From positions 2,053,164 to 2,117,163 of the forward strand of contig NZ_KB913033.1 in the NCBI RefSeq assembly GCF_000384235.1: DNA of 64,000 nt, given 5' to 3'. Made by a program: the position numbers and the translations under genes. A model generated the notes under the pieces. The model was not told where the DNA came from. It made no database searches and saw only the letters and a program-made list of their open reading frames with translations. The DNA is from Hydrogenovibrio halophilus DSM 15072 (GTDB lineage Bacteria; Pseudomonadota; Gammaproteobacteria; Thiomicrospirales; Thiomicrospiraceae). Positions 1-64,000 of the stretch are shown here, one piece after another (position 1 is the first letter of the stretch; each line of letters begins with the position of its first letter).

Positions 1-32
1 GCCGTTTTGTTTTGTGAGTCTGAAAAAAGCAA

Positions 33-54
33 AAACCACCAGGCCTGGTGGTTT
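33..54. repeat. Iterated palindrome (exact 12-mer, extended to 22 bp)
   Basis: ACCAGGCCTGGT at 38-49, extended by matching AAACC/GGTTT flanks, 10 bp after the hflD stop. Confidence 0.9.
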
Positions 55-63
55 GGATGGTTG

Positions 64-741
64 TCAGTGGGTTGGCCCATCGTCAGGCGATGGGCGTTCC
101 GGTGTTTCGCGGGGGCGGTGCAGAGCCTGAATGGCCTGCAGGTATTTTTTGCGGCTGAGCAACAGTCCCCAGCGGGTACCGCCGACCTGTCGCCACAGCA
201 GGGCGGCGCGAAGCCCGGCCAGCAGCAGCGCCCGGATTTTGTTGGCGGTTTTCGGGTTCTGCAGGTGGCCGTGCTGACCGTTGACCATGATCCGCGGGTT
301 GATCTGACTGATGTTGTCGCTGTAAGCCCGCGCCAGCGTCGCAATCACGTTTTCATGGTAGTCGCCAAAGTGGCTGCGCTGACCGCGCGACGATTCAATG
401 GTATGACTGACCTTTTCCAGCACGCCTTGCTTGGACACGTTTTTTTCCAGAATCATCAGACTGAGCACGTACTTGGTGACTTCAATATTGCGGTTGCTGG
501 CCGTCTGAGCCCCGCGCATCTGATTGAGCAGGGTTTCCACCCCCAGCTGAATATTGGCCACATCGCCGCCAAACACATCCAGCGTCTGTTCCGGGTTGTC
601 GCAATAAAGCGAATCGATGGTGGCCTGATAGGCATGGGACGGTGCCTGACCGGTGGTGGCCAGTTCAAACACCAGTTGGGCCGCCTGGTAAATGCCGCTC
701 AGGGCAATGGCTTTGTCGTGAAAGGTGTAAGCGTTGCTCAT
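64..741 (-). CDS. hflD: High frequency lysogenization protein HflD homolog
   Basis: 225-aa protein of the HflD (YcfC) family, a mostly helical, membrane-associated protein. In E. coli it binds the lambda CII activator and lowers lysogenization. Its host function is poorly understood. The family assignment rests on overall resemblance (N-terminal AIALSGIYQAAQLV, then NVIATLARAYSDNISQINPRI) and on its position directly downstream of mnmA with a 26-bp gap, the same order as in E. coli. The ATG at 741 is preceded by a purine-rich stretch. The stop is followed at once by an extended copy of the iterated palindrome at 33-54. No catalytic residues are expected in this family. Confidence 0.88.
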   Translation of the reverse strand: MSNAYTFHDKAIALSGIYQAAQLVFELATTGQAPSHAYQATIDSLYCDNPEQTLDVFGGDVANIQLGVETLLNQMRGAQTASNRNIEVTKYVLSLMILEKNVSKQGVLEKVSHTIESSRGQRSHFGDYHENVIATLARAYSDNISQINPRIMVNGQHGHLQNPKTANKIRALLLAGLRAALLWRQVGGTRWGLLLSRKKYLQAIQALHRPRETPERPSPDDGPTH

Positions 742-767
742 ATTAAGGCCTTTGAATCAAAATTGGG

Positions 768-1943
768 TCACTGTGGAGGAATGGCGTCATACTGGGTTTT
801 CGCCTGTGTCAGCTCATGGTGGCGCGAATCAATGATCGCGCCGCCCAGACAGTCATTGCCCTGATAAAACACTATCGATTGACCGGGGGTGATGGCGGTT
901 TGCGGCGCATCAAATTCCACCAGCAGGCGGTCGGCTTTCTGCTCAATAATCCGGCAGGGTTGCTGCGGCTGGCGATAGCGGATTTTGGCTTCCAGCGGTT
1001 GATCGGTCTGCGGGGGCTGACCGCTGACCCAGTCGGTTTGCACGGCGGTCAGATAACGGTGGTTGAGCAAAGGGTGGTCGTCGCCCTGAACCGCAATCAA
1101 CCGGTTTTGGCGAAGGTCCTTATCGGCGGCAAACCAGGGCAGATTGCCTTCTCCGTGACCGCCGCCGATGCCCAGGCCTTTGCGCTGACCGAACGTGTAA
1201 TACATCAACCCCTGATGCTGTCCCAGGTGTTCGCCTTCCGGGCTGACAATCTCGCCGGGCTGGGCTGGCAGGTACTGTTGCAGAAAGTCGCGGAAATTGC
1301 GCTCGCCAATAAAGCAGATGCCGGTGCTGTCTTTTTTGTTGTGGGTGATCAGGTCGGCCTCGGCGGCGATTTCACGCACACGGGATTTGGGCAGTTCGCC
1401 CAGCGGAAACAGGGATTTGGCCAGCTGCGCCTGCCCGAGCGTGTACAGAAAATAACTCTGGTCTTTGTTTTGATCCAGCCCCTGAAGCAAGTGGAATTGA
1501 CCGTCGGCGTCCCGATGTCGGATCGCATAATGCCCGGTCGCGATGAAGTCCGCTCCCAGTGACAGCGCATGGTTGAGGAAGGCTTTGAACTTGACTTCCT
1601 TGTTGCAGAGGATGTCCGGGTTGGGGGTGCGTCCGGCCTCGTATTCCTTGAGAAAATGCGCAAATACCCGATCCCAGTATTCCCGGGAAAAGTTTTCCAC
1701 ATGCAACGGTATGTCCAGCGTTTCGCAGATGGCCAGCACGTCCTTGAGGTCTTCCGCTGCCGGGCAGTAGTCTTCGGTGTCGTCGCCTTCCCAGTTTTTC
1801 ATGAACAGGCCTTCCACCTGATAGCCCTGCTGCTTGAGCAGCAGCGCCGCAACCGAGGAATCGACGCCACCGGAAAGGCCCACAATCACTTTGGTGGCGG
1901 CGGGATCGGCGGGCGTGGCGTTGGTAAGAGGGGAAAGCGACAT
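768..1943 (-). CDS. mnmA: tRNA-specific 2-thiouridylase MnmA
   Basis: Cytosolic enzyme that adenylates and thiolates U34 in the anticodons of tRNA-Lys, -Glu and -Gln, taking sulfur from the TusE/IscS relay. Of 391 residues, the N-terminal PP-loop ATPase motif SGGVDSS lies at about 24-30. The nucleophilic cysteine is in ILCNKEVKF and the second catalytic cysteine in STGICFIGE, so both are present. Length is normal, slightly extended at the N-terminus. I chose the ATG at 1943 because the codon two positions upstream is TTG. It lies between rluE and hflD, all on the minus strand, and probably forms one transcript with hflD. Confidence 0.95.
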
Positions 1944-1974
1944 AGGCAATCGAATCAGTGTCTCTGAAAAACCG

Positions 1975-2649
1975 TTATTTTAACATATCCTTTGCCTGAA
2001 CCCGCGTCCACTGTCCGGGCATCAGGTTTTGCAAGGCCCAGGGGCCGATGCGAATCCGGATCAGGCGCAAAGTGGGAAAGCCGACGTGGGCGGTCATGCG
2101 CCGGACCTGACGGTTACGGCCTTCGGTGAGGGTCAATTCCAGCCAGCTGGTGGGAATGGCTTTGCGTTCGCGCACCGGTGGCTGTCGCGGCCAGAGCCAG
2201 TCGGGTTCCGCAACTTTTTGTGCCTGGGCCGGCAGGGTGGCACCGTCTTTCAGGGTCACACCCGTGGACAATTGCTGGATGGCGGCGTCGGTGATCTCGC
2301 CTTCGACCTGGACCAGATAGGTTTTGGACTGTTTGTGTTTGGGGTGCGATAACCGATGTTGGGTCGGACCGTGGTCGGTCAGCAGGATCAGCCCTTCCGA
2401 ATCACGATCCAGCCGACCGGCGGGGTAGACATCGGGCACCTCAATGTAGTCTGCCAGTGTGGCCCGGGGCGTGTCACTCTGTTCGCTGAACTGCGACAGC
2501 ACATTATAGGGTTTGTTGAACAAAATCAGCGTGGGGGCACCGGTTGGGGCAGGGCGACGTTTGTCGGACCCGGACGATTTGGACGGTTTGGGCTGCTTTA
2601 ATAACGATTTGGTTTTTCGGGTTTTGTTGGCACGGTGTTTTTGTGACAT
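1975..2649 (-). CDS. rluE: 23S rRNA pseudouridine synthase, RluE type (RsuA/RluB/E/F family)
   Basis: Isomerizes a uridine in 23S rRNA (U2457 in E. coli for RluE). The 224-aa protein has a very basic N-terminal tail of about 35 residues ([16 protein letters not shown]...) and then the catalytic core. The RsuA-family signature [14 protein letters not shown] carries the catalytic Asp. The C-terminal [26 protein letters not shown] is also typical. There is no N-terminal S4 domain, which fits RluE rather than RluB/RluF. The neighbours mnmA-hflD (downstream) and an isocitrate dehydrogenase (divergent) match the E. coli neighbourhood, supporting the RluE call over other family members. Confidence 0.88.
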
Positions 2650-5199
<2,550 letters not shown>

Positions 5200-5291
5200 G
5201 AAACCACCGGCCAGGATGGCCAAGGGGACGCCAAAGGACCCGATACGGAGATGTCTGAGACCATGAATGCCACTCTGCTTGGGAAAGCCGC

Positions 5292-6968
5292 ATGCTGCTG
5301 ATCTTTACGTTGATTCTGGTGGTGGTGTTGCTTTCCCGCATTCTGGAAGAGCGGCTGAACTGGCCGTTTGCCTTGTCTGCGATCACGCTGGCCTATCTGG
5401 GCAACCACTTTTTTCATCTGGACCCGTTGGGCGAAGCCTTTCCTGAAATCGTCTATCTGATGTTGCCCATCATTCTGATTCCGGATGTTCTGGGCGTCTC
5501 GCGCACGGAGCTGCGACAGAATCTCGGCAGTATCATCTATCTGTCGGTGGTGGCGGTGGGCATCGCCATTGCGCTGGCCATGGGGCTGACCCACTGGCTG
5601 GCGCCGCACTATCAGTTTACCCTCGGCATGTTGCTGGCCCTGTTTGCGCCGTTGATGGCGACGGATGTGGTGTCGGTGTCGTCGATTTTTTCCCGCTTTA
5701 AATTGCCCGAACGGCTCAAGCTCTATGCCGAAGGCGAAAGCCTGTTCAACGACATCACGGCGATGATTCTGTTTTTCTTTGTGGCCTTGCCGCTGATTGA
5801 GGGCAGTGATGTGGTCTGGTCCGAGCTGCAGTGGTCACTGGGGTCGATGGTGCTGGAATCGGTATTCGTCGGCGTGATCATCGGTTTGATCGGTTATTAC
5901 CTGTTCAAGTATTTTTCCGACAGCATCGAGCAGTTTCTCACCATTTACCTGATGGCGACCATGGCGTTTCTGGTGGCCGAACATTTTCAGCTGTCCGGCA
6001 TCCTTGGCGTGGTGGTGACCATCCTTTTGTTCAAGTATCTGTTTGACAAGGAAGGGCACTACAAAAAGTTTAACCTGTCCGCGCTTTATCAGTCTCTGAA
6101 CCGGGAGAGCACGCCGGAAAACAGTTTTCGGGCCTATCGAAAAGAAGCGGCCTATCTGGGGATGTTTGCCAATGGCGTGATTTTTGTGGCCATCGCCAGC
6201 ATTGTGGAGCTGTCGTTGCTGTGGCAGTACAAGCTGGAAATTCTGTATGCGTTTGTCCTGACCACGGTGCTGAGGGCCTTGCTGCTGGTGCCGCTGGTGG
6301 CGATCAAAAAACACCCCTGGCGCTGGAGCGGGGCCCTGACCTTTGCCGGGATGAAAGGCGGGCTGGCGATCATTATGGTGTTTTCGCTGCCGGCGAGCTT
6401 TGAATACAAAGAGCTGTTTCTGTCCGTGGTGGTCGGGGTGGTGATTCTGTCGATGTTTGTCAACACGCTGTTGCTCAAGGTCTTTCTGTTGTGGCAGGCG
6501 GAAGGGTTTGCGTTGGACAAAGCCAACGACCATCAGTCGATGGGGGAAGTGCAGGCGGCGAGAGAAACGCTGAAGCAGCTATTGGAAAAAGACACCGTCA
6601 CCAGTGCCTACAACCCGCTGGTGTTTGAGGACGTGATTGAAAAGGAGATGGCACGGGCACAGCGTTATCAGGAGCCCTTTGCCTTGCTGGCGTTCGAGCA
6701 TGACGATGCGAATTTTGTTGGCAATGAACTGGCGCCCTTGCTGCGAAAGTCAGACTATTTCGGCAAACTCGGCCCCCAGCGCTACGCGATACTGGCCACG
6801 CATTCCAACATTGATGCGGCCCTGATTGTGGCGCAGAAACTGCACGAAAGGTTGGAGAAACTGCCGATTGCGGTCACGGTCTTTGCCACCGGGGACACTC
6901 TGTCGATGCTGTATGAAAAGCTCGAGCAGGCGCTGTCGCGCAATAACCCGATTGATGTGGAGCTGTAG
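5292..6968 (+). CDS. Cation/proton antiporter (CPA1/NhaP-like) with C-terminal degenerate GGDEF-like domain
   Basis: 558-aa inner-membrane protein. Residues 1 to about 400 form a run of hydrophobic helices typical of Na+(K+)/H+ exchangers of the CPA1 superfamily, with ATDVVSVSSIFSRFKLPERL and GESLFNDITAMILF (Asp pair of the ion site) and LTFAGMKGGLAII. A soluble tail from about residue 434 resembles a diguanylate cyclase domain: DTVTSAYNPLVFEDVIEKEM corresponds to the usual DxLTGLxNRRxFE start. The catalytic GGDEF is replaced by GPQRY (494-498), while RKSD (485-488) stands exactly five residues upstream, where the RxxD product-inhibition site belongs. I infer a c-di-GMP-sensing or structural tail. 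The exact transported ion is unknown. Confidence 0.85.
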   Translation: MLLIFTLILVVVLLSRILEERLNWPFALSAITLAYLGNHFFHLDPLGEAFPEIVYLMLPIILIPDVLGVSRTELRQNLGSIIYLSVVAVGIAIALAMGLTHWLAPHYQFTLGMLLALFAPLMATDVVSVSSIFSRFKLPERLKLYAEGESLFNDITAMILFFFVALPLIEGSDVVWSELQWSLGSMVLESVFVGVIIGLIGYYLFKYFSDSIEQFLTIYLMATMAFLVAEHFQLSGILGVVVTILLFKYLFDKEGHYKKFNLSALYQSLNRESTPENSFRAYRKEAAYLGMFANGVIFVAIASIVELSLLWQYKLEILYAFVLTTVLRALLLVPLVAIKKHPWRWSGALTFAGMKGGLAIIMVFSLPASFEYKELFLSVVVGVVILSMFVNTLLLKVFLLWQAEGFALDKANDHQSMGEVQAARETLKQLLEKDTVTSAYNPLVFEDVIEKEMARAQRYQEPFALLAFEHDDANFVGNELAPLLRKSDYFGKLGPQRYAILATHSNIDAALIVAQKLHERLEKLPIAVTVFATGDTLSMLYEKLEQALSRNNPIDVEL

Positions 6969-7012
6969 AGAAGACGCTCAAAAAACGTTCAGAGAGCAGC
7001 CTTCAAGCCTAT

Positions 7013-7732
7013 TTAGGCATCGATGTCGTGATAAACGTTCTGCACATCGTCCACGTCATCCAGCATGCCCAGAAATTTTTCAAATAAGGCCCGGTCGTCT
7101 TCCGAATCGATGGTTTTGGTCATTTTGGGCACAAACTGAATTTCATCGATCTCGAATTCAATGCCTTCCAGATTATCCAGCAACGCCTGTTTGGCCTTGG
7201 CGTATTCGGTGTGGGGGGCAAACACGCTGATGTTTCCGTCTTCCGCTTCGATGTCGGTGACGTCCACGTCGGCCATCAGAAGGGCTTCCAGTACCGTTTC
7301 CTCATCGTCCCCTGCAAACACCAGAATCGCACTGTGATCAAACATGTGGCTGACGCTGCCCGGTGTTCCGATCTTGCATTTGGTTTTGGTGAAGCAATTA
7401 CGCACATCGCCAAAAGTGCGGTTGGGGTTGTCGGTCAAACACTCAATGATCACCATGGCACTGCCCGGCCCAAAGCCTTCGTAGCGGGCCAGTTCAAAAT
7501 CTTCGCCGCCACCGCCCTGGGCTTTTTCCAGTGCCTTGTCGATCACGTGTCCGGGCACCTGGTCTTTCTTGGCTCGTTCGATCAGGCCGCTCAGGGCCAG
7601 ATTGCTTTCCAGTTCCGCGCCGCCGGATTTGGCACAGACATAGATTTCGCGGCTGTATTTGCTGTAGACCTTGGCCTTCTGGTCGGAGGTTTTGGCCATG
7701 GATTCTTTTCGGTTTTGGTAAGCGCGTCCCAT
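7013..7732 (-). CDS. YebC/PmpR (TACO1) family protein
   Basis: 239-aa cytosolic protein of the YebC/TACO1 family. Members are annotated as DNA-binding transcriptional regulators (PmpR), and more recent work links the family to translation of proline-rich stretches. It begins [21 protein letters not shown], which matches the YeeN-like branch rather than the classical YebC start. The family core is [17 protein letters not shown] and [21 protein letters not shown]. The start ATG at 7732 is the first in frame. It is convergent with the antiporter gene (about 44-bp gap) and divergent from the receiver/GGDEF gene. Confidence 0.9.
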
Positions 7733-7878
7733 TCAGTGTCCCCGTCCGTCGCAAAAGCGCAATTTTACACCATTTTGCAGGAAAAGTGATGCGGCAATCC
7801 CCGTTCACAAATTCGGGTCGTAATGGGTTAGAATGCGGGGGCTGGCAGCTTTTTCAAAGTGGGTGCAAAGAGGTTCTG

Positions 7879-9222
7879 ATGGAAATACTGGTGGTCGATC
7901 CGTCCAAAAGTTACCGCAAACTGGTGCGGGACATTCTGTCCACGGAAAAAGTGGGCATCGTGGAAACCCAGTCCGGGGGCGAGGCGTTTGAATACTTGAA
8001 AAAAGCCACCCCGGATGCGATCAGTATCGCGCATGAACTGGGCGACGTCGACAGCTTCAAGTTCCTCAAAAAAATCAACCTCAATACCCGGGTCGCCAAC
8101 ATTCCCAAGTTTCTGCTGACCTCCCGCAACACCCAGGAATTCAAGCGTGAAGCGTACGATGCCGGGTTCACCGAAATTTTCCTCAAATCGGATTTTGCGA
8201 CCCTGAAACGGGCGCTGAAAAGCCTGATGCTGTATGCCACCACCCACATTCATGCCAAAGTGCTGTATGTGGAGGACACCCAAAGTACCGCCGACTACAC
8301 CAGCTACATCATGCAGCAGGCCGGTTGGGAAGTGACGCACGTCAAAAGCGGCGAAGCCGCCGCCGCGCTATTGGATCTGAAACCCACCCATTTCGATCTG
8401 GTGGTGACCGATCTGGTGCTGGAAGGCAGCGTCAGCGGCATCGGCCTGATCAACCTGATTCGTCAGTCGGAAGAAGGGTTGCGCGACATGCCGATTCTGG
8501 CGGTGTCGGGTTGGAACGATCTGCTGCGTCAGGTGTATGTGCTCAAGCACGGGGCCGGGGATTTCATCGCCAAGCCCTTTCATGAAACCGATTTTCTGGC
8601 CCGTGCCATCAATCTGATTCACAGTCACCGTGAGTTGCTGGATGCCCGGGCCGCGCAGAAGGCCCTCTACCAGAAAGCCAACCTTGATAGCGTGACCGGT
8701 CTGAACAACCGGCATTACATCGAAGAGTTCGGTGAGCGTCTGGTGCAGAAAGCGGTGAGCCGCCATCATTCGGTGGCGGTGGCGGTGATCGACATTGATT
8801 ATTTCAAAGCCATCAACGATGAACAGGGGCATCTGATCGGGGATCAGGTGTTGCAAAGTGTGGCCCGGCTGGTTCGCTCCCATGGACGGTCACAGGATGT
8901 GGTCGCCCGTTATGGGGGTGACGAACTGGTGATGCTGATTCAGGAACGCACCCAGGACGAAGTCACCGAATTGCTGCAGACCCTGACCCGGCAGGTCGCC
9001 GATCTGCATCCGGCCGGGGTGTCGGTCAGTATCAGCATCGGCGCAGGCTGTCATGACAGCGCCCGCATTCCGGCACTGGTTTCGATGCTGGAAAACGCCG
9101 ATCTCAGTCAGAACGATGCGGCGGCCGAAACCACCTACGAAACCTTGTTTGCCCAAGCCGACAAGGCGCTGTATGAAGCCAAGGCCCAGGGACGAAATCA
9201 GGCGGTGGTGAAAGGGGTCTGA
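7879..9222 (+). CDS. Receiver-receiver-GGDEF response regulator (diguanylate cyclase)
   Basis: 447-aa cytosolic signalling protein. Domains in order: a degenerate receiver (about 1-120) that has lost the phospho-acceptor region (AISIAHEL where DLVLLDL is usual); a second receiver (about 127-245) with acidic pair YVED, acceptor Asp in VVTDLVLEG and Lys in IAKPF; and a GGDEF domain (about 270-445). The active-site motif is GGDEL (346-350), and the RxxD inhibitory site RSQD (337-340) lies five residues before it. It is therefore likely an active c-di-GMP synthase controlled by phosphorylation of the second receiver. The frame is open further upstream, but the ATG at 7879 starts a receiver (MEILVVDPSKS) after an AAAGAGG ribosome-binding site. 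Confidence 0.9.
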   Translation: MEILVVDPSKSYRKLVRDILSTEKVGIVETQSGGEAFEYLKKATPDAISIAHELGDVDSFKFLKKINLNTRVANIPKFLLTSRNTQEFKREAYDAGFTEIFLKSDFATLKRALKSLMLYATTHIHAKVLYVEDTQSTADYTSYIMQQAGWEVTHVKSGEAAAALLDLKPTHFDLVVTDLVLEGSVSGIGLINLIRQSEEGLRDMPILAVSGWNDLLRQVYVLKHGAGDFIAKPFHETDFLARAINLIHSHRELLDARAAQKALYQKANLDSVTGLNNRHYIEEFGERLVQKAVSRHHSVAVAVIDIDYFKAINDEQGHLIGDQVLQSVARLVRSHGRSQDVVARYGGDELVMLIQERTQDEVTELLQTLTRQVADLHPAGVSVSISIGAGCHDSARIPALVSMLENADLSQNDAAAETTYETLFAQADKALYEAKAQGRNQAVVKGV

Positions 9223-9229
9223 TCCTGGT

Positions 9230-9853
9230 TCAGGCCTTTTTCACAAACGCGGCGACCAGAACGATCTGGGTCCCGTTGACCTTGCCTTCAATGTGTTTGG
9301 GGTTGTCGGTCAGATGAATGTTCTTGACCAGAGTGCCTCGTTTGGCGGTGAATCCCGTGCCTTTGACATCCAGATCCTTGACCAGAGTGACCGAGTCGCC
9401 TTCGCTTAACTGGGTGCCGTTGGCGTCTTTGATGGTGACCGCGTCGCTGTCAGAGGCATTATTGACCAGGCCTGCCATTGAGCCTTTTTCAGCCCATTCG
9501 CGCGTTGTGTCTTCCATGTACATCATGTCCAGCAAAGGCTGAGGCCAGCCCTGATCACGCATTCGTTCCAGCAATCGCCAGGCCGTGACCTGAACGGCTG
9601 GTTCAGGCGACCAGATGCTGTCGTTGAGGCAGCGCCAGTGGTGGGCGTCCAGCTCCGCATCGGGATCGTTTTCCGCCAGTTCCAGTTGCGTCAGTGACTG
9701 TGGGCTGACCAGAATGCAATGCGCCAAATCGGGTTCGTCCGAATCGCCGGTGACAAACCAGGCGTGCTCGCCCGGTTCGCCCGAGAGTTCGCAACGATTC
9801 TGGGCGCGTTGTTTCAGGGCTTCGATCAGTGAGGGTGTTTGAATTTCTGGCAT
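9230..9853 (-). CDS. YjdM/PhnA-family zinc-ribbon-type protein
   Basis: 207-aa protein of the YjdM (old name PhnA) family, once linked to alkylphosphonate use but of unproven function. The C-terminal third is the conserved part: VTIKDANGTQLSEGDSVTLVKDLDVKGTG, then KRGTLVKNIHLTDNPKHIEGKVNGTQIVLVAAFVKK. The N-terminal region has RCELSGEPG where the family often carries a CxxC zinc ribbon, so the metal site looks incomplete (single Cys, later HCILVS and HWRCLND). I chose the ATG at 9853 (MPEIQTP), ten codons inside the longest frame, because the codons upstream overlap the end of a dispersed repeat at 9874. Confidence 0.82.
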   Translation of the reverse strand: MPEIQTPSLIEALKQRAQNRCELSGEPGEHAWFVTGDSDEPDLAHCILVSPQSLTQLELAENDPDAELDAHHWRCLNDSIWSPEPAVQVTAWRLLERMRDQGWPQPLLDMMYMEDTTREWAEKGSMAGLVNNASDSDAVTIKDANGTQLSEGDSVTLVKDLDVKGTGFTAKRGTLVKNIHLTDNPKHIEGKVNGTQIVLVAAFVKKA

Positions 9854-9873
9854 AAGTAAAACGATCCTGTGAG

Positions 9874-10027
9874 TCCTTTGCATGAGTCATGGACGAGATA
9901 AAAATGAGAGAAAGTTTTGCTGATCAAGGCGGGAAATGCAGGCCATGGCAAGGTCCTGGTCAAATTTTCCAACGCAGAACAGCGAAATTTTAGCCATTTT
10001 TAGCCGTTTTTGATCTCGTGCAAAGGA
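9874..10027. repeat. MITE-like dispersed repeat, copy 1
   Basis: About 154-bp non-coding element sharing a roughly 120-bp internal block with the copy at 42572-42732. Shared pieces include GAGATAAAAATGAGA, CAAGGCGGGAAATGCAGGCC, CAAATTTTCCAACGCAG and ATTTTAGCCATTTTTAGCCG. Its ends are inverted repeats: TCCTTTGCATGAGTCA at 9874-9889 and its near-complement at 10011-10027. The arms differ in sequence from those of the second copy but still pair. It fills most of the YjdM-cbpA gap (9854-10219). The remaining 190 bp is AT-rich, with TTAGAAT near 10132 as a possible -10. Confidence 0.75.
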
Positions 10028-10219
10028 TTTTCTATAAAAAAACGCTTATTATCGTGTTTATGCCGAGGTTTGCAAGAATGATTGCGAAAGTCGGAGAGTA
10101 GGAAAGCGCTTTTTTTTCCTGAAAGAAGGCGTTAGAATCATTCCGTACAACGCAATCGTTGAGCTTTAATACGAACGCGTTTTCTTTTTTGATACGCCAA
10201 AGACGGGTAGCCGCAACGG

Positions 10220-10993
10220 ATGCAACCGCCGCATTACGACGCCAACATCGATTATTTTGCCCTGTTGGGCATTCACCCGCAGGCGGGCGAAGACGTCATC
10301 AAAAAAGCCTATCGCAAAATGGCCCGGCGTTACCATCCGGACGTGTCGACCATTCACAATGCCAAAGAAAAATTTCAGGAAATTGCCGAGGCGTATGAGG
10401 TGTTGAGCAAACACCGTGATGCCTATTGGCGTGATTTCTGCCGACGCCAATCCCGATTCTGTCAGAGCATGCAAGCCAATCGCCGGCCCCGTCCAAACCG
10501 TCCGACCGCAGGAGGGTTCCAGTCCGCCCGTCAGGAACCGATTGACGGTCGGGACCGTGAAATCACTTATCCCCTGACTTTGCGCTATGCGATCCGTCTG
10601 CTCAAGCTGGGGTATTTTTACATTCCCGGTCTCAAGGTGCGGATGAAGTTTACCCGCGAAGCCTTTATGGACAAAACCTTCCGTCTCAAAGGCAAAGGCT
10701 ACAAAGGGCTGTTTGGCGGTCGTGACGGCGATTACCTGGTGCGTTTTGAGTTGCGCCTGCATTCCATGAACTGGCGACTGGAAGGCAGCGATCTTTATGG
10801 CACCATTGAGGTGCCGAAAGCGCTGCTGGTGCCGGGCACCGAGCTGACTTTGCAGTCGCCTTCCGGGCGTATGCAGGTGACGGTGCCGGAGGGGTATTCG
10901 CCAGAGGACTACATCAAAGTCTGTGACATGGGGCTGCCCGGAGACGAACGTTTTCAACCGGGCGATCTCTATGCCCGGTTGATTGCGGCGTAA
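10220..10993 (+). CDS. CbpA-like J-domain co-chaperone
   Basis: 257-aa DnaJ-type (type II) co-chaperone acting with DnaK. The J-domain is at about 10-70 with the invariant HPD motif in RRYHPDV, followed by a short basic linker (QANRRPRPNRPTAGG) instead of a full Gly/Phe region. No zinc-finger CxxCxGxG repeats are present. The C-terminal substrate-binding beta-domains contain TYPLTLRYAIRLLKLGYFYIPGLKV and RFELRLHSMNWRLEGSDLYGTIEVPKALLVPG. The start is the ATG at 10220 after CGCAACGG. It is close to CbpA/curved-DNA-binding proteins, though shorter than CbpA (306 aa). It stands alone, upstream of clpS. Confidence 0.85.
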   Translation: MQPPHYDANIDYFALLGIHPQAGEDVIKKAYRKMARRYHPDVSTIHNAKEKFQEIAEAYEVLSKHRDAYWRDFCRRQSRFCQSMQANRRPRPNRPTAGGFQSARQEPIDGRDREITYPLTLRYAIRLLKLGYFYIPGLKVRMKFTREAFMDKTFRLKGKGYKGLFGGRDGDYLVRFELRLHSMNWRLEGSDLYGTIEVPKALLVPGTELTLQSPSGRMQVTVPEGYSPEDYIKVCDMGLPGDERFQPGDLYARLIAA

Positions 10994-11051
10994 TCTCTTT
11001 CTTTCCTGCGATTCATTCCTGTCTTGTCTCCGGTAGCGGGGCGAATTTCGT

Positions 11052-11057
11052 TATAAT
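11052..11057 (+). promoter_or_regulatory. Probable sigma-70 -10 element for clpS-clpA
   Basis: A perfect TATAAT 52 bp upstream of the clpS start. I do not see a convincing -35 at 16-18 bp. TTGTCT lies about 22 bp upstream, which is too far, so the promoter is only partly supported. Confidence 0.5.
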
Positions 11058-11108
11058 GCTTCCTATGAGTTCTCTTTATCTGACAACAGTAAGTGATAGG
11101 GTTTCTGA

Positions 11109-11423
11109 ATGAGTCGACACGCACAGCAGGATGGTGGCGCTGTTCTGGAGCCGGTCCGGGCCAAAGTCAAACCGCCGAAACGTTACAAGGTGGTCTTGTT
11201 GAATGACGATTTCACCCCCATGGAGTTTGTGGTGGACGTTTTGATGCGCTTTTTTCAAATCGACAGTCAGAAAGCACAAAGCATCATGATGACGGTGCAC
11301 ACACAGGGAAAAGCCACATGTGGCGTTTATTCCAGAGAGGTGGCAGAAATGAAAGTGACGCAGGTAAAACATTATGCGCGGGAACATCAACACCCGTTGG
11401 AATGCGATCTGGAGGTGGCCTGA
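11109..11423 (+). CDS. clpS: ATP-dependent Clp protease adaptor ClpS
   Basis: 104-aa adaptor that delivers N-degron (Leu, Phe, Tyr, Trp) substrates to ClpAP. The conserved core [26 protein letters not shown] holds the N-end-binding Asn-Asp-Asp, and [23 protein letters not shown] follows. The N-terminal flexible tail is normal. It is immediately followed by clpA: the stop TGA at 11421-11423 abuts the clpA ATG. Together with the nearby aat gene, the leucyl/phenylalanyl transferase that makes N-degrons, the neighbourhood covers both creation and recognition of N-end-rule substrates. Confidence 0.97.
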
Positions 11424-13691
11424 ATGTTGAGTAAAGAATTGCAGTTGACCCTGAGTAACGCCTTCAGTCTGGCCAATGAGTACGAGCACGAATACGTTAC
11501 CCTGGAGCATTTGTTGCTGGAATTGTTGGGATTGCCTCTGGTGCGAGAGGCCGTGATGGCCTGCGGTGCGCAGGTTCAACCGATTGAACTGGCGTTGGAG
11601 GAATATCTGGAAACCGACCAGGCCGCTCCGGTCCGGCACCCGGACACGGAGGAGTTGTTGCCCACCATGGCGTTTCAGCGAGTGATCGAACGGGCGATAT
11701 ACCTGGTGCAGAGCAATGGTTACAAGGAAGTGACCGGCCTGCATGTGCTGGGATCCCTGTTTTCCGAACAGGATTCCCAGGCGGTTTTCATTCTGATGTC
11801 GCACGGTGTGGAACGGGTGGACGTGCTCAGCTATATTTCCCATGGCGTGACCGCGCAACAGCAGGAAGATTTTCTGTCCGACGACCATGACGCCGCACCT
11901 TCGCAAACCGAAGGCGGTGAGGCCGAGGCCGAATCGGATCCGGTGGCGCAGTACACTACCCATCTGAATGCCGAAGTCCAGGCCGGTCGCATTGACCCGA
12001 TCATCGGGCGCGACTGGGAGTTGATGCGGACGCTGGAGGTGTTGAGCCGACGGCGCAAAAACAACCCGCTGCTGGTGGGGGAACCGGGCGTCGGCAAAAC
12101 CGCCGTGGCCGAGGGCCTCGCCTGGAAAGTGGAGCATCAGCTGGTACCGGAGCGTTTGGCCTCGGCTCAGGTTTACAGCCTGGACATGGGCGCATTGCTG
12201 GCCGGTACCCGCTACCGCGGGGATTTTGAAAAGCGTTTCAAGGCCTTGCTCAAAGCGCTGGAACAGAACGAAAATGCGATTCTGTTCATTGATGAAATTC
12301 ATACCATCATCGGAGCCGGGGCCGTTCAGGGTGGGGCGCTGGATGCGTCCAATCTGATGAAACCAGCGCTGGCCAATGGTCGGTTGCATTGCATCGGTGC
12401 CACCACCTACGAAGAGTACCGTGGTATTTTTGAAAAAGACCGGGCACTGGCTCGGCGTTTTCAGAAAATCGATGTGGCCGAGCCGACCCAGAACGAGGCT
12501 TATGAGATTCTGAAAGGCCTGAAATCCAAATTTGAAAGCCACCATCAGGTGAAGTACACCTTGCCGGCCTTGAAATCCGCCGTGGAATTGTCGGCGCGCT
12601 ACATCAATGAACGCCATTTGCCGGACAAGGCGATTGATGTGATCGACGAAGCCGGAGCCAAGCAGGCCCTACGCCCCAAATCCAAGCGCAAAAAGCAGAT
12701 TTCGGTCGCCGAAATCCAGCAGATTGTGGCGCACATGGCCCGGATTCCGGTGGCGCAGATCTCGCAGAAAGAAAAAGAAGCGGTACTGGATCTGGAAGCC
12801 AACCTGAAACGCGTGGTGTTTGGCCAGGACGAGGCGGTGCACCAGGTCGCCACGGCGATCAAGCTGTCGCGTTCCGGCTTGCAGGAAGGCAATCGTCCGA
12901 CCGGGGCCTTTCTGTTTGCGGGGCCGACCGGGGTGGGCAAGACCGAATTGACCCGGCAGTTGGCCGAACATCTGGGCATTGAACTGTTGCGCTATGACAT
13001 GTCGGAATACATGGAACGCCATTCGGTATCGCGTCTGATCGGGGCACCGCCGGGATATGTGGGCTTTGATCAGGGCGGTCTGTTGACCGAAGCGGTCAAC
13101 AAGCACCCGCATTCGGTGGTGTTGCTGGACGAAATTGAAAAGGCGCACCCGGATGTGTTCAATCTGTTGCTGCAGGTCATGGACCATGGCACCCTGACCG
13201 ACAACAATGGGCGCAAGGCCGACTTTCGCAATGTGGTGCTGGTCATGACCTCCAATGCGGGCGCGGAAATGGCGAGTCGAACCAGCATCGGTTTCACCGA
13301 ACAGGATCACACGCTGGACATCGACAGCGAGTTGAAAAAGGTGTTCACACCGGAATTCCGCAACCGACTGGATGCCGTGGTGCAGTTTCATCGCCTGTCT
13401 TCACAGGTCATGCACAAGGTGGTCGACAAATTCGTTTACGAGCTGGAAACCACCTTGTCCAATCGCAAAATTGGCTTGACCCTGACTCCGTCTGCCCGTG
13501 ACTGGCTGGCGAAAGAGGGCTATGATCCGATTATGGGCGCTCGGCCCATGCGTCGACTGGTGCAGGAAAAAATCAAGAAACCGCTGGCGGATTTGCTGCT
13601 GAAAGACGCCGTCAGAGCGGGTGAGACCCTGGTGATTGATGCAGAAGGTTCTTCTCTGGCTTTGTCGGTTCGGGCAGAAGCGGAAGTCTGA
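11424..13691 (+). CDS. clpA: ATP-dependent Clp protease ATP-binding subunit ClpA
   Basis: 755-aa AAA+ unfoldase that feeds substrates to ClpP. The N-terminal Clp-N repeats (to about 145) bind ClpS. AAA-1 has Walker A GEPGVGKT at 219-226 and Walker B ILFIDEIH. AAA-2 has Walker A GPTGVGKT at 500-507, Walker B VVLLDEIEKAH and sensor-2 region GARPMRR. The ClpP-binding loop region follows Walker B-2. Length matches E. coli ClpA (758). It is translated directly after clpS without spacing and ends in a strong bidirectional terminator shared with infA. Confidence 0.98.
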   Translation: MLSKELQLTLSNAFSLANEYEHEYVTLEHLLLELLGLPLVREAVMACGAQVQPIELALEEYLETDQAAPVRHPDTEELLPTMAFQRVIERAIYLVQSNGYKEVTGLHVLGSLFSEQDSQAVFILMSHGVERVDVLSYISHGVTAQQQEDFLSDDHDAAPSQTEGGEAEAESDPVAQYTTHLNAEVQAGRIDPIIGRDWELMRTLEVLSRRRKNNPLLVGEPGVGKTAVAEGLAWKVEHQLVPERLASAQVYSLDMGALLAGTRYRGDFEKRFKALLKALEQNENAILFIDEIHTIIGAGAVQGGALDASNLMKPALANGRLHCIGATTYEEYRGIFEKDRALARRFQKIDVAEPTQNEAYEILKGLKSKFESHHQVKYTLPALKSAVELSARYINERHLPDKAIDVIDEAGAKQALRPKSKRKKQISVAEIQQIVAHMARIPVAQISQKEKEAVLDLEANLKRVVFGQDEAVHQVATAIKLSRSGLQEGNRPTGAFLFAGPTGVGKTELTRQLAEHLGIELLRYDMSEYMERHSVSRLIGAPPGYVGFDQGGLLTEAVNKHPHSVVLLDEIEKAHPDVFNLLLQVMDHGTLTDNNGRKADFRNVVLVMTSNAGAEMASRTSIGFTEQDHTLDIDSELKKVFTPEFRNRLDAVVQFHRLSSQVMHKVVDKFVYELETTLSNRKIGLTLTPSARDWLAKEGYDPIMGARPMRRLVQEKIKKPLADLLLKDAVRAGETLVIDAEGSSLALSVRAEAEV

Positions 13692-13713
13692 CTGCTGCAT
13701 AGGACGCGGACAT

Positions 13714-13775
13714 AAAAAAACCGCTGGGCCTGATTCTCGCAGTTCAAAGCGGGTTCAGGCTGTCAGCGGTTTTTT
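13714..13775. terminator. Bidirectional rho-independent terminator between clpA and infA
   Basis: Long hairpin with arms AACCGCTG and CAGCGGTT, extended inside by GCCTGA/TCAGGC pairing, flanked by A7 on the left and T6 on the right. It can stop clpA on the plus strand and infA on the minus strand. Confidence 0.85.
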
Positions 13776-13801
13776 GCAGGGGGGTTCAGACTCGCGGCGG
13801 C

Positions 13802-14020
13802 TTATTTGCCTCGGTAGGTGATGCGACCTTTGGTCAGATCGTAAGGCGTCAATTCCACCTTGACCTTGTCACCGGCCAGAATCCGAATGTAGTTTTTGCG
13901 CATGCGTCCGGAAATGTGGGCCAGAATTTCATGGCCATTTTCCAATCGGACTTTAAACATGGTATTTGGAAGGGTTTCAAGCACTTCCCCTTCAAATTCA
14001 ATCACATCTTGCTTAGACAT
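13802..14020 (-). CDS. infA: Translation initiation factor IF-1
   Basis: 72-aa S1/OB-fold protein that binds the ribosomal A site with IF-2 and IF-3 during initiation. The sequence is nearly canonical: [38 protein letters not shown] and a C-terminal GRITYRGK. Length is exactly that expected. It sits between convergent clpA and co-oriented aat, the same clpA-infA-aat order found in many gammaproteobacteria. Two AT-rich -10-like stretches lie just upstream (14060-14095). Confidence 0.98.
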
Positions 14021-14103
14021 AGACTTTAGCGTTCGCCCCTGATTTTACGAAAAGCGGAATTATAGACGCTTTCTACTATAAATTCAAATAGATAAAATGG
14101 ACG

Positions 14104-14871
14104 TCATGATGACGGGGCAGCCGAATGCGCCTCGGCAAAGGTCAGGGCCTGCTTTTCCCAGCCTTCGGCCAGTTGCCAGTCGGTCGGGCCAGACTGATGA
14201 ATCTGCTCGTCCAGCAGGGTTTCGAAATGTTCGCGGCTGACCAGTCTGGCGCCCAGACGTTGCAGATGATCGGTGGCGACCTGGGTGTCGATCAGGCGAA
14301 AGCCCCATTGGCGCAATTGGGTGCACAATGCCACCAGTGCCATTTTGGACGCATCATTGTGGCGGCTGAACATGGACTCCCCGTAGAACATGCTCCCGAT
14401 GGCCACGCCATAAAGGCCGCCGACCAGTTTCTCCTGCTCCCAGACTTCGACCGAATGGGCATGCCCCTGTTGAAACAGCCGTTCATAGGCCTGGATCATT
14501 TCCGGCAGAATCCAGGTGCCGTCCTGATCGGGCCGTGGGGTGTGGGCACACGCGCTCATGACCTGTGTGAAGTCTTGATCGAAGGTGACCCGGTAACGCT
14601 GTTGGCGCAGGCGTTTGCGCAAGGACTTGCTAAGGTGGATCGCATCGGTAAACAGGACCGATCGGGGATTGGGGGTCCACCATAAAATCGGGTCATCGTG
14701 GGCATACCAGGGAAAAATCCCTTTCTGGTAGGCGCTGAGCAGCCATTCACTGGTCAGGTCGCCGCCAATCGCGAGCAGGCCGTCGGGTTCGTTCAGGGCC
14801 AGATGGGTTGGCGGAAAAGCCACCGGGTGCGGATCAAGCCAAAAAGGCGCGCTGAGAGGTTTTGTGTGCAT
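14104..14871 (-). CDS. aat: Leucyl/phenylalanyl-tRNA-protein transferase
   Basis: 255-aa cytosolic enzyme that adds Leu or Phe from aminoacyl-tRNA to N-terminal Arg or Lys, producing N-degrons recognized by ClpS/ClpA. Family signatures seen: LLAIGGDLTSEWLLSAYQKGIFPWY, ILWWTPNPRSVLF, GTWILPEMIQAYERLFQQGHAHSVEVWE and GGLYGVAIGSMFYGESMFSR. Length is slightly above the usual 234 aa because of a C-terminal extension (EGWEKQALTFAEAHSAAPSS). It is divergent from dnaE across about 170 bp. Confidence 0.97.
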   Translation of the reverse strand: MHTKPLSAPFWLDPHPVAFPPTHLALNEPDGLLAIGGDLTSEWLLSAYQKGIFPWYAHDDPILWWTPNPRSVLFTDAIHLSKSLRKRLRQQRYRVTFDQDFTQVMSACAHTPRPDQDGTWILPEMIQAYERLFQQGHAHSVEVWEQEKLVGGLYGVAIGSMFYGESMFSRHNDASKMALVALCTQLRQWGFRLIDTQVATDHLQRLGARLVSREHFETLLDEQIHQSGPTDWQLAEGWEKQALTFAEAHSAAPSS

Positions 14872-15042
14872 ACAGTTTAAGCTCGGTCAGTGGCGGCGTT
14901 GTCTGTTCAAGTTGCATGGAATCGCATAGAATGTGCTTTATTCTAAACCAGTTCGCCCGTTTGCTTCGAGCGGCGGCTTGATCCAGATCAAGAAGCCATT
15001 GAAAGCCGGTCGATGCGCACGATTTGAAAGGACGACCCACGC

Positions 15043-18000
15043 ATGGCGCCATTTGTACACCTGCATACCCATTCCGAGTATTCGATTGTGGACGCCACCT
15101 TGCGTGTCAAAGAGGCCATTTCTCTGGCGGCGGAGGACGGGCAGCCCGCATTGGCCCTGACCGATCAGATGAACATGTTTGCATTGGTCAAGTTTTATTC
15201 TGCGGCCCAGGCCGCGGGGGTCAAGCCCCTGATCGGTGCCGATCTGTGGGTGGAAAACGGCGAAGACGACCCCTTTCGGATCACCTGTCTCTGTCAGAAC
15301 AATCAGGGCTACCTCAATCTGTCGCACCTGATTTCGCTGGCCTGGCTCAAAAACCAGAAGCTGGTCGAGCATGACGAGGTGGCCGTGGTGTCGCAGGACT
15401 GGCTGGGGCGTTACAACGAAGGCCTGATCGTGTTGTCCGGGCACCAGCACGGGGATGTGGGGCGGGCGATCATGGCGCAGAAACCCCATCTGATGGCCAA
15501 GCGTCTGCAGTGGTGGCAGCAAACTTTTCCGGACCGGTTTTATCTGGAGCTGGTGCGAACGGGTCGCCCGGGGCAAGACGTTTACATTGCCTCCGCGCTG
15601 GAAGCGGCCCAGCGTTACGATCTGCCGGTGGTGGCCACCAACGACGTGCGTTTTGCCCGGTCCGAGGATTTTGATGCGCACGAAGTCCGGGTCTGTATCA
15701 ACGAAGGGGTGGTGCTGGAAGACCCCAACCGTTCAAACCGCTATTCCGATGAGCAGTATTTCCGCACCAGTGAGGAAATGCAACAGCTGTTTGCCGACAT
15801 TCCTGAAGCGATTGAAAATACGGTGGAAATCGCCCGGCGCTGTACGGTCACCCTGACGCTTGACACCTACTTCCTGCCGGATTTTCCGGTTCCGGAAGGC
15901 ATGACCATGGACGAATATTTCATCGCCGAGTCCCGCAAAGGCTTGGACGAACGTCTGGCGTTTCTGTTCCCGGATTTGACGCCCGAGGCGCTGGCTGAGC
16001 GGCGCAAGCCCTATGACGAACGCCTCAAGTTCGAACTCGATATCATTTTGCAGATGGGCTTTCCCGGCTATTTCTTTATCGTTGCCGACTTCATTCAGTG
16101 GGGCAAGGATCATGGCGTGCCGGTCGGGCCAGGGCGCGGCTCCGGGGCCGGTTCTCTGGTCGCGTATGCGCTGAAAATCACCGATCTGGACCCATTGCAG
16201 TACGACCTGCTGTTTGAACGTTTCCTCAACCCGGAACGGGTTTCCATGCCCGACTTCGACGTCGACTTCTGTATGGAGCGCCGCGATGAGGTGATCGAGT
16301 ATGTGGCCCGTCAATACGGACAGGACCATGTGTCGCAGATTGTGACCTTCGGCACCATGGCCGCCAAGGCGGTTATTCGCGATGTGGGTCGGGTGCTGGG
16401 GCACAGTTACGGCATGGTCGACAGCATTGCCAAAATGGTGCCCAACGATCTGGGGATCAAGCTTCAGGCCGCGCTGGATCAGGAAAAAGACCTGCAGAAC
16501 CGCTATCAGCAGGACGAAGACGTCCGAACCCTGCTGGACTTGGCCCTGAAGCTGGAAGGCACGGTGCGCAACACCGGCAAACACGCCGGGGGCGTGGTGA
16601 TCGGGCCCAAGCCGCTGGACCAGTTCTGTCCGTTGCTGTCCGAGCCGGACGGCACCGGAGTGATGACGCAGCTGGACAAAAACGATGTGGAAACAGCAGG
16701 CCTGGTCAAATTTGACTTTTTGGGCCTGCGTACCCTGACCATCATCGACTGGGCCCTGCATTTCATCAACGAAGGCAAGCAACCCGGCGACGAAGGCTTT
16801 GTCGACATCAACGCCATTCCCATGACCGACCAGCCCACCTTCGATATGATCAAAACCGGCAAAACCACCGGCGTGTTTCAGTTGGAATCGTCGGGCATGC
16901 AGAACCTGATCGTGCGTCTCAAACCCGACTGCTTCGAAGACATCATCGCTCTGGTGGCCCTGTTCCGTCCGGGGCCGCTGGAATCGGGCATGGTGGACAA
17001 CTTTATCAACCGGAAACACGGCAAGGAAAAAGTCGCCTACCCCGACCCCAATTATCAGCACGAACTGCTCAAACCCATTCTGGAACCCACTTACGGGGTG
17101 ATTCTGTATCAGGAGCAGGTGATGCAGATTGCGCAGGTACTGGCGGGCTACTCGCTGGGCAAAGCGGACATGCTGCGTCGGGCGATGGGCAAGAAAAAGC
17201 CAGAGGAAATGGCCAAGCAGCGCTCGGTGTTCAAGGAAGGGGCCGAAGCCAACGGCATCGATGGCGATCTGGCCATGAAAATTTTCGATCTGGTGGAAAA
17301 GTTTGCCGGCTACGGCTTCAACAAATCACACTCCGCCGCCTACGCGTTGGTCTCGTATCAATCGGCCTGGCTCAAAAAGCATTATCCGGCCGAATTCATG
17401 GCCGCGCAGATTTCCTCCGACATGGACAACACCGACAAGGTTGTGCACATGGTCAACGAATGTCAGGCCATGGGCATCGAAGTCATGCAGCCGGACATCA
17501 ACCTGGGTGAAATCCATTTCAAGGCCGTGCGCGGTGAAATGACGGTCCGTTATGGACTGGGCGCGATCAAGGGCGTGGGCGAAGCGGCGCTGGAAGGCGT
17601 GATCGCCGAGCGCGAGGCCAATGGTCCCTACACGGGTCTGTTTGATCTGTGCGCCCGCTCCAACCGCAAACTCAATCGGCGGGTGCTGGAGGCTTTGATT
17701 TTGAGTGGCGCACTGGATGGTCTGCATGACAATCGTCAGGCCATGCTGGAGACGGTGCCGAATGCGCTGCAGAAAGCCGAACAGAAACAAAAAGACGAAG
17801 AAGCCGGTCAAAGTGATTTGTTTGGCGATGCCCTGTCGTTTGAAGCGGAAAACGCCGACGAACTGGTTTCCGTGGTCGAAATGTCGCAAAAGGCGCGCCT
17901 GAAAGGCGAAAAGGACACCCTGGGGCTGTACATGACTGGCCACCCCATTGAAATCTATCGCAAAGAGCTGGCCGATCTGGTGGATCAGGACCTCAAGTCC

Positions 18001-18534
18001 CTGCGTCCCGAAAAATGGAAAAAAGTCTGGGTCGCCGGTCTGGTGGTCGTGGCCCGCAGCAAGGTCACCCGCTCCGGCAGTCGTATGGGCTTTGCCGCCA
18101 TCGACGACCAGACCGCGCGGGTGGAAGTGGTGCTGCGTCCCAATGTGTTTGAAGCCTGCCGGGACATTCTGGTGCCGGACGCGGTGGTGATGATTCATGG
18201 CGAAGTCAGCGAAGACACCTTCAACGGGGGCATCAAAATTGACGCCGAGCAGGTGGTCACCCTGGCCGAGTCAAGGCAGGAACGCGCCAAAGGCATTAAG
18301 ATCCAGCCGTCCATGCCTCTGACCGGGCAAACGGTGCACGAACTGGCGACCGTGCTGGCGCATTATCAGCGGGAAGACGACACTGAGCAGAGCCGCGGTT
18401 TGCCGGTGGTGATCGACTATGAAAATGACCAGGCCTGGGTGCAACTGAAGTCGCAGGGGCGTTATGCCCCTGATGACGCCCTGATCGAATGGCTGGATGC
18501 CAGTGGCTGGCAGCCGAAAGTGGTCATCAAATAA
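15043..18534 (+). CDS. dnaE: DNA polymerase III alpha subunit
   Basis: 1163-aa replicative polymerase catalytic subunit. The N-terminal PHP domain begins with HLHTHSEYSIVD. The palm contains PDFDVDFC with catalytic aspartates at about 404 and 406. The fingers and thumb, beta-clamp-binding region and C-terminal OB fold (near VWVAGLVVVARSKVTRSGSRMGFAAIDD) are in the expected order. Length equals E. coli DnaE (1160). The ATG at 15043 follows AAAGGACGACCCACGC. A copy of the 10-bp core palindrome is embedded near the 3' end (DQAWV). It is transcribed alone, divergent from aat. Confidence 0.98.
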   Translation: MAPFVHLHTHSEYSIVDATLRVKEAISLAAEDGQPALALTDQMNMFALVKFYSAAQAAGVKPLIGADLWVENGEDDPFRITCLCQNNQGYLNLSHLISLAWLKNQKLVEHDEVAVVSQDWLGRYNEGLIVLSGHQHGDVGRAIMAQKPHLMAKRLQWWQQTFPDRFYLELVRTGRPGQDVYIASALEAAQRYDLPVVATNDVRFARSEDFDAHEVRVCINEGVVLEDPNRSNRYSDEQYFRTSEEMQQLFADIPEAIENTVEIARRCTVTLTLDTYFLPDFPVPEGMTMDEYFIAESRKGLDERLAFLFPDLTPEALAERRKPYDERLKFELDIILQMGFPGYFFIVADFIQWGKDHGVPVGPGRGSGAGSLVAYALKITDLDPLQYDLLFERFLNPERVSMPDFDVDFCMERRDEVIEYVARQYGQDHVSQIVTFGTMAAKAVIRDVGRVLGHSYGMVDSIAKMVPNDLGIKLQAALDQEKDLQNRYQQDEDVRTLLDLALKLEGTVRNTGKHAGGVVIGPKPLDQFCPLLSEPDGTGVMTQLDKNDVETAGLVKFDFLGLRTLTIIDWALHFINEGKQPGDEGFVDINAIPMTDQPTFDMIKTGKTTGVFQLESSGMQNLIVRLKPDCFEDIIALVALFRPGPLESGMVDNFINRKHGKEKVAYPDPNYQHELLKPILEPTYGVILYQEQVMQIAQVLAGYSLGKADMLRRAMGKKKPEEMAKQRSVFKEGAEANGIDGDLAMKIFDLVEKFAGYGFNKSHSAAYALVSYQSAWLKKHYPAEFMAAQISSDMDNTDKVVHMVNECQAMGIEVMQPDINLGEIHFKAVRGEMTVRYGLGAIKGVGEAALEGVIAEREANGPYTGLFDLCARSNRKLNRRVLEALILSGALDGLHDNRQAMLETVPNALQKAEQKQKDEEAGQSDLFGDALSFEAENADELVSVVEMSQKARLKGEKDTLGLYMTGHPIEIYRKELADLVDQDLKSLRPEKWKKVWVAGLVVVARSKVTRSGSRMGFAAIDDQTARVEVVLRPNVFEACRDILVPDAVVMIHGEVSEDTFNGGIKIDAEQVVTLAESRQERAKGIKIQPSMPLTGQTVHELATVLAHYQREDDTEQSRGLPVVIDYENDQAWVQLKSQGRYAPDDALIEWLDASGWQPKVVIK
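18428..18439. repeat. Iterated palindrome, 10-bp core, in dnaE
   Basis: ACCAGGCCTGGG, last base differs; read as DQAWV. Confidence 0.75.
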
Positions 18535-18680
18535 AAGAATTTTATTCCTAATGCGTCAGTTTAACCATTAGAATAGTGCCCATTTATGGGCCGGCTTTTC
18601 GTTTGATTGGTTTTTCGTTAGACCATTTGATTTTAGAGTTGGTTTTTTCCCATTCCAGAAACGCAAAACAGGAGACCTCC

Positions 18681-20645
18681 ATGTCGAACAATATCGAATC
18701 CATCCTGAAAGAAGAACGGGTATTCAAACCCACAGAAGCCTTCAAACAGCAGGCCAATGTGGACGAAGCGACCTATCAGGCGCTGAAAAAGAAAGCCGAT
18801 GAAGATTACGAAGGCTTCTGGTGCGATCTGGCAAAGGAAAAACTGGACTGGGCCAAGCCCTTTACTCAGGGTCTGGATGACAGCAACCCGCCGTTTTACA
18901 AATGGTTTGCCGATGGCGAACTTAATGCATCCTATAACTGCATCGACCGTCATCTGGCCGAGAAAGAAGACAAACTGGCCATCATCTTTGAAACCGATGA
19001 CGGCCACGTAGACCAATACACTTACAAGGAACTGCATGACCAGGTTTCCCGTTTTGCCAATGCCCTGACCGCTCAAGGCATTGAAAAAGGCGATCGCGTG
19101 GTGATCTACATGCCCATGATTCCTCAAGCCGTGTTTGCAATGCAGGCCTGTGCCCGCATCGGCGCGGTGCATTCGGTGGTGTTTGGCGGCTTTTCCGCCG
19201 AAGCCTTGCGCGACCGGATCGAAGACGCCAACGCCCGCATGGTGATCACCGCCAATGCCAGTGTGCGTGGCGGCAAGGAACTGCCTTTGAAGAAAGCGGT
19301 CGACGACGCGCTGGAAAAAGGCGGCGATTCGGTGCGCAAAGTGATTGTGTATGAGCGCACCGACACCCAGGTGCCGATGAAAGCCGACCGGGACATCACC
19401 TGGCACGATGCGGTGGCCGGCATGAGCAACTACCACGATCCGGTGATGGTCGATTCCGAGCACCCCCTGTTTTTGTTGTACACCTCCGGTTCCACCGGCA
19501 AGCCCAAGGGCATTCAGCACAGCACCGCTGGTTATCTGCTCAACGCCCACATTACCAATGAATGGGTGTTTGACCTGAAAGACGACGACGTTTTCTGGTG
19601 TACCGCCGATGTGGGCTGGATCACCGGTCACACCTATGTGGCTTATGGTCCTTTGTCAGTGGGCGCCACCCAGGTGATGTTCGAAGGCGTGCCCACCTAT
19701 CCGGATGCCGGACGTTTCTGGCAGGTGTGTCAGGACCACGGTGTCTCGGTGTTCTACACCGCACCGACGGCGATCCGCGCCTTAATGAAATTCGGCAAGG
19801 ATCTGCCAGAGCAATATGATCTGAGCCGCCTGCGCCTGCTGGGCACGGTGGGCGAACCCATCAACCCCGAAGCCTGGATGTGGTACCACGATGTGATCGG
19901 TCGCGGAGAATGCCCGATTGTGGACACCTGGTGGCAGACCGAAACCGGTGCCAATATGATCGCACCTCTGCCGGGCGTGACCGATCTCAAACCCGGCTCC
20001 TGCACCAAGCCTTTGCCGGGCATTGATGCGCACATTGTGGACGAAGCCGGAGTGGAGCTGACGCATGGCGAGGGTGGTTATCTGGTGATCCGCAAGCCTT
20101 GGCCGTCGATGCTGCGCACCATCTGGGGCGACGATCAGCGCTTTGTCGATACCTACTTTGCGATGTTTGATAACAAATATTATGTGGTGGGCGACAGCGC
20201 GCACCTGGACGAGGATGGCAATTTCTGGATCATGGGGCGCATTGACGATGTGCTCAATGTGTCCGGTCACCGTCTGGGGACCATGGAAATCGAATCGGCA
20301 CTGGTGTCGCATTCGCACATCGCCGAAGCCGCTGTGGTTGGCAAGCCGCACGATGTCAAAGGCGAATCGGTGTTTGCGTTTGCGGTCCTCGACATGGACA
20401 TTCCCCAGGAAGGCGAAGCCCGTCAGGAGTTGGTTCAGGAGCTGCGCAATCACGTGGCCAAGGAAATCGGCCCCATTGCCAAGCCTGATGACATCCGTTT
20501 TGGCAGCAACCTGCCCAAAACCCGTTCCGGCAAAATCATGCGCCGCCTGCTGCGCTCCATTGCCAAGGACGAAGAGATTCATTCCGATGTGTCTACGTTG
20601 GAAGACCCAAGCATTCTAGATGAGTTTATGCAGTCCCATAAATAA
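18681..20645 (+). CDS. acs: Acetyl-coenzyme A synthetase
   Basis: 654-aa ANL-superfamily enzyme making acetyl-CoA from acetate, CoA and ATP through acetyl-AMP. Seen: the P-loop-like [11 protein letters not shown], the WWQTETG motif, the [23 protein letters not shown] hinge region and C-terminal [11 protein letters not shown] with the acetylation-controlled Lys at about 618. The start ATG follows CAGGAGACCTCC, a strong ribosome-binding site. The frame is open 35 codons further up, but that part lacks family similarity. TAGAAT at about 18570 is a possible -10. Downstream lie the acetate permease genes, so uptake and activation are adjacent. Confidence 0.98.
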
Positions 20646-20689
20646 TTAATACGCAATCGGCATAAAATTGTCTACCATGTTCCAAATTA

Positions 20690-20701
20690 ACCAGGCCTGG
20701 T
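20690..20701. repeat. Iterated palindrome (exact) after acs
   Basis: ACCAGGCCTGGT 44 bp after the acs stop, followed by AAAAAC. Confidence 0.9.
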
Positions 20702-20730
20702 AAAAACCGGGCCGGTTGGTTTCTAAATAG

Positions 20731-20750
20731 AGCCCTTTGAAGGGCTTTTT
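20731..20750 (+). terminator. Rho-independent terminator after acs
   Basis: AGCCCTTTGAAGGGCT hairpin followed by T5, downstream of acs and upstream of the acetate-permease genes, so the two transcription units are likely at least partly separated. Confidence 0.7.
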
Positions 20751-20773
20751 GCTAACGATGAGAGGAGGATTGG

Positions 20774-20863
20774 ATGTATTCCAGCCAATATCTGAAAACT
20801 GCGGCCGCCAGCGTAGGCGGTTGTGTGCCAAGCCGACCCCGGCATGAAGGAGGTGTGAAATGA
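20774..20863 (+). CDS. Candidate 29-aa leader peptide coupled to the DUF485 gene
   Basis: A short frame starting ATG at 20774 after a strong ribosome-binding site (AGAGGAGG, 5-6 bp spacing). It runs MYSSQYLKTAAASVGGC... for 29 codons and ends in a TGA that overlaps the next gene's ATG (ATGA at 20860-20863). The ribosome-binding site of the next gene (AAGGAGG) lies inside it. This arrangement suggests translational coupling. No homology is recognized, and it could simply be a chance frame. Confidence 0.35.
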   Translation: MYSSQYLKTAAASVGGCVPSRPRHEGGVK

Positions 20864-21069
20864 GCGCGACACGATTTGCGATGATTATGCTGGCCATTTA
20901 CACCGTGCTGTATTTTGGGGTGGCGTTGATGACGTCAGCCACCTTTAAAGACATTGCTGCGGCCGAAGTATTGGGCTTGCCTTTGGCGATTTGGGGCGGT
21001 TTGGTGATCATTATCTCCGGAGTGGTCATTACCCGTTTGTATTTGAACAAAATGACCGAGGAGCAATGA
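20860..21069 (+). CDS. DUF485-type small membrane subunit of the acetate permease
   Basis: 69-aa inner-membrane protein with two predicted helices (about 7-27 and 42-62: IMLAIYTVLYFGVALM and IWGGLVIIISGVVITRLYL). Proteins of this type (YjcH/DUF485) precede actP in many proteobacteria and are thought to be its accessory subunit. This one is shorter than E. coli YjcH (104 aa), lacking much of the N-terminal soluble part. It has a strong AAGGAGG ribosome-binding site and is separated from actP by 4 bp. Confidence 0.8.
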   Translation: MSATRFAMIMLAIYTVLYFGVALMTSATFKDIAAAEVLGLPLAIWGGLVIIISGVVITRLYLNKMTEEQ

Positions 21070-21073
21070 AAAC

Positions 21074-22690
21074 ATGGAAAACCTAACCGCTTTGATTGTG
21101 GTGATCCTGGGGATCGCTCTGTCGTTATTTATCAGTTATTATCACCGGCGTTCGACCCGTTCGACCGCCAATTTTTATGTGGCCGGTGGCGGCATTTCGC
21201 CTCGAGTCAACGGCATGGCCATGTTTGGTGACTATGCCAGTGCGGCCAGTTTCCTCGGTGTGGCCGGTGCGGTTGCCCTGATGGGGATCGATGGCTGGTG
21301 GCTGGCAATCGGCTTTTTTGCGGCCTGGATTGTGGTGCTGCTGATCATCGCCGGACCTTTGAAGAACGTGGGCAAATTCACCGTGGCCGACGTGCTGATT
21401 TCACGCTATGACAGCGCCGAGCGCAATATTCGTATTGTGGCGATGTTGTCCACCGTGACGCTGGCGGTCATGTACCTGATCCCGCAAATGGTGGGTGCCG
21501 GGCATCTGTTCAGCCTGCTGCTGGATCTGCCTTACACCCTGACGGTGCTGGTGGCCGGTCTGCTGATGGCGGTTTTCGTGATCATGGGCGGCATGAAGGG
21601 CACCAGTTACAACCAGGCTGTACAGGGCGCGATTCTGTTTGTGGCCATGCTGTTCCTGCTGGTGTTTGGCACCATCCTGCTGTTTGGCGGCAACCCAATT
21701 GAAATTGTGACCCACGGCAAGGAAATGGTGCCACCACACTTGGCCGCCGGTTCACCGGAAGCGGTCAGTGCGATTGCAGGCATGACCACGGCCGAAAGTG
21801 GCCAGGCTGTCGACATCGTGCGTGGCATTATGCCGGATGCGGCCAGTGCGATCACTCCGGGTGTGCAACTGCGCAGCCTGATGGACAACGCCAGTCTGGT
21901 ATTGGCTTTGTTCCTGGGGGTGTTGGGTCTGCCGCACATTCTGATCCGTTTCTATACCGTTTCCAACGCCAAGAGTGCGCGTAAGTCGGCTGAGATCACC
22001 ATTTGGGGTCTGGCGATTTTCTACGGCAGCATCTTCTTCGTTGGTGTGATTGCCATGTATGCATTGTATCCGGAACTGGTTGCTCTGCTGGCCGACGGCA
22101 AAGCCGGTGTGGCCAAAAACATGACCATGCCGATGCTGGGCGACATGATTGGCGGGCAGATTCTGCTGGGCGTGATTGCCGCCGGTGCCATGGCTGCAAT
22201 GCTAAGTACCTCAGCCGGTCTGTTGATGGCCGCGACCACCAGTTTGTCGCATGACTTGTACGCGGGTGTGATCAACCCGGGCAGCTCCGATGAACAGCGT
22301 GTGCGTTTTGCCAAGCTGGGCGCCGGTGTGCTGGCCGTGATGGCGATTCTGATGTCACTGTGGTTGCGTGAACAGAACGTGGCCATGCTGGTTGCGATGT
22401 GTTTCGGCATTGCTGCGTCCACCTTTGCTCCGGCACTGGTGTTTGCGGTCTGGTGGAAAGGTCTGACCAGTCAGGCCGTCGTCATCGGTATGGCCGTAGG
22501 CCTGGTCGCGTCACTGATCCTGACCTTTGCCCGTTTCTTCGGCTTGAGCGACGTGGCGGGTATCCCGGTATTGGTGAACCCGGCGCTGTTCTCGGTGCCG
22601 CTGGCGATTGTGGTCACGGTTGTGGTCGCGATGATGACCAGTGACCGAGGTCGCACCGAAGAATTCATGCAGCAGGCGCACGGCAAATAA
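21074..22690 (+). CDS. actP: Cation/acetate symporter ActP
   Basis: 538-aa inner-membrane Na+/solute symporter (SSS family) importing acetate and related short carboxylates. About 13 hydrophobic helices are visible. Family signatures include NFYVAGGGISPRVNGMAMFGDYASAASFLG, MYLIPQMVGAGHLFSLLL, GLPHILIRFYTVSNAKSARKS and GVIAAGAMAAMLSTSAGLLMAATTSLSHDLY. Length agrees with E. coli ActP (549). It overlaps functionally with acs just upstream and is cotranscribed with the DUF485 gene. A strong terminator follows. Confidence 0.96.
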   Translation: MENLTALIVVILGIALSLFISYYHRRSTRSTANFYVAGGGISPRVNGMAMFGDYASAASFLGVAGAVALMGIDGWWLAIGFFAAWIVVLLIIAGPLKNVGKFTVADVLISRYDSAERNIRIVAMLSTVTLAVMYLIPQMVGAGHLFSLLLDLPYTLTVLVAGLLMAVFVIMGGMKGTSYNQAVQGAILFVAMLFLLVFGTILLFGGNPIEIVTHGKEMVPPHLAAGSPEAVSAIAGMTTAESGQAVDIVRGIMPDAASAITPGVQLRSLMDNASLVLALFLGVLGLPHILIRFYTVSNAKSARKSAEITIWGLAIFYGSIFFVGVIAMYALYPELVALLADGKAGVAKNMTMPMLGDMIGGQILLGVIAAGAMAAMLSTSAGLLMAATTSLSHDLYAGVINPGSSDEQRVRFAKLGAGVLAVMAILMSLWLREQNVAMLVAMCFGIAASTFAPALVFAVWWKGLTSQAVVIGMAVGLVASLILTFARFFGLSDVAGIPVLVNPALFSVPLAIVVTVVVAMMTSDRGRTEEFMQQAHGK

Positions 22691-22725
22691 GCGTGTCCGT
22701 TTGGATGAATGATTGATCGATCGAT

Positions 22726-22753
22726 AAAAGGGGCTTTCGGGCCCCTTTTTTTG
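22726..22753 (+). terminator. Rho-independent terminator after actP
   Basis: AAAAGGGGC-TTTCGG-GCCCCTTTT hairpin followed by a T run that continues to 22760. Confidence 0.88.
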
Positions 22754-22823
22754 TTTTTTTGGTGTGGGCGTTTCATGAAACCGTTTTCGGAAATGCGGAC
22801 ACCAAAACGACAAGGAGATGACT

Positions 22824-24653
22824 ATGGCCGATGACGATACCCTGGCCTATTTGAATCAGGTGTTGCCGTTTGACCGTTTGAGCGATGAACAACGGGCAAA
22901 AGCCGCCGACGCATTGGATGTGGTGTATTTTCCAAAGGACGCCACGATCCCGCTGGATCGCTACGAATCGGCCTATCTCTATCTGGTGATCAAAGGCCGG
23001 GTCTCTGAGTGCCATGCCGATGACGACACGGCACAATGCGGGCTTTATGGCGTGCATGCGGCCTTTGGTGCGGCCAATCTGCTGGACCGCAATGCTCAGT
23101 TGACCTATCACGCATTGGAGGAAACGGTGGCCTACCGCCTGCCGTTTTCGGTGTTTGAGCAGTTACTGCAAAGCAGTCAGGCGTTTGAGGCGTTTTACTT
23201 TCATGACATTACCCAGAAACTGAGTCAGTTTCATCAGCAGTTGCAGGAAGAGTCTTCCAGTGAAGCGATGATGGACGCGGTCAGTATTGCGCCTTTGCAC
23301 GCGTTGATTGAAGTGGATGGCGAGACCGGACTCAAAACCTGTGTCGAAAACATGCACTCGGCTCAGAGCGACGCCTGTGTGGTCCATCATCAAGGTCAGA
23401 TCGGGATTGTGACCTCATCGGATTTGTTACGTGGGCTGGCCCTGGAAAATTTTGATCTGCAGAGTCCGGTCGGAGAGTTGGCCACTTTTCCGGTGATTAC
23501 GATTGATCAGAGCGATTTTCTGTTCAATGCGCTGCTGAAAATGACCCGTTTTGGCATCGACCGGCTGGTGGTGCGTGACGGTCAGGCCTTGCGTGGCATC
23601 CTGCATCAGAAGGAATTGATGAGTCTGTTTGCCAATCAGTCCGGTCTGGTGATGCTCACGCTTGAACGCGCCGAGAATCTGGACGATTTAAAAAAGGTGG
23701 CGGGTCAGATCGACCAACTGGTGGCCGGGCTCAGCAACAAAGGGGTCAAAACCCATTACATTGCCAAACTCGTCAACGAGTTGCACCGGAAATTGCAAGC
23801 CAAGCTCTGGGACTTGCTGGACACGGAAAAGCGTTTTGATCAGGTCACCTATCTGGTGATGGGCAGCGAAGGTCGTTCGGAACAGGTCGTGCGCACCGAT
23901 CAGGACAATGCGGTGATTTACCCGGATGACCAGCCAATGGATGGTCTGATGGCGTTTTGTCAGCAATATAATCGGAAGCTGATTGAGATCGGCTTTCCGC
24001 CGTGTCCGGGCAACATCATGCTTTCCAATCCCCAGTGGTGTCTGAGCGAACAGCAGTGGCGGGCACAGTTGGATAAATGGTTTGAACAGCCCGACCAGGA
24101 AGGGTTTATGGCGTTGGCCATTCTGTTTGATGCTCAGGTGGTCAAGGGCGATACCGCTCCGCTGGATCGGCTGAAAGACGATTTGTGGGCGCAGGTTCGC
24201 AAACGGCAGATGTTTCTGCCGCATTTTGCGCTGAGCGTGTCCCAGTTTGACACCCCGATTGGTCTGTTCGGGCGTCTGATTACCCAAAAGGACGCGGGCC
24301 ACAGCATCGACATCAAAAAAGGCGGCATTTTTCCGATTGTGCATGGCATCCGCTGTCTGGCGCTGGAGCAGGAAATCGAACCGACCAACACCCACTGGCG
24401 CATCCGCAAGCTGATGGATTTGAACGTCTTCAGCGAGGACTTCGGGATTGAACTGGGGGAAACACTGAACTTTCTCAACACCCTGCGCCTGCAGTCGATG
24501 CTGCAAAAAGGCGCGCATGGCAAAACCGTGGACAACCGCATTGAAACCGACGAACTGACCCATTTTCAGCAGGACCTGCTTAAAGAAGCGTTTGGTGTGG
24601 TCAATCAGTTCAAAAAAGTGATCGAGCAACACTTCAAATTGGAAAGCTATTGA
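22824..24653 (+). CDS. CNMP-binding / CBS-pair / DUF294 nucleotidyltransferase-like protein
   Basis: 609-aa cytosolic protein. Order: cyclic-nucleotide-binding-like domain (about 15-130), two CBS motifs (about 155-275, with CVVHHQGQIGIVTSSDLLRG and RLVVRDGQALRGILHQKELM), DUF294 nucleotidyltransferase (about 300-430, with GSEGRSEQVVRTDQDNAV like GlnD) and the DUF294 C-terminal domain. Such proteins commonly sit beside actP and a DnaQ-like exonuclease. A role in acetate-related signalling is suspected but unproven. I use the ATG at 22824 because AAGGAG is only one base from the earlier in-frame ATG at 22818. Confidence 0.88.
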   Translation: MADDDTLAYLNQVLPFDRLSDEQRAKAADALDVVYFPKDATIPLDRYESAYLYLVIKGRVSECHADDDTAQCGLYGVHAAFGAANLLDRNAQLTYHALEETVAYRLPFSVFEQLLQSSQAFEAFYFHDITQKLSQFHQQLQEESSSEAMMDAVSIAPLHALIEVDGETGLKTCVENMHSAQSDACVVHHQGQIGIVTSSDLLRGLALENFDLQSPVGELATFPVITIDQSDFLFNALLKMTRFGIDRLVVRDGQALRGILHQKELMSLFANQSGLVMLTLERAENLDDLKKVAGQIDQLVAGLSNKGVKTHYIAKLVNELHRKLQAKLWDLLDTEKRFDQVTYLVMGSEGRSEQVVRTDQDNAVIYPDDQPMDGLMAFCQQYNRKLIEIGFPPCPGNIMLSNPQWCLSEQQWRAQLDKWFEQPDQEGFMALAILFDAQVVKGDTAPLDRLKDDLWAQVRKRQMFLPHFALSVSQFDTPIGLFGRLITQKDAGHSIDIKKGGIFPIVHGIRCLALEQEIEPTNTHWRIRKLMDLNVFSEDFGIELGETLNFLNTLRLQSMLQKGAHGKTVDNRIETDELTHFQQDLLKEAFGVVNQFKKVIEQHFKLESY

Positions 24654-24655
24654 CC

Positions 24656-25309
24656 ATGTGGCAGCGATTTTACCAGGCCTGGTTAAAAAAGCGGCTCAAG
24701 GACCCGGAGTATGGCTTTCTGTTTGAACCGCCCGAGGACGACGCGGTGGTTTGCTTTGATTGCGAGACTACCGGGCTGGACCCGAAGCGCGACAGCATCA
24801 TTTCCCTGAGCGCGATCAAAATCCGGGGCGCTGACATTCTGACCAGCGAGAGCCTGAATCTGACATTTCAGCCGCAGCAGACGGTGGAAGGCGACAGCAT
24901 CGTGATCCATCGGCTACGTAACATGGATTTGTCCGAAGGGCTGGCACCGCAGGAGGCCGCCCGACGTTTTCTCCAATTCATCGGCAGTCGCCCGCTGATT
25001 GGCTACTATCTGGAATTTGATGTGGCCATGGTCAATCGGCTGATCAAACCGCTTCTGGGGATTCCTCTGCCCAACACGCAGACCGACATTGCCGAACTTT
25101 ACAGCGACCTGTTTTACCAGCCCTGGTTTCAGCCCGAACACGAAGTGTTTGACCTGAGTTTTCAGGGCATTCGCACGAGGTTGGAATTGCCGGGACTGGG
25201 ACAGCACGATGCGTTTAACGATGCGTTGATGACGGCGATGATGTATGTCAAATTGCGCCACCTGCAGGAAACCAAGCACACTTCGGCAACCCGCAGTTCG
25301 ACCACCTGA
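24656..25309 (+). CDS. DnaQ-like 3'-5' exonuclease (DEDDh)
   Basis: 217-aa protein with the exonuclease fold of the Pol III epsilon subunit. Exo I is CFDCETTGLDPKRD (metal-binding Asp and Glu), Exo II is around GYYLEFDVAMVNRL and Exo III is GQHDAFNDALMTA with the His/Asp pair, so the active site looks intact. The role is unknown; this type accompanies the DUF294 protein and actP. The ATG at 24656 lies 2 bp after the previous stop, so expression is probably coupled. Unusually, codons 6-9 consist of a full copy of the iterated palindrome (24672-24683, YQAWL), with the A-rich tail also seen in the intergenic copies. Confidence 0.88.
   Translation: MWQRFYQAWLKKRLKDPEYGFLFEPPEDDAVVCFDCETTGLDPKRDSIISLSAIKIRGADILTSESLNLTFQPQQTVEGDSIVIHRLRNMDLSEGLAPQEAARRFLQFIGSRPLIGYYLEFDVAMVNRLIKPLLGIPLPNTQTDIAELYSDLFYQPWFQPEHEVFDLSFQGIRTRLELPGLGQHDAFNDALMTAMMYVKLRHLQETKHTSATRSSTT
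24672..24683. repeat. Iterated palindrome (exact) inside the exonuclease gene
   Basis: ACCAGGCCTGGT followed by TAAAAAA; read as YQAWL near the N-terminus. Confidence 0.9.
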
Positions 25310-25429
25310 CGCGTGATTTGACGCAGGTGGCTTGAAGTGGCGGTCAGGGGTTTGCTAAACTTTTGTCCTGCTGACGATGTGCGGGGAGATCGGTTGGCGC
25401 CCGGAGCCGATGGAAGCAACAGGTCAGGC

Positions 25430-25458
25430 TTGACAGCTCCAGCCTTCGTGACTATAAT
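25430..25458 (+). promoter_or_regulatory. Consensus sigma-70 promoter of the rimP operon / leader RNA
   Basis: TTGACA at 25430-25435 and TATAAT at 25453-25458, 17-bp spacing: a perfect consensus match. Transcription would start near 25465, about 140 bp upstream of rimP, directly before three hairpins, the last of which is a terminator. Confidence 0.92.
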
Positions 25459-25464
25459 CGCGTC

Positions 25465-25570
25465 AGTTTTTTAAATCATTCTAAGTCACGTTACTTAAAT
25501 GATGGCATCGTCACCGATGCATCAGACGTGGCTTTTGTTTAAAAACCCCGTTTTTACGGGGTTTTTTGTT
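25465..25570 (+). ncRNA. Candidate structured leader or small RNA upstream of rimP
   Basis: Non-coding segment of about 105 nt between a consensus promoter and an intrinsic terminator. Hairpin 1 (25475-25503) pairs ATCATT with AATGAT and TAAGT with ACTTA with a single bulged C. Hairpin 2 (25505-25520) is GCATCG-TCAC-CGATGC. Hairpin 3 (25542-25565) is the terminator. No tRNA cloverleaf is visible, although in E. coli a tRNA-fMet gene (metY) starts this operon. It may be an attenuator leader for rimP-nusA-infB or a free small RNA. I recognize no known RNA family. Confidence 0.65.
25542..25570 (+). terminator. Intrinsic terminator between the leader RNA and rimP
   Basis: Perfect 10-bp stem AAAACCCCGT-TTTT-ACGGGGTTTT followed by TTGTTTTT. 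It lies between the consensus promoter and rimP, so read-through must occur (or be regulated) for the operon to be expressed from that promoter. Confidence 0.88.
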
Positions 25571-25607
25571 TTTCAGAGCCGATAAAACCGCAATCCGAGG
25601 GAGAAAG

Positions 25608-26066
25608 GTGTCACTGGAACAGAAAATGACCGAACTGGTCACCCCCACCATTGAAATGCTGGGGTTCGAACTTTGGGGGCTGGAATACATTCCGGCCGGC
25701 AAGCAATCGACGTTGCGCATATACATTGACCGTCCCGGTGACGAAGGCGTCAATGTCAGCGACTGCGGTCAGGTCAGTCACCAGATCAGCGCATTGCTGG
25801 ATGTGGAAGACCCGATCCAGAGTGCGTACATGCTGGAGATTTCGTCTCCCGGCATGGATCGCCCGCTGTTTCAGCCGGCGCAGTTTGCAGCCTATCAGGG
25901 TGAAACCGTTCAGGTGCGGGCCTCGGGTGAGATTCTGGGGCGCAAGCGTTTCAAAGGCAAAATGACGGAAGTGAACGAGCAGGGCATCGTGGTGGAAGTG
26001 GATAACGAGGCCTATGACATTCCGTTTGAGATGATTGACAAGGCCAATGTGGTACCGATTTTCTGA
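25608..26066 (+). CDS. rimP: Ribosome maturation factor RimP
   Basis: 152-aa protein that assists 30S subunit maturation. Conserved: LGFELWGLEYIPAGKQSTLRIYIDRPG (N-terminal domain) and SSPGMDRPLFQPAQFAAYQGETVQV, then the C-terminal SH3-like domain ending DIPFEMIDKANVVPIF. I chose the GTG at 25608 (SLEQKMTEL...), preceded by GAGGGAGAAAG, as it gives the usual N-terminus and length. An ATG at 25626 would truncate the first helix. It is the first gene of the rimP-nusA-infB-rbfA-truB cluster. Confidence 0.94.
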   Translation: MSLEQKMTELVTPTIEMLGFELWGLEYIPAGKQSTLRIYIDRPGDEGVNVSDCGQVSHQISALLDVEDPIQSAYMLEISSPGMDRPLFQPAQFAAYQGETVQVRASGEILGRKRFKGKMTEVNEQGIVVEVDNEAYDIPFEMIDKANVVPIF

Positions 26067-26159
26067 CAGCCAGTCTGGTCATGAAAGGTTCCCTGGATTC
26101 ACAGATTAAGGTATGAACGAATCGACCCGGATGTCGGTTCCCGTTTTGAGGATGCGATA

Positions 26160-27644
26160 ATGAGTAAGGAAGTTTTAGCCGTCGTTGAAATCATGTCCAA
26201 TGAAAAGGGCGTGGACGAGGAAATCATTTTTGACGCCATTGAGGCCGCGCTGGCCACCGCCACGCGCAAAAGCCACGATGATGAAATCGATGTGCGAGTG
26301 GCCATTGACCGTGAAACCGGCGATTACGATACGTTCCGTCGCTGGGAAGTGATCGAGGACGACGTGGCGATCGAAGACCACGTCGGCTGGTATCTGCGCC
26401 ACATGGACGCGGTGGACATTGAACCGCACATTGAACCCGGGCAGTTTATTGAGGAACCGATTGAGTCGATTGAATTTGGCCGCATTGGTGCCCAGACCGC
26501 CAAACAGGTGATCATCCAGAAAGTCCGTGAAGCCGAGCGCAAAAAAATCGTGGAAGACTACGAACGACGCGTGGGCGAGATTCTGACCGGTCAGGTCAAG
26601 CGTATGGACCGTGGCGATGTGATTCTGGACCTTGGCGATAACGTCGATGCCATCATCCCGCGCAGCGCACTGATCAATCGCGAAAGTTTCAAAATGGGTG
26701 AGCGGGTTCGGGCCTATGTGCAGGAAGTGTCCTACAAAACCCGTGGCCCTCAGATCGTGATGTCACGTGCCTGTAAAGAAATGCTGATTGAATTGTTCAA
26801 GATCGAAGTGCCGGAAATCGGTGACGATCTGATCGACATCATGAGTGCGGCACGGGATGTTGGGCTGCGCGCCAAAGTGGCGGTCCGCGCCAATGACCCA
26901 CGACTGGACCCGATCGGGGCCTGTGTGGGCATGCGCGGTGGCCGGGTTCAGGCGGTGACCAACGAACTCCACGGCGAGCGCATTGACATTGTGCTTTGGG
27001 ACGCCAACGACGCCCAGTTTGTGATCAATGCAATGGCACCGGCCGAAGTCACGTCCATTATGGTGGACGAAGACCGCCATACCATGGATCTGGCGGTGGA
27101 TGACGAGCAGTTGTCCCAGGCCATCGGCAAAAACGGGCAGAACATCCGCCTGGCCACCGAATTGACCGGTTGGGAATTGAACGTCATGACCGAATCGGAC
27201 ATGGCTGAAAAACACGAAACCGAATCGGAAACGTTGAAGACTCTGTTCGTCAACGCTTTGGAAGTGGACGAAGAACTGGCCGAAGTGCTGGTGGACGAAG
27301 GCTTCACCAATCTGGACGAGGTGGCATACATTCCGTCCGAAGAAATGCTGGAAATCGATGGCTTTGACGAAGAGTTGGTTTCGGAATTGAAAAGTCGGGC
27401 CCAGGATGCGTTGTTGACTCAGGCGATCGTCGGCGAAGAGGCTGGAGAGGCCGAGCCGGCGGAAGACCTGAAAAACCTCGAAGGCATGACCGATGAGCTG
27501 GCACAGCAGCTGGCAGGTCAAGGCGTCATCACACAGGAAGACCTGGCTGAGCTGGGTGTGGATGAGTTATTGGAAATAGTCGAAATGGATGCCGAGGCCG
27601 CGAGTGAGCTGATTATGAAAGCCCGCGCTCCCTGGTTCGAATAA
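26160..27644 (+). CDS. nusA: Transcription termination/antitermination factor NusA
   Basis: 494-aa RNA-polymerase-associated factor. N-terminal RNAP-binding domain (about 1-130), S1 domain (about 135-200, [24 protein letters not shown]), two KH domains (about 200-345, with [18 protein letters not shown] and [19 protein letters not shown]), and two acidic C-terminal repeats (about 360-490) that contact the alpha subunit. Length equals E. coli NusA (495). The ATG follows a GAGGATGCGATA stretch. It lies 93 bp downstream of rimP. Confidence 0.98.
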
Positions 27645-27663
27645 TGTAGGAGGACACCAGCGT

Positions 27664-30153
27664 ATGTCTCAAGTATCAATCAAGCAATTTGCTGAAACAC
27701 TGAAAGTATCGCCAGAGAAACTGTTGGCTCAGCTCGAAGAAGCAGGGGTGTCCGGAAAAACCGCGGATGATTCTTTGTCGGACAAGGAAAAAATGACCTT
27801 GTTGAACCATGTGAAAAGTCGCAAGGGTGGCAGCGTCGAGGCACCGGAAAAAGTGACCCTCAAGCGCAAGCAGGTCAAGAAAATGAACGTGTCGTCTGGC
27901 GGAAGCAAGCGCACGGTCAATGTCGAAGTCCGTAAAAAACGGACTTTCGTCAAGAAACCGGAAGACGCCCAGCCGGAACTGGTGGATGAGAAGCCGATGA
28001 ACCGTCAGGAAGCGTCGCACGCCGACGCCAATCCGACCACGGCCGGACCTCAGTCCATTCAAGCCCAGGCCGCGGCCTACCAGAAAAACCCAAAACCGCG
28101 CAAAGCCAAAGAGCCAACGCCGGAAGAAGCCGCTGCGGCCATGGCCAAAGCCGAAGAAGCCGCTCAGCCCAAAGCCTCTGATGCCGCTGACAAGCGCAAC
28201 AAGGACAAGAAAAAGACCGGCAAAACCGAAGTGGAAGAGCCCAAGGGCAAAAAAGGCAAGCCGCAACCCAAACAGAAACAGGGCCGCAAGAATCTGGCGC
28301 TGGATGACGATCGTCCACGTGGCCGTCGTCGTCACAAAGGCATGCACAAAAAAGCGCATCATGACAACGAGCACGGTTTCCAGAAACCGGTCGAGAAACA
28401 AGTGCGCGAAGTGCCGCTGGGCGAAACCATCAAGGTCTCCGATCTGGCCGACAAAATGGCGGTCAAGGCCGCCGAAGTCATCAAACTGATGATGTCGATG
28501 GGCAACATGGTCACCATCAACCAGGTGCTGGATCAGGAAACCGCCGAACTGGTGGTGGAAGAAATGGGTCACAAGCCGGTGCTGGTGAACGAAAACCAGC
28601 TGGAAGACGACGTCGTCAACCAGGAGCACGAAGGCGAAACCGTGACCCGTTCACCAGTGGTGACCATTATGGGCCACGTTGACCACGGTAAAACCTCTCT
28701 GCTGGATCACATCCGTAAAGCCAAAGTGGCTCACGGCGAATCCGGCGGGATCACTCAGCATATCGGGGCCTACCATGTCGAAACCGGCCACGGTGGTGTG
28801 ACCTTTATCGATACCCCGGGTCACGAAGCCTTTACGGCGATGCGTGCCCGTGGGGCCAAAGTGACCGATGTGGTCATCATCGTGGTCGCCGCCGACGACG
28901 GTGTGATGCCTCAGACCAAAGAAGCGATTCAGCACGCCAAGGCCGCTGGATTGGGCATGGTCGTGGCCATCAACAAAATGGACAAGGAAGGCGCCAACCC
29001 GGACCGGGTCAAACAGGAACTGGTCAGCGAAGAAGTGGTGCCGGAAGACTGGGGCGGGGACGTGCAGTTTGTGCCCGTCTCGGCCAAAACCGGTGACGGC
29101 ATCGATGCCTTGCTGGATGCGGTTCTGTTGCAGTCGGAAATTCTGGAACTGGAAGCACCGGTTGACGGCCCGGCCAAAGGCGTGGTGGTGGAATCGCGTC
29201 TGGACAAAGGGCGTGGGCCAGTGGCCACGGTACTGGTTCAGGCCGGTACCCTGAAAAAAGGCGACATCGCCCTCTGTGGCATGGAATACGGCCGGGTCCG
29301 TGCGCTGACCAACGAAACGGGTCAGCAGGTTAAGGACGCTGGACCATCCATGCCGGTAGAAATTCTGGGTCTGTCCGGCGTGCCGGTGGCCGGTGACGAC
29401 ATGATCACGGTGGAAAGCGAGCGTAAAGCGCGTGAAGTCGCCATGTTCCGTCAGAGCAAACACAAAGAGAAGAAGATTGCCCGTCAGCAGAAATCCAAGT
29501 TGGACAACATGTTCAACCGGATGGAAGAAGGCGAAGTGCAGAATGTGAACATCATTCTCAAAGCCGACGTGCAGGGCTCGATCGAAGCCATTGTCGACGC
29601 GCTTGTGAAACTGTCCACCGACGAAGTCAAGGTATCGGTGATTTCGTCCGGTGTGGGCGGCATTTCCGAGACCGATGCCAACCTGGCACTGGCCTCCGAC
29701 GCTCTGATCTTCGGCTTCAACGTCCGTGCGGACGCCAAGGCCAAGCGCGTGATCGAGAACGAGGGCATTTTCCTCAAGTATTACAGCGTCATCTACGAAA
29801 TTGTGGACGAAGTCAAACGCGCCATCGAAGGCAAAATGGCACCGGAATTCCGTGAAGACATTGTGGGCGTGGCCGATGTGCGTGATGTGTTCAAGGCACC
29901 GAAAATCGGCATGATCGCCGGGTGTATGGTCACCGAAGGCGTGGTCAAGCGCAACAATCCGATCCGGGTATTGCGCGACAACGTGGTGATCTACGAAGGT
30001 GCGCTGGAATCCCTGCGACGTTACAAGGACGACGTGATGGAAGTGCGTCAGGGCATCGAGTGCGGTATCGGCGTCAAAGACTACAACGATGTCAAAGTCG
30101 GTGACCAGATCGAAGTCTATGAGCGTGTCGAAGTCAAACGGACACTGGATTGA
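27664..30153 (+). CDS. infB: Translation initiation factor IF-2
   Basis: 829-aa GTPase that places initiator tRNA on the ribosome. The N-terminal IF2-N domain (about 1-50) is followed by a long Lys/Glu/Ala-rich linker and a second IF2-N domain (about 250-300). The G-domain has G1 GHVDHGKT at 337-344, G3 DTPGHEA and G4 NKMD, followed by domains II to IV ending RVEVKRTLD. It is a little shorter than E. coli IF2-alpha (890) because of a shorter linker. The ribosome-binding site GTAGGAGGACACC is strong. There is 19 bp after nusA. Confidence 0.98.
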
Positions 30154-30155
30154 GC

Positions 30156-30530
30156 ATGAAGCAAGCGCAGCAGGGCGTCAATCGTCCGCAACGGGTCGCG
30201 GGTGAAATCCGCAAGACCCTCAGTCAAATCCTGACTCAGGAAACCAAGGACCCGCGTCTGCAACAGGTGACCCTGACCGAATGCAAAGTCTCGCGGGATC
30301 TGGCGATTGTCACGGTGTATTACACCTTGATCGGAGTCAATCAGGACGAACCGGCGGCGCAGGAGGCTGAAAAGGCCCTGGAAAAAGCCAAAGGGTTTTT
30401 CCGCTCCGAAATCGGCAAGCGCATGAAATTGCGTCTGACGCCAGAGGTACGGTTTTTCTATGACACCGTGGCCGAAAACGCCAGTCACATTGAAGCGCTG
30501 ATTCAAAAAGCCCTGCACGGCGGTTCATAG
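30156..30530 (+). CDS. rbfA: Ribosome-binding factor A
   Basis: 124-aa KH-like protein that binds the 30S subunit near 16S helix 1 during late maturation and cold adaptation. Conserved: RVAGEIRKTLSQILTQETKDPRLQQVTLTECKVSRDLAIVTVYYT and GKRMKLRLTPEVRFFYD. The ATG at 30156 lies 2 bp after the infB stop, so it is probably translationally coupled. The frame extends two codons upstream to a TTG, which I judge unlikely as the start. Confidence 0.95.
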   Translation: MKQAQQGVNRPQRVAGEIRKTLSQILTQETKDPRLQQVTLTECKVSRDLAIVTVYYTLIGVNQDEPAAQEAEKALEKAKGFFRSEIGKRMKLRLTPEVRFFYDTVAENASHIEALIQKALHGGS

Positions 30531-30566
30531 CGAACCGTCAGTCAAGCGGGTGTCGGGTCGGTTTTC

Positions 30567-30578
30567 ACCAGGCCTGGT
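30567..30578. repeat. Iterated palindrome (exact) between rbfA and truB
   Basis: ACCAGGCCTGGT flanked by TTTTC and TGTTTTT. Confidence 0.9.
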
Positions 30579-30619
30579 TGTTTTTGGGTTTCGCGGACTT
30601 TTGATCATTCTGGAGAACT

Positions 30620-31543
30620 ATGTCTGAAAGGTCTCGTCGTCATGTGCATGGAGTGGTGTTGGTCGATAAACCGGCCGGCATCACCTCCAATGCCGTTCTG
30701 CAGCAGGTCAAACGTCTGTTTTCCGCCAAAAAAGGCGGTCACACCGGTGCGCTGGACCCATTTGCCACTGGCCTGCTGCCGATCTGTCTGGGCGAAGCCA
30801 CCAAGTTTTCCGGTTTTCTGCTCAACGCCAAAAAGGGTTACATCGCCACCCTCCAACTCGGGCAGGCCACCGATTCCGGGGATTGCAACGGTCAGCCGAC
30901 CGAAACCGCTCCGGTGCCGGAACTGACCACCGAAACCGTGGTGGGCGTGCTCAATACCTTTCTGGGTACCTCGCTCCAGATTCCTCCCATGTACTCGGCC
31001 CTGAAGCATCAGGGACGTCCTTTGTACGAATACGCCCGTCAGGGCATTGAGATTGAGCGCCCACCCCGGGAAATCACTCTGGATCGGATTGTGCTGAAAG
31101 GCATTGACGCCGATCAGATCCGCTTTGAAGTGCTCTGCAGCAAAGGCACCTACGTCCGCACTCTGGGCGAGGACATTGCCAAAGAACTGGGCACAGTCGG
31201 GCATTTGATCGGCCTGCATCGCACCCAGAGCGGCGCTTTGACCGCCGAAAACATGCACACGCTGGAAACGATTGAAGCCGACCCCGAAGCAACGCTATTG
31301 CCGATGGACACCCCGCTGGGTCATTTGCCTGCCATGGCGCTGAACGCGGAAGACACACAAACCATTCTCCGCGGCGGCAAGCTTGCTGTCGACCGGCCCG
31401 AAACCGATCTGGTGCGATTTTACGATGACCAGGGGCGTTTCATCGGCGTAGGCGAATGGCAGGTGGAAAAAAGCCGGCTCAAGCCCAAACGTCTGGTTCA
31501 GGTGGACTTGCTGACGCAAGAGGTGCAACCCTCGGCGACATGA
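30620..31543 (+). CDS. truB: tRNA pseudouridine-55 synthase TruB
   Basis: 307-aa enzyme making pseudouridine 55 in the T-loop of nearly all tRNAs. Signature HTGALDPFATGLLPICLGEATKF with catalytic Asp at about residue 46. Also GIEIERPPREITLDRI, CSKGTYVRTLGEDIAKELGTVGHL and a C-terminal PUA-like domain. The ribosome-binding site is TGGAGAAC. It follows rbfA across 89 bp that hold one exact palindrome copy (30567-30578). Confidence 0.97.
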   Translation: MSERSRRHVHGVVLVDKPAGITSNAVLQQVKRLFSAKKGGHTGALDPFATGLLPICLGEATKFSGFLLNAKKGYIATLQLGQATDSGDCNGQPTETAPVPELTTETVVGVLNTFLGTSLQIPPMYSALKHQGRPLYEYARQGIEIERPPREITLDRIVLKGIDADQIRFEVLCSKGTYVRTLGEDIAKELGTVGHLIGLHRTQSGALTAENMHTLETIEADPEATLLPMDTPLGHLPAMALNAEDTQTILRGGKLAVDRPETDLVRFYDDQGRFIGVGEWQVEKSRLKPKRLVQVDLLTQEVQPSAT

Positions 31544-31625
31544 ACGAGTAAGCCCAGGTTTTTGCCATGCGCGCTGTCGTTCGAGCGACGTCGAATCATC
31601 TTTGGAAAGCCGTACCGGATCGAAA

Positions 31626-32531
31626 ATGTCGATAACTTCCCAGCCTGAGCAACCCTCACCGCATCAACCCTCACCGCATCAGCCCTTGCTTGACTTGCGT
31701 CGCCGCGAGGCCTATTTCAGCGCGCATTGGCCGGGTGCGACCCATCTGCACTGGCCGTCTTTGCCACAACGTCTCAACGAACTGCCATCGCGTCCAGCCG
31801 ATCTGCAACTGGTCGGGGACGATCCGGTGGCGTTGCGCCAGGCCAGCGAATTACTTCAGGCCAAAGGCTACCGCATCCATGCCGCGTTCGATTGGGCGCG
31901 GCTGATGACAACCGACACACCAGGCCTGGTCAAAAACAGTGCCGAATCCAGACGACTGTGGCAGCCTTCCCACAGTGTGACCGAGTTTGTTCAGATGTGT
32001 GAGGAGGCCCTTACCCCGTTTGACCGCTCGAATGCGCCCTCTGCTTTGGATGTGGGTTGTGGCGGCGGTCGGGACAGCGTGTTTCTGGCCGCGCATGGCT
32101 GGTCGGTGACCGCGGTGGAACAGCAACAGCGGGTGCTGACCCGTGCCAGAGCGCTGGAAGTCCACTGGGCCGCAACGCTGGACACGCCGCCCGATCCCAT
32201 TGACTGGCGATGTGACGACGTGACCCGGCCTGTGACCGGTTTCTGGCAAAAGGGTTACGATGCGATTCTGGCGGTACGCTTTCTCAATCGCTCGCTCTGG
32301 CCGCAAATGCGTCAGGCTTTGCGTCCGGGCGGTTATCTGCTGTTTGAAACCTTTGTACAGGGTGCGGAAAAACACGGTGGCCCTAAAAATCCCAATCATC
32401 TTCTGCAACCGGGCGAGTTGGCACAAACCTTTGCGGAATTTCGTATCATAACTGATAAAATAGCGCCATTAGCAGACGGTCGCCCAGTGAATCGGTTTCT
32501 CGCACAAAAGCCGACCGACCCGATGAATTGA
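31626..32531 (+). CDS. Rhodanese-like / SAM-dependent methyltransferase fusion
   Basis: 301-aa protein. Residues about 20-100 resemble a rhodanese domain (LLDLRRREAYFSAHWPGATHLHWPSL) without an evident active-site cysteine, so it is likely inactive. The C-terminal part is a class I methyltransferase with motif I LDVGCGGGRDSVFLAAHGWSVTAVE and LRPGGYLLFETF, similar to TehB-type enzymes; the substrate is unknown. An in-frame 15-bp tandem duplication at 31650-31679 encodes PSPHQ twice. The palindrome at 31919-31930 is read as PGLV. I chose the ATG at 31626 rather than an upstream TTG. It lies between truB and a CNMP gene. Confidence 0.8.
   Translation: MSITSQPEQPSPHQPSPHQPLLDLRRREAYFSAHWPGATHLHWPSLPQRLNELPSRPADLQLVGDDPVALRQASELLQAKGYRIHAAFDWARLMTTDTPGLVKNSAESRRLWQPSHSVTEFVQMCEEALTPFDRSNAPSALDVGCGGGRDSVFLAAHGWSVTAVEQQQRVLTRARALEVHWAATLDTPPDPIDWRCDDVTRPVTGFWQKGYDAILAVRFLNRSLWPQMRQALRPGGYLLFETFVQGAEKHGGPKNPNHLLQPGELAQTFAEFRIITDKIAPLADGRPVNRFLAQKPTDPMN
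31919..31930. repeat. Iterated palindrome (exact) in the methyltransferase gene
   Basis: ACCAGGCCTGGT followed by CAAAAAC; read as TPGLVKN. Confidence 0.9.
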
Positions 32532-32549
32532 CCAGTAAGGAACCCTCGT

Positions 32550-33041
32550 ATGAAAGAAATGACCAGCGATCAATTGTTTGACTATTTTCAGAAAAACGCC
32601 ATCTGCGAATCTCTGACCCGTCAGGATGTGGAAGTCATGTCGCATTTTTTGCAGGAAAAAACCTTCAAACGCGGCGAAATCATCAATGACATGGGCGATG
32701 TGGGCGATTCCATGTATTTCATTGTCAGTGGCCGGGTGGCGTTTTCGTCTTCGGACGGGCAGGACGAAGCCGAAGTCGGGATACAGAGTCCGGGCAATCT
32801 GATCGGTGAAATGTCGTTTTTTGACCGCAAGCCGCGGATGCTGCGGATGAAAGCGGCGAGCAAAGAAGTGTTTATGCTGGAAATCACCCGCCCCATGTAC
32901 GACCGGCTCAAGGTCGAGCACCCTTATATCGCAGTGAATCTGGTGGAAAACGCGGTGGTCAGTCTGGACCATCTTATTCGGGCGCTCAGCAGCGATCTGT
33001 CCCAGTTTGAGCACTACATGCACGGCTTCGGTCGCCACTGA
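32550..33041 (+). CDS. Single-domain cyclic-nucleotide-binding (Crp-like effector) protein
   Basis: 163-aa cytosolic protein consisting of one CNMP-binding beta-roll (about 10-130; FKRGEIINDMGDVGDSMYFIVSGRVAF and GNLIGEMSFFDRKPRMLRMKAAS) and a helical C-terminus. No DNA-binding helix-turn-helix follows, so it is not a Crp/Fnr regulator. The phosphate-binding pocket (GEMSFFDRKPR) partly resembles cAMP-binding GELALxxxxPRAA, with a change from the Arg-Ala-Ala consensus. Ligand and partner are unknown. The start follows AGTAAGGAACCCTCGT. Confidence 0.75.
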   Translation: MKEMTSDQLFDYFQKNAICESLTRQDVEVMSHFLQEKTFKRGEIINDMGDVGDSMYFIVSGRVAFSSSDGQDEAEVGIQSPGNLIGEMSFFDRKPRMLRMKAASKEVFMLEITRPMYDRLKVEHPYIAVNLVENAVVSLDHLIRALSSDLSQFEHYMHGFGRH

Positions 33042-33063
33042 TTTGCCGTCCGGCACAAACCGC

Positions 33064-33091
33064 TGGACAAACCGAATCGTTTGCGTATAAT
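33064..33091 (+). promoter_or_regulatory. rpsO: Sigma-70 promoter of rpsO-pnp
   Basis: TGGACA at 33064-33069, 16-bp spacer, TATAAT at 33086-33091, about 65 bp upstream of rpsO. The segment after it can hold the S15 autoregulatory leader. Confidence 0.75.
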
Positions 33092-33158
33092 ACGCGCTTC
33101 TCTGCCATCGGTTGCGGAGCAAGTAAATTTTTTATAAACCGATTGAAAAGGAATGATT

Positions 33159-33425
33159 ATGCTGACACCCGAAGACAAACAGAACATCGTAAAAGAGTAC
33201 GCCCAGAAGTCAGGCGACACCGGTTCGCCGGAAGTTCAGGTTGCGTTGTTGACACACCGCATCACCTACCTGACCGAGCACTTTAAGGATCACAAGCAGG
33301 ACAACCATTCACGTACCGGTTTGTTGCGCCTGGTTGGCCGTCGTCGTAAGTTGCTGGATTACCTGCACCGTAAAAACGCCGACCGTTATTTTGCTCTGAT
33401 CAAGAAGCTGGGTCTGCGTAAGTAA
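33159..33425 (+). CDS. rpsO: 30S ribosomal protein S15
   Basis: 88-aa primary 16S rRNA-binding protein. Family core [70 protein letters not shown]. The AAAAGGA ribosome-binding site is one base before an ATG at 33153 and 7 bases before the ATG at 33159, so the latter is chosen. It precedes pnp, the usual rpsO-pnp order, with a strong terminator in between. Confidence 0.98.
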
Positions 33426-33445
33426 CCCCTTTTGCGATCGACCAG

Positions 33446-33483
33446 AAAACCCGCGATGCCCATACTGGGCCGCGGGTTTTTTT
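33446..33483 (+). terminator. Rho-independent terminator after rpsO
   Basis: Stem AACCCGCG/CGCGGGTT extended by inner GCCC/GGGC pairing with loop ATACT, followed by T7. Confidence 0.88.
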
Positions 33484-33581
33484 GTGCCCGTTTGACCGAA
33501 CCCCATCTCCATGCTTTTCTGGCCAGAGCAGTTACGTTAAAATGGCCAATTCCGATGCATCCGGCAGGAAACCGAGTTAAG

Positions 33582-33632
33582 CCTGAATCTGAAAGCGATG
33601 TCGACGCCGTCGATTGCGCTTTCCGATTCAGG
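33582..33632 (+). promoter_or_regulatory. pnp leader stem-loop (likely RNase III site for autoregulation)
   Basis: Long RNA hairpin in the pnp 5' leader. CCTGAATC and GAAAGCG on the left pair with CGCTTTC and GATTCAGG on the right with one internal mismatch, then an inner TCGAC-GCC-GTCGA stem. In E. coli a similar hairpin is cut by RNase III and lets PNPase repress its own message. Same role inferred here from position and shape. Confidence 0.7.
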
Positions 33633-33681
33633 TTTCAAAGGTCCGGGCATCACCTTCAGATTATTTACAAGGACCTGAACC

Positions 33682-35769
33682 ATGTCGAAAATTACCAAAA
33701 CGTTTGAATACGGCCAGCACACGGTGCGGCTGGAAACCGGCGAAATTGCCCGCCAGGCCGATGGTGCCGTGATGGTTGCCATGGGCGACACCCAGTTGCT
33801 GGTCACCGTTGTGGCCGCCAAGGAACCCAAAGCGGGCCAGGACTTTTTCCCGCTGATGGTGCAGTATCAGGAAAAATCCTATGCCGCCGGTCGCATTCCC
33901 GGCGGTTTTCTCAAGCGTGAAGGGCGTCCTTCGGAAAAGGAAACCCTGACTTCGCGCCTGATCGACCGTCCGATCCGTCCGCTGTTCCCCAAAGGCTTTA
34001 TGAACGAAGTCCAGGTCATTGCCACCGTGGTGTCTCTGGACCCGGAAGTCGGCACCGAAGTCCCGGCCATGCTGGGCACCTCAGCCGCTTTGGCGATTTC
34101 AGGGATTCCCTTTGCCGGGCCCATCGGTGCGGCCGTCGTGGGCTACACCGAAGACGACGGTTACCTGCTGAACCCATCGGACGAGCAGTTGCTGACCTCC
34201 GATCTGGAGCTGAGTGTGGCCGGGACCGCTGACGCGGTATTGATGGTGGAATCCGAAGCCTCGGAACTGCCCGAAGACGTGATGCTGGGCGCGGTGATGT
34301 ACGGTCATGAGCAGATGCAGGTGGCGATTTCGGCGATCAAGGCGTTTCAGGAAGAAGCCGGCAAACCGGCCTGGGACTGGACGCCTCCGGCGGACAACAC
34401 CGATCTGCAGAGCGCGGTCGAATCGAAGGCCAAAGCCGATGTGGAAGCGGCCTATTCCATTGCCGACAAAATGCAGCGTTATGACGCACTGAATGCGGCC
34501 AAAGCGAAGTTGATGGAAAGCCTGGCCGTTTCCGAAGACAACCCGGACGGGTTCGAAGCCGGTGACATCGAAAAAGCCTTTGGCCGTTTGCAGAAAACGA
34601 TTGTGCGTGGACGCATCATTGCCGGTGAACCGCGCATTGATGGACGTGACACCCAAACCATCCGACCGATTGACTGTCAGGTGGGCGTGCTGCCCAAAGT
34701 ACACGGTTCGGCGCTGTTTACCCGTGGTGAAACCCAGGCGCTGGTGGTCACCACGCTGGGCACCGAAAAAGACTCGAAGCTGGTGGACGAGCTGACCGGC
34801 TCCTATTCCGACCGCTTTATGCTGCATTACAACTTCCCTCCGTTTTCGGTGGGCGAATGCGGACGATTCGGCACGCCCGGGCGTCGTGAAATCGGTCATG
34901 GCATGTTGGCGCGCCGTGGCGTGGCCGCGTTGCTGCCGACCGAAGACGAGTTTCCCTACACCATCCGTGTGGTCTCGGAAATCACCGAATCCAACGGTTC
35001 CTCTTCCATGGCCACCGTCTGTGGTACCTCCATGTCATTGATGCACGCCGGGGTGCCGGTGGCGTCTCCGATTGCCGGGATTGCCATGGGGCTGGTCAAG
35101 GAAGACAGCGGTTTTGCGGTTCTGTCCGACATTCTGGGCGACGAAGATCACCTGGGCGACATGGACTTCAAGGTGGCCGGGACTGAGCAGGGCGTGACCG
35201 CCTTGCAGATGGACATCAAAATCACCGGCATTACCCGTGAGATCATGGAAATCGCGCTGGATCAGGCCAAATCCGGGCGTTTGCACATTCTCAAGGAAAT
35301 GGACAAGGCGATTCAGGCTTCCAATGCGTCGGTGGCTTCGACCGCACCGCGCTTTTTCAATGTGAAGGTCAAGCCGGAAAAAGTCCGTGAAATCATCGGC
35401 AAAGGCGGCGCGACCATTCGTGCCATCACCGAAGAAACCGGCGTCACCATTGAAATCGACGACAGCGGCGTCGTGAAAATCGCGGCGGTGGACGATGCGT
35501 CGGCCGAAGCGGCCAAGCTCCGAATTGCGGAAATCACCGCGGAACCGGAAATCGGCAAAGTCTATCCGGCCAAAGTGGTCAAGATCGTCGATTTCGGTGC
35601 CTTTGTGTCCTACATGCCCGGTCGTGAAGGCCTGGTGCACGTTTCGCAAATCGCTGATGAGCGGGTCGAAGACGTCAACGAATACCTGAAAGAAGGCGAA
35701 GAAATCGAAGTGCGCCTGATCGACGTTGACAAGCAGGGACGCGTCAAGCTCTCGATCAAAGAGGTGTAA
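33682..35769 (+). CDS. pnp: Polyribonucleotide nucleotidyltransferase (PNPase)
   Basis: 695-aa phosphorolytic 3'-5' exoribonuclease and degradosome component. Two RNase PH-like domains (about 10-210 and 310-545, with [36 protein letters not shown] and [16 protein letters not shown]), a helical linker, a KH domain (about 555-615, [22 protein letters not shown]) and an S1 domain (about 620-690, [30 protein letters not shown]). Length is close to E. coli PNPase (711). One exact palindrome copy starts 6 bp after the stop. Confidence 0.98.
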
Positions 35770-35774
35770 CAATC

Positions 35775-35786
35775 ACCAGGCCTGGT
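35775..35786. repeat. Iterated palindrome (exact) after pnp
   Basis: ACCAGGCCTGGT 6 bp after the pnp stop. Confidence 0.9.
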
Positions 35787-35812
35787 GGTTTTGACACCAG
35801 CCCGTTTTCAAA

Positions 35813-35838
35813 GAAGCCGTTTTATGCGGCTTTTTTTT
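35813..35838 (+). terminator. Rho-independent terminator after pnp
   Basis: AAGCCG-ttttatg-CGGCTT hairpin followed by T8, 30 bp before the next gene. Confidence 0.8.
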
Positions 35839-35868
35839 GTCTTACCCAATTCATTAAGGAAATTCTGC

Positions 35869-38781
35869 ATGACGAATCATCAAGCGTTTTCACTGATTCA
35901 CCGCCAGAGCATCGATTCACTGAACCTCGACGTGGAGCATTATCGTCACAAGGTCACCGGTGCCGATCATTACCATCTGGCCTGTGACGACCCGCAGAAT
36001 GTGTTTATGGTGGCGTTGCGCACCGTGCCCATGGATTCCACCGGGGTCGCGCACATTCTGGAACACACCGTTTTGTGCGGCAGTGAAAAATACCCGGTAC
36101 GCGACCCGTTTTTCATGATGATTCGTCGCTCGCTCAACACCTTTATGAACGCCCTGACCGCCAGTGACTGGACGGCGTATCCGTTTGCCACCGAAAACCG
36201 AAAGGACTTTGACAATCTGTTGCAAGTCTATCTGGATGCGGTGTTTTTCCCTCAGATCGATCCGCTGGATTTTGCTCAGGAAGGGCACCGACTGGAATTT
36301 GAAACCATTGATGATCCCAAGTCGGATCTGACCTACAAAGGCGTGGTGTTCAACGAAATGAAAGGCGCGATGAGTTCGCCCGTGGCCACCTTGTTCCAGA
36401 AGGTGACCGAAGAGTTGTATCCGACCGGTACCTATCATTACAACTCCGGTGGCGATCCGGCGGAAATTCCAAAGCTGACGCACGCGCAGATGAAAGCGTT
36501 TCACCAGACCCATTATCACCCGTCCAACTCGGTGTTTCTGACCTATGGCGACATTCCGGCCGTCGAACATCAGACCCGAATGGAAGAACTGGCCTTGTCC
36601 CGCTTTGACGATTCGATCGGCAAAACGTTGGTCGACAACACCGAGCGTCTGTCCGCGCCCAAAACCGTGGAAACCACTTACGCGCTGAACGAAGACGATC
36701 TGTCGAAAAAAACGCACGTCGTATTGAGCTGGTTGCTGGGCGAAAATCAGGACCCGATGGTGGTGCTCAAAGGCCATCTGCTCAGCTCGGTGCTGCTGGA
36801 CAACAGCGCTTCGCCATTGCGTCAGGCGCTGGAAGAGTGCGAGTTTGCGACCGCGCCATCGCCTTTGTGCGGGTTTGAAGACGGCAACAAGGAAATGGCC
36901 TTTGCCGCCGGCGTTCAGGGCTCCGAGCCGGAACACGCCCAGGCGGTGGAAGACCTGATTATGACCACGCTGCAAAACGTGGCCAAAGACGGCGTGCCTC
37001 AGGAAGACGTGGAAGCGATGCTGCACCAGTTGGAATTCGGTCAGCGCGAAGTCGGCGGCGACGGCTTTCCTTATGGTTTGCAGTTGATCATGCAGGCCTT
37101 GCCCGGCGCGCTGCACGAAGGCGATCCGATTGCGTTGCTGGACGTGGATGAGGCCTTGTTGCAACTGCGACAGGACATTCAGGACCCACGTTTTATTCCC
37201 GAACTGGTTCAAAGCTGGATTCTGGACAACCCGCACCGTGTGCGCCTGACCATGACGCCCGATCCCGAGCAGGCCGAGCGTGAAGCGGCCGCCGAAAAAG
37301 CGCGGCTGGAAGCCACTCAAGCCAACCTGACCGAGGCCGAAAAAACCGCCATCATCGAACAGGCTCAGGCATTGCAGGCGCGTCAGGACGAAGACGACGA
37401 TCCGTCCATGCTGCCGGAAGTCACCAAGGACGATGTGCCCGAGACGTTAAAGCAGATCCAGCCGGCGCATCGTGCCAGCCGTGAAGTGCCGTATCAGACC
37501 TATGAAGCGGGCACCAATGGCCTGACTTACTTGCAGATGGTGCTGGACCTGCCGGAACTGAGCGAGTCCGAGCGCGAACTGATGCCGCTGTTTAACACCT
37601 GCCTGAGCGAAGTCGGGGCCGCCGGACGCGATTATCTGCAGAATCAGGCGCTGCAGGCGGCGGTCACAGGCGGGCTGGGAGCCAATTCCACCCTCAAGGC
37701 CGATCTGAACGATGCCTCCGGCTTTCACAGCCATTTTGTGATTTCGGGCAAAGCGTTGAACGCCAATCAGCAGGCCTTGAGCGATCTGATGTTTGAAACA
37801 CTGGAACAGCCGCGTTTTGACGAAGAAGACCGGATCAAGGACCTGATCGGACAAATCCGCGCTTCGGTCGAACACTCGGTCACCAATAACGGTCATGCGC
37901 TGGCGATGATGGCGGCCAACCAGAATCATTCCGCTGTCGCCAACTGGCAGTTCCAGCGTTCCGGTTTTGCCGGGATTCAGACCATCAAGCGCCTGAGCGA
38001 CGGTCTGGCGGATGAGGCCGCACTGGGCCGGATTCAGGAAGGGTTTGCCGACATTCAGCACAAACTGATGCAAACCGCCAAACAGGCGTTGATCATCAGC
38101 GATGCCGACGGTCTGCCATCGGCCTTGTCGGCCACACAGGGCTGGGACACCTTGTTTGAACAGAAACACCCGGCGCGAGGGCTCTCACTGGACGTGGAAA
38201 ACAGCCAAATTCACCAGGCCTGGGTCACCAGCACCCAGGTCAATTTCTGCGCCCAGTCGTATCCGGCGGTGATGGCCGGTCACGCCGATGCACCGGCGCT
38301 GTCGGTGCTGGGCGCGATGCTGCGCAATGGCTTTCTGCATACCGCTGTGCGTGAAAAAGGCGGGGCCTATGGCGGCGGGGCGACCTACAATCCGGAAGCG
38401 GGCAGCTTTGCCTTCTTCTCCTACCGTGATCCCAGAGTGCTGGCCACGTTTGCCGATTTTGAGCATTCACTGGACTGGGTACTGGGGGAACAGGCCACGC
38501 AAAGCAAAGTGGACGAAGCGATCCTGAATGTGATCAGCGCCATCGACAAACCCGGTTCGCCAGCCGGCGAGGCGCGCAAAGCGTTCTACTACGAACTCTA
38601 TGGCCGCAGTCACGAAATTCGCACCGCGTACCGCCAGGCGATTCTGGACACAACGCTGGACGACGTACGCCGCGTCGCAGAGTCTTACCTCAAACCCGAA
38701 AACGCCTCACGCGCCGTGCTCACCAACGCCGAAAACGGCCAGATGCTGACCGAACACGGCTTTAAAATGCATCAGCTTTAA
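35869..38781 (+). CDS. PreP/Cym1-type M16C zinc metalloprotease
   Basis: 970-aa protease related to organellar presequence peptidases. The inverted zinc motif HILEH (within VAHILEHTVLCGSEKYPVRDPFF) and the downstream Glu region NEMKGAMSS are present, as are M16C domains, a central coiled-coil hinge (about 455-530, rich in Ala, Glu and Gln) and an inactive C-terminal half with REKGGAYGGGATYNPEAG. Length agrees with PreP (about 970-1000). No signal peptide is seen, so it likely degrades peptides in the cytosol. The ATG at 35869 follows TTAAGGAAATTCTGC. The core palindrome is embedded at 38213-38224 (HQAWV). Confidence 0.92.
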   Translation: MTNHQAFSLIHRQSIDSLNLDVEHYRHKVTGADHYHLACDDPQNVFMVALRTVPMDSTGVAHILEHTVLCGSEKYPVRDPFFMMIRRSLNTFMNALTASDWTAYPFATENRKDFDNLLQVYLDAVFFPQIDPLDFAQEGHRLEFETIDDPKSDLTYKGVVFNEMKGAMSSPVATLFQKVTEELYPTGTYHYNSGGDPAEIPKLTHAQMKAFHQTHYHPSNSVFLTYGDIPAVEHQTRMEELALSRFDDSIGKTLVDNTERLSAPKTVETTYALNEDDLSKKTHVVLSWLLGENQDPMVVLKGHLLSSVLLDNSASPLRQALEECEFATAPSPLCGFEDGNKEMAFAAGVQGSEPEHAQAVEDLIMTTLQNVAKDGVPQEDVEAMLHQLEFGQREVGGDGFPYGLQLIMQALPGALHEGDPIALLDVDEALLQLRQDIQDPRFIPELVQSWILDNPHRVRLTMTPDPEQAEREAAAEKARLEATQANLTEAEKTAIIEQAQALQARQDEDDDPSMLPEVTKDDVPETLKQIQPAHRASREVPYQTYEAGTNGLTYLQMVLDLPELSESERELMPLFNTCLSEVGAAGRDYLQNQALQAAVTGGLGANSTLKADLNDASGFHSHFVISGKALNANQQALSDLMFETLEQPRFDEEDRIKDLIGQIRASVEHSVTNNGHALAMMAANQNHSAVANWQFQRSGFAGIQTIKRLSDGLADEAALGRIQEGFADIQHKLMQTAKQALIISDADGLPSALSATQGWDTLFEQKHPARGLSLDVENSQIHQAWVTSTQVNFCAQSYPAVMAGHADAPALSVLGAMLRNGFLHTAVREKGGAYGGGATYNPEAGSFAFFSYRDPRVLATFADFEHSLDWVLGEQATQSKVDEAILNVISAIDKPGSPAGEARKAFYYELYGRSHEIRTAYRQAILDTTLDDVRRVAESYLKPENASRAVLTNAENGQMLTEHGFKMHQL
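38213..38224. repeat. Iterated palindrome, 10-bp core, in the PreP gene
   Basis: ACCAGGCCTGGG; read as HQAWV. Confidence 0.75.
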
Positions 38782-38981
38782 AAGTCTGTAACACTTCAAA
38801 TGGCAAGCAAAAGCCCGGCGCGTTAGTCGGGCCGGACAAAGGTTTGTCATAGAGGTTTGTCATGAACGCTCATATTGATTGACCTGAGAAAAATAAACCC
38901 ATAAGATTTAATATGTTGACGGAAAATCATGGGCGTATATTTGGTTGTTAATGAAGCCGTTGCTTTATTTGGGAGACAAAC

Positions 38982-39326
38982 ATGCCGGGCAAGTTGAAGC
39001 CGATTAGAATTTTTGGGTACCGAGAAGGCGATGTGTGGCAGGCATACTGCATCGACTTTAATCTGGCCGCGCAGGCTGATACGGCAGAAGACGTCAGATC
39101 CGTCATGCTCGAAATGGTCAAAACCTACGTTGATGACGCCTTAGAAGGGCAAGACAAGGCACATGCCGATGTCTTTTTGAACCGAAAAGCGCCATTGTCA
39201 ATTCGTTTGAAATATTACTGGGTGCTTGCAAAACATGCCGTTTACCAGCTTCGTAGAAAGCTTGATTTTGCCTTCACCGATATGCTCGATATCGACACCC
39301 TGCAAAACAACCACCGCCCTGCCTGA
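38982..39326 (+). CDS. Hypothetical protein, HicB-antitoxin-like fold at N-terminus
   Basis: 114-aa protein of unknown function. The first 60 residues (IFGYREGDVWQAYCIDFNLAAQADTAEDVRSVMLEMVKTYV) resemble the partial RNase H-like fold of HicB-type proteins, where a short beta-sheet precedes an ExA-type helix. The C-terminus is basic and hydrophobic (LKYYWVLAKHAVYQLRRKL). No HicA partner is next to it. The start follows TTGGGAGACAAAC, a good ribosome-binding site. It sits at the left edge of the cassette array, but no clear attC follows it, so whether it is a cassette is unsure. Confidence 0.6.
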   Translation: MPGKLKPIRIFGYREGDVWQAYCIDFNLAAQADTAEDVRSVMLEMVKTYVDDALEGQDKAHADVFLNRKAPLSIRLKYYWVLAKHAVYQLRRKLDFAFTDMLDIDTLQNNHRPA

Positions 39327-39403
39327 TGGGGCGTTGGCTGCTCAAAAAATGCCCACCTCTGACCTATCGTGATGTTCATTTATAGTTAGATTTGGGAAAA
39401 AAT

Positions 39404-40249
39404 ATGGTGGGATACGCAAAAAACCTGAGGAAGAGAGTTCAAAACAAGGGTCACAAGGTTGGGTTTTGCGTTATCTGCGGAGATAAGGGGCCTCTCTCTA
39501 GGGATCATGTTCCGCCAAAGGGGTGCAACAACCTCAATGACGTGGAGATCATGGCTCTCCTTCCGTCAGAAAACTCCGCCAAAGTTGGCACTACATCTCA
39601 AGGCGGAACCCATTACCGGACATTATGTGGGGAATGCAATAATACCCGGCTTGGGATCCACTACGACCCTGCGCTTATCAACCTGTCTAACGCAATCACT
39701 GCCTTAGCTTTGGGGGCGAAGAGACAAAAAATTGCCCTACCTCGAACCATTTACCCGTTCATCAAACCACAACGAATAGCTAGAGCCGTTGTTGGTCATG
39801 TTTTGGCTGGTCTGGCGGTAGAAGAAACAAACCAAGGTTTGCTATCGAGTCCAATCAGTGACTCGTTGAGAAGTTATTTCCTAGATGAGACAGCAGACTT
39901 CCCTGAGAATCTGGAAATTTACTATTGGCTGTATCCCTCCAGAAGGCAGGTACTGATTAAAAACGTTGGGAAATCGTTAATCAATAGTGCTGGTAAGAGA
40001 GAGGTGGTCTTCGGCCATATTTTTAAATTTCTTCCGCTTGGATTCTGGCTGGTGTTCAACGGTACAAATCAGGAATCGGATTTGGTGAAATCCCTTATCA
40101 AGGATAAAACAATGGCCTTAGATGGCGTAGATCAGGTTGAAATTGATTTGCATCGAGTTCCTCCATTGGATTTTCCTGAGGGACCAAAGGGAAATGAGTT
40201 TATTGCACTCAACAGTGATTATGCTGCACACACACGGGATAAAATCTAA
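39404..40249 (+). CDS. Cassette-borne HNH-like zinc protein
   Basis: 281-aa protein. The N-terminal part has CVICG, RDHVPPKGC and later CGECNNTRLG, the pattern of HNH endonuclease-like zinc folds in which two CxxC pairs frame an RDHxxPK motif. The rest (about 100-281) is unrecognized. Nuclease activity is inferred only. The frame starts at ATG 39404 after GGGAAAAAAT, 13 bp after the cassette boundary. The stop TAA overlaps the first attC core (ATCTAAC). Base composition is lower in GC than chromosomal genes. Confidence 0.7.
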   Translation: MVGYAKNLRKRVQNKGHKVGFCVICGDKGPLSRDHVPPKGCNNLNDVEIMALLPSENSAKVGTTSQGGTHYRTLCGECNNTRLGIHYDPALINLSNAITALALGAKRQKIALPRTIYPFIKPQRIARAVVGHVLAGLAVEETNQGLLSSPISDSLRSYFLDETADFPENLEIYYWLYPSRRQVLIKNVGKSLINSAGKREVVFGHIFKFLPLGFWLVFNGTNQESDLVKSLIKDKTMALDGVDQVEIDLHRVPPLDFPEGPKGNEFIALNSDYAAHTRDKI

Positions 40250-40321
40250 CAATCGGCTGCACGGCGACCGATTTTCCGCCGCTTTGCGGCTCCAAACCGG
40301 CGCGTGAGCCGGGCGTTGTGC
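40244..40321 (+). other. attC recombination site 1
   Basis: 78-bp imperfect inverted repeat bounded by ATCTAAC (R'') and GTTGTGC (R'), with an inner stem-loop (CCGC-CGCTTTG-CGG region) and GGCTGCAC/GTGAGCC-type L'/L'' pairing. The left core pairs exactly with GTTAGAT at 39385, as expected for the excised circular cassette. Confidence 0.75.
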
Positions 40322-40364
40322 CTCTAGAGCATAATCTAAAGTATTAAATTAAAAAGGTAAGCAT

Positions 40365-40619
40365 ATGACAACTTATACCGAAACCAGTATGGTTAAGCCA
40401 GAACATATCAGGATAATTGATGAACAATTAAAAGACTTAGGTTCAAAAGTTCAGGATAGTTGTTTAGATGGTCAGGAACACTCATTAGCAAATGTTTTAC
40501 ATCTTGCATGTGGAGGAGGAAGTTTTGAAGTATCTTCGTTGGAAACTCTTAATGGCATAGGAAATAGTCATTTTAGTATTCAATGTACCTGTCAAAACTC
40601 AGTTACAAGAGCTAGATAA
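40365..40619 (+). CDS. Cassette-borne hypothetical protein
   Basis: 84-aa protein with no recognized family, starting MTTYTETSMVKPEHIRIIDEQ and containing LGSKVQDSCLDGQEHSLANVLHLACGGG. It has no membrane segment or signal peptide. A ribosome-binding site (AAAAGGTAAGCAT) precedes the ATG. AT-rich codon use contrasts with the chromosome. It occupies the cassette between attC 1 and attC 2 in the usual orientation, with the attC at the 3' end. Confidence 0.6.
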   Translation: MTTYTETSMVKPEHIRIIDEQLKDLGSKVQDSCLDGQEHSLANVLHLACGGGSFEVSSLETLNGIGNSHFSIQCTCQNSVTRAR

Positions 40620-40626
40620 AATTACT

Positions 40627-40687
40627 GCACAACAATACACTCAAGCCGACTGCGCTAACGCGCAGCCGCTTAGCTTAATCGTTAAAC
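40627..40687 (+). other. attC recombination site 2
   Basis: 61-bp site from GCACAAC to GTTAAAC with central hairpin TGCGC-TAAC-GCGCA and flanking CAAGCCG/CGCTTAG arms, the typical short attC layout. GCACAAC is the exact complement of GTTGTGC at the start of the same cassette. Confidence 0.8.
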
Positions 40688-40730
40688 GTGCTTAATTCCT
40701 CTATCTCTGTGCATGAAGACTTATAACGTT

Positions 40731-40806
40731 CGCAGCACGCGCGGCTTTGTAATGGTGGAGGCGCAGCCGGAATGAAAAGCCGTCGCTGTCCCTGCGATAG
40801 TTATAC
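40731..40806 (+). other. Putative attC recombination site 3
   Basis: 76-bp inverted repeat: TATAAC/GTTATA, CGCAG/CTGCG and GGCTTT/AAAGCC pair in order. The preceding cassette would be only about 50 bp and its start 7-mer (GTTAAAC) does not match TTATAAC, so a deletion or decay is likely here. Confidence 0.55.
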
Positions 40807-40811
40807 ACAGC

Positions 40812-41243
40812 TCACTCCAATAGCTCATCGAGCTTTTTCTTTAAGAAATGCTCTAACAGCTTCTGACTGCCATCGAAAAGAACTCTGAATGGAGCGCCTT
40901 TCAATTCTGACCGAAGCCTCACCAAAACCTCTTTGTTTTTTAATGCATTGGCGAAATCATGACCTGACTGCGTCAGCCGTATGGGGGTAGATACGAGGGT
41001 AACCCCATCTCCGGCTCCAATCGTAATGCCAAGTGACTTTAGGCCGTTTACCTGAAGATCTCGGTTACTGATCAAGCCATTTTCCGCAGCCAACTGAAAA
41101 TGGAAAAGAAACTTTTCATCCAAGCCATCGTTCCCGGCAATCTGTATACCAGAGCGCTCAATTTCGGGAACTGAAATATGGGCAGTATCTGCTTCTAGGA
41201 AGACATCTAGCAGCTGGGCCATGTAGTCAAGATCAATTCGCAT
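40812..41243 (-). CDS. DUF2513-like protein
   Basis: 143-aa protein resembling DUF2513, a family of unknown function often found on mobile DNA: MRIDLDYMAQLLDVFLEADTAHI, then HFQLAAENGLI and an RLTQSGHDFANALKN segment typical of these winged-helix-like proteins. It faces opposite to the other cassette genes and starts 6 bp after attC 3. No attC is seen beyond it, so it may be the last, damaged cassette or a chromosomal gene. The start ATG at 41243 follows GGGGATGAA. Confidence 0.65.
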   Translation of the reverse strand: MRIDLDYMAQLLDVFLEADTAHISVPEIERSGIQIAGNDGLDEKFLFHFQLAAENGLISNRDLQVNGLKSLGITIGAGDGVTLVSTPIRLTQSGHDFANALKNKEVLVRLRSELKGAPFRVLFDGSQKLLEHFLKKKLDELLE

Positions 41244-41367
41244 TTCATCCCCTATAGGTGCGGACTAAGGTTTGAAAAAGGGACGTTACCCTTTATTGGA
41301 CCTAGAAACTATCAGATATCTTGCATTAAGATTAAGTAGTATTCAATACTGTTGTAGGTCAGCTTCT

Positions 41368-42522
41368 TTACTCGCTGAACGTCAAATACTGCAATTGCCA
41401 AAGATCATGCAGCAGTTTGTGGCCGCTTTCATCGGCGCAGTCTTTAGCGGTGAGTTGATCTTGGTTGGCCAGGGTACGTATCAGTTGGTCGCTGGCGCCT
41501 TGGGTGTCCCATTGGGTGCCGTTGATAAAGAGTTTGACGGGCGTGCCATCGACGAAGGCGAAGCGACAGACCGGGTCTTTGACCAGGCCTGGTGATTGTT
41601 GCAGGGCGTCGACAAAATCTGCCAGATCGGCTTTTTCGGTTTCGTCCAGCGGTTCGGGCAGTTGCTGTGCGCCGCTTTGATCGAGCTGGGTGGCGAAACG
41701 GCCCATCCAGGTTTGCAGCAGGGCGTCGTCCTGGAGCAGGTTCTGCATCAGTGCTTTGGCTTGTTGTGCGGCTCCTGGCGGCACTTCGCCGGGGTTCAGG
41801 TTGCTGGACCACTTGGGATCGCGATACAAGTCTTGAAACGACTGGGTTTCGGCCAGGTGATCGCCCAATGAATCCCACATTTCCTGCCCGCGATAGGTGC
41901 GGTAGCCAATGGAAAAGGTCATGCAGTCGTCGTCCAGCGCGACGCCGTGATGGCCCCATTTGGGCGGCACGTAAAGCACATCGCCGGGGCTGAGCACGTA
42001 ATCGTCTTCCACCTCAAAACGTTGCATCAGACGCAGATCGACGCCGGGCAGGTAGTTGTCTTCAGTGCAATCCTGTGCGGTCAATTGCCAGCGACGCTGT
42101 CCGGCGGCCTGCAATAGAAACACGTCGTAGTGATCGAAATGCGGCCCCACATTGCCGCCGGTGGTGGCGTAGCTCGCCATGATGTCGTCAATGCGCCAGC
42201 GTGGCAGAAAATCAAACTGTTCCAGCAGCGCGTGCATTTCCGGTAATAGCCGATCCATGCCCTGAACCAGCAGGGTCCAGTTTTTTTTCGGCAACTTGGT
42301 GTAGGTGTTGTGGTCAAACGGTCCCTGACGCAGTTCGTAATCGGTGTCGCCATGTTGCAACACCATCCGGCTTTCGACCTCGGGTTCCAGTGACAGACCG
42401 GCCATTTCTTCGGGTGTGATCGGCGCTTCAAAATCGGGCAGGGCGTTTTTGAGCAGCACCGGTTTCTGTTGCCAGTAGTCGCTTAAAAAGGTTTGGAGAT
42501 CAATGTCTTGAAACTGAATCAT
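41368..42522 (-). CDS. roxA: Ribosomal protein uL16 arginine hydroxylase RoxA/YcfD (JmjC/cupin oxygenase)
   Basis: 384-aa Fe(II)/2-oxoglutarate oxygenase that in E. coli (YcfD) hydroxylates Arg81 of ribosomal protein L16. Seen: the cupin metal motif HFDHYDVFLLQAAGQRRWQL (HxD) and the distal His in VPPKWGHHGVAL, plus a C-terminal winged-helix-like region. The start MIQFQDIDLQ at 42522 is chosen. The longer frame to 42576 begins in sequence without similarity. The palindrome copy at 41582-41593 lies inside (PGLVK in this frame). Its neighbour purB matches E. coli order loosely. Confidence 0.9.
   Translation of the reverse strand: MIQFQDIDLQTFLSDYWQQKPVLLKNALPDFEAPITPEEMAGLSLEPEVESRMVLQHGDTDYELRQGPFDHNTYTKLPKKNWTLLVQGMDRLLPEMHALLEQFDFLPRWRIDDIMASYATTGGNVGPHFDHYDVFLLQAAGQRRWQLTAQDCTEDNYLPGVDLRLMQRFEVEDDYVLSPGDVLYVPPKWGHHGVALDDDCMTFSIGYRTYRGQEMWDSLGDHLAETQSFQDLYRDPKWSSNLNPGEVPPGAAQQAKALMQNLLQDDALLQTWMGRFATQLDQSGAQQLPEPLDETEKADLADFVDALQQSPGLVKDPVCRFAFVDGTPVKLFINGTQWDTQGASDQLIRTLANQDQLTAKDCADESGHKLLHDLWQLQYLTFSE
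41582..41593. repeat. Iterated palindrome (exact) inside roxA
   Basis: ACCAGGCCTGGT; read on the minus strand as SPGLVK. Confidence 0.9.
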
Positions 42523-42571
42523 AAGAGCGGCTTTAAAGTCAAAGTAGAGAAATGAATGGGCGCAAAAATAG

Positions 42572-42732
42572 GGCACCCTTTGTGCGTGTCAAGAGCGAGA
42601 TAAAAATGAGAAAAAATCTTGTTGAGCAAGGCGGGAAATGCAGGCCATAGCAACGCTATGGTCAAATTTTCCAACGCAGGTCAGCGGGATTTTAGCCATT
42701 TTTAGCCGTTATTGACGCGCACGAAGGGTGCC
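42572..42732. repeat. MITE-like dispersed repeat, copy 2
   Basis: 161-bp element homologous to 9874-10027. The ends pair as about 21-bp inverted repeats (42572-42592 with 42712-42732, two mismatches). Inside is a hairpin CCATAGC-AAC-GCTATGG where copy 1 has CCATGGC-AAG-GTCCTGG, with one paired change. No open frame spans it. An exact iterated palindrome (42737-42748) lies 4 bp beyond its end. Confidence 0.8.
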
Positions 42733-42736
42733 TCTT

Positions 42737-42748
42737 ACCAGGCCTGGT
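42737..42748. repeat. Iterated palindrome (exact) after purB
   Basis: ACCAGGCCTGGT followed by TAAAAA, 15 bp after the purB stop. Confidence 0.9.
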
Positions 42749-42763
42749 TAAAAATACAGGCGT

Positions 42764-44176
<1,413 letters not shown>

Positions 44177-44266
44177 TTAAATGATTTGGGATGCGCCTAT
44201 TATAAAGGAAGTGCGCCTTTATTTTGGCAGTTCATACTGGAATTCAGGGATTGAAAAGGAGACACG

Positions 44267-45451
44267 ATGCGTCATGGCAATCACACGACCCGGTTTTTCG
44301 ATCACACCGCTTTGCGGCGTTTGCCGTCAAAAAGTCACAGGCAAAAGCATTGGCTTTGGGGATTGTTGAGCGCCTTTCTCTGGCTGGCGACGCCGCTTCA
44401 GAGCCTGGCCGACAGCGAAAATCCGACACTGGAAACGGTTGCCGAAGACCTGGGCATCACCTGGGGCATGGCATTTCTGGATGATCAGCGCCTGATCCTG
44501 ACCCAGCGGGAAGGACGTGCGGGGATTCTGGATTTGAGCACGCAGAAAATCGTCTGGTTGGACGGCGTGCCCGATGTGCTGGCGGTGGGCCAGGGCGGTT
44601 TGCTGGATGTGAAACTGTCGCCCGACTACGCGCAATCCGGCTGGGTGTATTTTACTTACAGCAAACCCAAAGGCACAAGCGGGGTCACGACGCTGGCGCG
44701 TGCCAAGCTAAACGGGCAACGTCTGAGCGACTGGCAGGATCTGCTGGTCACAAAATCCGATTCCTATCGCAATATCCATTTTGGCAGCCGCATTGCCTTT
44801 GACCATCAGGGGCATGTCTTTTTTACCGTGGGCGATCGGGGCCAGCGTGAGAATGCGCAGGATTTGAGCAACCATGCCGGCACGGTGATTCGGCTGAATC
44901 TGGACGGTTCCGTGCCCGATGACAATCCGTTTGTGTCCGACCCGGACGCACTGGATGACATCTGGAGTTACGGTCACCGCAATCCGCAGGGGCTGATGTT
45001 TGATCGCGAGACAAACCGTTTGTGGGAAATCGAACATGGCCCGCAAGGCGGGGACGAAATCAATGTGATCGAAAAAGGCCAGAACTATGGCTGGCCGCAG
45101 GTGTCCCAGGGCAAGGAATATGTGCTGGGCACTGAGATCGGGGTGGATCACAAAGCGGGCATGGTCGATCCGGTCAAAGTCTATACGCCGTCGATTGCGC
45201 CCAGTGATTTGCTGATTTATCGGGGGCAGAAGCTGGCGGCCTGGCAGGGCGATCTGTTTACCGGCGCTCTGGCCCTGACCCATCTGAACCGGGTGGTGCT
45301 GGGTGCCGATCAGACGGTTGAGGACGAAAAACGTTATCTGGACGACAAAGATGAACGGGTGCGCAGTCTGGCCGAAGGCCCGGACGGTTTCCTCTACCTG
45401 GCCACCGATGCCGGGAAGATTTATCGGATCAGCACGGTGCCATCGGATTAA
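44267..45451 (+). CDS. PQQ-dependent aldose sugar dehydrogenase-like protein (YliI family)
   Basis: 394-aa beta-propeller protein of the soluble glucose/sorbosone dehydrogenase family. The N-terminal hydrophobic stretch (WLWGLLSAFLWLATPLQSLA) is a signal peptide, so it is periplasmic. Propeller motifs: LGITWGMAFLDDQRLILTQREG, GQGGLLDVKLSPDY, HFGSRIAFDHQGHVFFTVGDRG and DDIWSYGHRNPQGLMFD, followed by EIEHGPQGGDEINVI. These include the residues that normally bind PQQ and calcium. The electron acceptor is unknown. Confidence 0.88.
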   Translation: MRHGNHTTRFFDHTALRRLPSKSHRQKHWLWGLLSAFLWLATPLQSLADSENPTLETVAEDLGITWGMAFLDDQRLILTQREGRAGILDLSTQKIVWLDGVPDVLAVGQGGLLDVKLSPDYAQSGWVYFTYSKPKGTSGVTTLARAKLNGQRLSDWQDLLVTKSDSYRNIHFGSRIAFDHQGHVFFTVGDRGQRENAQDLSNHAGTVIRLNLDGSVPDDNPFVSDPDALDDIWSYGHRNPQGLMFDRETNRLWEIEHGPQGGDEINVIEKGQNYGWPQVSQGKEYVLGTEIGVDHKAGMVDPVKVYTPSIAPSDLLIYRGQKLAAWQGDLFTGALALTHLNRVVLGADQTVEDEKRYLDDKDERVRSLAEGPDGFLYLATDAGKIYRISTVPSD

Positions 45452-45543
45452 ATGGCGTGACACTTTACGCTGAGGCGGGCGATACCCTATGGCTTGTGTT
45501 CTTTTCAGAATCAGGTAAAGTTCATCGGTTCAAAAAACAGGAA

Positions 45544-46464
45544 ATGGAGCGTGTGACAGTGAAGCGATTACTAACGGTTTTGACCGGTGTTGTGTTTATG
45601 TTGGGTCTGGTTGCCCCTCAGGCAGCCGAAGCCAAGCGTTTTGGCGGTGGCGGCAGTTTTGGCAAAAAATATTCTGCGCCGACTCAGCAACGCCAGCAAC
45701 CTTCCAAACAGCAACAACAGGCTCAGCGCCAGCAGACGATCGCCAATTCCGGTACCTCGCGCTTTCTGGGGCCTTTGGCGGGGCTGGCTGCGGGTGGGCT
45801 GTTGGCCTGGATGTTTTTTGGCGATGGGTTTGATGGCCTGCAGATCATGGACCTGTTGCTGTTTGCACTGATCGCATTCGGACTGTTTGCATTGTTTAAA
45901 CGCTTTGCGGCGTCTCAGATGACGGCCAGACAGGGCGGGCAAGGACAGGACGCACAGGCCGGCCCGTTCGACCTTAATCAGCAACGCACGAATCCCTCCG
46001 CGGATTTGGAAACGGCCAGTCCGGGCGGAGAGGGTTCGATCATCGGCTCCGGTCTGGGTTTGAATGCGTTGCATCGGGCGACCGCGCCCGAATGGTTCCG
46101 CGCCGACAGTTTTGAACAAAGTGCCAGAGCGCATTTTGTGGCGGTGCAAAAAGCCTGGGATGATGGCGATGCCAGCGAAATCGAAAGCTATTGCACCCCC
46201 GAGCTTTATCAGGCGTTGCAGGACTTGATGCGCGAAGTGGTGCCCGGCGAAAACCATACCGAAGTGGACACCCTTTACACGGAAATCGTCGATCAGATAT
46301 TTGATGAGGATTATTTTGTGGTCAGTGTGCGTTTTCATGGTTTCATCAAAGAAGACAAAGCCGGTTCGGCGCATGCGTTTGATGAAATCTGGCACATTCG
46401 CCGTTTGAGCAAAGGCGAAGGCAACTGGCAGATTGCCGGGATTCAGCAAACCCACGAAGTCTGA
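45544..46464 (+). CDS. Tim44-like domain membrane protein
   Basis: 306-aa protein with an N-terminal signal/anchor (KRLLTVLTGVVFMLGLVAPQAAEA), a Gln/Ser-rich low-complexity segment (PTQQRQQPSKQQQQAQRQQ), one or two transmembrane helices (about 75-120) and a C-terminal Tim44-like domain (about 195-305, ARAHFVAVQKAWDDGDASEIESYCTPELYQAL). Such proteins are common in proteobacteria with no assigned role. I chose the ATG at 45544 (MERVTVKRL) because the frame upstream lacks a plausible signal. Confidence 0.82.
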   Translation: MERVTVKRLLTVLTGVVFMLGLVAPQAAEAKRFGGGGSFGKKYSAPTQQRQQPSKQQQQAQRQQTIANSGTSRFLGPLAGLAAGGLLAWMFFGDGFDGLQIMDLLLFALIAFGLFALFKRFAASQMTARQGGQGQDAQAGPFDLNQQRTNPSADLETASPGGEGSIIGSGLGLNALHRATAPEWFRADSFEQSARAHFVAVQKAWDDGDASEIESYCTPELYQALQDLMREVVPGENHTEVDTLYTEIVDQIFDEDYFVVSVRFHGFIKEDKAGSAHAFDEIWHIRRLSKGEGNWQIAGIQQTHEV

Positions 46465-46646
46465 ATCCTCGGCCTGGTAACAACGGTTTCGGCGGTAAGG
46501 CCGGTTATCTGAACGCCTGGCACAATTGGGGCCAGTTCGATGGCCTGTTTCCTGTTTCTTGCACACAGGTCCGTGTCTGACATTGTCATGATTTGTTGCG
46601 GTTTGGCCGCCTTTGTCGGGTCGCTTTCTTCAGTGTTCACTTTCAT
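46443..46646 (-). CDS. Candidate small protein antisense to the Tim44/rhodanese gap
   Basis: 67-aa frame on the opposite strand with a good ribosome-binding site (GGAG, 6 bp before the ATG at 46646): MKVNTEESDPTKAAKPQQIM..., ending QTSWVC. It overlaps the last 22 bp of the Tim44-like gene. No family recognized. It occupies most of the otherwise gene-free gap 46465-46769, which also has a hairpin AGGCAATG/CATTGCCT at 46706-46733. Confidence 0.35.
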   Translation of the reverse strand: MKVNTEESDPTKAAKPQQIMTMSDTDLCARNRKQAIELAPIVPGVQITGLTAETVVTRPRIQTSWVC

Positions 46647-46769
46647 AGTATTCTCCAAGTGCTTCAATCTGTTGTGGCTCCGGTTGTTTGGCCTGTTTGC
46701 TGCAAAGGCAATGGCGTGAAACAGACATTGCCTGTCGCCAGTATGGCGACCCACTCAGGAGAAACCGTT

Positions 46770-47618
46770 ATGACCAGTCCTTTAATCAATGCAGAACGAC
46801 TCAATGACATGATTTTGAGCAAGTTGCCCGTCGTCGTCATTGATACCCGCTCGCCGGAAGACTACTCAAAGGGACACATTCCCGGAGCGGTGAACATCCA
46901 TTCGATTTTCACATTTCTGGCGACCTCAACGCCGGAAGGGATCAGTGAACTCAAGGAAAATTTCGCCAAAACCTTTGGCGATGCCGGGATTTCGGGCGAA
47001 GAAACGGTGGTTCTGTACGAAGATTCGATGGATACCGGGTTTGGCCAATCCTGTCGGGGCTATTTTTTGCTCAAATACCTGGGGTACGAATCGGTCTACA
47101 TCCTTCATGGTGGTTACCAGGCCTGGGTTTCCGGTGTTTATCCCGTCAGCCTGGAAACACCAGAGCCTGAACAGAAAACCTTTCCGATCAAAGACACTGG
47201 TGAGGCTTACATGATTGATAAAGAGGCGGTGCTCAATGCGCTTGACAGCGACATCAAGCTGCTGGATGTCCGGGACGTGGACGAGTGGATAGCAGAAAGT
47301 TCGTCGCCCTATGGTAAGGATTTCTGCCCGAGAAAGGGACGTTTGCCTGGCTCTGTGTGGATTGAATGGTATCGGATGATGAAACCCGGTGAAACGGCGT
47401 TATTCAAATCCCCGGATGAAATACTGGCCGAATGCCAGAGTGTTGGCATCGATCAGGATTCCGAGGTTTATCTGTATTGTTTCAAAGGCGCTCGCGCCTC
47501 CAATACCTATGTGGCGCTGAAATCGGCCGGGATTGACAATGTTAAGCTCTATTTCGGTTCCTGGAACGAATGGTCCAGAAATGAGGCGTTGCCAATCGAA
47601 ACCGGCCGACCCTTCTGA
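46770..47618 (+). CDS. Two-domain thiosulfate sulfurtransferase (rhodanese)
   Basis: 282-aa protein with tandem rhodanese domains. The N-terminal one is inactive (VVLYEDSMDTGF in place of the Cys loop); the C-terminal one has the active Cys at about 237 in LYCFKGARAS. It transfers sulfur from thiosulfate to cyanide or, more likely in vivo, to protein or thiol acceptors. No signal peptide. The start follows CAGGAGAAACCGTT. The core palindrome at 47116-47127 is read as YQAWV. Confidence 0.88.
   Translation: MTSPLINAERLNDMILSKLPVVVIDTRSPEDYSKGHIPGAVNIHSIFTFLATSTPEGISELKENFAKTFGDAGISGEETVVLYEDSMDTGFGQSCRGYFLLKYLGYESVYILHGGYQAWVSGVYPVSLETPEPEQKTFPIKDTGEAYMIDKEAVLNALDSDIKLLDVRDVDEWIAESSSPYGKDFCPRKGRLPGSVWIEWYRMMKPGETALFKSPDEILAECQSVGIDQDSEVYLYCFKGARASNTYVALKSAGIDNVKLYFGSWNEWSRNEALPIETGRPF
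47116..47127. repeat. Iterated palindrome, 10-bp core, in the sulfurtransferase gene
   Basis: ACCAGGCCTGGG; read as YQAWV. Confidence 0.75.
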
Positions 47619-47685
47619 TTGACCGTGGTGGAGTGAGCGTGGATAAAACGCTCGCCGGTCACGCCTGATTATTCCGTTATCAGGG

Positions 47686-47928
47686 TCAGGCGTGACCGTC
47701 CTTTTGATGAACACACTCGATCAGCCGCAACACTTGGCGTCTGCAGCAGCCATTGCCATCGCTGGCACAGGTGGTTTGCTGCACTTTCTCTCGCGTGTCC
47801 GCGCCCTCGGCGATGGCACGAATCACCTCGATTTTCGGCACTTCGTTGCACATGCACAGGTTTTCCTGCAAGTCTTTCTTCAGAATGTCCGGCAATCTGG
47901 CCAGTGCCTGTTCGGTCGCGTCGGTCAT
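47686..47928 (-). CDS. BFD-like [2Fe-2S]-binding domain protein
   Basis: 80-aa protein similar to bacterioferritin-associated ferredoxins: CMCNEVPKIEVIRAIAEGADTREKVQQTTCASDGNGCCRRQVLRLI, with the CxC and CxxxxxCC cysteines expected to hold a [2Fe-2S] cluster. The N-terminal extension is short. It lies alone between the sulfurtransferase and acnB. Convergent with the sulfurtransferase. A role in iron release is inferred from the family only. Confidence 0.72.
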   Translation of the reverse strand: MTDATEQALARLPDILKKDLQENLCMCNEVPKIEVIRAIAEGADTREKVQQTTCASDGNGCCRRQVLRLIECVHQKDGHA

Positions 47929-48032
47929 GAATTCCTGTTGCCCATCTTTGCTACGCCTTAAGACTGGGGCATCGGTGTGGTAAAATATAGCTATTCTAGT
48001 TTAATAACAATTCAAACCAAAAGGAATCCTGC

Positions 48033-50615
48033 ATGTTAAAAGCTTATCGTGAGCATGTTGCCGAGCGCGAGGCGCAAAACATTCCCCCTTTGCCGATGGA
48101 TGCCCAGCAGACGGCGGAACTGGTGGAGTACATCAAAAACCCAAGCCAGTTGTCGGATGCCGAAAAAGACATGGTCATGGATTTGTTTGTCAATCGCGTT
48201 CCGCCGGGCGTGGACGATGCCTCTTATGTGAAAGCCGGTTTTCTGGCCGATGTGGCCGCTGAAAAAGTCAGCGTGGACGCAATCACGCCAGTCAAAGCGG
48301 TGTTTTACCTGGGCACCATGCTGGGTGGCTACAATGTGCAGCCACTGGTCGATTTGCTGGAAAGCCCCAATGACGCGGTCGCAGCAGAAGCAGTGAAAGC
48401 GCTGTCGCAGACCCTGTTGGTGTATGACGCTTACAACGACGTGCTGGAAAAATCCAAAACCAATGCCAACGCCAAAAAGGTGCTGGAATCCTGGGCCGAG
48501 GCCGAATGGTTCAAAGCCAAGCCCAAAATGCCGGAACAGATCACGGTCACCGTGTTCAAGGTGGATGGCGAAACCAATACCGACGATCTGTCGCCCGCGA
48601 CAGCGGCCTGGTCGCGTCCGGACATTCCGTTGCACGCCAAGGAAATGCTGAAGACGCGCCTGGATGATCTGGACGCCACCATTGCCGAGCTGGAAGCCAA
48701 AGGTCATCCGGTCGCGTACGTGGGCGATGTGGTCGGCACCGGCTCCTCGCGCAAATCGGCGATGAACTCGGTGATGTGGTTTTTCGGTGACGACATTCCT
48801 TACGTGCCCAACAAGCGCAAAGGCGGTGTGGTGCTGGGCGGCAAGATTGCGCCGATTTTCTTTAACACCGCCGAAGATTCCGGTTCCATGCCGATCGAGT
48901 GCGATGTGGAAAAGCTGGAAATGGGCGATGTGATCACGATTTACCCTTATGATGGCAAAATCGTCAATGAGCAGGGCGAAACCGTTTCCACATTCGAATT
49001 GGCACCGGACACCATGCCCGACGAAGTCCGTGCCGGTGGCCGTGTGCCACTGATCATCGGTCGGGGCTTGACCGACAAATCGCGTGAAGCCCTGGGTCTG
49101 GAGCCCTCAGACGTGTTCATTCGCCCGCAGGACAAATCCCAGGCCGATCACGGCTATACCCTGGCGCAGAAAATGGTGGGCAAGGCCTGTGGCGTGGCCG
49201 GTGTGCGCCCCGGCATGTATTGCGAGCCACGCATGACCACCGTGGGCTCGCAGGACACCACCGGCGCGATGACGCGTGATGAAATGAAAGAATTGGCCTG
49301 TCTGGGCTTTAACGCCGATCTGGTGATGCAGTCGTTCTGTCATACCGCCGCTTATCCCAAACCGGTGGACGTTAAACTTCAGCACACGCTGCCGGAGTTT
49401 TTTACCAGTCGCGGTGGCGTGTCCCTGCGTCCGGGTGACGGGGTGATTCACTCCTGGCTTAACCGTTTGCTGCTGCCTGATACCGTGGGCACGGGCGGCG
49501 ATTCGCACACACGTTTCCCGATTGGCATTTCCTTCCCGGCCGGCTCCGGTCTGGTGGCGTTTGGCGCAACCCTAGGCGTGATGCCGTTGAATATGCCCGA
49601 ATCGGTACTGGTGCGTTTCAAAGGCGAAATGCAGCCGGGCGTTACCTTGCGTGATCTGGTGAATGCGATTCCGTATCAGGCGATTCAGGATGGGTTGCTG
49701 ACCGTTGAGAAGAAAGGCAAGCAAAACGTGTTTAACGGCCGCGTACTGGAAATCGAAGGTCTGGAACACCTGAAAGTGGAGCAGGCCTTTGAATTGTCGG
49801 ACGCCTCGGCCGAGCGCTCGGCCAACGGCTGTGTGGTCAAACTGGGTCAGGAACCGATCATCGAGTATCTGAAATCCAATATGGCTCTGATCGACTGGAT
49901 GGTCGAAAATGGTTATCAGGACGCGCGCACGCTGTTGCGTCGTCGCGATGCCATGCAGGCCTGGATCGACAACCCGGAACTGATGGAAGCCGATGCCGAT
50001 GCCAACTACAAAGAAGTGATTGAGATTGACCTGAACACCATCAAAGAGCCGATTGTGGCCTGCCCCAATGACCCGGACGATGTGAAGTTGATGTCCGAAG
50101 TCGAAGGCACCCAGATCGATGAAGTGTTCATCGGTTCCTGTATGACCAATATCGGTCATTACCGTGCCGCCGGCAAGGTACTGGAGCAGATGGGCACGGT
50201 GCCAACGCGCCTGTGGGTGGCACCGCCGACCAAAATGGACGAGCGCCAGCTGATCGAAGAAGGCTATTACAGCATCTTTGGCAAGGTGGGCGCGCGCACC
50301 GAAATGCCGGGCTGCTCATTGTGCATGGGCAACCAGGCACGTGTGGCTGACGGGGCGACGGTGTTCTCCACCTCGACCCGTAATTTCCCCAACCGTTTGG
50401 GCAATGGCGCCAATGTGTACCTGGGCTCGGCCGAACTGGCCGCGGTCTGTTCGGTGCTGGGACGCATTCCGACCCAGGCCGAGTACATGGATGCGGTGTC
50501 GATGCTCAACACCATGTCGAGCGAGGTCTACCGTTACCTGCAGTTTGATCAGATGGCGGACTACAAAGTGGAATCGCCCAAGCAGCTCTCGGATATCGGG
50601 GTGGCTGTGGCCTAA
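48033..50615 (+). CDS. acnB: Aconitate hydratase B
   Basis: 860-aa TCA-cycle enzyme (citrate/isocitrate) of the AcnB family, with the swivel domain N-terminal: HEAT-like helices (about 1-155), swivel with [20 protein letters not shown], and the [4Fe-4S]-binding part with cysteines in [11 protein letters not shown] and [11 protein letters not shown]. Length is as in E. coli AcnB (865). It may also bind its own mRNA when iron is low, as known for the family. The start follows AAAGGAATCCTGC. Confidence 0.98.
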
Positions 50616-50651
50616 ACGGCCACGTTGACTCTGCAGCTCTGCTGCACAGAC

Positions 50652-50691
50652 AAAAAACCGGCACTCGGAATCACCGAATGCCGGTTTTTTT
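50652..50691 (+). terminator. Rho-independent terminator after acnB
   Basis: Hairpin AAAACCGGCA...TGCCGGTTTT with inner CGG/CCG pairing, followed by T7. Confidence 0.85.
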
Positions 50692-50731
50692 GTGTCCGCA
50701 TTTCAGTAGGATCGGGTCAAACCCTTTTCTT

Positions 50732-50743
50732 ACCAGGCCTGGT
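50732..50743. repeat. Iterated palindrome (exact) between acnB and the diguanylate cyclase
   Basis: ACCAGGCCTGGT between CCTTTTCTT and GAAAAAGG, so the flanks also roughly mirror each other. Confidence 0.9.
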
Positions 50744-50805
50744 GAAAAAGGCTAAGCGCTCACGAGGATCGGGCTTGGCCTGATCGTTTTGCAAGTGCTT
50801 GAAAG

Positions 50806-50852
50806 ATTCCTGCTTTCGCAGGAATGACAAGGTTGGGGTCAGGACCTGACCC
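50806..50852. repeat. dRS3-like and REP-like palindromes
   Basis: ATTCCTGCTTTCGCAGGAAT at 50806-50825 is an 8-bp-stem hairpin of the ATTCC...GGAAT type scattered in many proteobacteria. GGGTCAGGACCTGACCC at 50836-50852 is an interrupted palindrome just after it. Both sit in the gap between acnB and the diguanylate cyclase gene. Confidence 0.55.
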
Positions 50853-50866
50853 GAATGCGGTGATTT

Positions 50867-52498
50867 TCAGTCTTCCTTGCTGACCACCACGCAATTGCGT
50901 CCGCGGTTTTTGGCCTGATAGAGCAGGGCGTCGGCTTTTTGCATGAAGGTTTCGATGGTGTCGTCTTCCTGCAGGCCGTGAACGCCGAAACTGGCGGTCA
51001 CGTCAAACGGAAAACTCCGGTCGGCGGCCAGAGTCTGGCGCAGGCGCTCGGCGACCTTGTAGGCATCGATCCGTCGGGTGTCGGGCAGCAGAATCGCAAA
51101 TTCTTCACCGCCCCAGCGGGCAATGATGTCTTTGCGGGTCAGGCCTTCGGTGATCAGATCACTGGTGTGTTTTAGCACCTGATCACCGAGCAGATGGCCA
51201 TGTTCGTCATTGATTTGCTTGAAGTGGTCCAGATCAAAAAAGATCACGCTCAACGGGCTTCTTTCCACTCTGGCCTGAGCAATGCTGTCGTACAAAAGCC
51301 GTTTGAACCCGGTGCGGTTGTATACGCCGGTCAGGCTGTCGGTGCGCGCCTGCCAGGCCAACTGCTTCTGACGACGCACCAGTTTGCGCAGGTAAAAATA
51401 CCCCAGCCAGCTCAATAGCAGCAACAGCACCTGATTGGTCAGCAGGTGCTTCCAGAAATCCTGGCGCATTTGTGCCAGCTCCTGGTTGCGCTGATGGTTG
51501 ACAATGTAGCCGACAAACTGACCGGCAATGTCGTACAGAGGCAGGTAGTGGATCAGGTAATCCTCCTGGTCCAGAGAAACCACCATATGATGGAGACGCG
51601 GCTGGCTCAGATCCGGTCCCTGCTTTTGGGCAAACTGCGCACTGACTTTGGCGTGCAGCCGGGTCATGATCTCGTCGCTCAAGCGTTTGGGCGCTTCCTG
51701 ATGAAAATTGTTGGGGATGACGGACTGACCACTTCCCGTTTGCGTAAAATGCAGGCGCTTGTCGACCAGAAACTGGTCGGAAACCTCGGATGGCTGGTAG
51801 TTGTCGCGTTCATCCGGTCTGACTTTTTTCTCAATGTGGCTTTTTTTCAGCAGGAGATTGAAATACTCGGCATGATTGTGGCTGATGCTGTTGAACAGGG
51901 CGTCCATCGCAAACGAGATTTCCACCGTGCCCACAAAATCGGACTGATACATGATGGGAAAAACGTGACGCAAGCCGTTGAAAATACGACCTTCTTCAAA
52001 CCCACTGATCGGGCGAAGGGTGTCGTTGACGTAGTTGATGCTGTGACGAAAAGGCGACAGGTCATCGCCGTGCATGCTCGGTCGATGAAAACGCAAAAAA
52101 CTGATGCTGCCGGGCAGGTGGAAATGCAGCTGGCGCAAATAATCGGCCGAAAGCAATTTGTAGGTGGGCAACAGACGCTGATAGAGGTTTTGTCGAAGCG
52201 GCGTTTTTTCGGCCTCGGTGCCGTGATGGGCTTGAGCCATCAGTCGAAACACCGAATCCTTGAGCAGGCTGGATTTGTAAATGGTCAGGGCATGCAGGCT
52301 CAGTGCGCGCAGACTCGAGTCCAGGCTGGACTGTTCCTGGCTGGCGGAATAATGCAGGAAATTGCGTTTTTGCGATTGGTAGCTGTCAAGATTCAGCCAG
52401 AAACTGAGCAGACTCAACACCACCAGCAGCACCAGCGTCAGCAGCAGAGCGGTGCGGTGAGTGGTGGCTTGCGTTGTCTGGACACGTGACATAGGCAT
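50867..52498 (-). CDS. Membrane diguanylate cyclase with extracytoplasmic sensor
   Basis: 543-aa protein: transmembrane helix at about 16-37, a large periplasmic sensor (about 40-340, likely dCache-type with LHFHLPGSISFLRFHRPSMHGDDLSPFR), a second helix (about 350-370, LLTNQVLLLLLSWLGYFYL) and a cytosolic GGDEF domain (about 385-540). The catalytic motif is GGEEF in ARWGGEEFAILLPD, intact. The usual inhibition site RxxD reads TRKD, so product inhibition is probably lost. It starts 3 bp after the HDOD gene. Confidence 0.88.
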   Translation of the reverse strand: MPMSRVQTTQATTHRTALLLTLVLLVVLSLLSFWLNLDSYQSQKRNFLHYSASQEQSSLDSSLRALSLHALTIYKSSLLKDSVFRLMAQAHHGTEAEKTPLRQNLYQRLLPTYKLLSADYLRQLHFHLPGSISFLRFHRPSMHGDDLSPFRHSINYVNDTLRPISGFEEGRIFNGLRHVFPIMYQSDFVGTVEISFAMDALFNSISHNHAEYFNLLLKKSHIEKKVRPDERDNYQPSEVSDQFLVDKRLHFTQTGSGQSVIPNNFHQEAPKRLSDEIMTRLHAKVSAQFAQKQGPDLSQPRLHHMVVSLDQEDYLIHYLPLYDIAGQFVGYIVNHQRNQELAQMRQDFWKHLLTNQVLLLLLSWLGYFYLRKLVRRQKQLAWQARTDSLTGVYNRTGFKRLLYDSIAQARVERSPLSVIFFDLDHFKQINDEHGHLLGDQVLKHTSDLITEGLTRKDIIARWGGEEFAILLPDTRRIDAYKVAERLRQTLAADRSFPFDVTASFGVHGLQEDDTIETFMQKADALLYQAKNRGRNCVVVSKED

Positions 52499-52501
52499 GG
52501 C

Positions 52502-53368
52502 TCAGAGCAATCCGGTGTCTTTGGCTTCCTGAAGGGCCTGGTGAGTGGCATCGACAAAGGTTTCTTCGCTGATGCCCTGTCGTTTCAAAAAGCCTTTGGT
52601 GGTGTCAGTCAGTAGGTCGGGCGCGTCTTCGACCAGTCCATTGCCGTACCCTAGATAAAAGGCCCCGGCCTGAGCCAGAGCGGTCAGACGCGCTGCGGCC
52701 TGGAACTCGCGCGGAACCAGTGCTGGGTTCTGGTGGCCGAGAATGCCCATGACCACCCGTTTCGGTTGTTGCCAGCGATTGACCATGCGCGCGCCGACAT
52801 GGGCGTGAGTGGTGGCAAACAATTTCTTTTCGGCGGATTCGTGTCGTCCGGCTTTGCCTTGCGTGGTCTCGCGCAGTTCGGCCACGGTTTCGGGCGCATA
52901 AAGCGCCAGCAGATAAACCCCGAGGTCGTGAAGCAGTCCCATGGAAAATCCCTGATCCGCATCGATTTTGCACAGAGGTGCCAGTCGTTTGCCGATGAAT
53001 CCGGCGACCATCGAATGGCTCAGATACGCCGCCTGATCCAGTTCGGTCGTCTGGCGAAACATGGTGTAGAAATTCCAGGTCACGATCAGCATGCGAACGT
53101 CATTGTTGCCCATCAGGGATATGGCTTCGCCCAGATCGGTTACCTGTTTGCTGCCGGGGTTGAAACGGGCGCTGTTGGCCGACTTGAGCAATCCGGTGGA
53201 AATGCGCGGGTCGGCGTGCAACAGGGTGACCACGTTTTTCAGATGCGACCCTTTAGGACTGGCCATCAGCGCGTCGTATTCTCCCAGCAGACCGGAGAAA
53301 GTGGGCAGGTTTTTCAGACTGTCCAGTCGGTCGATGACCTCGGTACTGGTAATGCGGTGTTGGCTCAT
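52502..53368 (-). CDS. HDOD-domain signalling protein
   Basis: 288-aa protein with an HDOD domain (about 20-215): LKNLPTFSGLLGEYDALM, VVTLLHADPRISTGLLKSANSARF and GLLHDLGVYLLALYAP. HDOD proteins lack full phosphodiesterase metal sites and act as partners in c-di-GMP networks. It is cotranscribed with the membrane diguanylate cyclase (3-bp gap) and probably with sppA upstream (84-bp gap containing an exact palindrome copy). Confidence 0.88.
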   Translation of the reverse strand: MSQHRITSTEVIDRLDSLKNLPTFSGLLGEYDALMASPKGSHLKNVVTLLHADPRISTGLLKSANSARFNPGSKQVTDLGEAISLMGNNDVRMLIVTWNFYTMFRQTTELDQAAYLSHSMVAGFIGKRLAPLCKIDADQGFSMGLLHDLGVYLLALYAPETVAELRETTQGKAGRHESAEKKLFATTHAHVGARMVNRWQQPKRVVMGILGHQNPALVPREFQAAARLTALAQAGAFYLGYGNGLVEDAPDLLTDTTKGFLKRQGISEETFVDATHQALQEAKDTGLL

Positions 53369-53409
53369 GAATGTGACCGGAACGTTTGGGCCAGACGATC
53401 ATAGGAATC

Positions 53410-53421
53410 ACCAGGCCTGGT
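53410..53421. repeat. Iterated palindrome (exact) between sppA and the HDOD gene
   Basis: ACCAGGCCTGGT followed by AAAAAAG, 31 bp after the sppA stop. Confidence 0.9.
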
Positions 53422-53452
53422 AAAAAAGACGTTCCCCGAACGGATCAGGGGC

Positions 53453-54412
53453 TTATTTCAGGGTGCTGAAGTATTGGGTCAGCTGGGCGGCGGTTTCGGC
53501 TCCGATGTTGCCCATCAGCCGTTCCATCAGGGATTTTTCGGTTTCGTAGATTCGGGTATTGGGTTCCTCCACCACCGAACGCGCCACATGGCCGACATCG
53601 CCCAGTGCGTCGATCAGTCCGTTTTCGGTGGCTTCGTCGCCCAGCCACACCAGGCCGGTAAAGGTGTTTTCGGTTTCTTTCAGGCGGTCGCCACGGCCTT
53701 CGCGTACTGTTTTAATGAACTGCTGGTGGGTGCGTTCCAGCACATGTTCCTTGAAAAAGGCGCGTCCGGCCTCGTCTTTGGGGCTGAAGGGGTCGATAAA
53801 GGCTTTGTGGTCACCGGCGTGCATGGAGCGGTTTTCGATGCCCAGTTTTTCCATCATCTCGGTCAGGCCGAACGAATCCATACGCACCCCGATGGAGCCG
53901 ACGATGGAGCCTTTGTTGGCGTAGATGCGATCGGCCGCCACGGCAATGTAATAGCAACCGGAGGCACAGATGTCTTCGATCACCACATACACGGGTTTGT
54001 TGTGTTTCTGTTTCAGGCGCGTGATTTCGTCATTGATCAGAGCCGACTGCACTGGACTGCCGCCGGGCGAATTGGCTCGGATCACCACCGCTTTGGATTG
54101 CTCGGAACGGAAGGCCTCACGCAATAGGGGGTTGAAAAATTCCGCGCTGTTGAGGCTGTCGGGCATAATCGCGCCGTTGAGGTTGACAATCGCCGTGTGC
54201 GTTTTGCTCATGGCAATGTCTTCCGAGGGCGCAAACTGTTTGCCAAGCATCACCAAAGTGAACACAATGTAGGCGATCACGGCCAGTTTCAACAGGTTGG
54301 TCCAGCGTCGTGACCAGCGTTCCTGTTTGATGAACGTCTCCGCTGCCGAAGCCAGACGAGTCATGCCATCCGGCTGTTCATTCTTCGCTGGTTTGTCCTG
54401 CGCATCCCACAT
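53453..54412 (-). CDS. sppA: Signal peptide peptidase SppA-like S49 serine protease
   Basis: 319-aa inner-membrane protease of the short S49 type. One N-terminal membrane anchor (NLLKLAVIAYIVFTLVMLG), then the catalytic domain: VVIRANSPGGSPVQSALI, the nucleophile Ser in ICASGCYYIAVAADRIYANKGSIVGSIGV and a Lys in GDHKAFIDPFSP as likely general base. It degrades cleaved signal peptides. I chose the ATG at 54412 (MWDAQDK), preceded by AAAGGATTTGGC. Upstream frame lacks family similarity and overlaps uvrC's promoter region. It is divergent from uvrC. Confidence 0.88.
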   Translation of the reverse strand: MWDAQDKPAKNEQPDGMTRLASAAETFIKQERWSRRWTNLLKLAVIAYIVFTLVMLGKQFAPSEDIAMSKTHTAIVNLNGAIMPDSLNSAEFFNPLLREAFRSEQSKAVVIRANSPGGSPVQSALINDEITRLKQKHNKPVYVVIEDICASGCYYIAVAADRIYANKGSIVGSIGVRMDSFGLTEMMEKLGIENRSMHAGDHKAFIDPFSPKDEAGRAFFKEHVLERTHQQFIKTVREGRGDRLKETENTFTGLVWLGDEATENGLIDALGDVGHVARSVVEEPNTRIYETEKSLMERLMGNIGAETAAQLTQYFSTLK

Positions 54413-54484
54413 GCCAAATCCTTTATAATACAATCGATTTATTTGATCTATTATAAGCCAATTCGAACCAATATTGCGTGCCCG

Positions 54485-56371
54485 ATGCCTAAAACTGAAA
54501 CACCCGAGCAAAAAAAATTCGACATCGATGCCTATCTGAAGCACCTGACCGAGCGCCCCGGTGTTTACCGGATGCTGGATGCCGACGATGACATCCTTTA
54601 TGTTGGCAAGGCCAAAAATCTCAAGCGCCGGGTTTCGAGCTATTTCAAGAAACAGCACGATGAAATCAAAACCCGCGCCATGGTCGCCCAGATTGCCCGG
54701 GTGGAAGTGACGGTGACCGACACCGAGTCCGAAGCGCTGATTCTTGAAAACACCTTGATCAAACGCTACAAACCCCGCTACAACATTCTGTTTCGGGACG
54801 ACAAATCCTATCCCTATGTGTTTGTGTCCACGACCAAAACCTATCCGTCACTGAGCTATCACCGCGGAGCCAAACGTCGGCGCGGACGCTATTTCGGGCC
54901 TTTTCCCAATGCTTCGGCGGTGCATCAGACCCTGCATGCGCTGCAGAAAATCTTTCCGGTGCGCCAATGCGCGGAAAGCGTGTTTCAGAACCGCTCGCGG
55001 CCGTGCCTTCAATACCAGATCAAACGCTGTTCCGGGCCTTGCATCGAAGGTCTGGTGACCAAGGAACAATACGACGAAGACGTGGCGCACACCATGGCGT
55101 TTCTGGAAGGCAAAAGCTTTGAGGTGATCGAATCGCTGGGCCGGAAAATGGAAGCGGCGGCCGAAGCGCTGGAATTTGAAAAGGCCGGGGACTATCGGGA
55201 CAAGATTCAGGCCTTGCGCGCAATTCAAAGCCAGCATCTGATCAATCAGCCCGGAGCCAAAGACACGGATGTGGTGGCGTTGGCGCTGCAGGGCAACCTG
55301 GTGTGTGTGACCGTGATGATGTACCGCGGCGGCAGCCTTTGGGGCAGTGAGCACCATTTTCCCAAGGCCTATCGCCCCAAAGCGAACGACGATGCCAGCG
55401 AAAAATCGTCTGTGGACACACTGGCCGAAGAAGTGCTCTCGGCATTTTTGCTGCAGCATTATCTGACCTTTCCAGCACCGAAAAAAATCCTGTTGTCGTG
55501 TGCGGTGGATGAAAAAGACGGGCTGGAAGCGCTGTTGGCCGAAAAAACCAAACACAAGGTGCAACTGAAAAAGCCGGTGTCACAAAACGACAAAGGGCTG
55601 ATGCAACTGGCACAGACCAATGCCGACAGCGGTCTGAAACAGCGTCTGACCCAGCGAGCCTCGCAGCAGGAACGCCTGAGCGCGCTGCAGGAGGTGCTGG
55701 GGCTGGCAGGGCCTCCCAATCACATGGAGTGTTTTGACATCAGTCACACTCAGGGGCAGCAAACGGTGGCCAGTTGCGTGGTGTTCAAAGAGGGCGTGCC
55801 CGAACCCAGCGCCTATCGCAAATTCAACATCGAAGGCATTCAGGGCGGCGACGATTACGCGGCCATGCATCAGGCGCTGACCCGGCGCTACAAACGGGTG
55901 CTTTCAGAAAACCAGCCTTTGCCCAACCTGATTGTGATCGATGGCGGAAAAGGCCAGCTCAATCAGGCGATTGACGTGTTTAAAACCATGGATATGGACA
56001 CAAAAAGATTGGTGTCGGTGGCCAAAGGCGAAGGCCGCAAAGCGGGGCTGGAAATTCTGTATACGCCGCTCAACAGCGAAGGCATTGATCTGGAATCCGA
56101 TGACATGGCGTTGCATTTGATCAATTACATTCGTGACGAAGCGCACCGGTTTGCGATCACCAGTCATCGTCGCCGACGCCAGAAAGCGCAAACCCAATCC
56201 CAGTTGCAGGATATCCCCGGTGTGGGCGCCAAAAGCCGCCAGAAACTGCTGACCCACTTTGGCGGGCTGCAAGAGGTGAAAAACGCGGCCATGTCCGAAT
56301 TGCAGAAGGTGCCGGGCATCAGCGCCAAAATGGCGCAAAGCATTTACGATTTTTTTCACGGCGAAATCTGA
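54485..56371 (+). CDS. uvrC: Excinuclease ABC subunit C
   Basis: 628-aa endonuclease of nucleotide excision repair making both incisions with UvrB. GIY-YIG domain (about 15-95, PGVYRMLDADDDILYVGKAKNLKRRV), UVR domain for UvrB contact (about 200-240, EALEFEKAGDYRDKIQAL), RNase H-like domain with Asp in MECFDISHTQG, and helix-hairpin-helix C-terminus (DIPGVGAKSRQKLL and VPGISAKMAQSIYD). Length is normal. The ATG at 54485 begins MPKTETPEQKK. The longer frame starts in the promoter region. It shares an AT-rich divergent promoter region with sppA. Confidence 0.96.
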   Translation: MPKTETPEQKKFDIDAYLKHLTERPGVYRMLDADDDILYVGKAKNLKRRVSSYFKKQHDEIKTRAMVAQIARVEVTVTDTESEALILENTLIKRYKPRYNILFRDDKSYPYVFVSTTKTYPSLSYHRGAKRRRGRYFGPFPNASAVHQTLHALQKIFPVRQCAESVFQNRSRPCLQYQIKRCSGPCIEGLVTKEQYDEDVAHTMAFLEGKSFEVIESLGRKMEAAAEALEFEKAGDYRDKIQALRAIQSQHLINQPGAKDTDVVALALQGNLVCVTVMMYRGGSLWGSEHHFPKAYRPKANDDASEKSSVDTLAEEVLSAFLLQHYLTFPAPKKILLSCAVDEKDGLEALLAEKTKHKVQLKKPVSQNDKGLMQLAQTNADSGLKQRLTQRASQQERLSALQEVLGLAGPPNHMECFDISHTQGQQTVASCVVFKEGVPEPSAYRKFNIEGIQGGDDYAAMHQALTRRYKRVLSENQPLPNLIVIDGGKGQLNQAIDVFKTMDMDTKRLVSVAKGEGRKAGLEILYTPLNSEGIDLESDDMALHLINYIRDEAHRFAITSHRRRRQKAQTQSQLQDIPGVGAKSRQKLLTHFGGLQEVKNAAMSELQKVPGISAKMAQSIYDFFHGEI

Positions 56372-56479
56372 CCGTGTGCCGCGCCAGCCTATTCGCTCTG
56401 CGAACGCTGTCTTGTCGCAATGGCTGTGATAAACTAGTGCCATTCATTTCAGACAAACTCTAATTCAAAGAAATCGTTC

Positions 56480-57058
56480 ATGTTCCGTTTACAAGCTTTG
56501 CCCATGTGGATGACCTGGTCTCGTGTGATTCTGATTCCGGTCTTTATTGTTTTGTATTATTCGCCTCTGGAAGACGCGCGTCTTTGGGCCGGTTGGCTGT
56601 TTTTGATCGCGGCGATCACCGACTGGTTTGATGGGTACTTTGCCCGCAAATTCGGCAGTACCTCACCATTGGGGGCGTTTTTGGACCCGGTGGCCGACAA
56701 ACTGATTGTGGCCGCTGCGCTGGTGATCGTGGCGGTGGAGTACCAAAACCTGTGGGTGACGCTGTCGGCGATTGTGATTCTGATGCGTGAAGTCAGCATT
56801 TCCGCCCTGCGTGAATGGATGGCGGAAAACAATGCCCGCGACGTGGTGGCTGTGTCCGGTCTGGGCAAAATCAAAACCGCTTCGCAAATGGCCGCGGTCA
56901 CCTGGCTGATTTACGGCGGCACGCTGTGGGGGATCAACTGGGGCGCGCTCGGCTTTCCGATGCTGTATATCGCCGCCATCCTGACTTTGTATACCTGGGT
57001 GCAATACACCCTCGCCGCGCTGCCGGTGATTTTGGAAACCGATCGCAAGGGCAAATGA
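56480..57058 (+). CDS. pgsA: CDP-diacylglycerol-glycerol-3-phosphate 3-phosphatidyltransferase
   Basis: 192-aa integral membrane enzyme making phosphatidylglycerophosphate, the precursor of phosphatidylglycerol and cardiolipin. It carries the CDP-alcohol phosphatidyltransferase motif DWFDGYFARKFGSTSPLGAFLDPVADK with its four aspartates. About five membrane helices. Its order uvrC-pgsA-tRNA-Gly-tRNA-Cys is the same as in E. coli. The palindrome at 57078-57089 lies 20 bp after the stop. Confidence 0.97.
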   Translation: MFRLQALPMWMTWSRVILIPVFIVLYYSPLEDARLWAGWLFLIAAITDWFDGYFARKFGSTSPLGAFLDPVADKLIVAAALVIVAVEYQNLWVTLSAIVILMREVSISALREWMAENNARDVVAVSGLGKIKTASQMAAVTWLIYGGTLWGINWGALGFPMLYIAAILTLYTWVQYTLAALPVILETDRKGK

Positions 57059-57077
57059 CGGCTCAATGCCAAAATTG

Positions 57078-57089
57078 ACCAGGCCTGGT
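57078..57089. repeat. Iterated palindrome (exact) after pgsA
   Basis: ACCAGGCCTGGT followed by GAAAAAGG, the same right flank as the copy at 50732. Confidence 0.9.
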
Positions 57090-57150
57090 GAAAAAGGCCC
57101 GATTCGGCCTGACATGACCTTTTTCAGGCAAATTTGAACGATATTTTTGC

Positions 57151-57178
57151 TTGTAATTTGTGTTTCATTCCCTATAAT
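57151..57178 (+). promoter_or_regulatory. Promoter for the tRNA-Gly/tRNA-Cys pair
   Basis: TTGTAA at 57151-57156, 16-bp spacer, TATAAT at 57173-57178, 18 bp before the first tRNA. Confidence 0.75.
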
Positions 57179-57196
57179 ACTGCCTCATTACGACAA

Positions 57197-57271
57197 GCGG
57201 GAATAGCTCAGCGGTAGAGCACAACCTTGCCAAGGTTGGGGTCGCGAGTTCGAACCTCGTTTCCCGCTCCA
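57197..57271 (+). tRNA. tRNA-Gly (anticodon GCC)
   Basis: Cloverleaf complete: acceptor GCGGGAA/TTCCCGC, anticodon stem CAACC/GGTTG with loop TTGCCAA, T-arm GCGAGTTCGAACCTCGT, and 3' CCA encoded. Confidence 0.96.
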
Positions 57272-57277
57272 AAATAT

Positions 57278-57351
57278 GGCGGAATGGCAGAGTGGCTATG
57301 CAGCGGATTGCAAATCCGTGTACCTCGGTTCGACTCCGGGTTCCGCCTCCA
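57278..57351 (+). tRNA. tRNA-Cys (anticodon GCA)
   Basis: Acceptor GGCGGAA/TTCCGCC, anticodon loop TTGCAAA with anticodon GCA, T-loop GGTTCGACTCC, 3' CCA encoded. In E. coli a tRNA-Leu gene follows; here the mobile element begins instead. Confidence 0.96.
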
Positions 57352-57371
57352 TATTTAAGTTGCTGATTTTT

Positions 57372-57399
57372 AAACGTTTTTTAGGTTGTTTGTAGTAGC
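57372..57399 (-). repeat. Left arm of a long inverted repeat around the integrase
   Basis: The reverse complement of this segment reads GCTACTACAAAC...CCTAAAAAACGTTT and matches 58885-58915 except for a 3-base insertion and two to three substitutions. Confidence 0.65.
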
Positions 57400-57489
57400 A
57401 CATAAACACTTATAAAAAACGCGGTTAAAGCAGAAAATGCACTAGAAATGCACTTAGCTTTTTTGCCGCCCTGAAAAAGGGATGAAATC

Positions 57490-58602
57490 ATGCAAAAAAA
57501 ATCAGGCACAATCACGCCCGTTAAAGTCAAAAACGGCACGCGCTTCAATGCCCAAAAGCAATATAAGGGCGTTCGCTACTCTCAACGATTCCAGACCCGT
57601 GAGGATGCACAGGAATGGCTGGACGATCTAGCCTATCTGGGTGCAACCGATTCCAACGGCAACCCAACACGCAAAGCAAAAGCCGCTCAACTCATTATTG
57701 ATGAGATCGACCAACAGCGGGAACGCAACACCACCCCCACGCTCAAAGAGTGCATCAATCTGTTTTCTAGTCAGTCAGATCTCAAAAGCGCGTTTGAGTA
57801 TGTTAAGCAATTAAACCGCTTCTTAGGGCTTCTTGATAAACCAGTAAACGAGATCGGGCGGCTGGATTTTGAGCTTGAACTTGATCGAATCCAAGAAGAT
57901 CGGGGCATGACCGATTCCACCCGCAACCGCTATCAGGCAGCGTTTTCAAGCCTGTTTAAGTGGCTGGCACGGCACAAAGACTTCAAGCAATACCAACTCA
58001 TAAACCCGACCATTCACACCCCGCGCGGCAAAGAGGGTGCAGGGTGTATGCTGTTTTTATCCAAAGATGAACAGGTGCGCTTGCTGGAAGCGTGCAAGGC
58101 CAGCAAATGGGATGGGCTTTATTTGCTCGTTTATTTGCTTTTGCTGACAGGTTCACGCCGCAATGAGATTGCTCAACTACGTTGGGAAAACGTGGACTTG
58201 AGCGAGGGCATTCTCTACCTTGTTAAAACGAAAAATGGTAGCGACCACGCCGTTAAATTGCCAAAGCAGGCCACCGCCTTGCTTAAAGAGTGGAAAATCA
58301 GCCAGCCGCTTTCAAATTGGGTTTTTCAGCATAGACGCGACCCACGCCGTGCAATGGTGAACTTTAATGGGTATTGGGAAAAAGCAAAAAGCGCGGCTAA
58401 CCTACCAGCAGAACTAAGAGTGCATGATTTAAGGCATACAACGGCAAGCACCATGCTTGCAGATGGTTACAGCCTTGAGCAGATAAAAGAGACGCTTAAT
58501 CATAAAAGCGTGATGATGACAAACCGCTATGCTCATGCTTTGGGCATAAAAGAGACGGTAGCAAGCCGTGACACCGATTTTTTAAGCCAAGCTGGGGGTT
58601 AG
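57490..58602 (+). CDS. Tyrosine recombinase (integrase) of the mobile element
   Basis: 370-aa integrase with an N-terminal arm-binding region (KQYKGVRYSQRFQTREDAQEWL), core-binding domain (about 95-170) and catalytic domain. Catalytic residues visible: Arg in TGSRRNEIAQLRW, His-x-x-Arg in HDLRHTTAS, the second His in LNHKSV and nucleophile Tyr in TNRYAHAL. It starts 138 bp after tRNA-Cys, suggesting integration at that gene's 3' end. The start follows AAAAAGGGATGAAATC. Confidence 0.92.
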   Translation: MQKKSGTITPVKVKNGTRFNAQKQYKGVRYSQRFQTREDAQEWLDDLAYLGATDSNGNPTRKAKAAQLIIDEIDQQRERNTTPTLKECINLFSSQSDLKSAFEYVKQLNRFLGLLDKPVNEIGRLDFELELDRIQEDRGMTDSTRNRYQAAFSSLFKWLARHKDFKQYQLINPTIHTPRGKEGAGCMLFLSKDEQVRLLEACKASKWDGLYLLVYLLLLTGSRRNEIAQLRWENVDLSEGILYLVKTKNGSDHAVKLPKQATALLKEWKISQPLSNWVFQHRRDPRRAMVNFNGYWEKAKSAANLPAELRVHDLRHTTASTMLADGYSLEQIKETLNHKSVMMTNRYAHALGIKETVASRDTDFLSQAGG

Positions 58603-58628
58603 CGGCCACAAAGCCAGACGATCCCACC

Positions 58629-58652
58629 AAGCCCCTTAAATGGGGCTTTTTT
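58629..58652 (+). terminator. Rho-independent terminator after the integrase
   Basis: AAGCCCC-TTAAAT-GGGGCTT hairpin plus T6. Confidence 0.85.
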
Positions 58653-58935
58653 GTGTCTAACAGCCCTGAATTAGTTAAAAGCTATCAACATCCATAATCC
58701 AATAGAAATAAATCATCAAAAAAGGCTGAGTAACGTATTCATGGGCTTTGCGCGGCATAAGTAGTTTCACTATTGAAACAAAGGTTTCAGAGTTGCAACG
58801 GGTTTTAATTGTTTCCCCCAAGTTGTTGATAAACGTTCTTTTTTAGAATTGTTCAAAACGTTTTTTGCTTGCTATGATTTACTCGCTACTACAGGAAACG
58901 ACCTAAAAAACATTTGATAACAGGGAGGGCATATC
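58653..58935 (+). promoter_or_regulatory. Control region upstream of the small DNA-binding gene
   Basis: A gene-free stretch holding GTTTCA-CTAT-TGAAAC (58764-58779), a palindrome followed by another GGTTTCA, which looks like an operator. It also has an AT-rich promoter-like part near 58860-58880 (TTGCTTGCTATGATT). The right arm of the inverted repeat lies at 58885-58915. A GGGAGGGC ribosome-binding site follows. Confidence 0.45.
58885..58915 (+). repeat. Right arm of the long inverted repeat around the integrase
   Basis: GCTACTACA, AAAC, ACCTAAAAAAC and ATTT in order, complementary to 57372-57399. It lies directly before the ribosome-binding site of the next gene. Confidence 0.65.
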
Positions 58936-59139
58936 ATGCCAACAATCGACAACCTTAAACCAATTAAAGACTTTGCGGAATCGTATGCAGACAAATTTGG
59001 CGTAAAGCCTAAAAGCTTAATTATTCAGATCGACCGCAACCAGAAAGAATTGATCGAAGCTGGAGCCGTGTACAAGACGCGCGGCAAAAGCCGAATGATT
59101 GATGCAGATGCGTTTCTTAGATGGTACTTGTGCCACTAA
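58936..59139 (+). CDS. Small putative DNA-binding (excisionase/AlpA-like) protein
   Basis: 67-aa protein with a predicted winged-helix-like layout: helix (KPIKDFAESYADKFGVKPKSL), then AGAVYKTRGKSRMIDADAFLRWYLCH, similar in style to excisionase or AlpA-type regulators whose last helix ends in a D-A-F-L-R-W pattern. No confident family match. Strong ribosome-binding site (GGGAGG). Its place after the integrase favours a role in excision or regulation. Confidence 0.55.
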   Translation: MPTIDNLKPIKDFAESYADKFGVKPKSLIIQIDRNQKELIEAGAVYKTRGKSRMIDADAFLRWYLCH

Positions 59140-59249
59140 TGGATGCTTAATCCCTTAGCCATGCGGTAGTGGCGGGATGAGCGCAATTGCAATGCGTTTT
59201 AAATTGCAAAACACACCCATTCAAAACGCTAAAAATCAAAGGAGTAAAA

Positions 59250-59372
59250 ATGGGGAATACAAAAGAAAACCCGAACGAGCGTGGCGGCTTGATCGGGCTG
59301 AGACATAAGGATTTGTCATGGATAAGTATAACCGATATGACGACCAAAAACACGCTATTTTCAACAAGTTAG
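59250..59372 (+). CDS. Candidate 40-aa protein overlapping the primase gene start
   Basis: Frame with a strong ribosome-binding site (AAAGGAG, 5-6 bp before the ATG at 59250) encoding MGNTKENPNERGGLIGLRHK... and ending 55 bp inside the primase gene in another frame. Could be a coupled leader. Unrecognized. Confidence 0.35.
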   Translation: MGNTKENPNERGGLIGLRHKDLSWISITDMTTKNTLFSTS

Positions 59373-61718
59373 AGTTTTGCAGCGGCTTTGGGCAACATCA
59401 CACCAATAAACCTAAAGCTGAATTTGGGAAGCCTTATAAGGCCATTGGCTGGGATGATATAAGAGAGCTGTTAGCAAACCCCAACAGCACGGACAAAAAG
59501 AAAGCCCAATGGGTGATCTTTTCAGACCAGACGGGGGAACATGGGCGCAACCTTGCGTTTTTGCGTGATAACGCCTTATACGGCGCGCTATGGGCCGACA
59601 TTGACGAAACAGGCTTCACAATTGGCCAGATGGAAGCATTCATTGAAACATTGGGCGTTTATGGCTTTGTCTATACAACGACAGGCGCGACCAAACAGGC
59701 GCAAAAATTCCGCTTGATTTTTCCCCTAGCCGAGCAGTTAGGTGCGAATGACTTTGAACGCTTGCAAAAGATCCTAAATAGAAAGCTTATTAATTCAAGC
59801 ATTACACCCGACAGAGCAACCGAGAGGGCTAATCAGGTTTGTTATTTGCCCAACCGTGGCGAATATTATGATTATCGCATCGTGGAAACTGATTCATTCA
59901 CGGATGAGCCACTACCCTATGCCAGCGCGGCCATGTTCAAAGCGGATCTTGATGCAATGCTTGAAGCTGAGCAGGTCGAGAAAGAGCAACAGGCAGAGCA
60001 GAGAAAGCAAAGCCAGATCAAAGCGGCCCAGCGAATGGCAAGCGGCCAATCAAGCCCAGTTGATGCGTTTAATGCTGAATTTGGGATTGAGTTAATGCTC
60101 ACCACGTACGGCTATGCAAAGGACGGGAAAAGATACCTTTCACCCAACAGCGGAAGCGGTAGCCCTGGGGTTGAGATCAAGAACGGCAAATGGCTTTCAA
60201 GCCACGAAAGTGACGCCGCGTTAGGCATTGGCAGAGAAACCAACGGTGGTTGCATGGGTGATGCGTTTGATCTTTATGTTCATTATGAGCATGGGGGTGA
60301 CTATGACGCAGCCGTTAAAGCCGCTGGGGCCATGTTCACCACGCCAGACGGGCAAACGATCACCAAAGCCAATCAGCGGGCTTATATGGAAGCACAAAAC
60401 CAGCAGGAAGCGGCCGCGATGTTTGAGAACGCCCCGCAATGGGCCAAAGAATTGAGCAAAAACGGCGGCCAATCGCAACCAGAAACGCAACCAAGCGGCC
60501 AGCCCACGGCCAATACTGGATCGGTGGGGGATAAGCTATCCCCTGAGCAAAAAGCGGCTGCAAGCTTGGTTGATGAAATTGAGCAAAGCCTTAAAAAGAA
60601 ACTCAAACAGGACGGCCTTAGAGAAAAGCTGAATATAGATCCAAACGTGATCTTGAAAATGATTAGCGGTTCATTTTGGAGTGGTCAGAAATCAAAGCTT
60701 TTTTTGCTGGGTTATCATGGCGGCCTTGTGCAGTATTCAGAAAAAGACGGGTGGAAATTTCTAGCAAAGAACTTTGGGAAAGCACTTGATTCTGAAAAGC
60801 TAAACGAACTTGCGACCGTCAAAGCTGAGAGCATGGAAAAAGGCGCGCAAAAGGCATTTATTGGCCTTGTGAACTCAATCCCCAAAACGGCCATAATGGA
60901 CTATATCAAGTTTCATAATCAGCGGGATTCTATCGAGATGCGTGTCGATATGTTCACGGGCAATAATGGCTACGTGAAAATCATGGACGAAAAAGCGCGC
61001 GTGGTTTATCCGCATATACCTTTTGAAAAGCCATTGCCGCAATATGACAACGCCGTGATTGAGGATTACAAACAGCATTTTAAGCGGCTGGATGAGTTTT
61101 TAGAGTTGGTCGTTATGGCCCGATTCGCACGCGATAGAAAGAAAGCTTATCTTTGGATGCTTGCGCACAGTGATTGGGGCAAAGGTTTTTTGTTGGGTGT
61201 GTTCAAGCAGATGGGCCTAGTTGTGGATCTGAGCATAAAGGAGATTGAATCCATATTTGAGGGCAAACCAGTAGGCCGTTCAATGCAGGACTTCAAACGC
61301 GCATTTATTTTGGCCGTGGATGAGTTTAAGGCGGTAAAGTCTGAGATCAAACAATTGCAAAGTGAAATCAGCCTTGCGCCAAAGAATCAACTTAGCCAAT
61401 CGGTGGAGGTTTTTCTCAAACTGTTTTTATCGGCTGAGAGCGTTGCATCATTGGTGGGTGAATACGGGGTTGAAGATCAGTTTGCAAACCGCTTTTCAAT
61501 TTTTGACGAAAAGGGCACGCTGGAAGATCGGCCAATGTTTCACCAAGTAGGCAAGGCCGCCTATTTTGACAACGTGCAAACATACGTGGCCAGCGTGTTA
61601 AACAATCGCATTGATGAGATGGTCAACAAGGGCAAACAGCAGGCCGAAAAAGAATGTAATGGTCTAATAAAGTTGGAAGTTGTGATAGCCTTCCCAAACT
61701 GTTATTCAGGAGACCACA

Positions 61719-62045
61719 ATGTCAAAAACAGGATCTAAACGCAAAGGACGACTCAACATCAGTCCAAAACAAAAACTGGAATATGCCAAGCTCATGATCG
61801 AGGATGGTTATACCAACAAACAGATCATGGAATTGTCCGGTGCCTGTGCCTCGGCGGTGACTCGCTGGAAACGACAATACCGTCAGGAGCTTAACGGCGA
61901 GATCCCTGAAGGCAAAACCGCGCTGACCGAAGAGCATCGACGCATTCAGGAGTTGGAACAGCAACTGGCTGACGCCAAGCGGGACAATGCCCTGTTAAAA
62001 AAGGCCACCGCCTTTTTCATTCGCGACAATCCAGCATTACAGTGA
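61719..62045 (+). CDS. IS3-family transposase OrfA
   Basis: 108-aa protein with a helix-turn-helix (KLEYAKLMIEDGYTNKQIMELSGACASAVTRWKRQY) and a C-terminal leucine zipper-like coil (IQELEQQLADAKRDNALLKKA). An A6G slippery heptamer at 61997-62003, in phase A AAA AAG, permits the -1 frameshift that makes the OrfAB transposase. Ribosome-binding site AGGAGACC. Confidence 0.92.
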   Translation: MSKTGSKRKGRLNISPKQKLEYAKLMIEDGYTNKQIMELSGACASAVTRWKRQYRQELNGEIPEGKTALTEEHRRIQELEQQLADAKRDNALLKKATAFFIRDNPALQ

Positions 62046-62896
62046 TTGGGCAGATGAAAAAGGCAGACCCAAAACTGACCACTCACCAGCTGTGCAGGCT
62101 GTTTGACGTGGCGATCTCGACCTACTATTACCAGATGCAAACGAAACCCGCCAACCGATCAGATCAAGAGGTCATCCAAGCGATGCACAGGCTTCATGAA
62201 CAGACCCATGGCACCTATGGTCGCCGACGCATGAAAATCGCTCTGGCGCTGGACGGGATGCAGGTGGGGCACTTTAAAATCAGTCGGTTGATGAAAGAAC
62301 AGGGACTGGTTGCCAAGGCACCTAAAAAGCCCCATTACTACCGCGGCGGCAATGCACACCCGACGACCGCCAACCTTTTAGACCGTCAATTTAATCCCGG
62401 CACCGTGAACACCCACTGGGTTGGTGACATCACCTACATTCGAACGCATCAAGGCTGGAGTTACCTGGCTACTGTGATGGATCTGGGCAGCAGAGAAGTT
62501 GTCGGTCACGCTCTGTCGACAACGCCAGATGCTCATCTGGCCAAACAGGCATTGACGGATGCCATTACCCGAATACAGCCTAATACCAGAAACCTGATGT
62601 TTCACTCAGATCAGGGCGTGCAATACAGCGCCACAATCTTTACCAATGCTTTGGCATGGCACGAAATTACCCCCAGCATGAGCCGACGGGGCAACTGTTG
62701 GGATAATGCCGTTCAGGAACGATTCTTTCGCAACCTGAAAACCGAGCGTTTAAACGATCTGAGTTTTATCAACCACCAATCTGTCGTGACGGCTGTTGAG
62801 CAATACATTCGATTTTACAACTATCGCAGATTAAATTCCGCCATAGGTTACTTGACGCCAAACATGAAGCGGCAGGAAATGGCCAATGCGGCTTAG
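62042..62896 (+). CDS. IS3-family transposase OrfB (DDE integrase core)
   Basis: 284-aa frame with HTH_21-like region (HRLHEQTHGTYGRRRMKIAL) and the rve core: first Asp in WVGDITYI, second in FHSDQGVQYSA and Glu in NAVQERFFRNLKTE, so the DDE triad is intact. It overlaps orfA by 4 bp in the -1 frame, with no stop between the slippery site and its GTG. Mainly translated as the OrfAB fusion. Confidence 0.92.
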   Translation: MIGQMKKADPKLTTHQLCRLFDVAISTYYYQMQTKPANRSDQEVIQAMHRLHEQTHGTYGRRRMKIALALDGMQVGHFKISRLMKEQGLVAKAPKKPHYYRGGNAHPTTANLLDRQFNPGTVNTHWVGDITYIRTHQGWSYLATVMDLGSREVVGHALSTTPDAHLAKQALTDAITRIQPNTRNLMFHSDQGVQYSATIFTNALAWHEITPSMSRRGNCWDNAVQERFFRNLKTERLNDLSFINHQSVVTAVEQYIRFYNYRRLNSAIGYLTPNMKRQEMANAA

Positions 62897-63338
62897 AACG
62901 CTTCCAAAAAAACTTGACCATTACAGAAGCGGACGCATGGTTAAACGGGTTTATCAAAAAGCATGGCCTGGGCACGGTTTACGAGCGTTTTAGCGATTCT
63001 TTGCCGCATACTGCAAGCGAGTTTGTGGATTGGGTGATTGAAAACTACAACGCCGCCAATCAAGGCCCATTCGCAAATCTGGGGAACATCTCAAATATTG
63101 TATTTGACAGCGTTTTAGAGCATGACGGCCAGTATCATCTGCTAAAGCCTGACATTGTGCTAGATCAGTGGATTGACACAAATTTGAGCATTTCAGAACG
63201 CGCGGCCATGCGCAAAAAGAAGCCAGAATTGCGGGAACTCATTTCAGGAGACGGAAAAGGCACTACTGTCAGAACTATAAACGGAAAAACAAGGCGCACG
63301 GTTCTTTTAAAAACGGCCTGAGCAAACCCACTAGACTG

Positions 63339-63360
63339 ACCCCCGCAATGGGGGTTTTTT
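63339..63360 (+). terminator. Rho-independent terminator after the primase-helicase gene
   Basis: ACCCCC-GCAAT-GGGGGT hairpin followed by T6. Confidence 0.85.
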
Positions 63361-63367
63361 GTGTCTG

Positions 63368-63640
63368 AATTACATATCCCAATCAAAATTACATGCCAAT
63401 TACATGGCAGACGTAATTCTCTAGCCCTTGCTGGTGGCGGGTTTCAAGCGAAAATTACATATTTACATGGAAAACCGCAATTCCCACTTCTTTTTTTCTT
63501 TTCTCTTAATTTTTTTATTTTTCACAAATTTAGAAAATTGATGTAAATATGTAATTTCAGCCTGAAAGCCCCATCTGGAGCGGGTTTCAAAATTACATGG
63601 GGCACGTAATTTAGACGTAATTGATGTAATTGATGTAATT
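63368..63640. repeat. Cluster of AATTACAT/ATGTAATT octamers (iteron-like)
   Basis: Thirteen copies of AATTACAT or close variants in 273 bp. Direct: 63368, 63387, 63398, 63453, 63591 and variant ATTTACAT 63461. Inverse: ATGTAATT 63549, 63624, 63633; ATGTAAAT 63541; ACGTAATT 63411, 63604, 63615. The last three are spaced 9 bp apart. It follows the replication gene, so an origin or a repressor-binding region is likely. Confidence 0.6.
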
Positions 63641-64000
63641 TCACAACCAACGCACGGCTAGACCAAAACCCCCAGATCCAACCACCCCGACCAGATCCCG
63701 CTATATGGCCCTGAATCGAGATGCACCCCCAGAGTGGGCCTGAGTTTATTGGTTCAATATGCACCGTAATAAATAATTCAGACCAGAAAGCAATCATTGT
63801 GCCAGCGTGTAAATACTTGTTTATGTTAGCTTATGTGACATTGGCACAAGTAATGCTTGCGCACCATAATAGACAAGCGCCCCACGCCTGAGACCGCCGC
63901 AAAGCCCCATATTGGCGTTATTTGAGAGGGTGGCCCAATTAGACAACACGCAGGCCCATTCTGCAAAAGGGATCTAAAATCCCGCACCAAGCCCACCACA
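63641..64000. other. Non-coding tail of the mobile element in this window
   Basis: No credible gene. An inverted repeat TTGTGCCA (63797-63804) and TGGCACAA (63842-63849) is separated by 37 bp of AT-rich sequence, a possible regulatory or partition-like site. I do not see a duplicate of the tRNA-Cys 3' end, so the right boundary lies beyond the window. Confidence 0.4.

Follow-up and report, generated by a model that had tools for sequence, protein, structure and literature searches.

Introduction

The signal molecule c-di-GMP, the product of GGDEF-type diguanylate cyclases, is known to influence motility, polysaccharides, transcription and the cell cycle. Among the described systems, PelD and PopA resemble what is proposed here for the antiporter, in that a GGDEF domain serves as the c-di-GMP receptor, with an RxxD motif in the case of PelD (extracts of a 2020 review, PMC7288161); both proteins appear in the effector table excerpted from PMC12564702. 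They act on the Pel polysaccharide and on the cell cycle, whereas the domain described below sits on an ion antiporter. The inhibitory (I) site of PleD is formed by R359, D362 and R390 of one domain together with R313 of the adjacent one (PMC7288161, in extract), and dimeric c-di-GMP cross-links two domains in both DgcR and PleD (PMC8041772, in extract). According to the same extract, the equivalent of R390 in DgcR is too distant to interact, and another Arg takes over the function of R313.

Control of cation transport proteins by a cyclic dinucleotide, acting through a C-terminal domain, is described for CpaA and KtrA, one of which is a cation/proton antiporter (PMC7288161, in extract). In that case, however, the ligand is c-di-AMP, the domain is of the TrkA_C/RCK_C type and the organism is S. 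aureus; RCK_C is stated there to bind c-di-AMP specifically. A 2023 receptor table includes CpaA_RCK and KdpD, both of them S. aureus proteins of ion transport, and the reference attached to KdpD is titled as concerning c-di-AMP. The words "antiporter" and "transporter" are absent from the main text of a 2025 review of c-di-GMP effectors (PMC12564702). Among the matches listed from full-text searches of open-access journal papers, no title or abstract presents an antiporter that carries a GGDEF domain or is controlled directly by c-di-GMP; the first-pass annotation of this DNA likewise knew of no described antiporter of this kind.

The eukaryotic exchangers SLC9C1 and SOS1 share the membrane fold of our protein and carry cytoplasmic regulatory parts, although their C-terminal domain is of the cyclic-nucleotide-binding type and not a GGDEF domain. 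PDB titles for SLC9C1 name cAMP and cGMP as ligands. PaNhaP is a dimeric, electroneutral Na+/H+ antiporter (PMC4381880, in extract), but at 422 residues, the length of the target in our fold search, it has no room for such a tail. Finally, two PDB chains named as ammonium transporters (8qj3 and 8qpf) combine a membrane transporter with a GGDEF-like part that matches our tail in phmmer and profile searches; they belong to another transporter family.

Here we compare these systems with an antiporter encoded in a stretch of 64,000 nucleotides from Hydrogenovibrio halophilus DSM 15072 (contig NZ_KB913033.1), referred to as the window. Coordinates are collected in Table 1.

Table 1. Features of the antiporter gene and of related loci (window coordinates unless a locus is named)
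Feature	Position	Strand	Basis
Cation/proton antiporter of the CPA1 type, 558 aa, ending in a degenerate GGDEF domain	5292..6968	+	ORF list, translation, Pfam
Membrane transport part, residues 1-404	5292..6503	+	Invariant residues; full-model fold matches
Linker helices, residues 403-430, from membrane part to tail	6498..6581	+	Model confidence <50 at 415-429
Degenerate GGDEF-fold domain, residues 430-558 (start approximate)	6579..6965	+	Pfam, phmmer, tail profile, AlphaFold2, Foldseek
R455, equivalent to PleD R313 (I-site residue from neighbouring domain)	6654..6656	+	Alignment
Deletion site between N474 and F475, about 16 residues including PleD N335 and D344	6711..6716	+	Alignments
RKSD, residues 485-488, equivalent to PleD R359xxD362 (primary I-site)	6744..6755	+	Alignment
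GPQRY, residues 494-498, lost GG(D/E)EF signature	6771..6785	+	Translation; canonical in 0/25 tails
K516, equivalent to PleD R390 (third primary I-site residue)	6837..6839	+	Alignment
Upstream PAS-GGDEF-EAL genes	L033:1101-3905; L034:124-2037	Same as antiporter
Short-type antiporters grouping across phyla	L038, L040, L045-L049; window 5292-6968		Both trees

A CPA1 antiporter with an apparently intact transport part

Judged by its sequence, the protein is a CPA1 cation/proton antiporter, presumably exchanging Na+ or K+ for protons. Residues 12-401 matched the Pfam Na_H_Exchanger family with 104.7 bits, against a cut-off of 26.2, and the closest named relative, at 90% identity, was the ortholog from Thiomicrospira sp. 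WB1. The protein fell below the curated cut-off of the a_cpa1 equivalog model TIGR00831 (84.6 versus 279.6 bits). A model of the full antiporter (pLDDT 80.0) resembled SOS1, SLC9C1, NHE1 and PaNhaP in a fold search, with SOS1 and SLC9C1 among the top matches and the PaNhaP entry 4cz8 matching at E = 3.0e-10.

Seven residues (T124, D125, E149, S150, N153, D154 and R328) were invariant among 25 tail-bearing orthologs. The first six are the residues of an NhaP-type ion site (T-D, E-S and N-D) and have the spacing of T129, D130, E154, S155, N158 and D159 in PaNhaP (PMC4381880, in extract), a match made by spacing and not by a printed alignment. Because of these invariant residues and their PaNhaP-like spacing, the transport half of the protein looks intact.

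The C-terminal tail has a predicted GGDEF fold

The first-pass annotation had aligned the tail of the antiporter with GGDEF domains, and this alignment held. The tail alone scored 27.5 bits against the Pfam GGDEF family (PF00990; cut-off 23.8, E = 3.1e-6), and the whole antiporter 22.4 bits, just under the cut-off; in a Pfam scan of the whole 2.36 Mb genome, which gave 49 GGDEF matches, the tail was not among them. With TIGR00254 the tail alone gave 34.3 bits (E = 1.7e-8), under the cut-off of 37.4. A phmmer search of the tail against the PDB reached 3.7e-6, and a profile built from 25 tails found diguanylate cyclases in the PDB at 1.8e-16.

Structure prediction, which might have argued against the assignment, also gave a GGDEF fold. 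The AlphaFold2 model of the tail had a pLDDT of 88.1 and a pTM of 0.81, and its top match in Foldseek was a diguanylate cyclase (3.2e-9). The model superimposed on the diguanylate cyclase 5llw with a Z score of 18.7 and an rmsd of 1.6 over 131 residues, and on PleD 1w25 with a Z score of 17.8, PleD entries in general giving values of about 18. The tail is thus confirmed, at the level of homology and predicted structure, as a GGDEF-fold domain with a relationship beyond chance. A chance occurrence of the motif was ruled out by the clear homology seen with the tail profile and by the fold (Foldseek and Z scores).

The tail has lost its catalytic residues

In place of the catalytic signature the tail carries GPQRY, as first noted from the sequence, and a canonical GG(D/E)EF was found in none of the 25 tail-bearing orthologs. 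We mapped the tail on to PleD, in an alignment of 20 of the 25 tails (the near-copies L041, L042, L004, L056 and L052 being omitted), at D327, N335, D344 and K442, which we take to be the metal- and GTP-binding residues, N335 and D344 being presumably the GTP-binding Asn and Asp. D327 corresponded to E469, N335 and D344 were deleted, GGEEF corresponded to GPQRY and K442 to N552. The deletion of the GTP-binding segment is common to 15 tails, referred to as short-type; the ten long-type tails have a shorter substitute stretch at this point. The absence of this segment sets the tail apart from PelD and PopA as they are described, the comparison being with their descriptions and not their sequences.

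With the signature absent and the metal- and GTP-binding residues changed or deleted, an active diguanylate cyclase was ruled out at the level of sequence; the tail should not be a cyclase and looks enzymatically dead. No form of the antiporter with an intact GGDEF was found among the 25 tail-bearing proteins. Three long-type tails (L051, L053 and L055) retain traces of the signature, reading GEDEY, QEDEY and TDDEY, respectively, a pattern that fits the decay of a once active cyclase domain.

Positions of the I-site are retained

The spacer between RKSD and GPQRY is five residues (YFGKL), exactly the interval first reported for this protein and the same as in PleD, where RxxD occupies 359-362 and GGEEF 368-372. 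Two further positions, not named in the first-pass annotation, extend the correspondence to R390 and R313 of PleD, i.e. K516 and R455. As a result, the earlier proposal that catalysis was lost while the positions of the inhibitory site were kept is supported by the residues present and can be widened from the RxxD pair to all four. The tail has the sequence features of an I-site receptor of the PelD/PopA type: RxxD five residues ahead of the degenerate signature, a basic residue at 516 and Arg at 455.

The same positions were followed through the 25 tails, which are related sequences, so that neither the counts nor the column tests that follow are independent. RxxD was present in 23 (R485 in 23, D488 in all 25) while the catalytic signature was present in none, and its loss among homologs is not the random one that would have spoken against the proposal. 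Position 516 was basic throughout (K in 21, R in 4), and position 455 was R in 22 and E, G or K in the other three. In conservation the columns of R485, D488, K516 and R455 ranked 11, 2, 13 and 28 of 129, and the six catalytic columns still present ranked from 45 to 113. Random sets of four columns reached the mean conservation of the I-site set in 0.15% of draws, or in 0.38% when drawn from columns with a polar majority. The Arg of RxxD was lost in two orthologs (GKGD in L046 and PQGD in L047), which lie on separate tree branches; either these two proteins have given up any binding or the Arg is dispensable.

As a yardstick we used the GGDEF domains of the same genome, taking 48 stretches that span its 49 matches (38 canonical and 10 other) alongside 20 tails. 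RxxD was present in 20 of the 38 canonical domains, a basic residue at the equivalent of 516 in 15, and R at the equivalent of 455 in nine. Set against these figures, the counts for the 25 tails indicate that the full I-site is kept better in the tails than in cyclases with an intact signature. The Asp of RxxD is common in cyclases too (28 of the 38), which could make its conservation partly a matter of structure.

Residues outside the I-site are also conserved: Y440, G491, D535 and K543 are invariant, and as conserved as the I-site columns. A YFGK block directly after RxxD (residues 489-492, positions 6756-6767) is well conserved across the tails but is not what the genome's own cyclases have there; its Y489 occurs in 22 of the 25 tails. 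This block could mark a protein contact at that surface.

Distribution and ancestry of the tail

Full-length relatives were found in four of the 11 genomes of the genus; of the other seven, three had a distant tail-less antiporter and four had GGDEF matches only. They occurred in 7/62 genomes of the order, including the four from the genus, and in 3/369 of a class sample, one of them new. In the order of a Sulfurimonas MAG, 14 of 398 genomes had full-length relatives and four more had tail-less ones. The named holders are Thiomicrospira, Thiomicrorhabdus, Hydrogenovibrio, Piscirickettsiaceae, Halothiobacillus, Sulfurimonas, Sulfurospirillum and Helicobacteraceae, names that presumably stand mostly for sulfur bacteria.

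Two phylum samples were also searched, scoring the best few candidates per genome, so that rare forms can be missed. For the phylum of the window, a match at 1e-70 or better was obtained in 60 of the 398 genomes, and every match listed besides the window's own ended at or before profile position 434, without the tail. In the phylum of genome G723, 13 of 397 matched at 1e-105 or better: 12 tail-bearing, all already in our set, and one tail-less. The plasmid collection yielded a single record, covering antiporter residues 50-404 only.

From 41 rows we kept 31 (25 with and six without a tail), dropping nine duplicates, L030-L037 and L039, which repeat proteins of the set from a second collection, and L063, a frame with stops. 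A first tree of the membrane part had a branch, supported at 100/100, that separated all 25 rows with a tail from the six without. The split recurred, again at 100/100, with 18 tail-less rows, i.e. after addition of 11 from the window's phylum sample and one from that of G723; in both trees the program flagged long branches. This pattern fits, but does not prove, a single origin of the tail. The 15 short-type rows, which come from Gammaproteobacteria and Campylobacterota, were likewise on one side of a 100/100 branch, and this grouping of rows from two phyla suggests transfer of the short-type antiporter between them.

The tail itself gave dN/dS values of 0.02-0.19 in seven of eight pairs. In one of those seven, the window against its nearest relative, dS was near saturation (3.1), and no dS was obtained for the remaining pair. 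These low ratios show that the tail is maintained under purifying selection. RxxD was retained in tails with as little as 24% identity to that of the window.

Proposed mechanism and alternatives

We propose, with a probability of roughly 0.6, that the tail is a c-di-GMP receptor derived from a cyclase domain, which has lost the enzyme, kept the I-site and acts on the antiporter. By analogy, the best reading is a receptor domain like those of PelD and PopA, fused to an antiporter and probably working across its dimer, where it would bind the ligand and affect transport. A diguanylate cyclase domain would have lost its activity while keeping its product-inhibition site. The antiporter is expected to be dimeric, like the CPA1 antiporter PaNhaP, and two tails would therefore lie side by side under the membrane. 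There they could present the pair of half-sites spanned by a c-di-GMP dimer in PleD, the ligand being gripped by R485, D488 and K516 from one tail together with R455 from its partner. The cross-linked tails would be fixed relative to each other, as in inhibited PleD, and the helices at 403-430 might relay this to the membrane part, biasing the transport cycle and setting the exchange activity. That c-di-GMP might release an inhibited state is a guess, based on PDB titles in which full SOS1 is auto-inhibited and truncated SOS1 constitutively active.

The tail might instead be a dimerisation or autoinhibitory domain that binds no nucleotide, with RxxD kept for packing on the membrane part or on the partner tail. 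A degenerate GGDEF domain may function as an interaction module, and the conserved residues outside the I-site (the four invariant ones, and Y489) would suit such a role, as would the two orthologs that lack the Arg. However, packing does not predict that charge should be kept at just the I-site positions, one of them supplied by the adjacent domain, when the catalytic columns have drifted, and we consider this explanation unlikely. A tail that binds another nucleotide (GTP, ppGpp or c-di-AMP) in a remodelled pocket seems a good deal less probable. Binding of other nucleotides by GGDEF domains is known from PDB titles, in which PleD appears with ppGpp and pppGpp, but with the GTP-binding segment deleted in the short-type tails, and the metal-binding and signature residues not kept, no active-site pocket is apparent.

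We give very little credence to a functionless, decaying remnant whose motif reflects common ancestry or structural need: the patchy distribution in the genus and order would agree with it, but the low dN/dS values and the survival of RxxD in distant tails speak against it, as does the presence of RxxD in only three of the ten other, non-canonical GGDEF domains of the genome. An outward fusion, in which ions would be sensed by the antiporter while its tail titrates c-di-GMP or acts as a regulator of partner cyclases, has parallels in an ammonium transporter domain joined to a histidine kinase (PMC5764959, in extract) and in the 8qj3 and 8qpf chains, but is highly improbable, as the protein retains no catalytic output domain and the invariant transport residues make transport look like the output.

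Returning to the tail as a c-di-GMP receptor, the first-pass suggestion that c-di-GMP controls ion transport is supported, binding and control being what the retained residues would predict. The wider claim, that in one lineage of CPA1 antiporters from sulfur bacteria the I-site of a domesticated cyclase, working across the dimer, lets c-di-GMP gate the transporter directly and thereby control both cytoplasmic pH and cation balance, we put at a little better than even. Sulfur-oxidising autotrophs make acid during growth. If the proposal is true, the decision to attach or swim would be tied in these organisms to the balance of pH, cations and proton-motive force, and the antiporter would be a c-di-GMP counterpart of the control of CpaA by c-di-AMP. 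The I-site reading makes a sharp prediction, involving four named residues and one ligand.

Genomic context

The number of GGDEF matches per genome was 17-95 in 22 tail-bearing genomes counted (49 in the window's own) and 7-15 in three tail-less genomes, one of only 0.9 Mb; since tail-less genomes of the window's genus were outside this count, an association between the tail and GGDEF number is not proved. The two other GGDEF genes reported at first pass within the window are real by Pfam. About 0.9 kb downstream of the antiporter, past a minus-strand ORF, is a REC-GGDEF gene that has two receiver stretches.

Across nine antiporter loci compared, no shared gene neighbourhood or operon was found. 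Two relatives, Hydrogenovibrio sp. SC-1 (L033) and a Piscirickettsiaceae MAG (L034), have a PAS-GGDEF-EAL gene in the same orientation immediately before the antiporter, ending about 40-50 bases 5' of it; it is possible that its product supplies or removes c-di-GMP locally. In a Sulfurospirillum MAG (L039:2226-4531), the antiporter is followed by an ion-channel gene with TrkA domains and by a second TrkA-N protein. Elsewhere in the window, an ORF of 806 residues (59318-61738), for which Pfam gave no match at 1e-5, has a phage-type integrase gene (57490-58602) close by.
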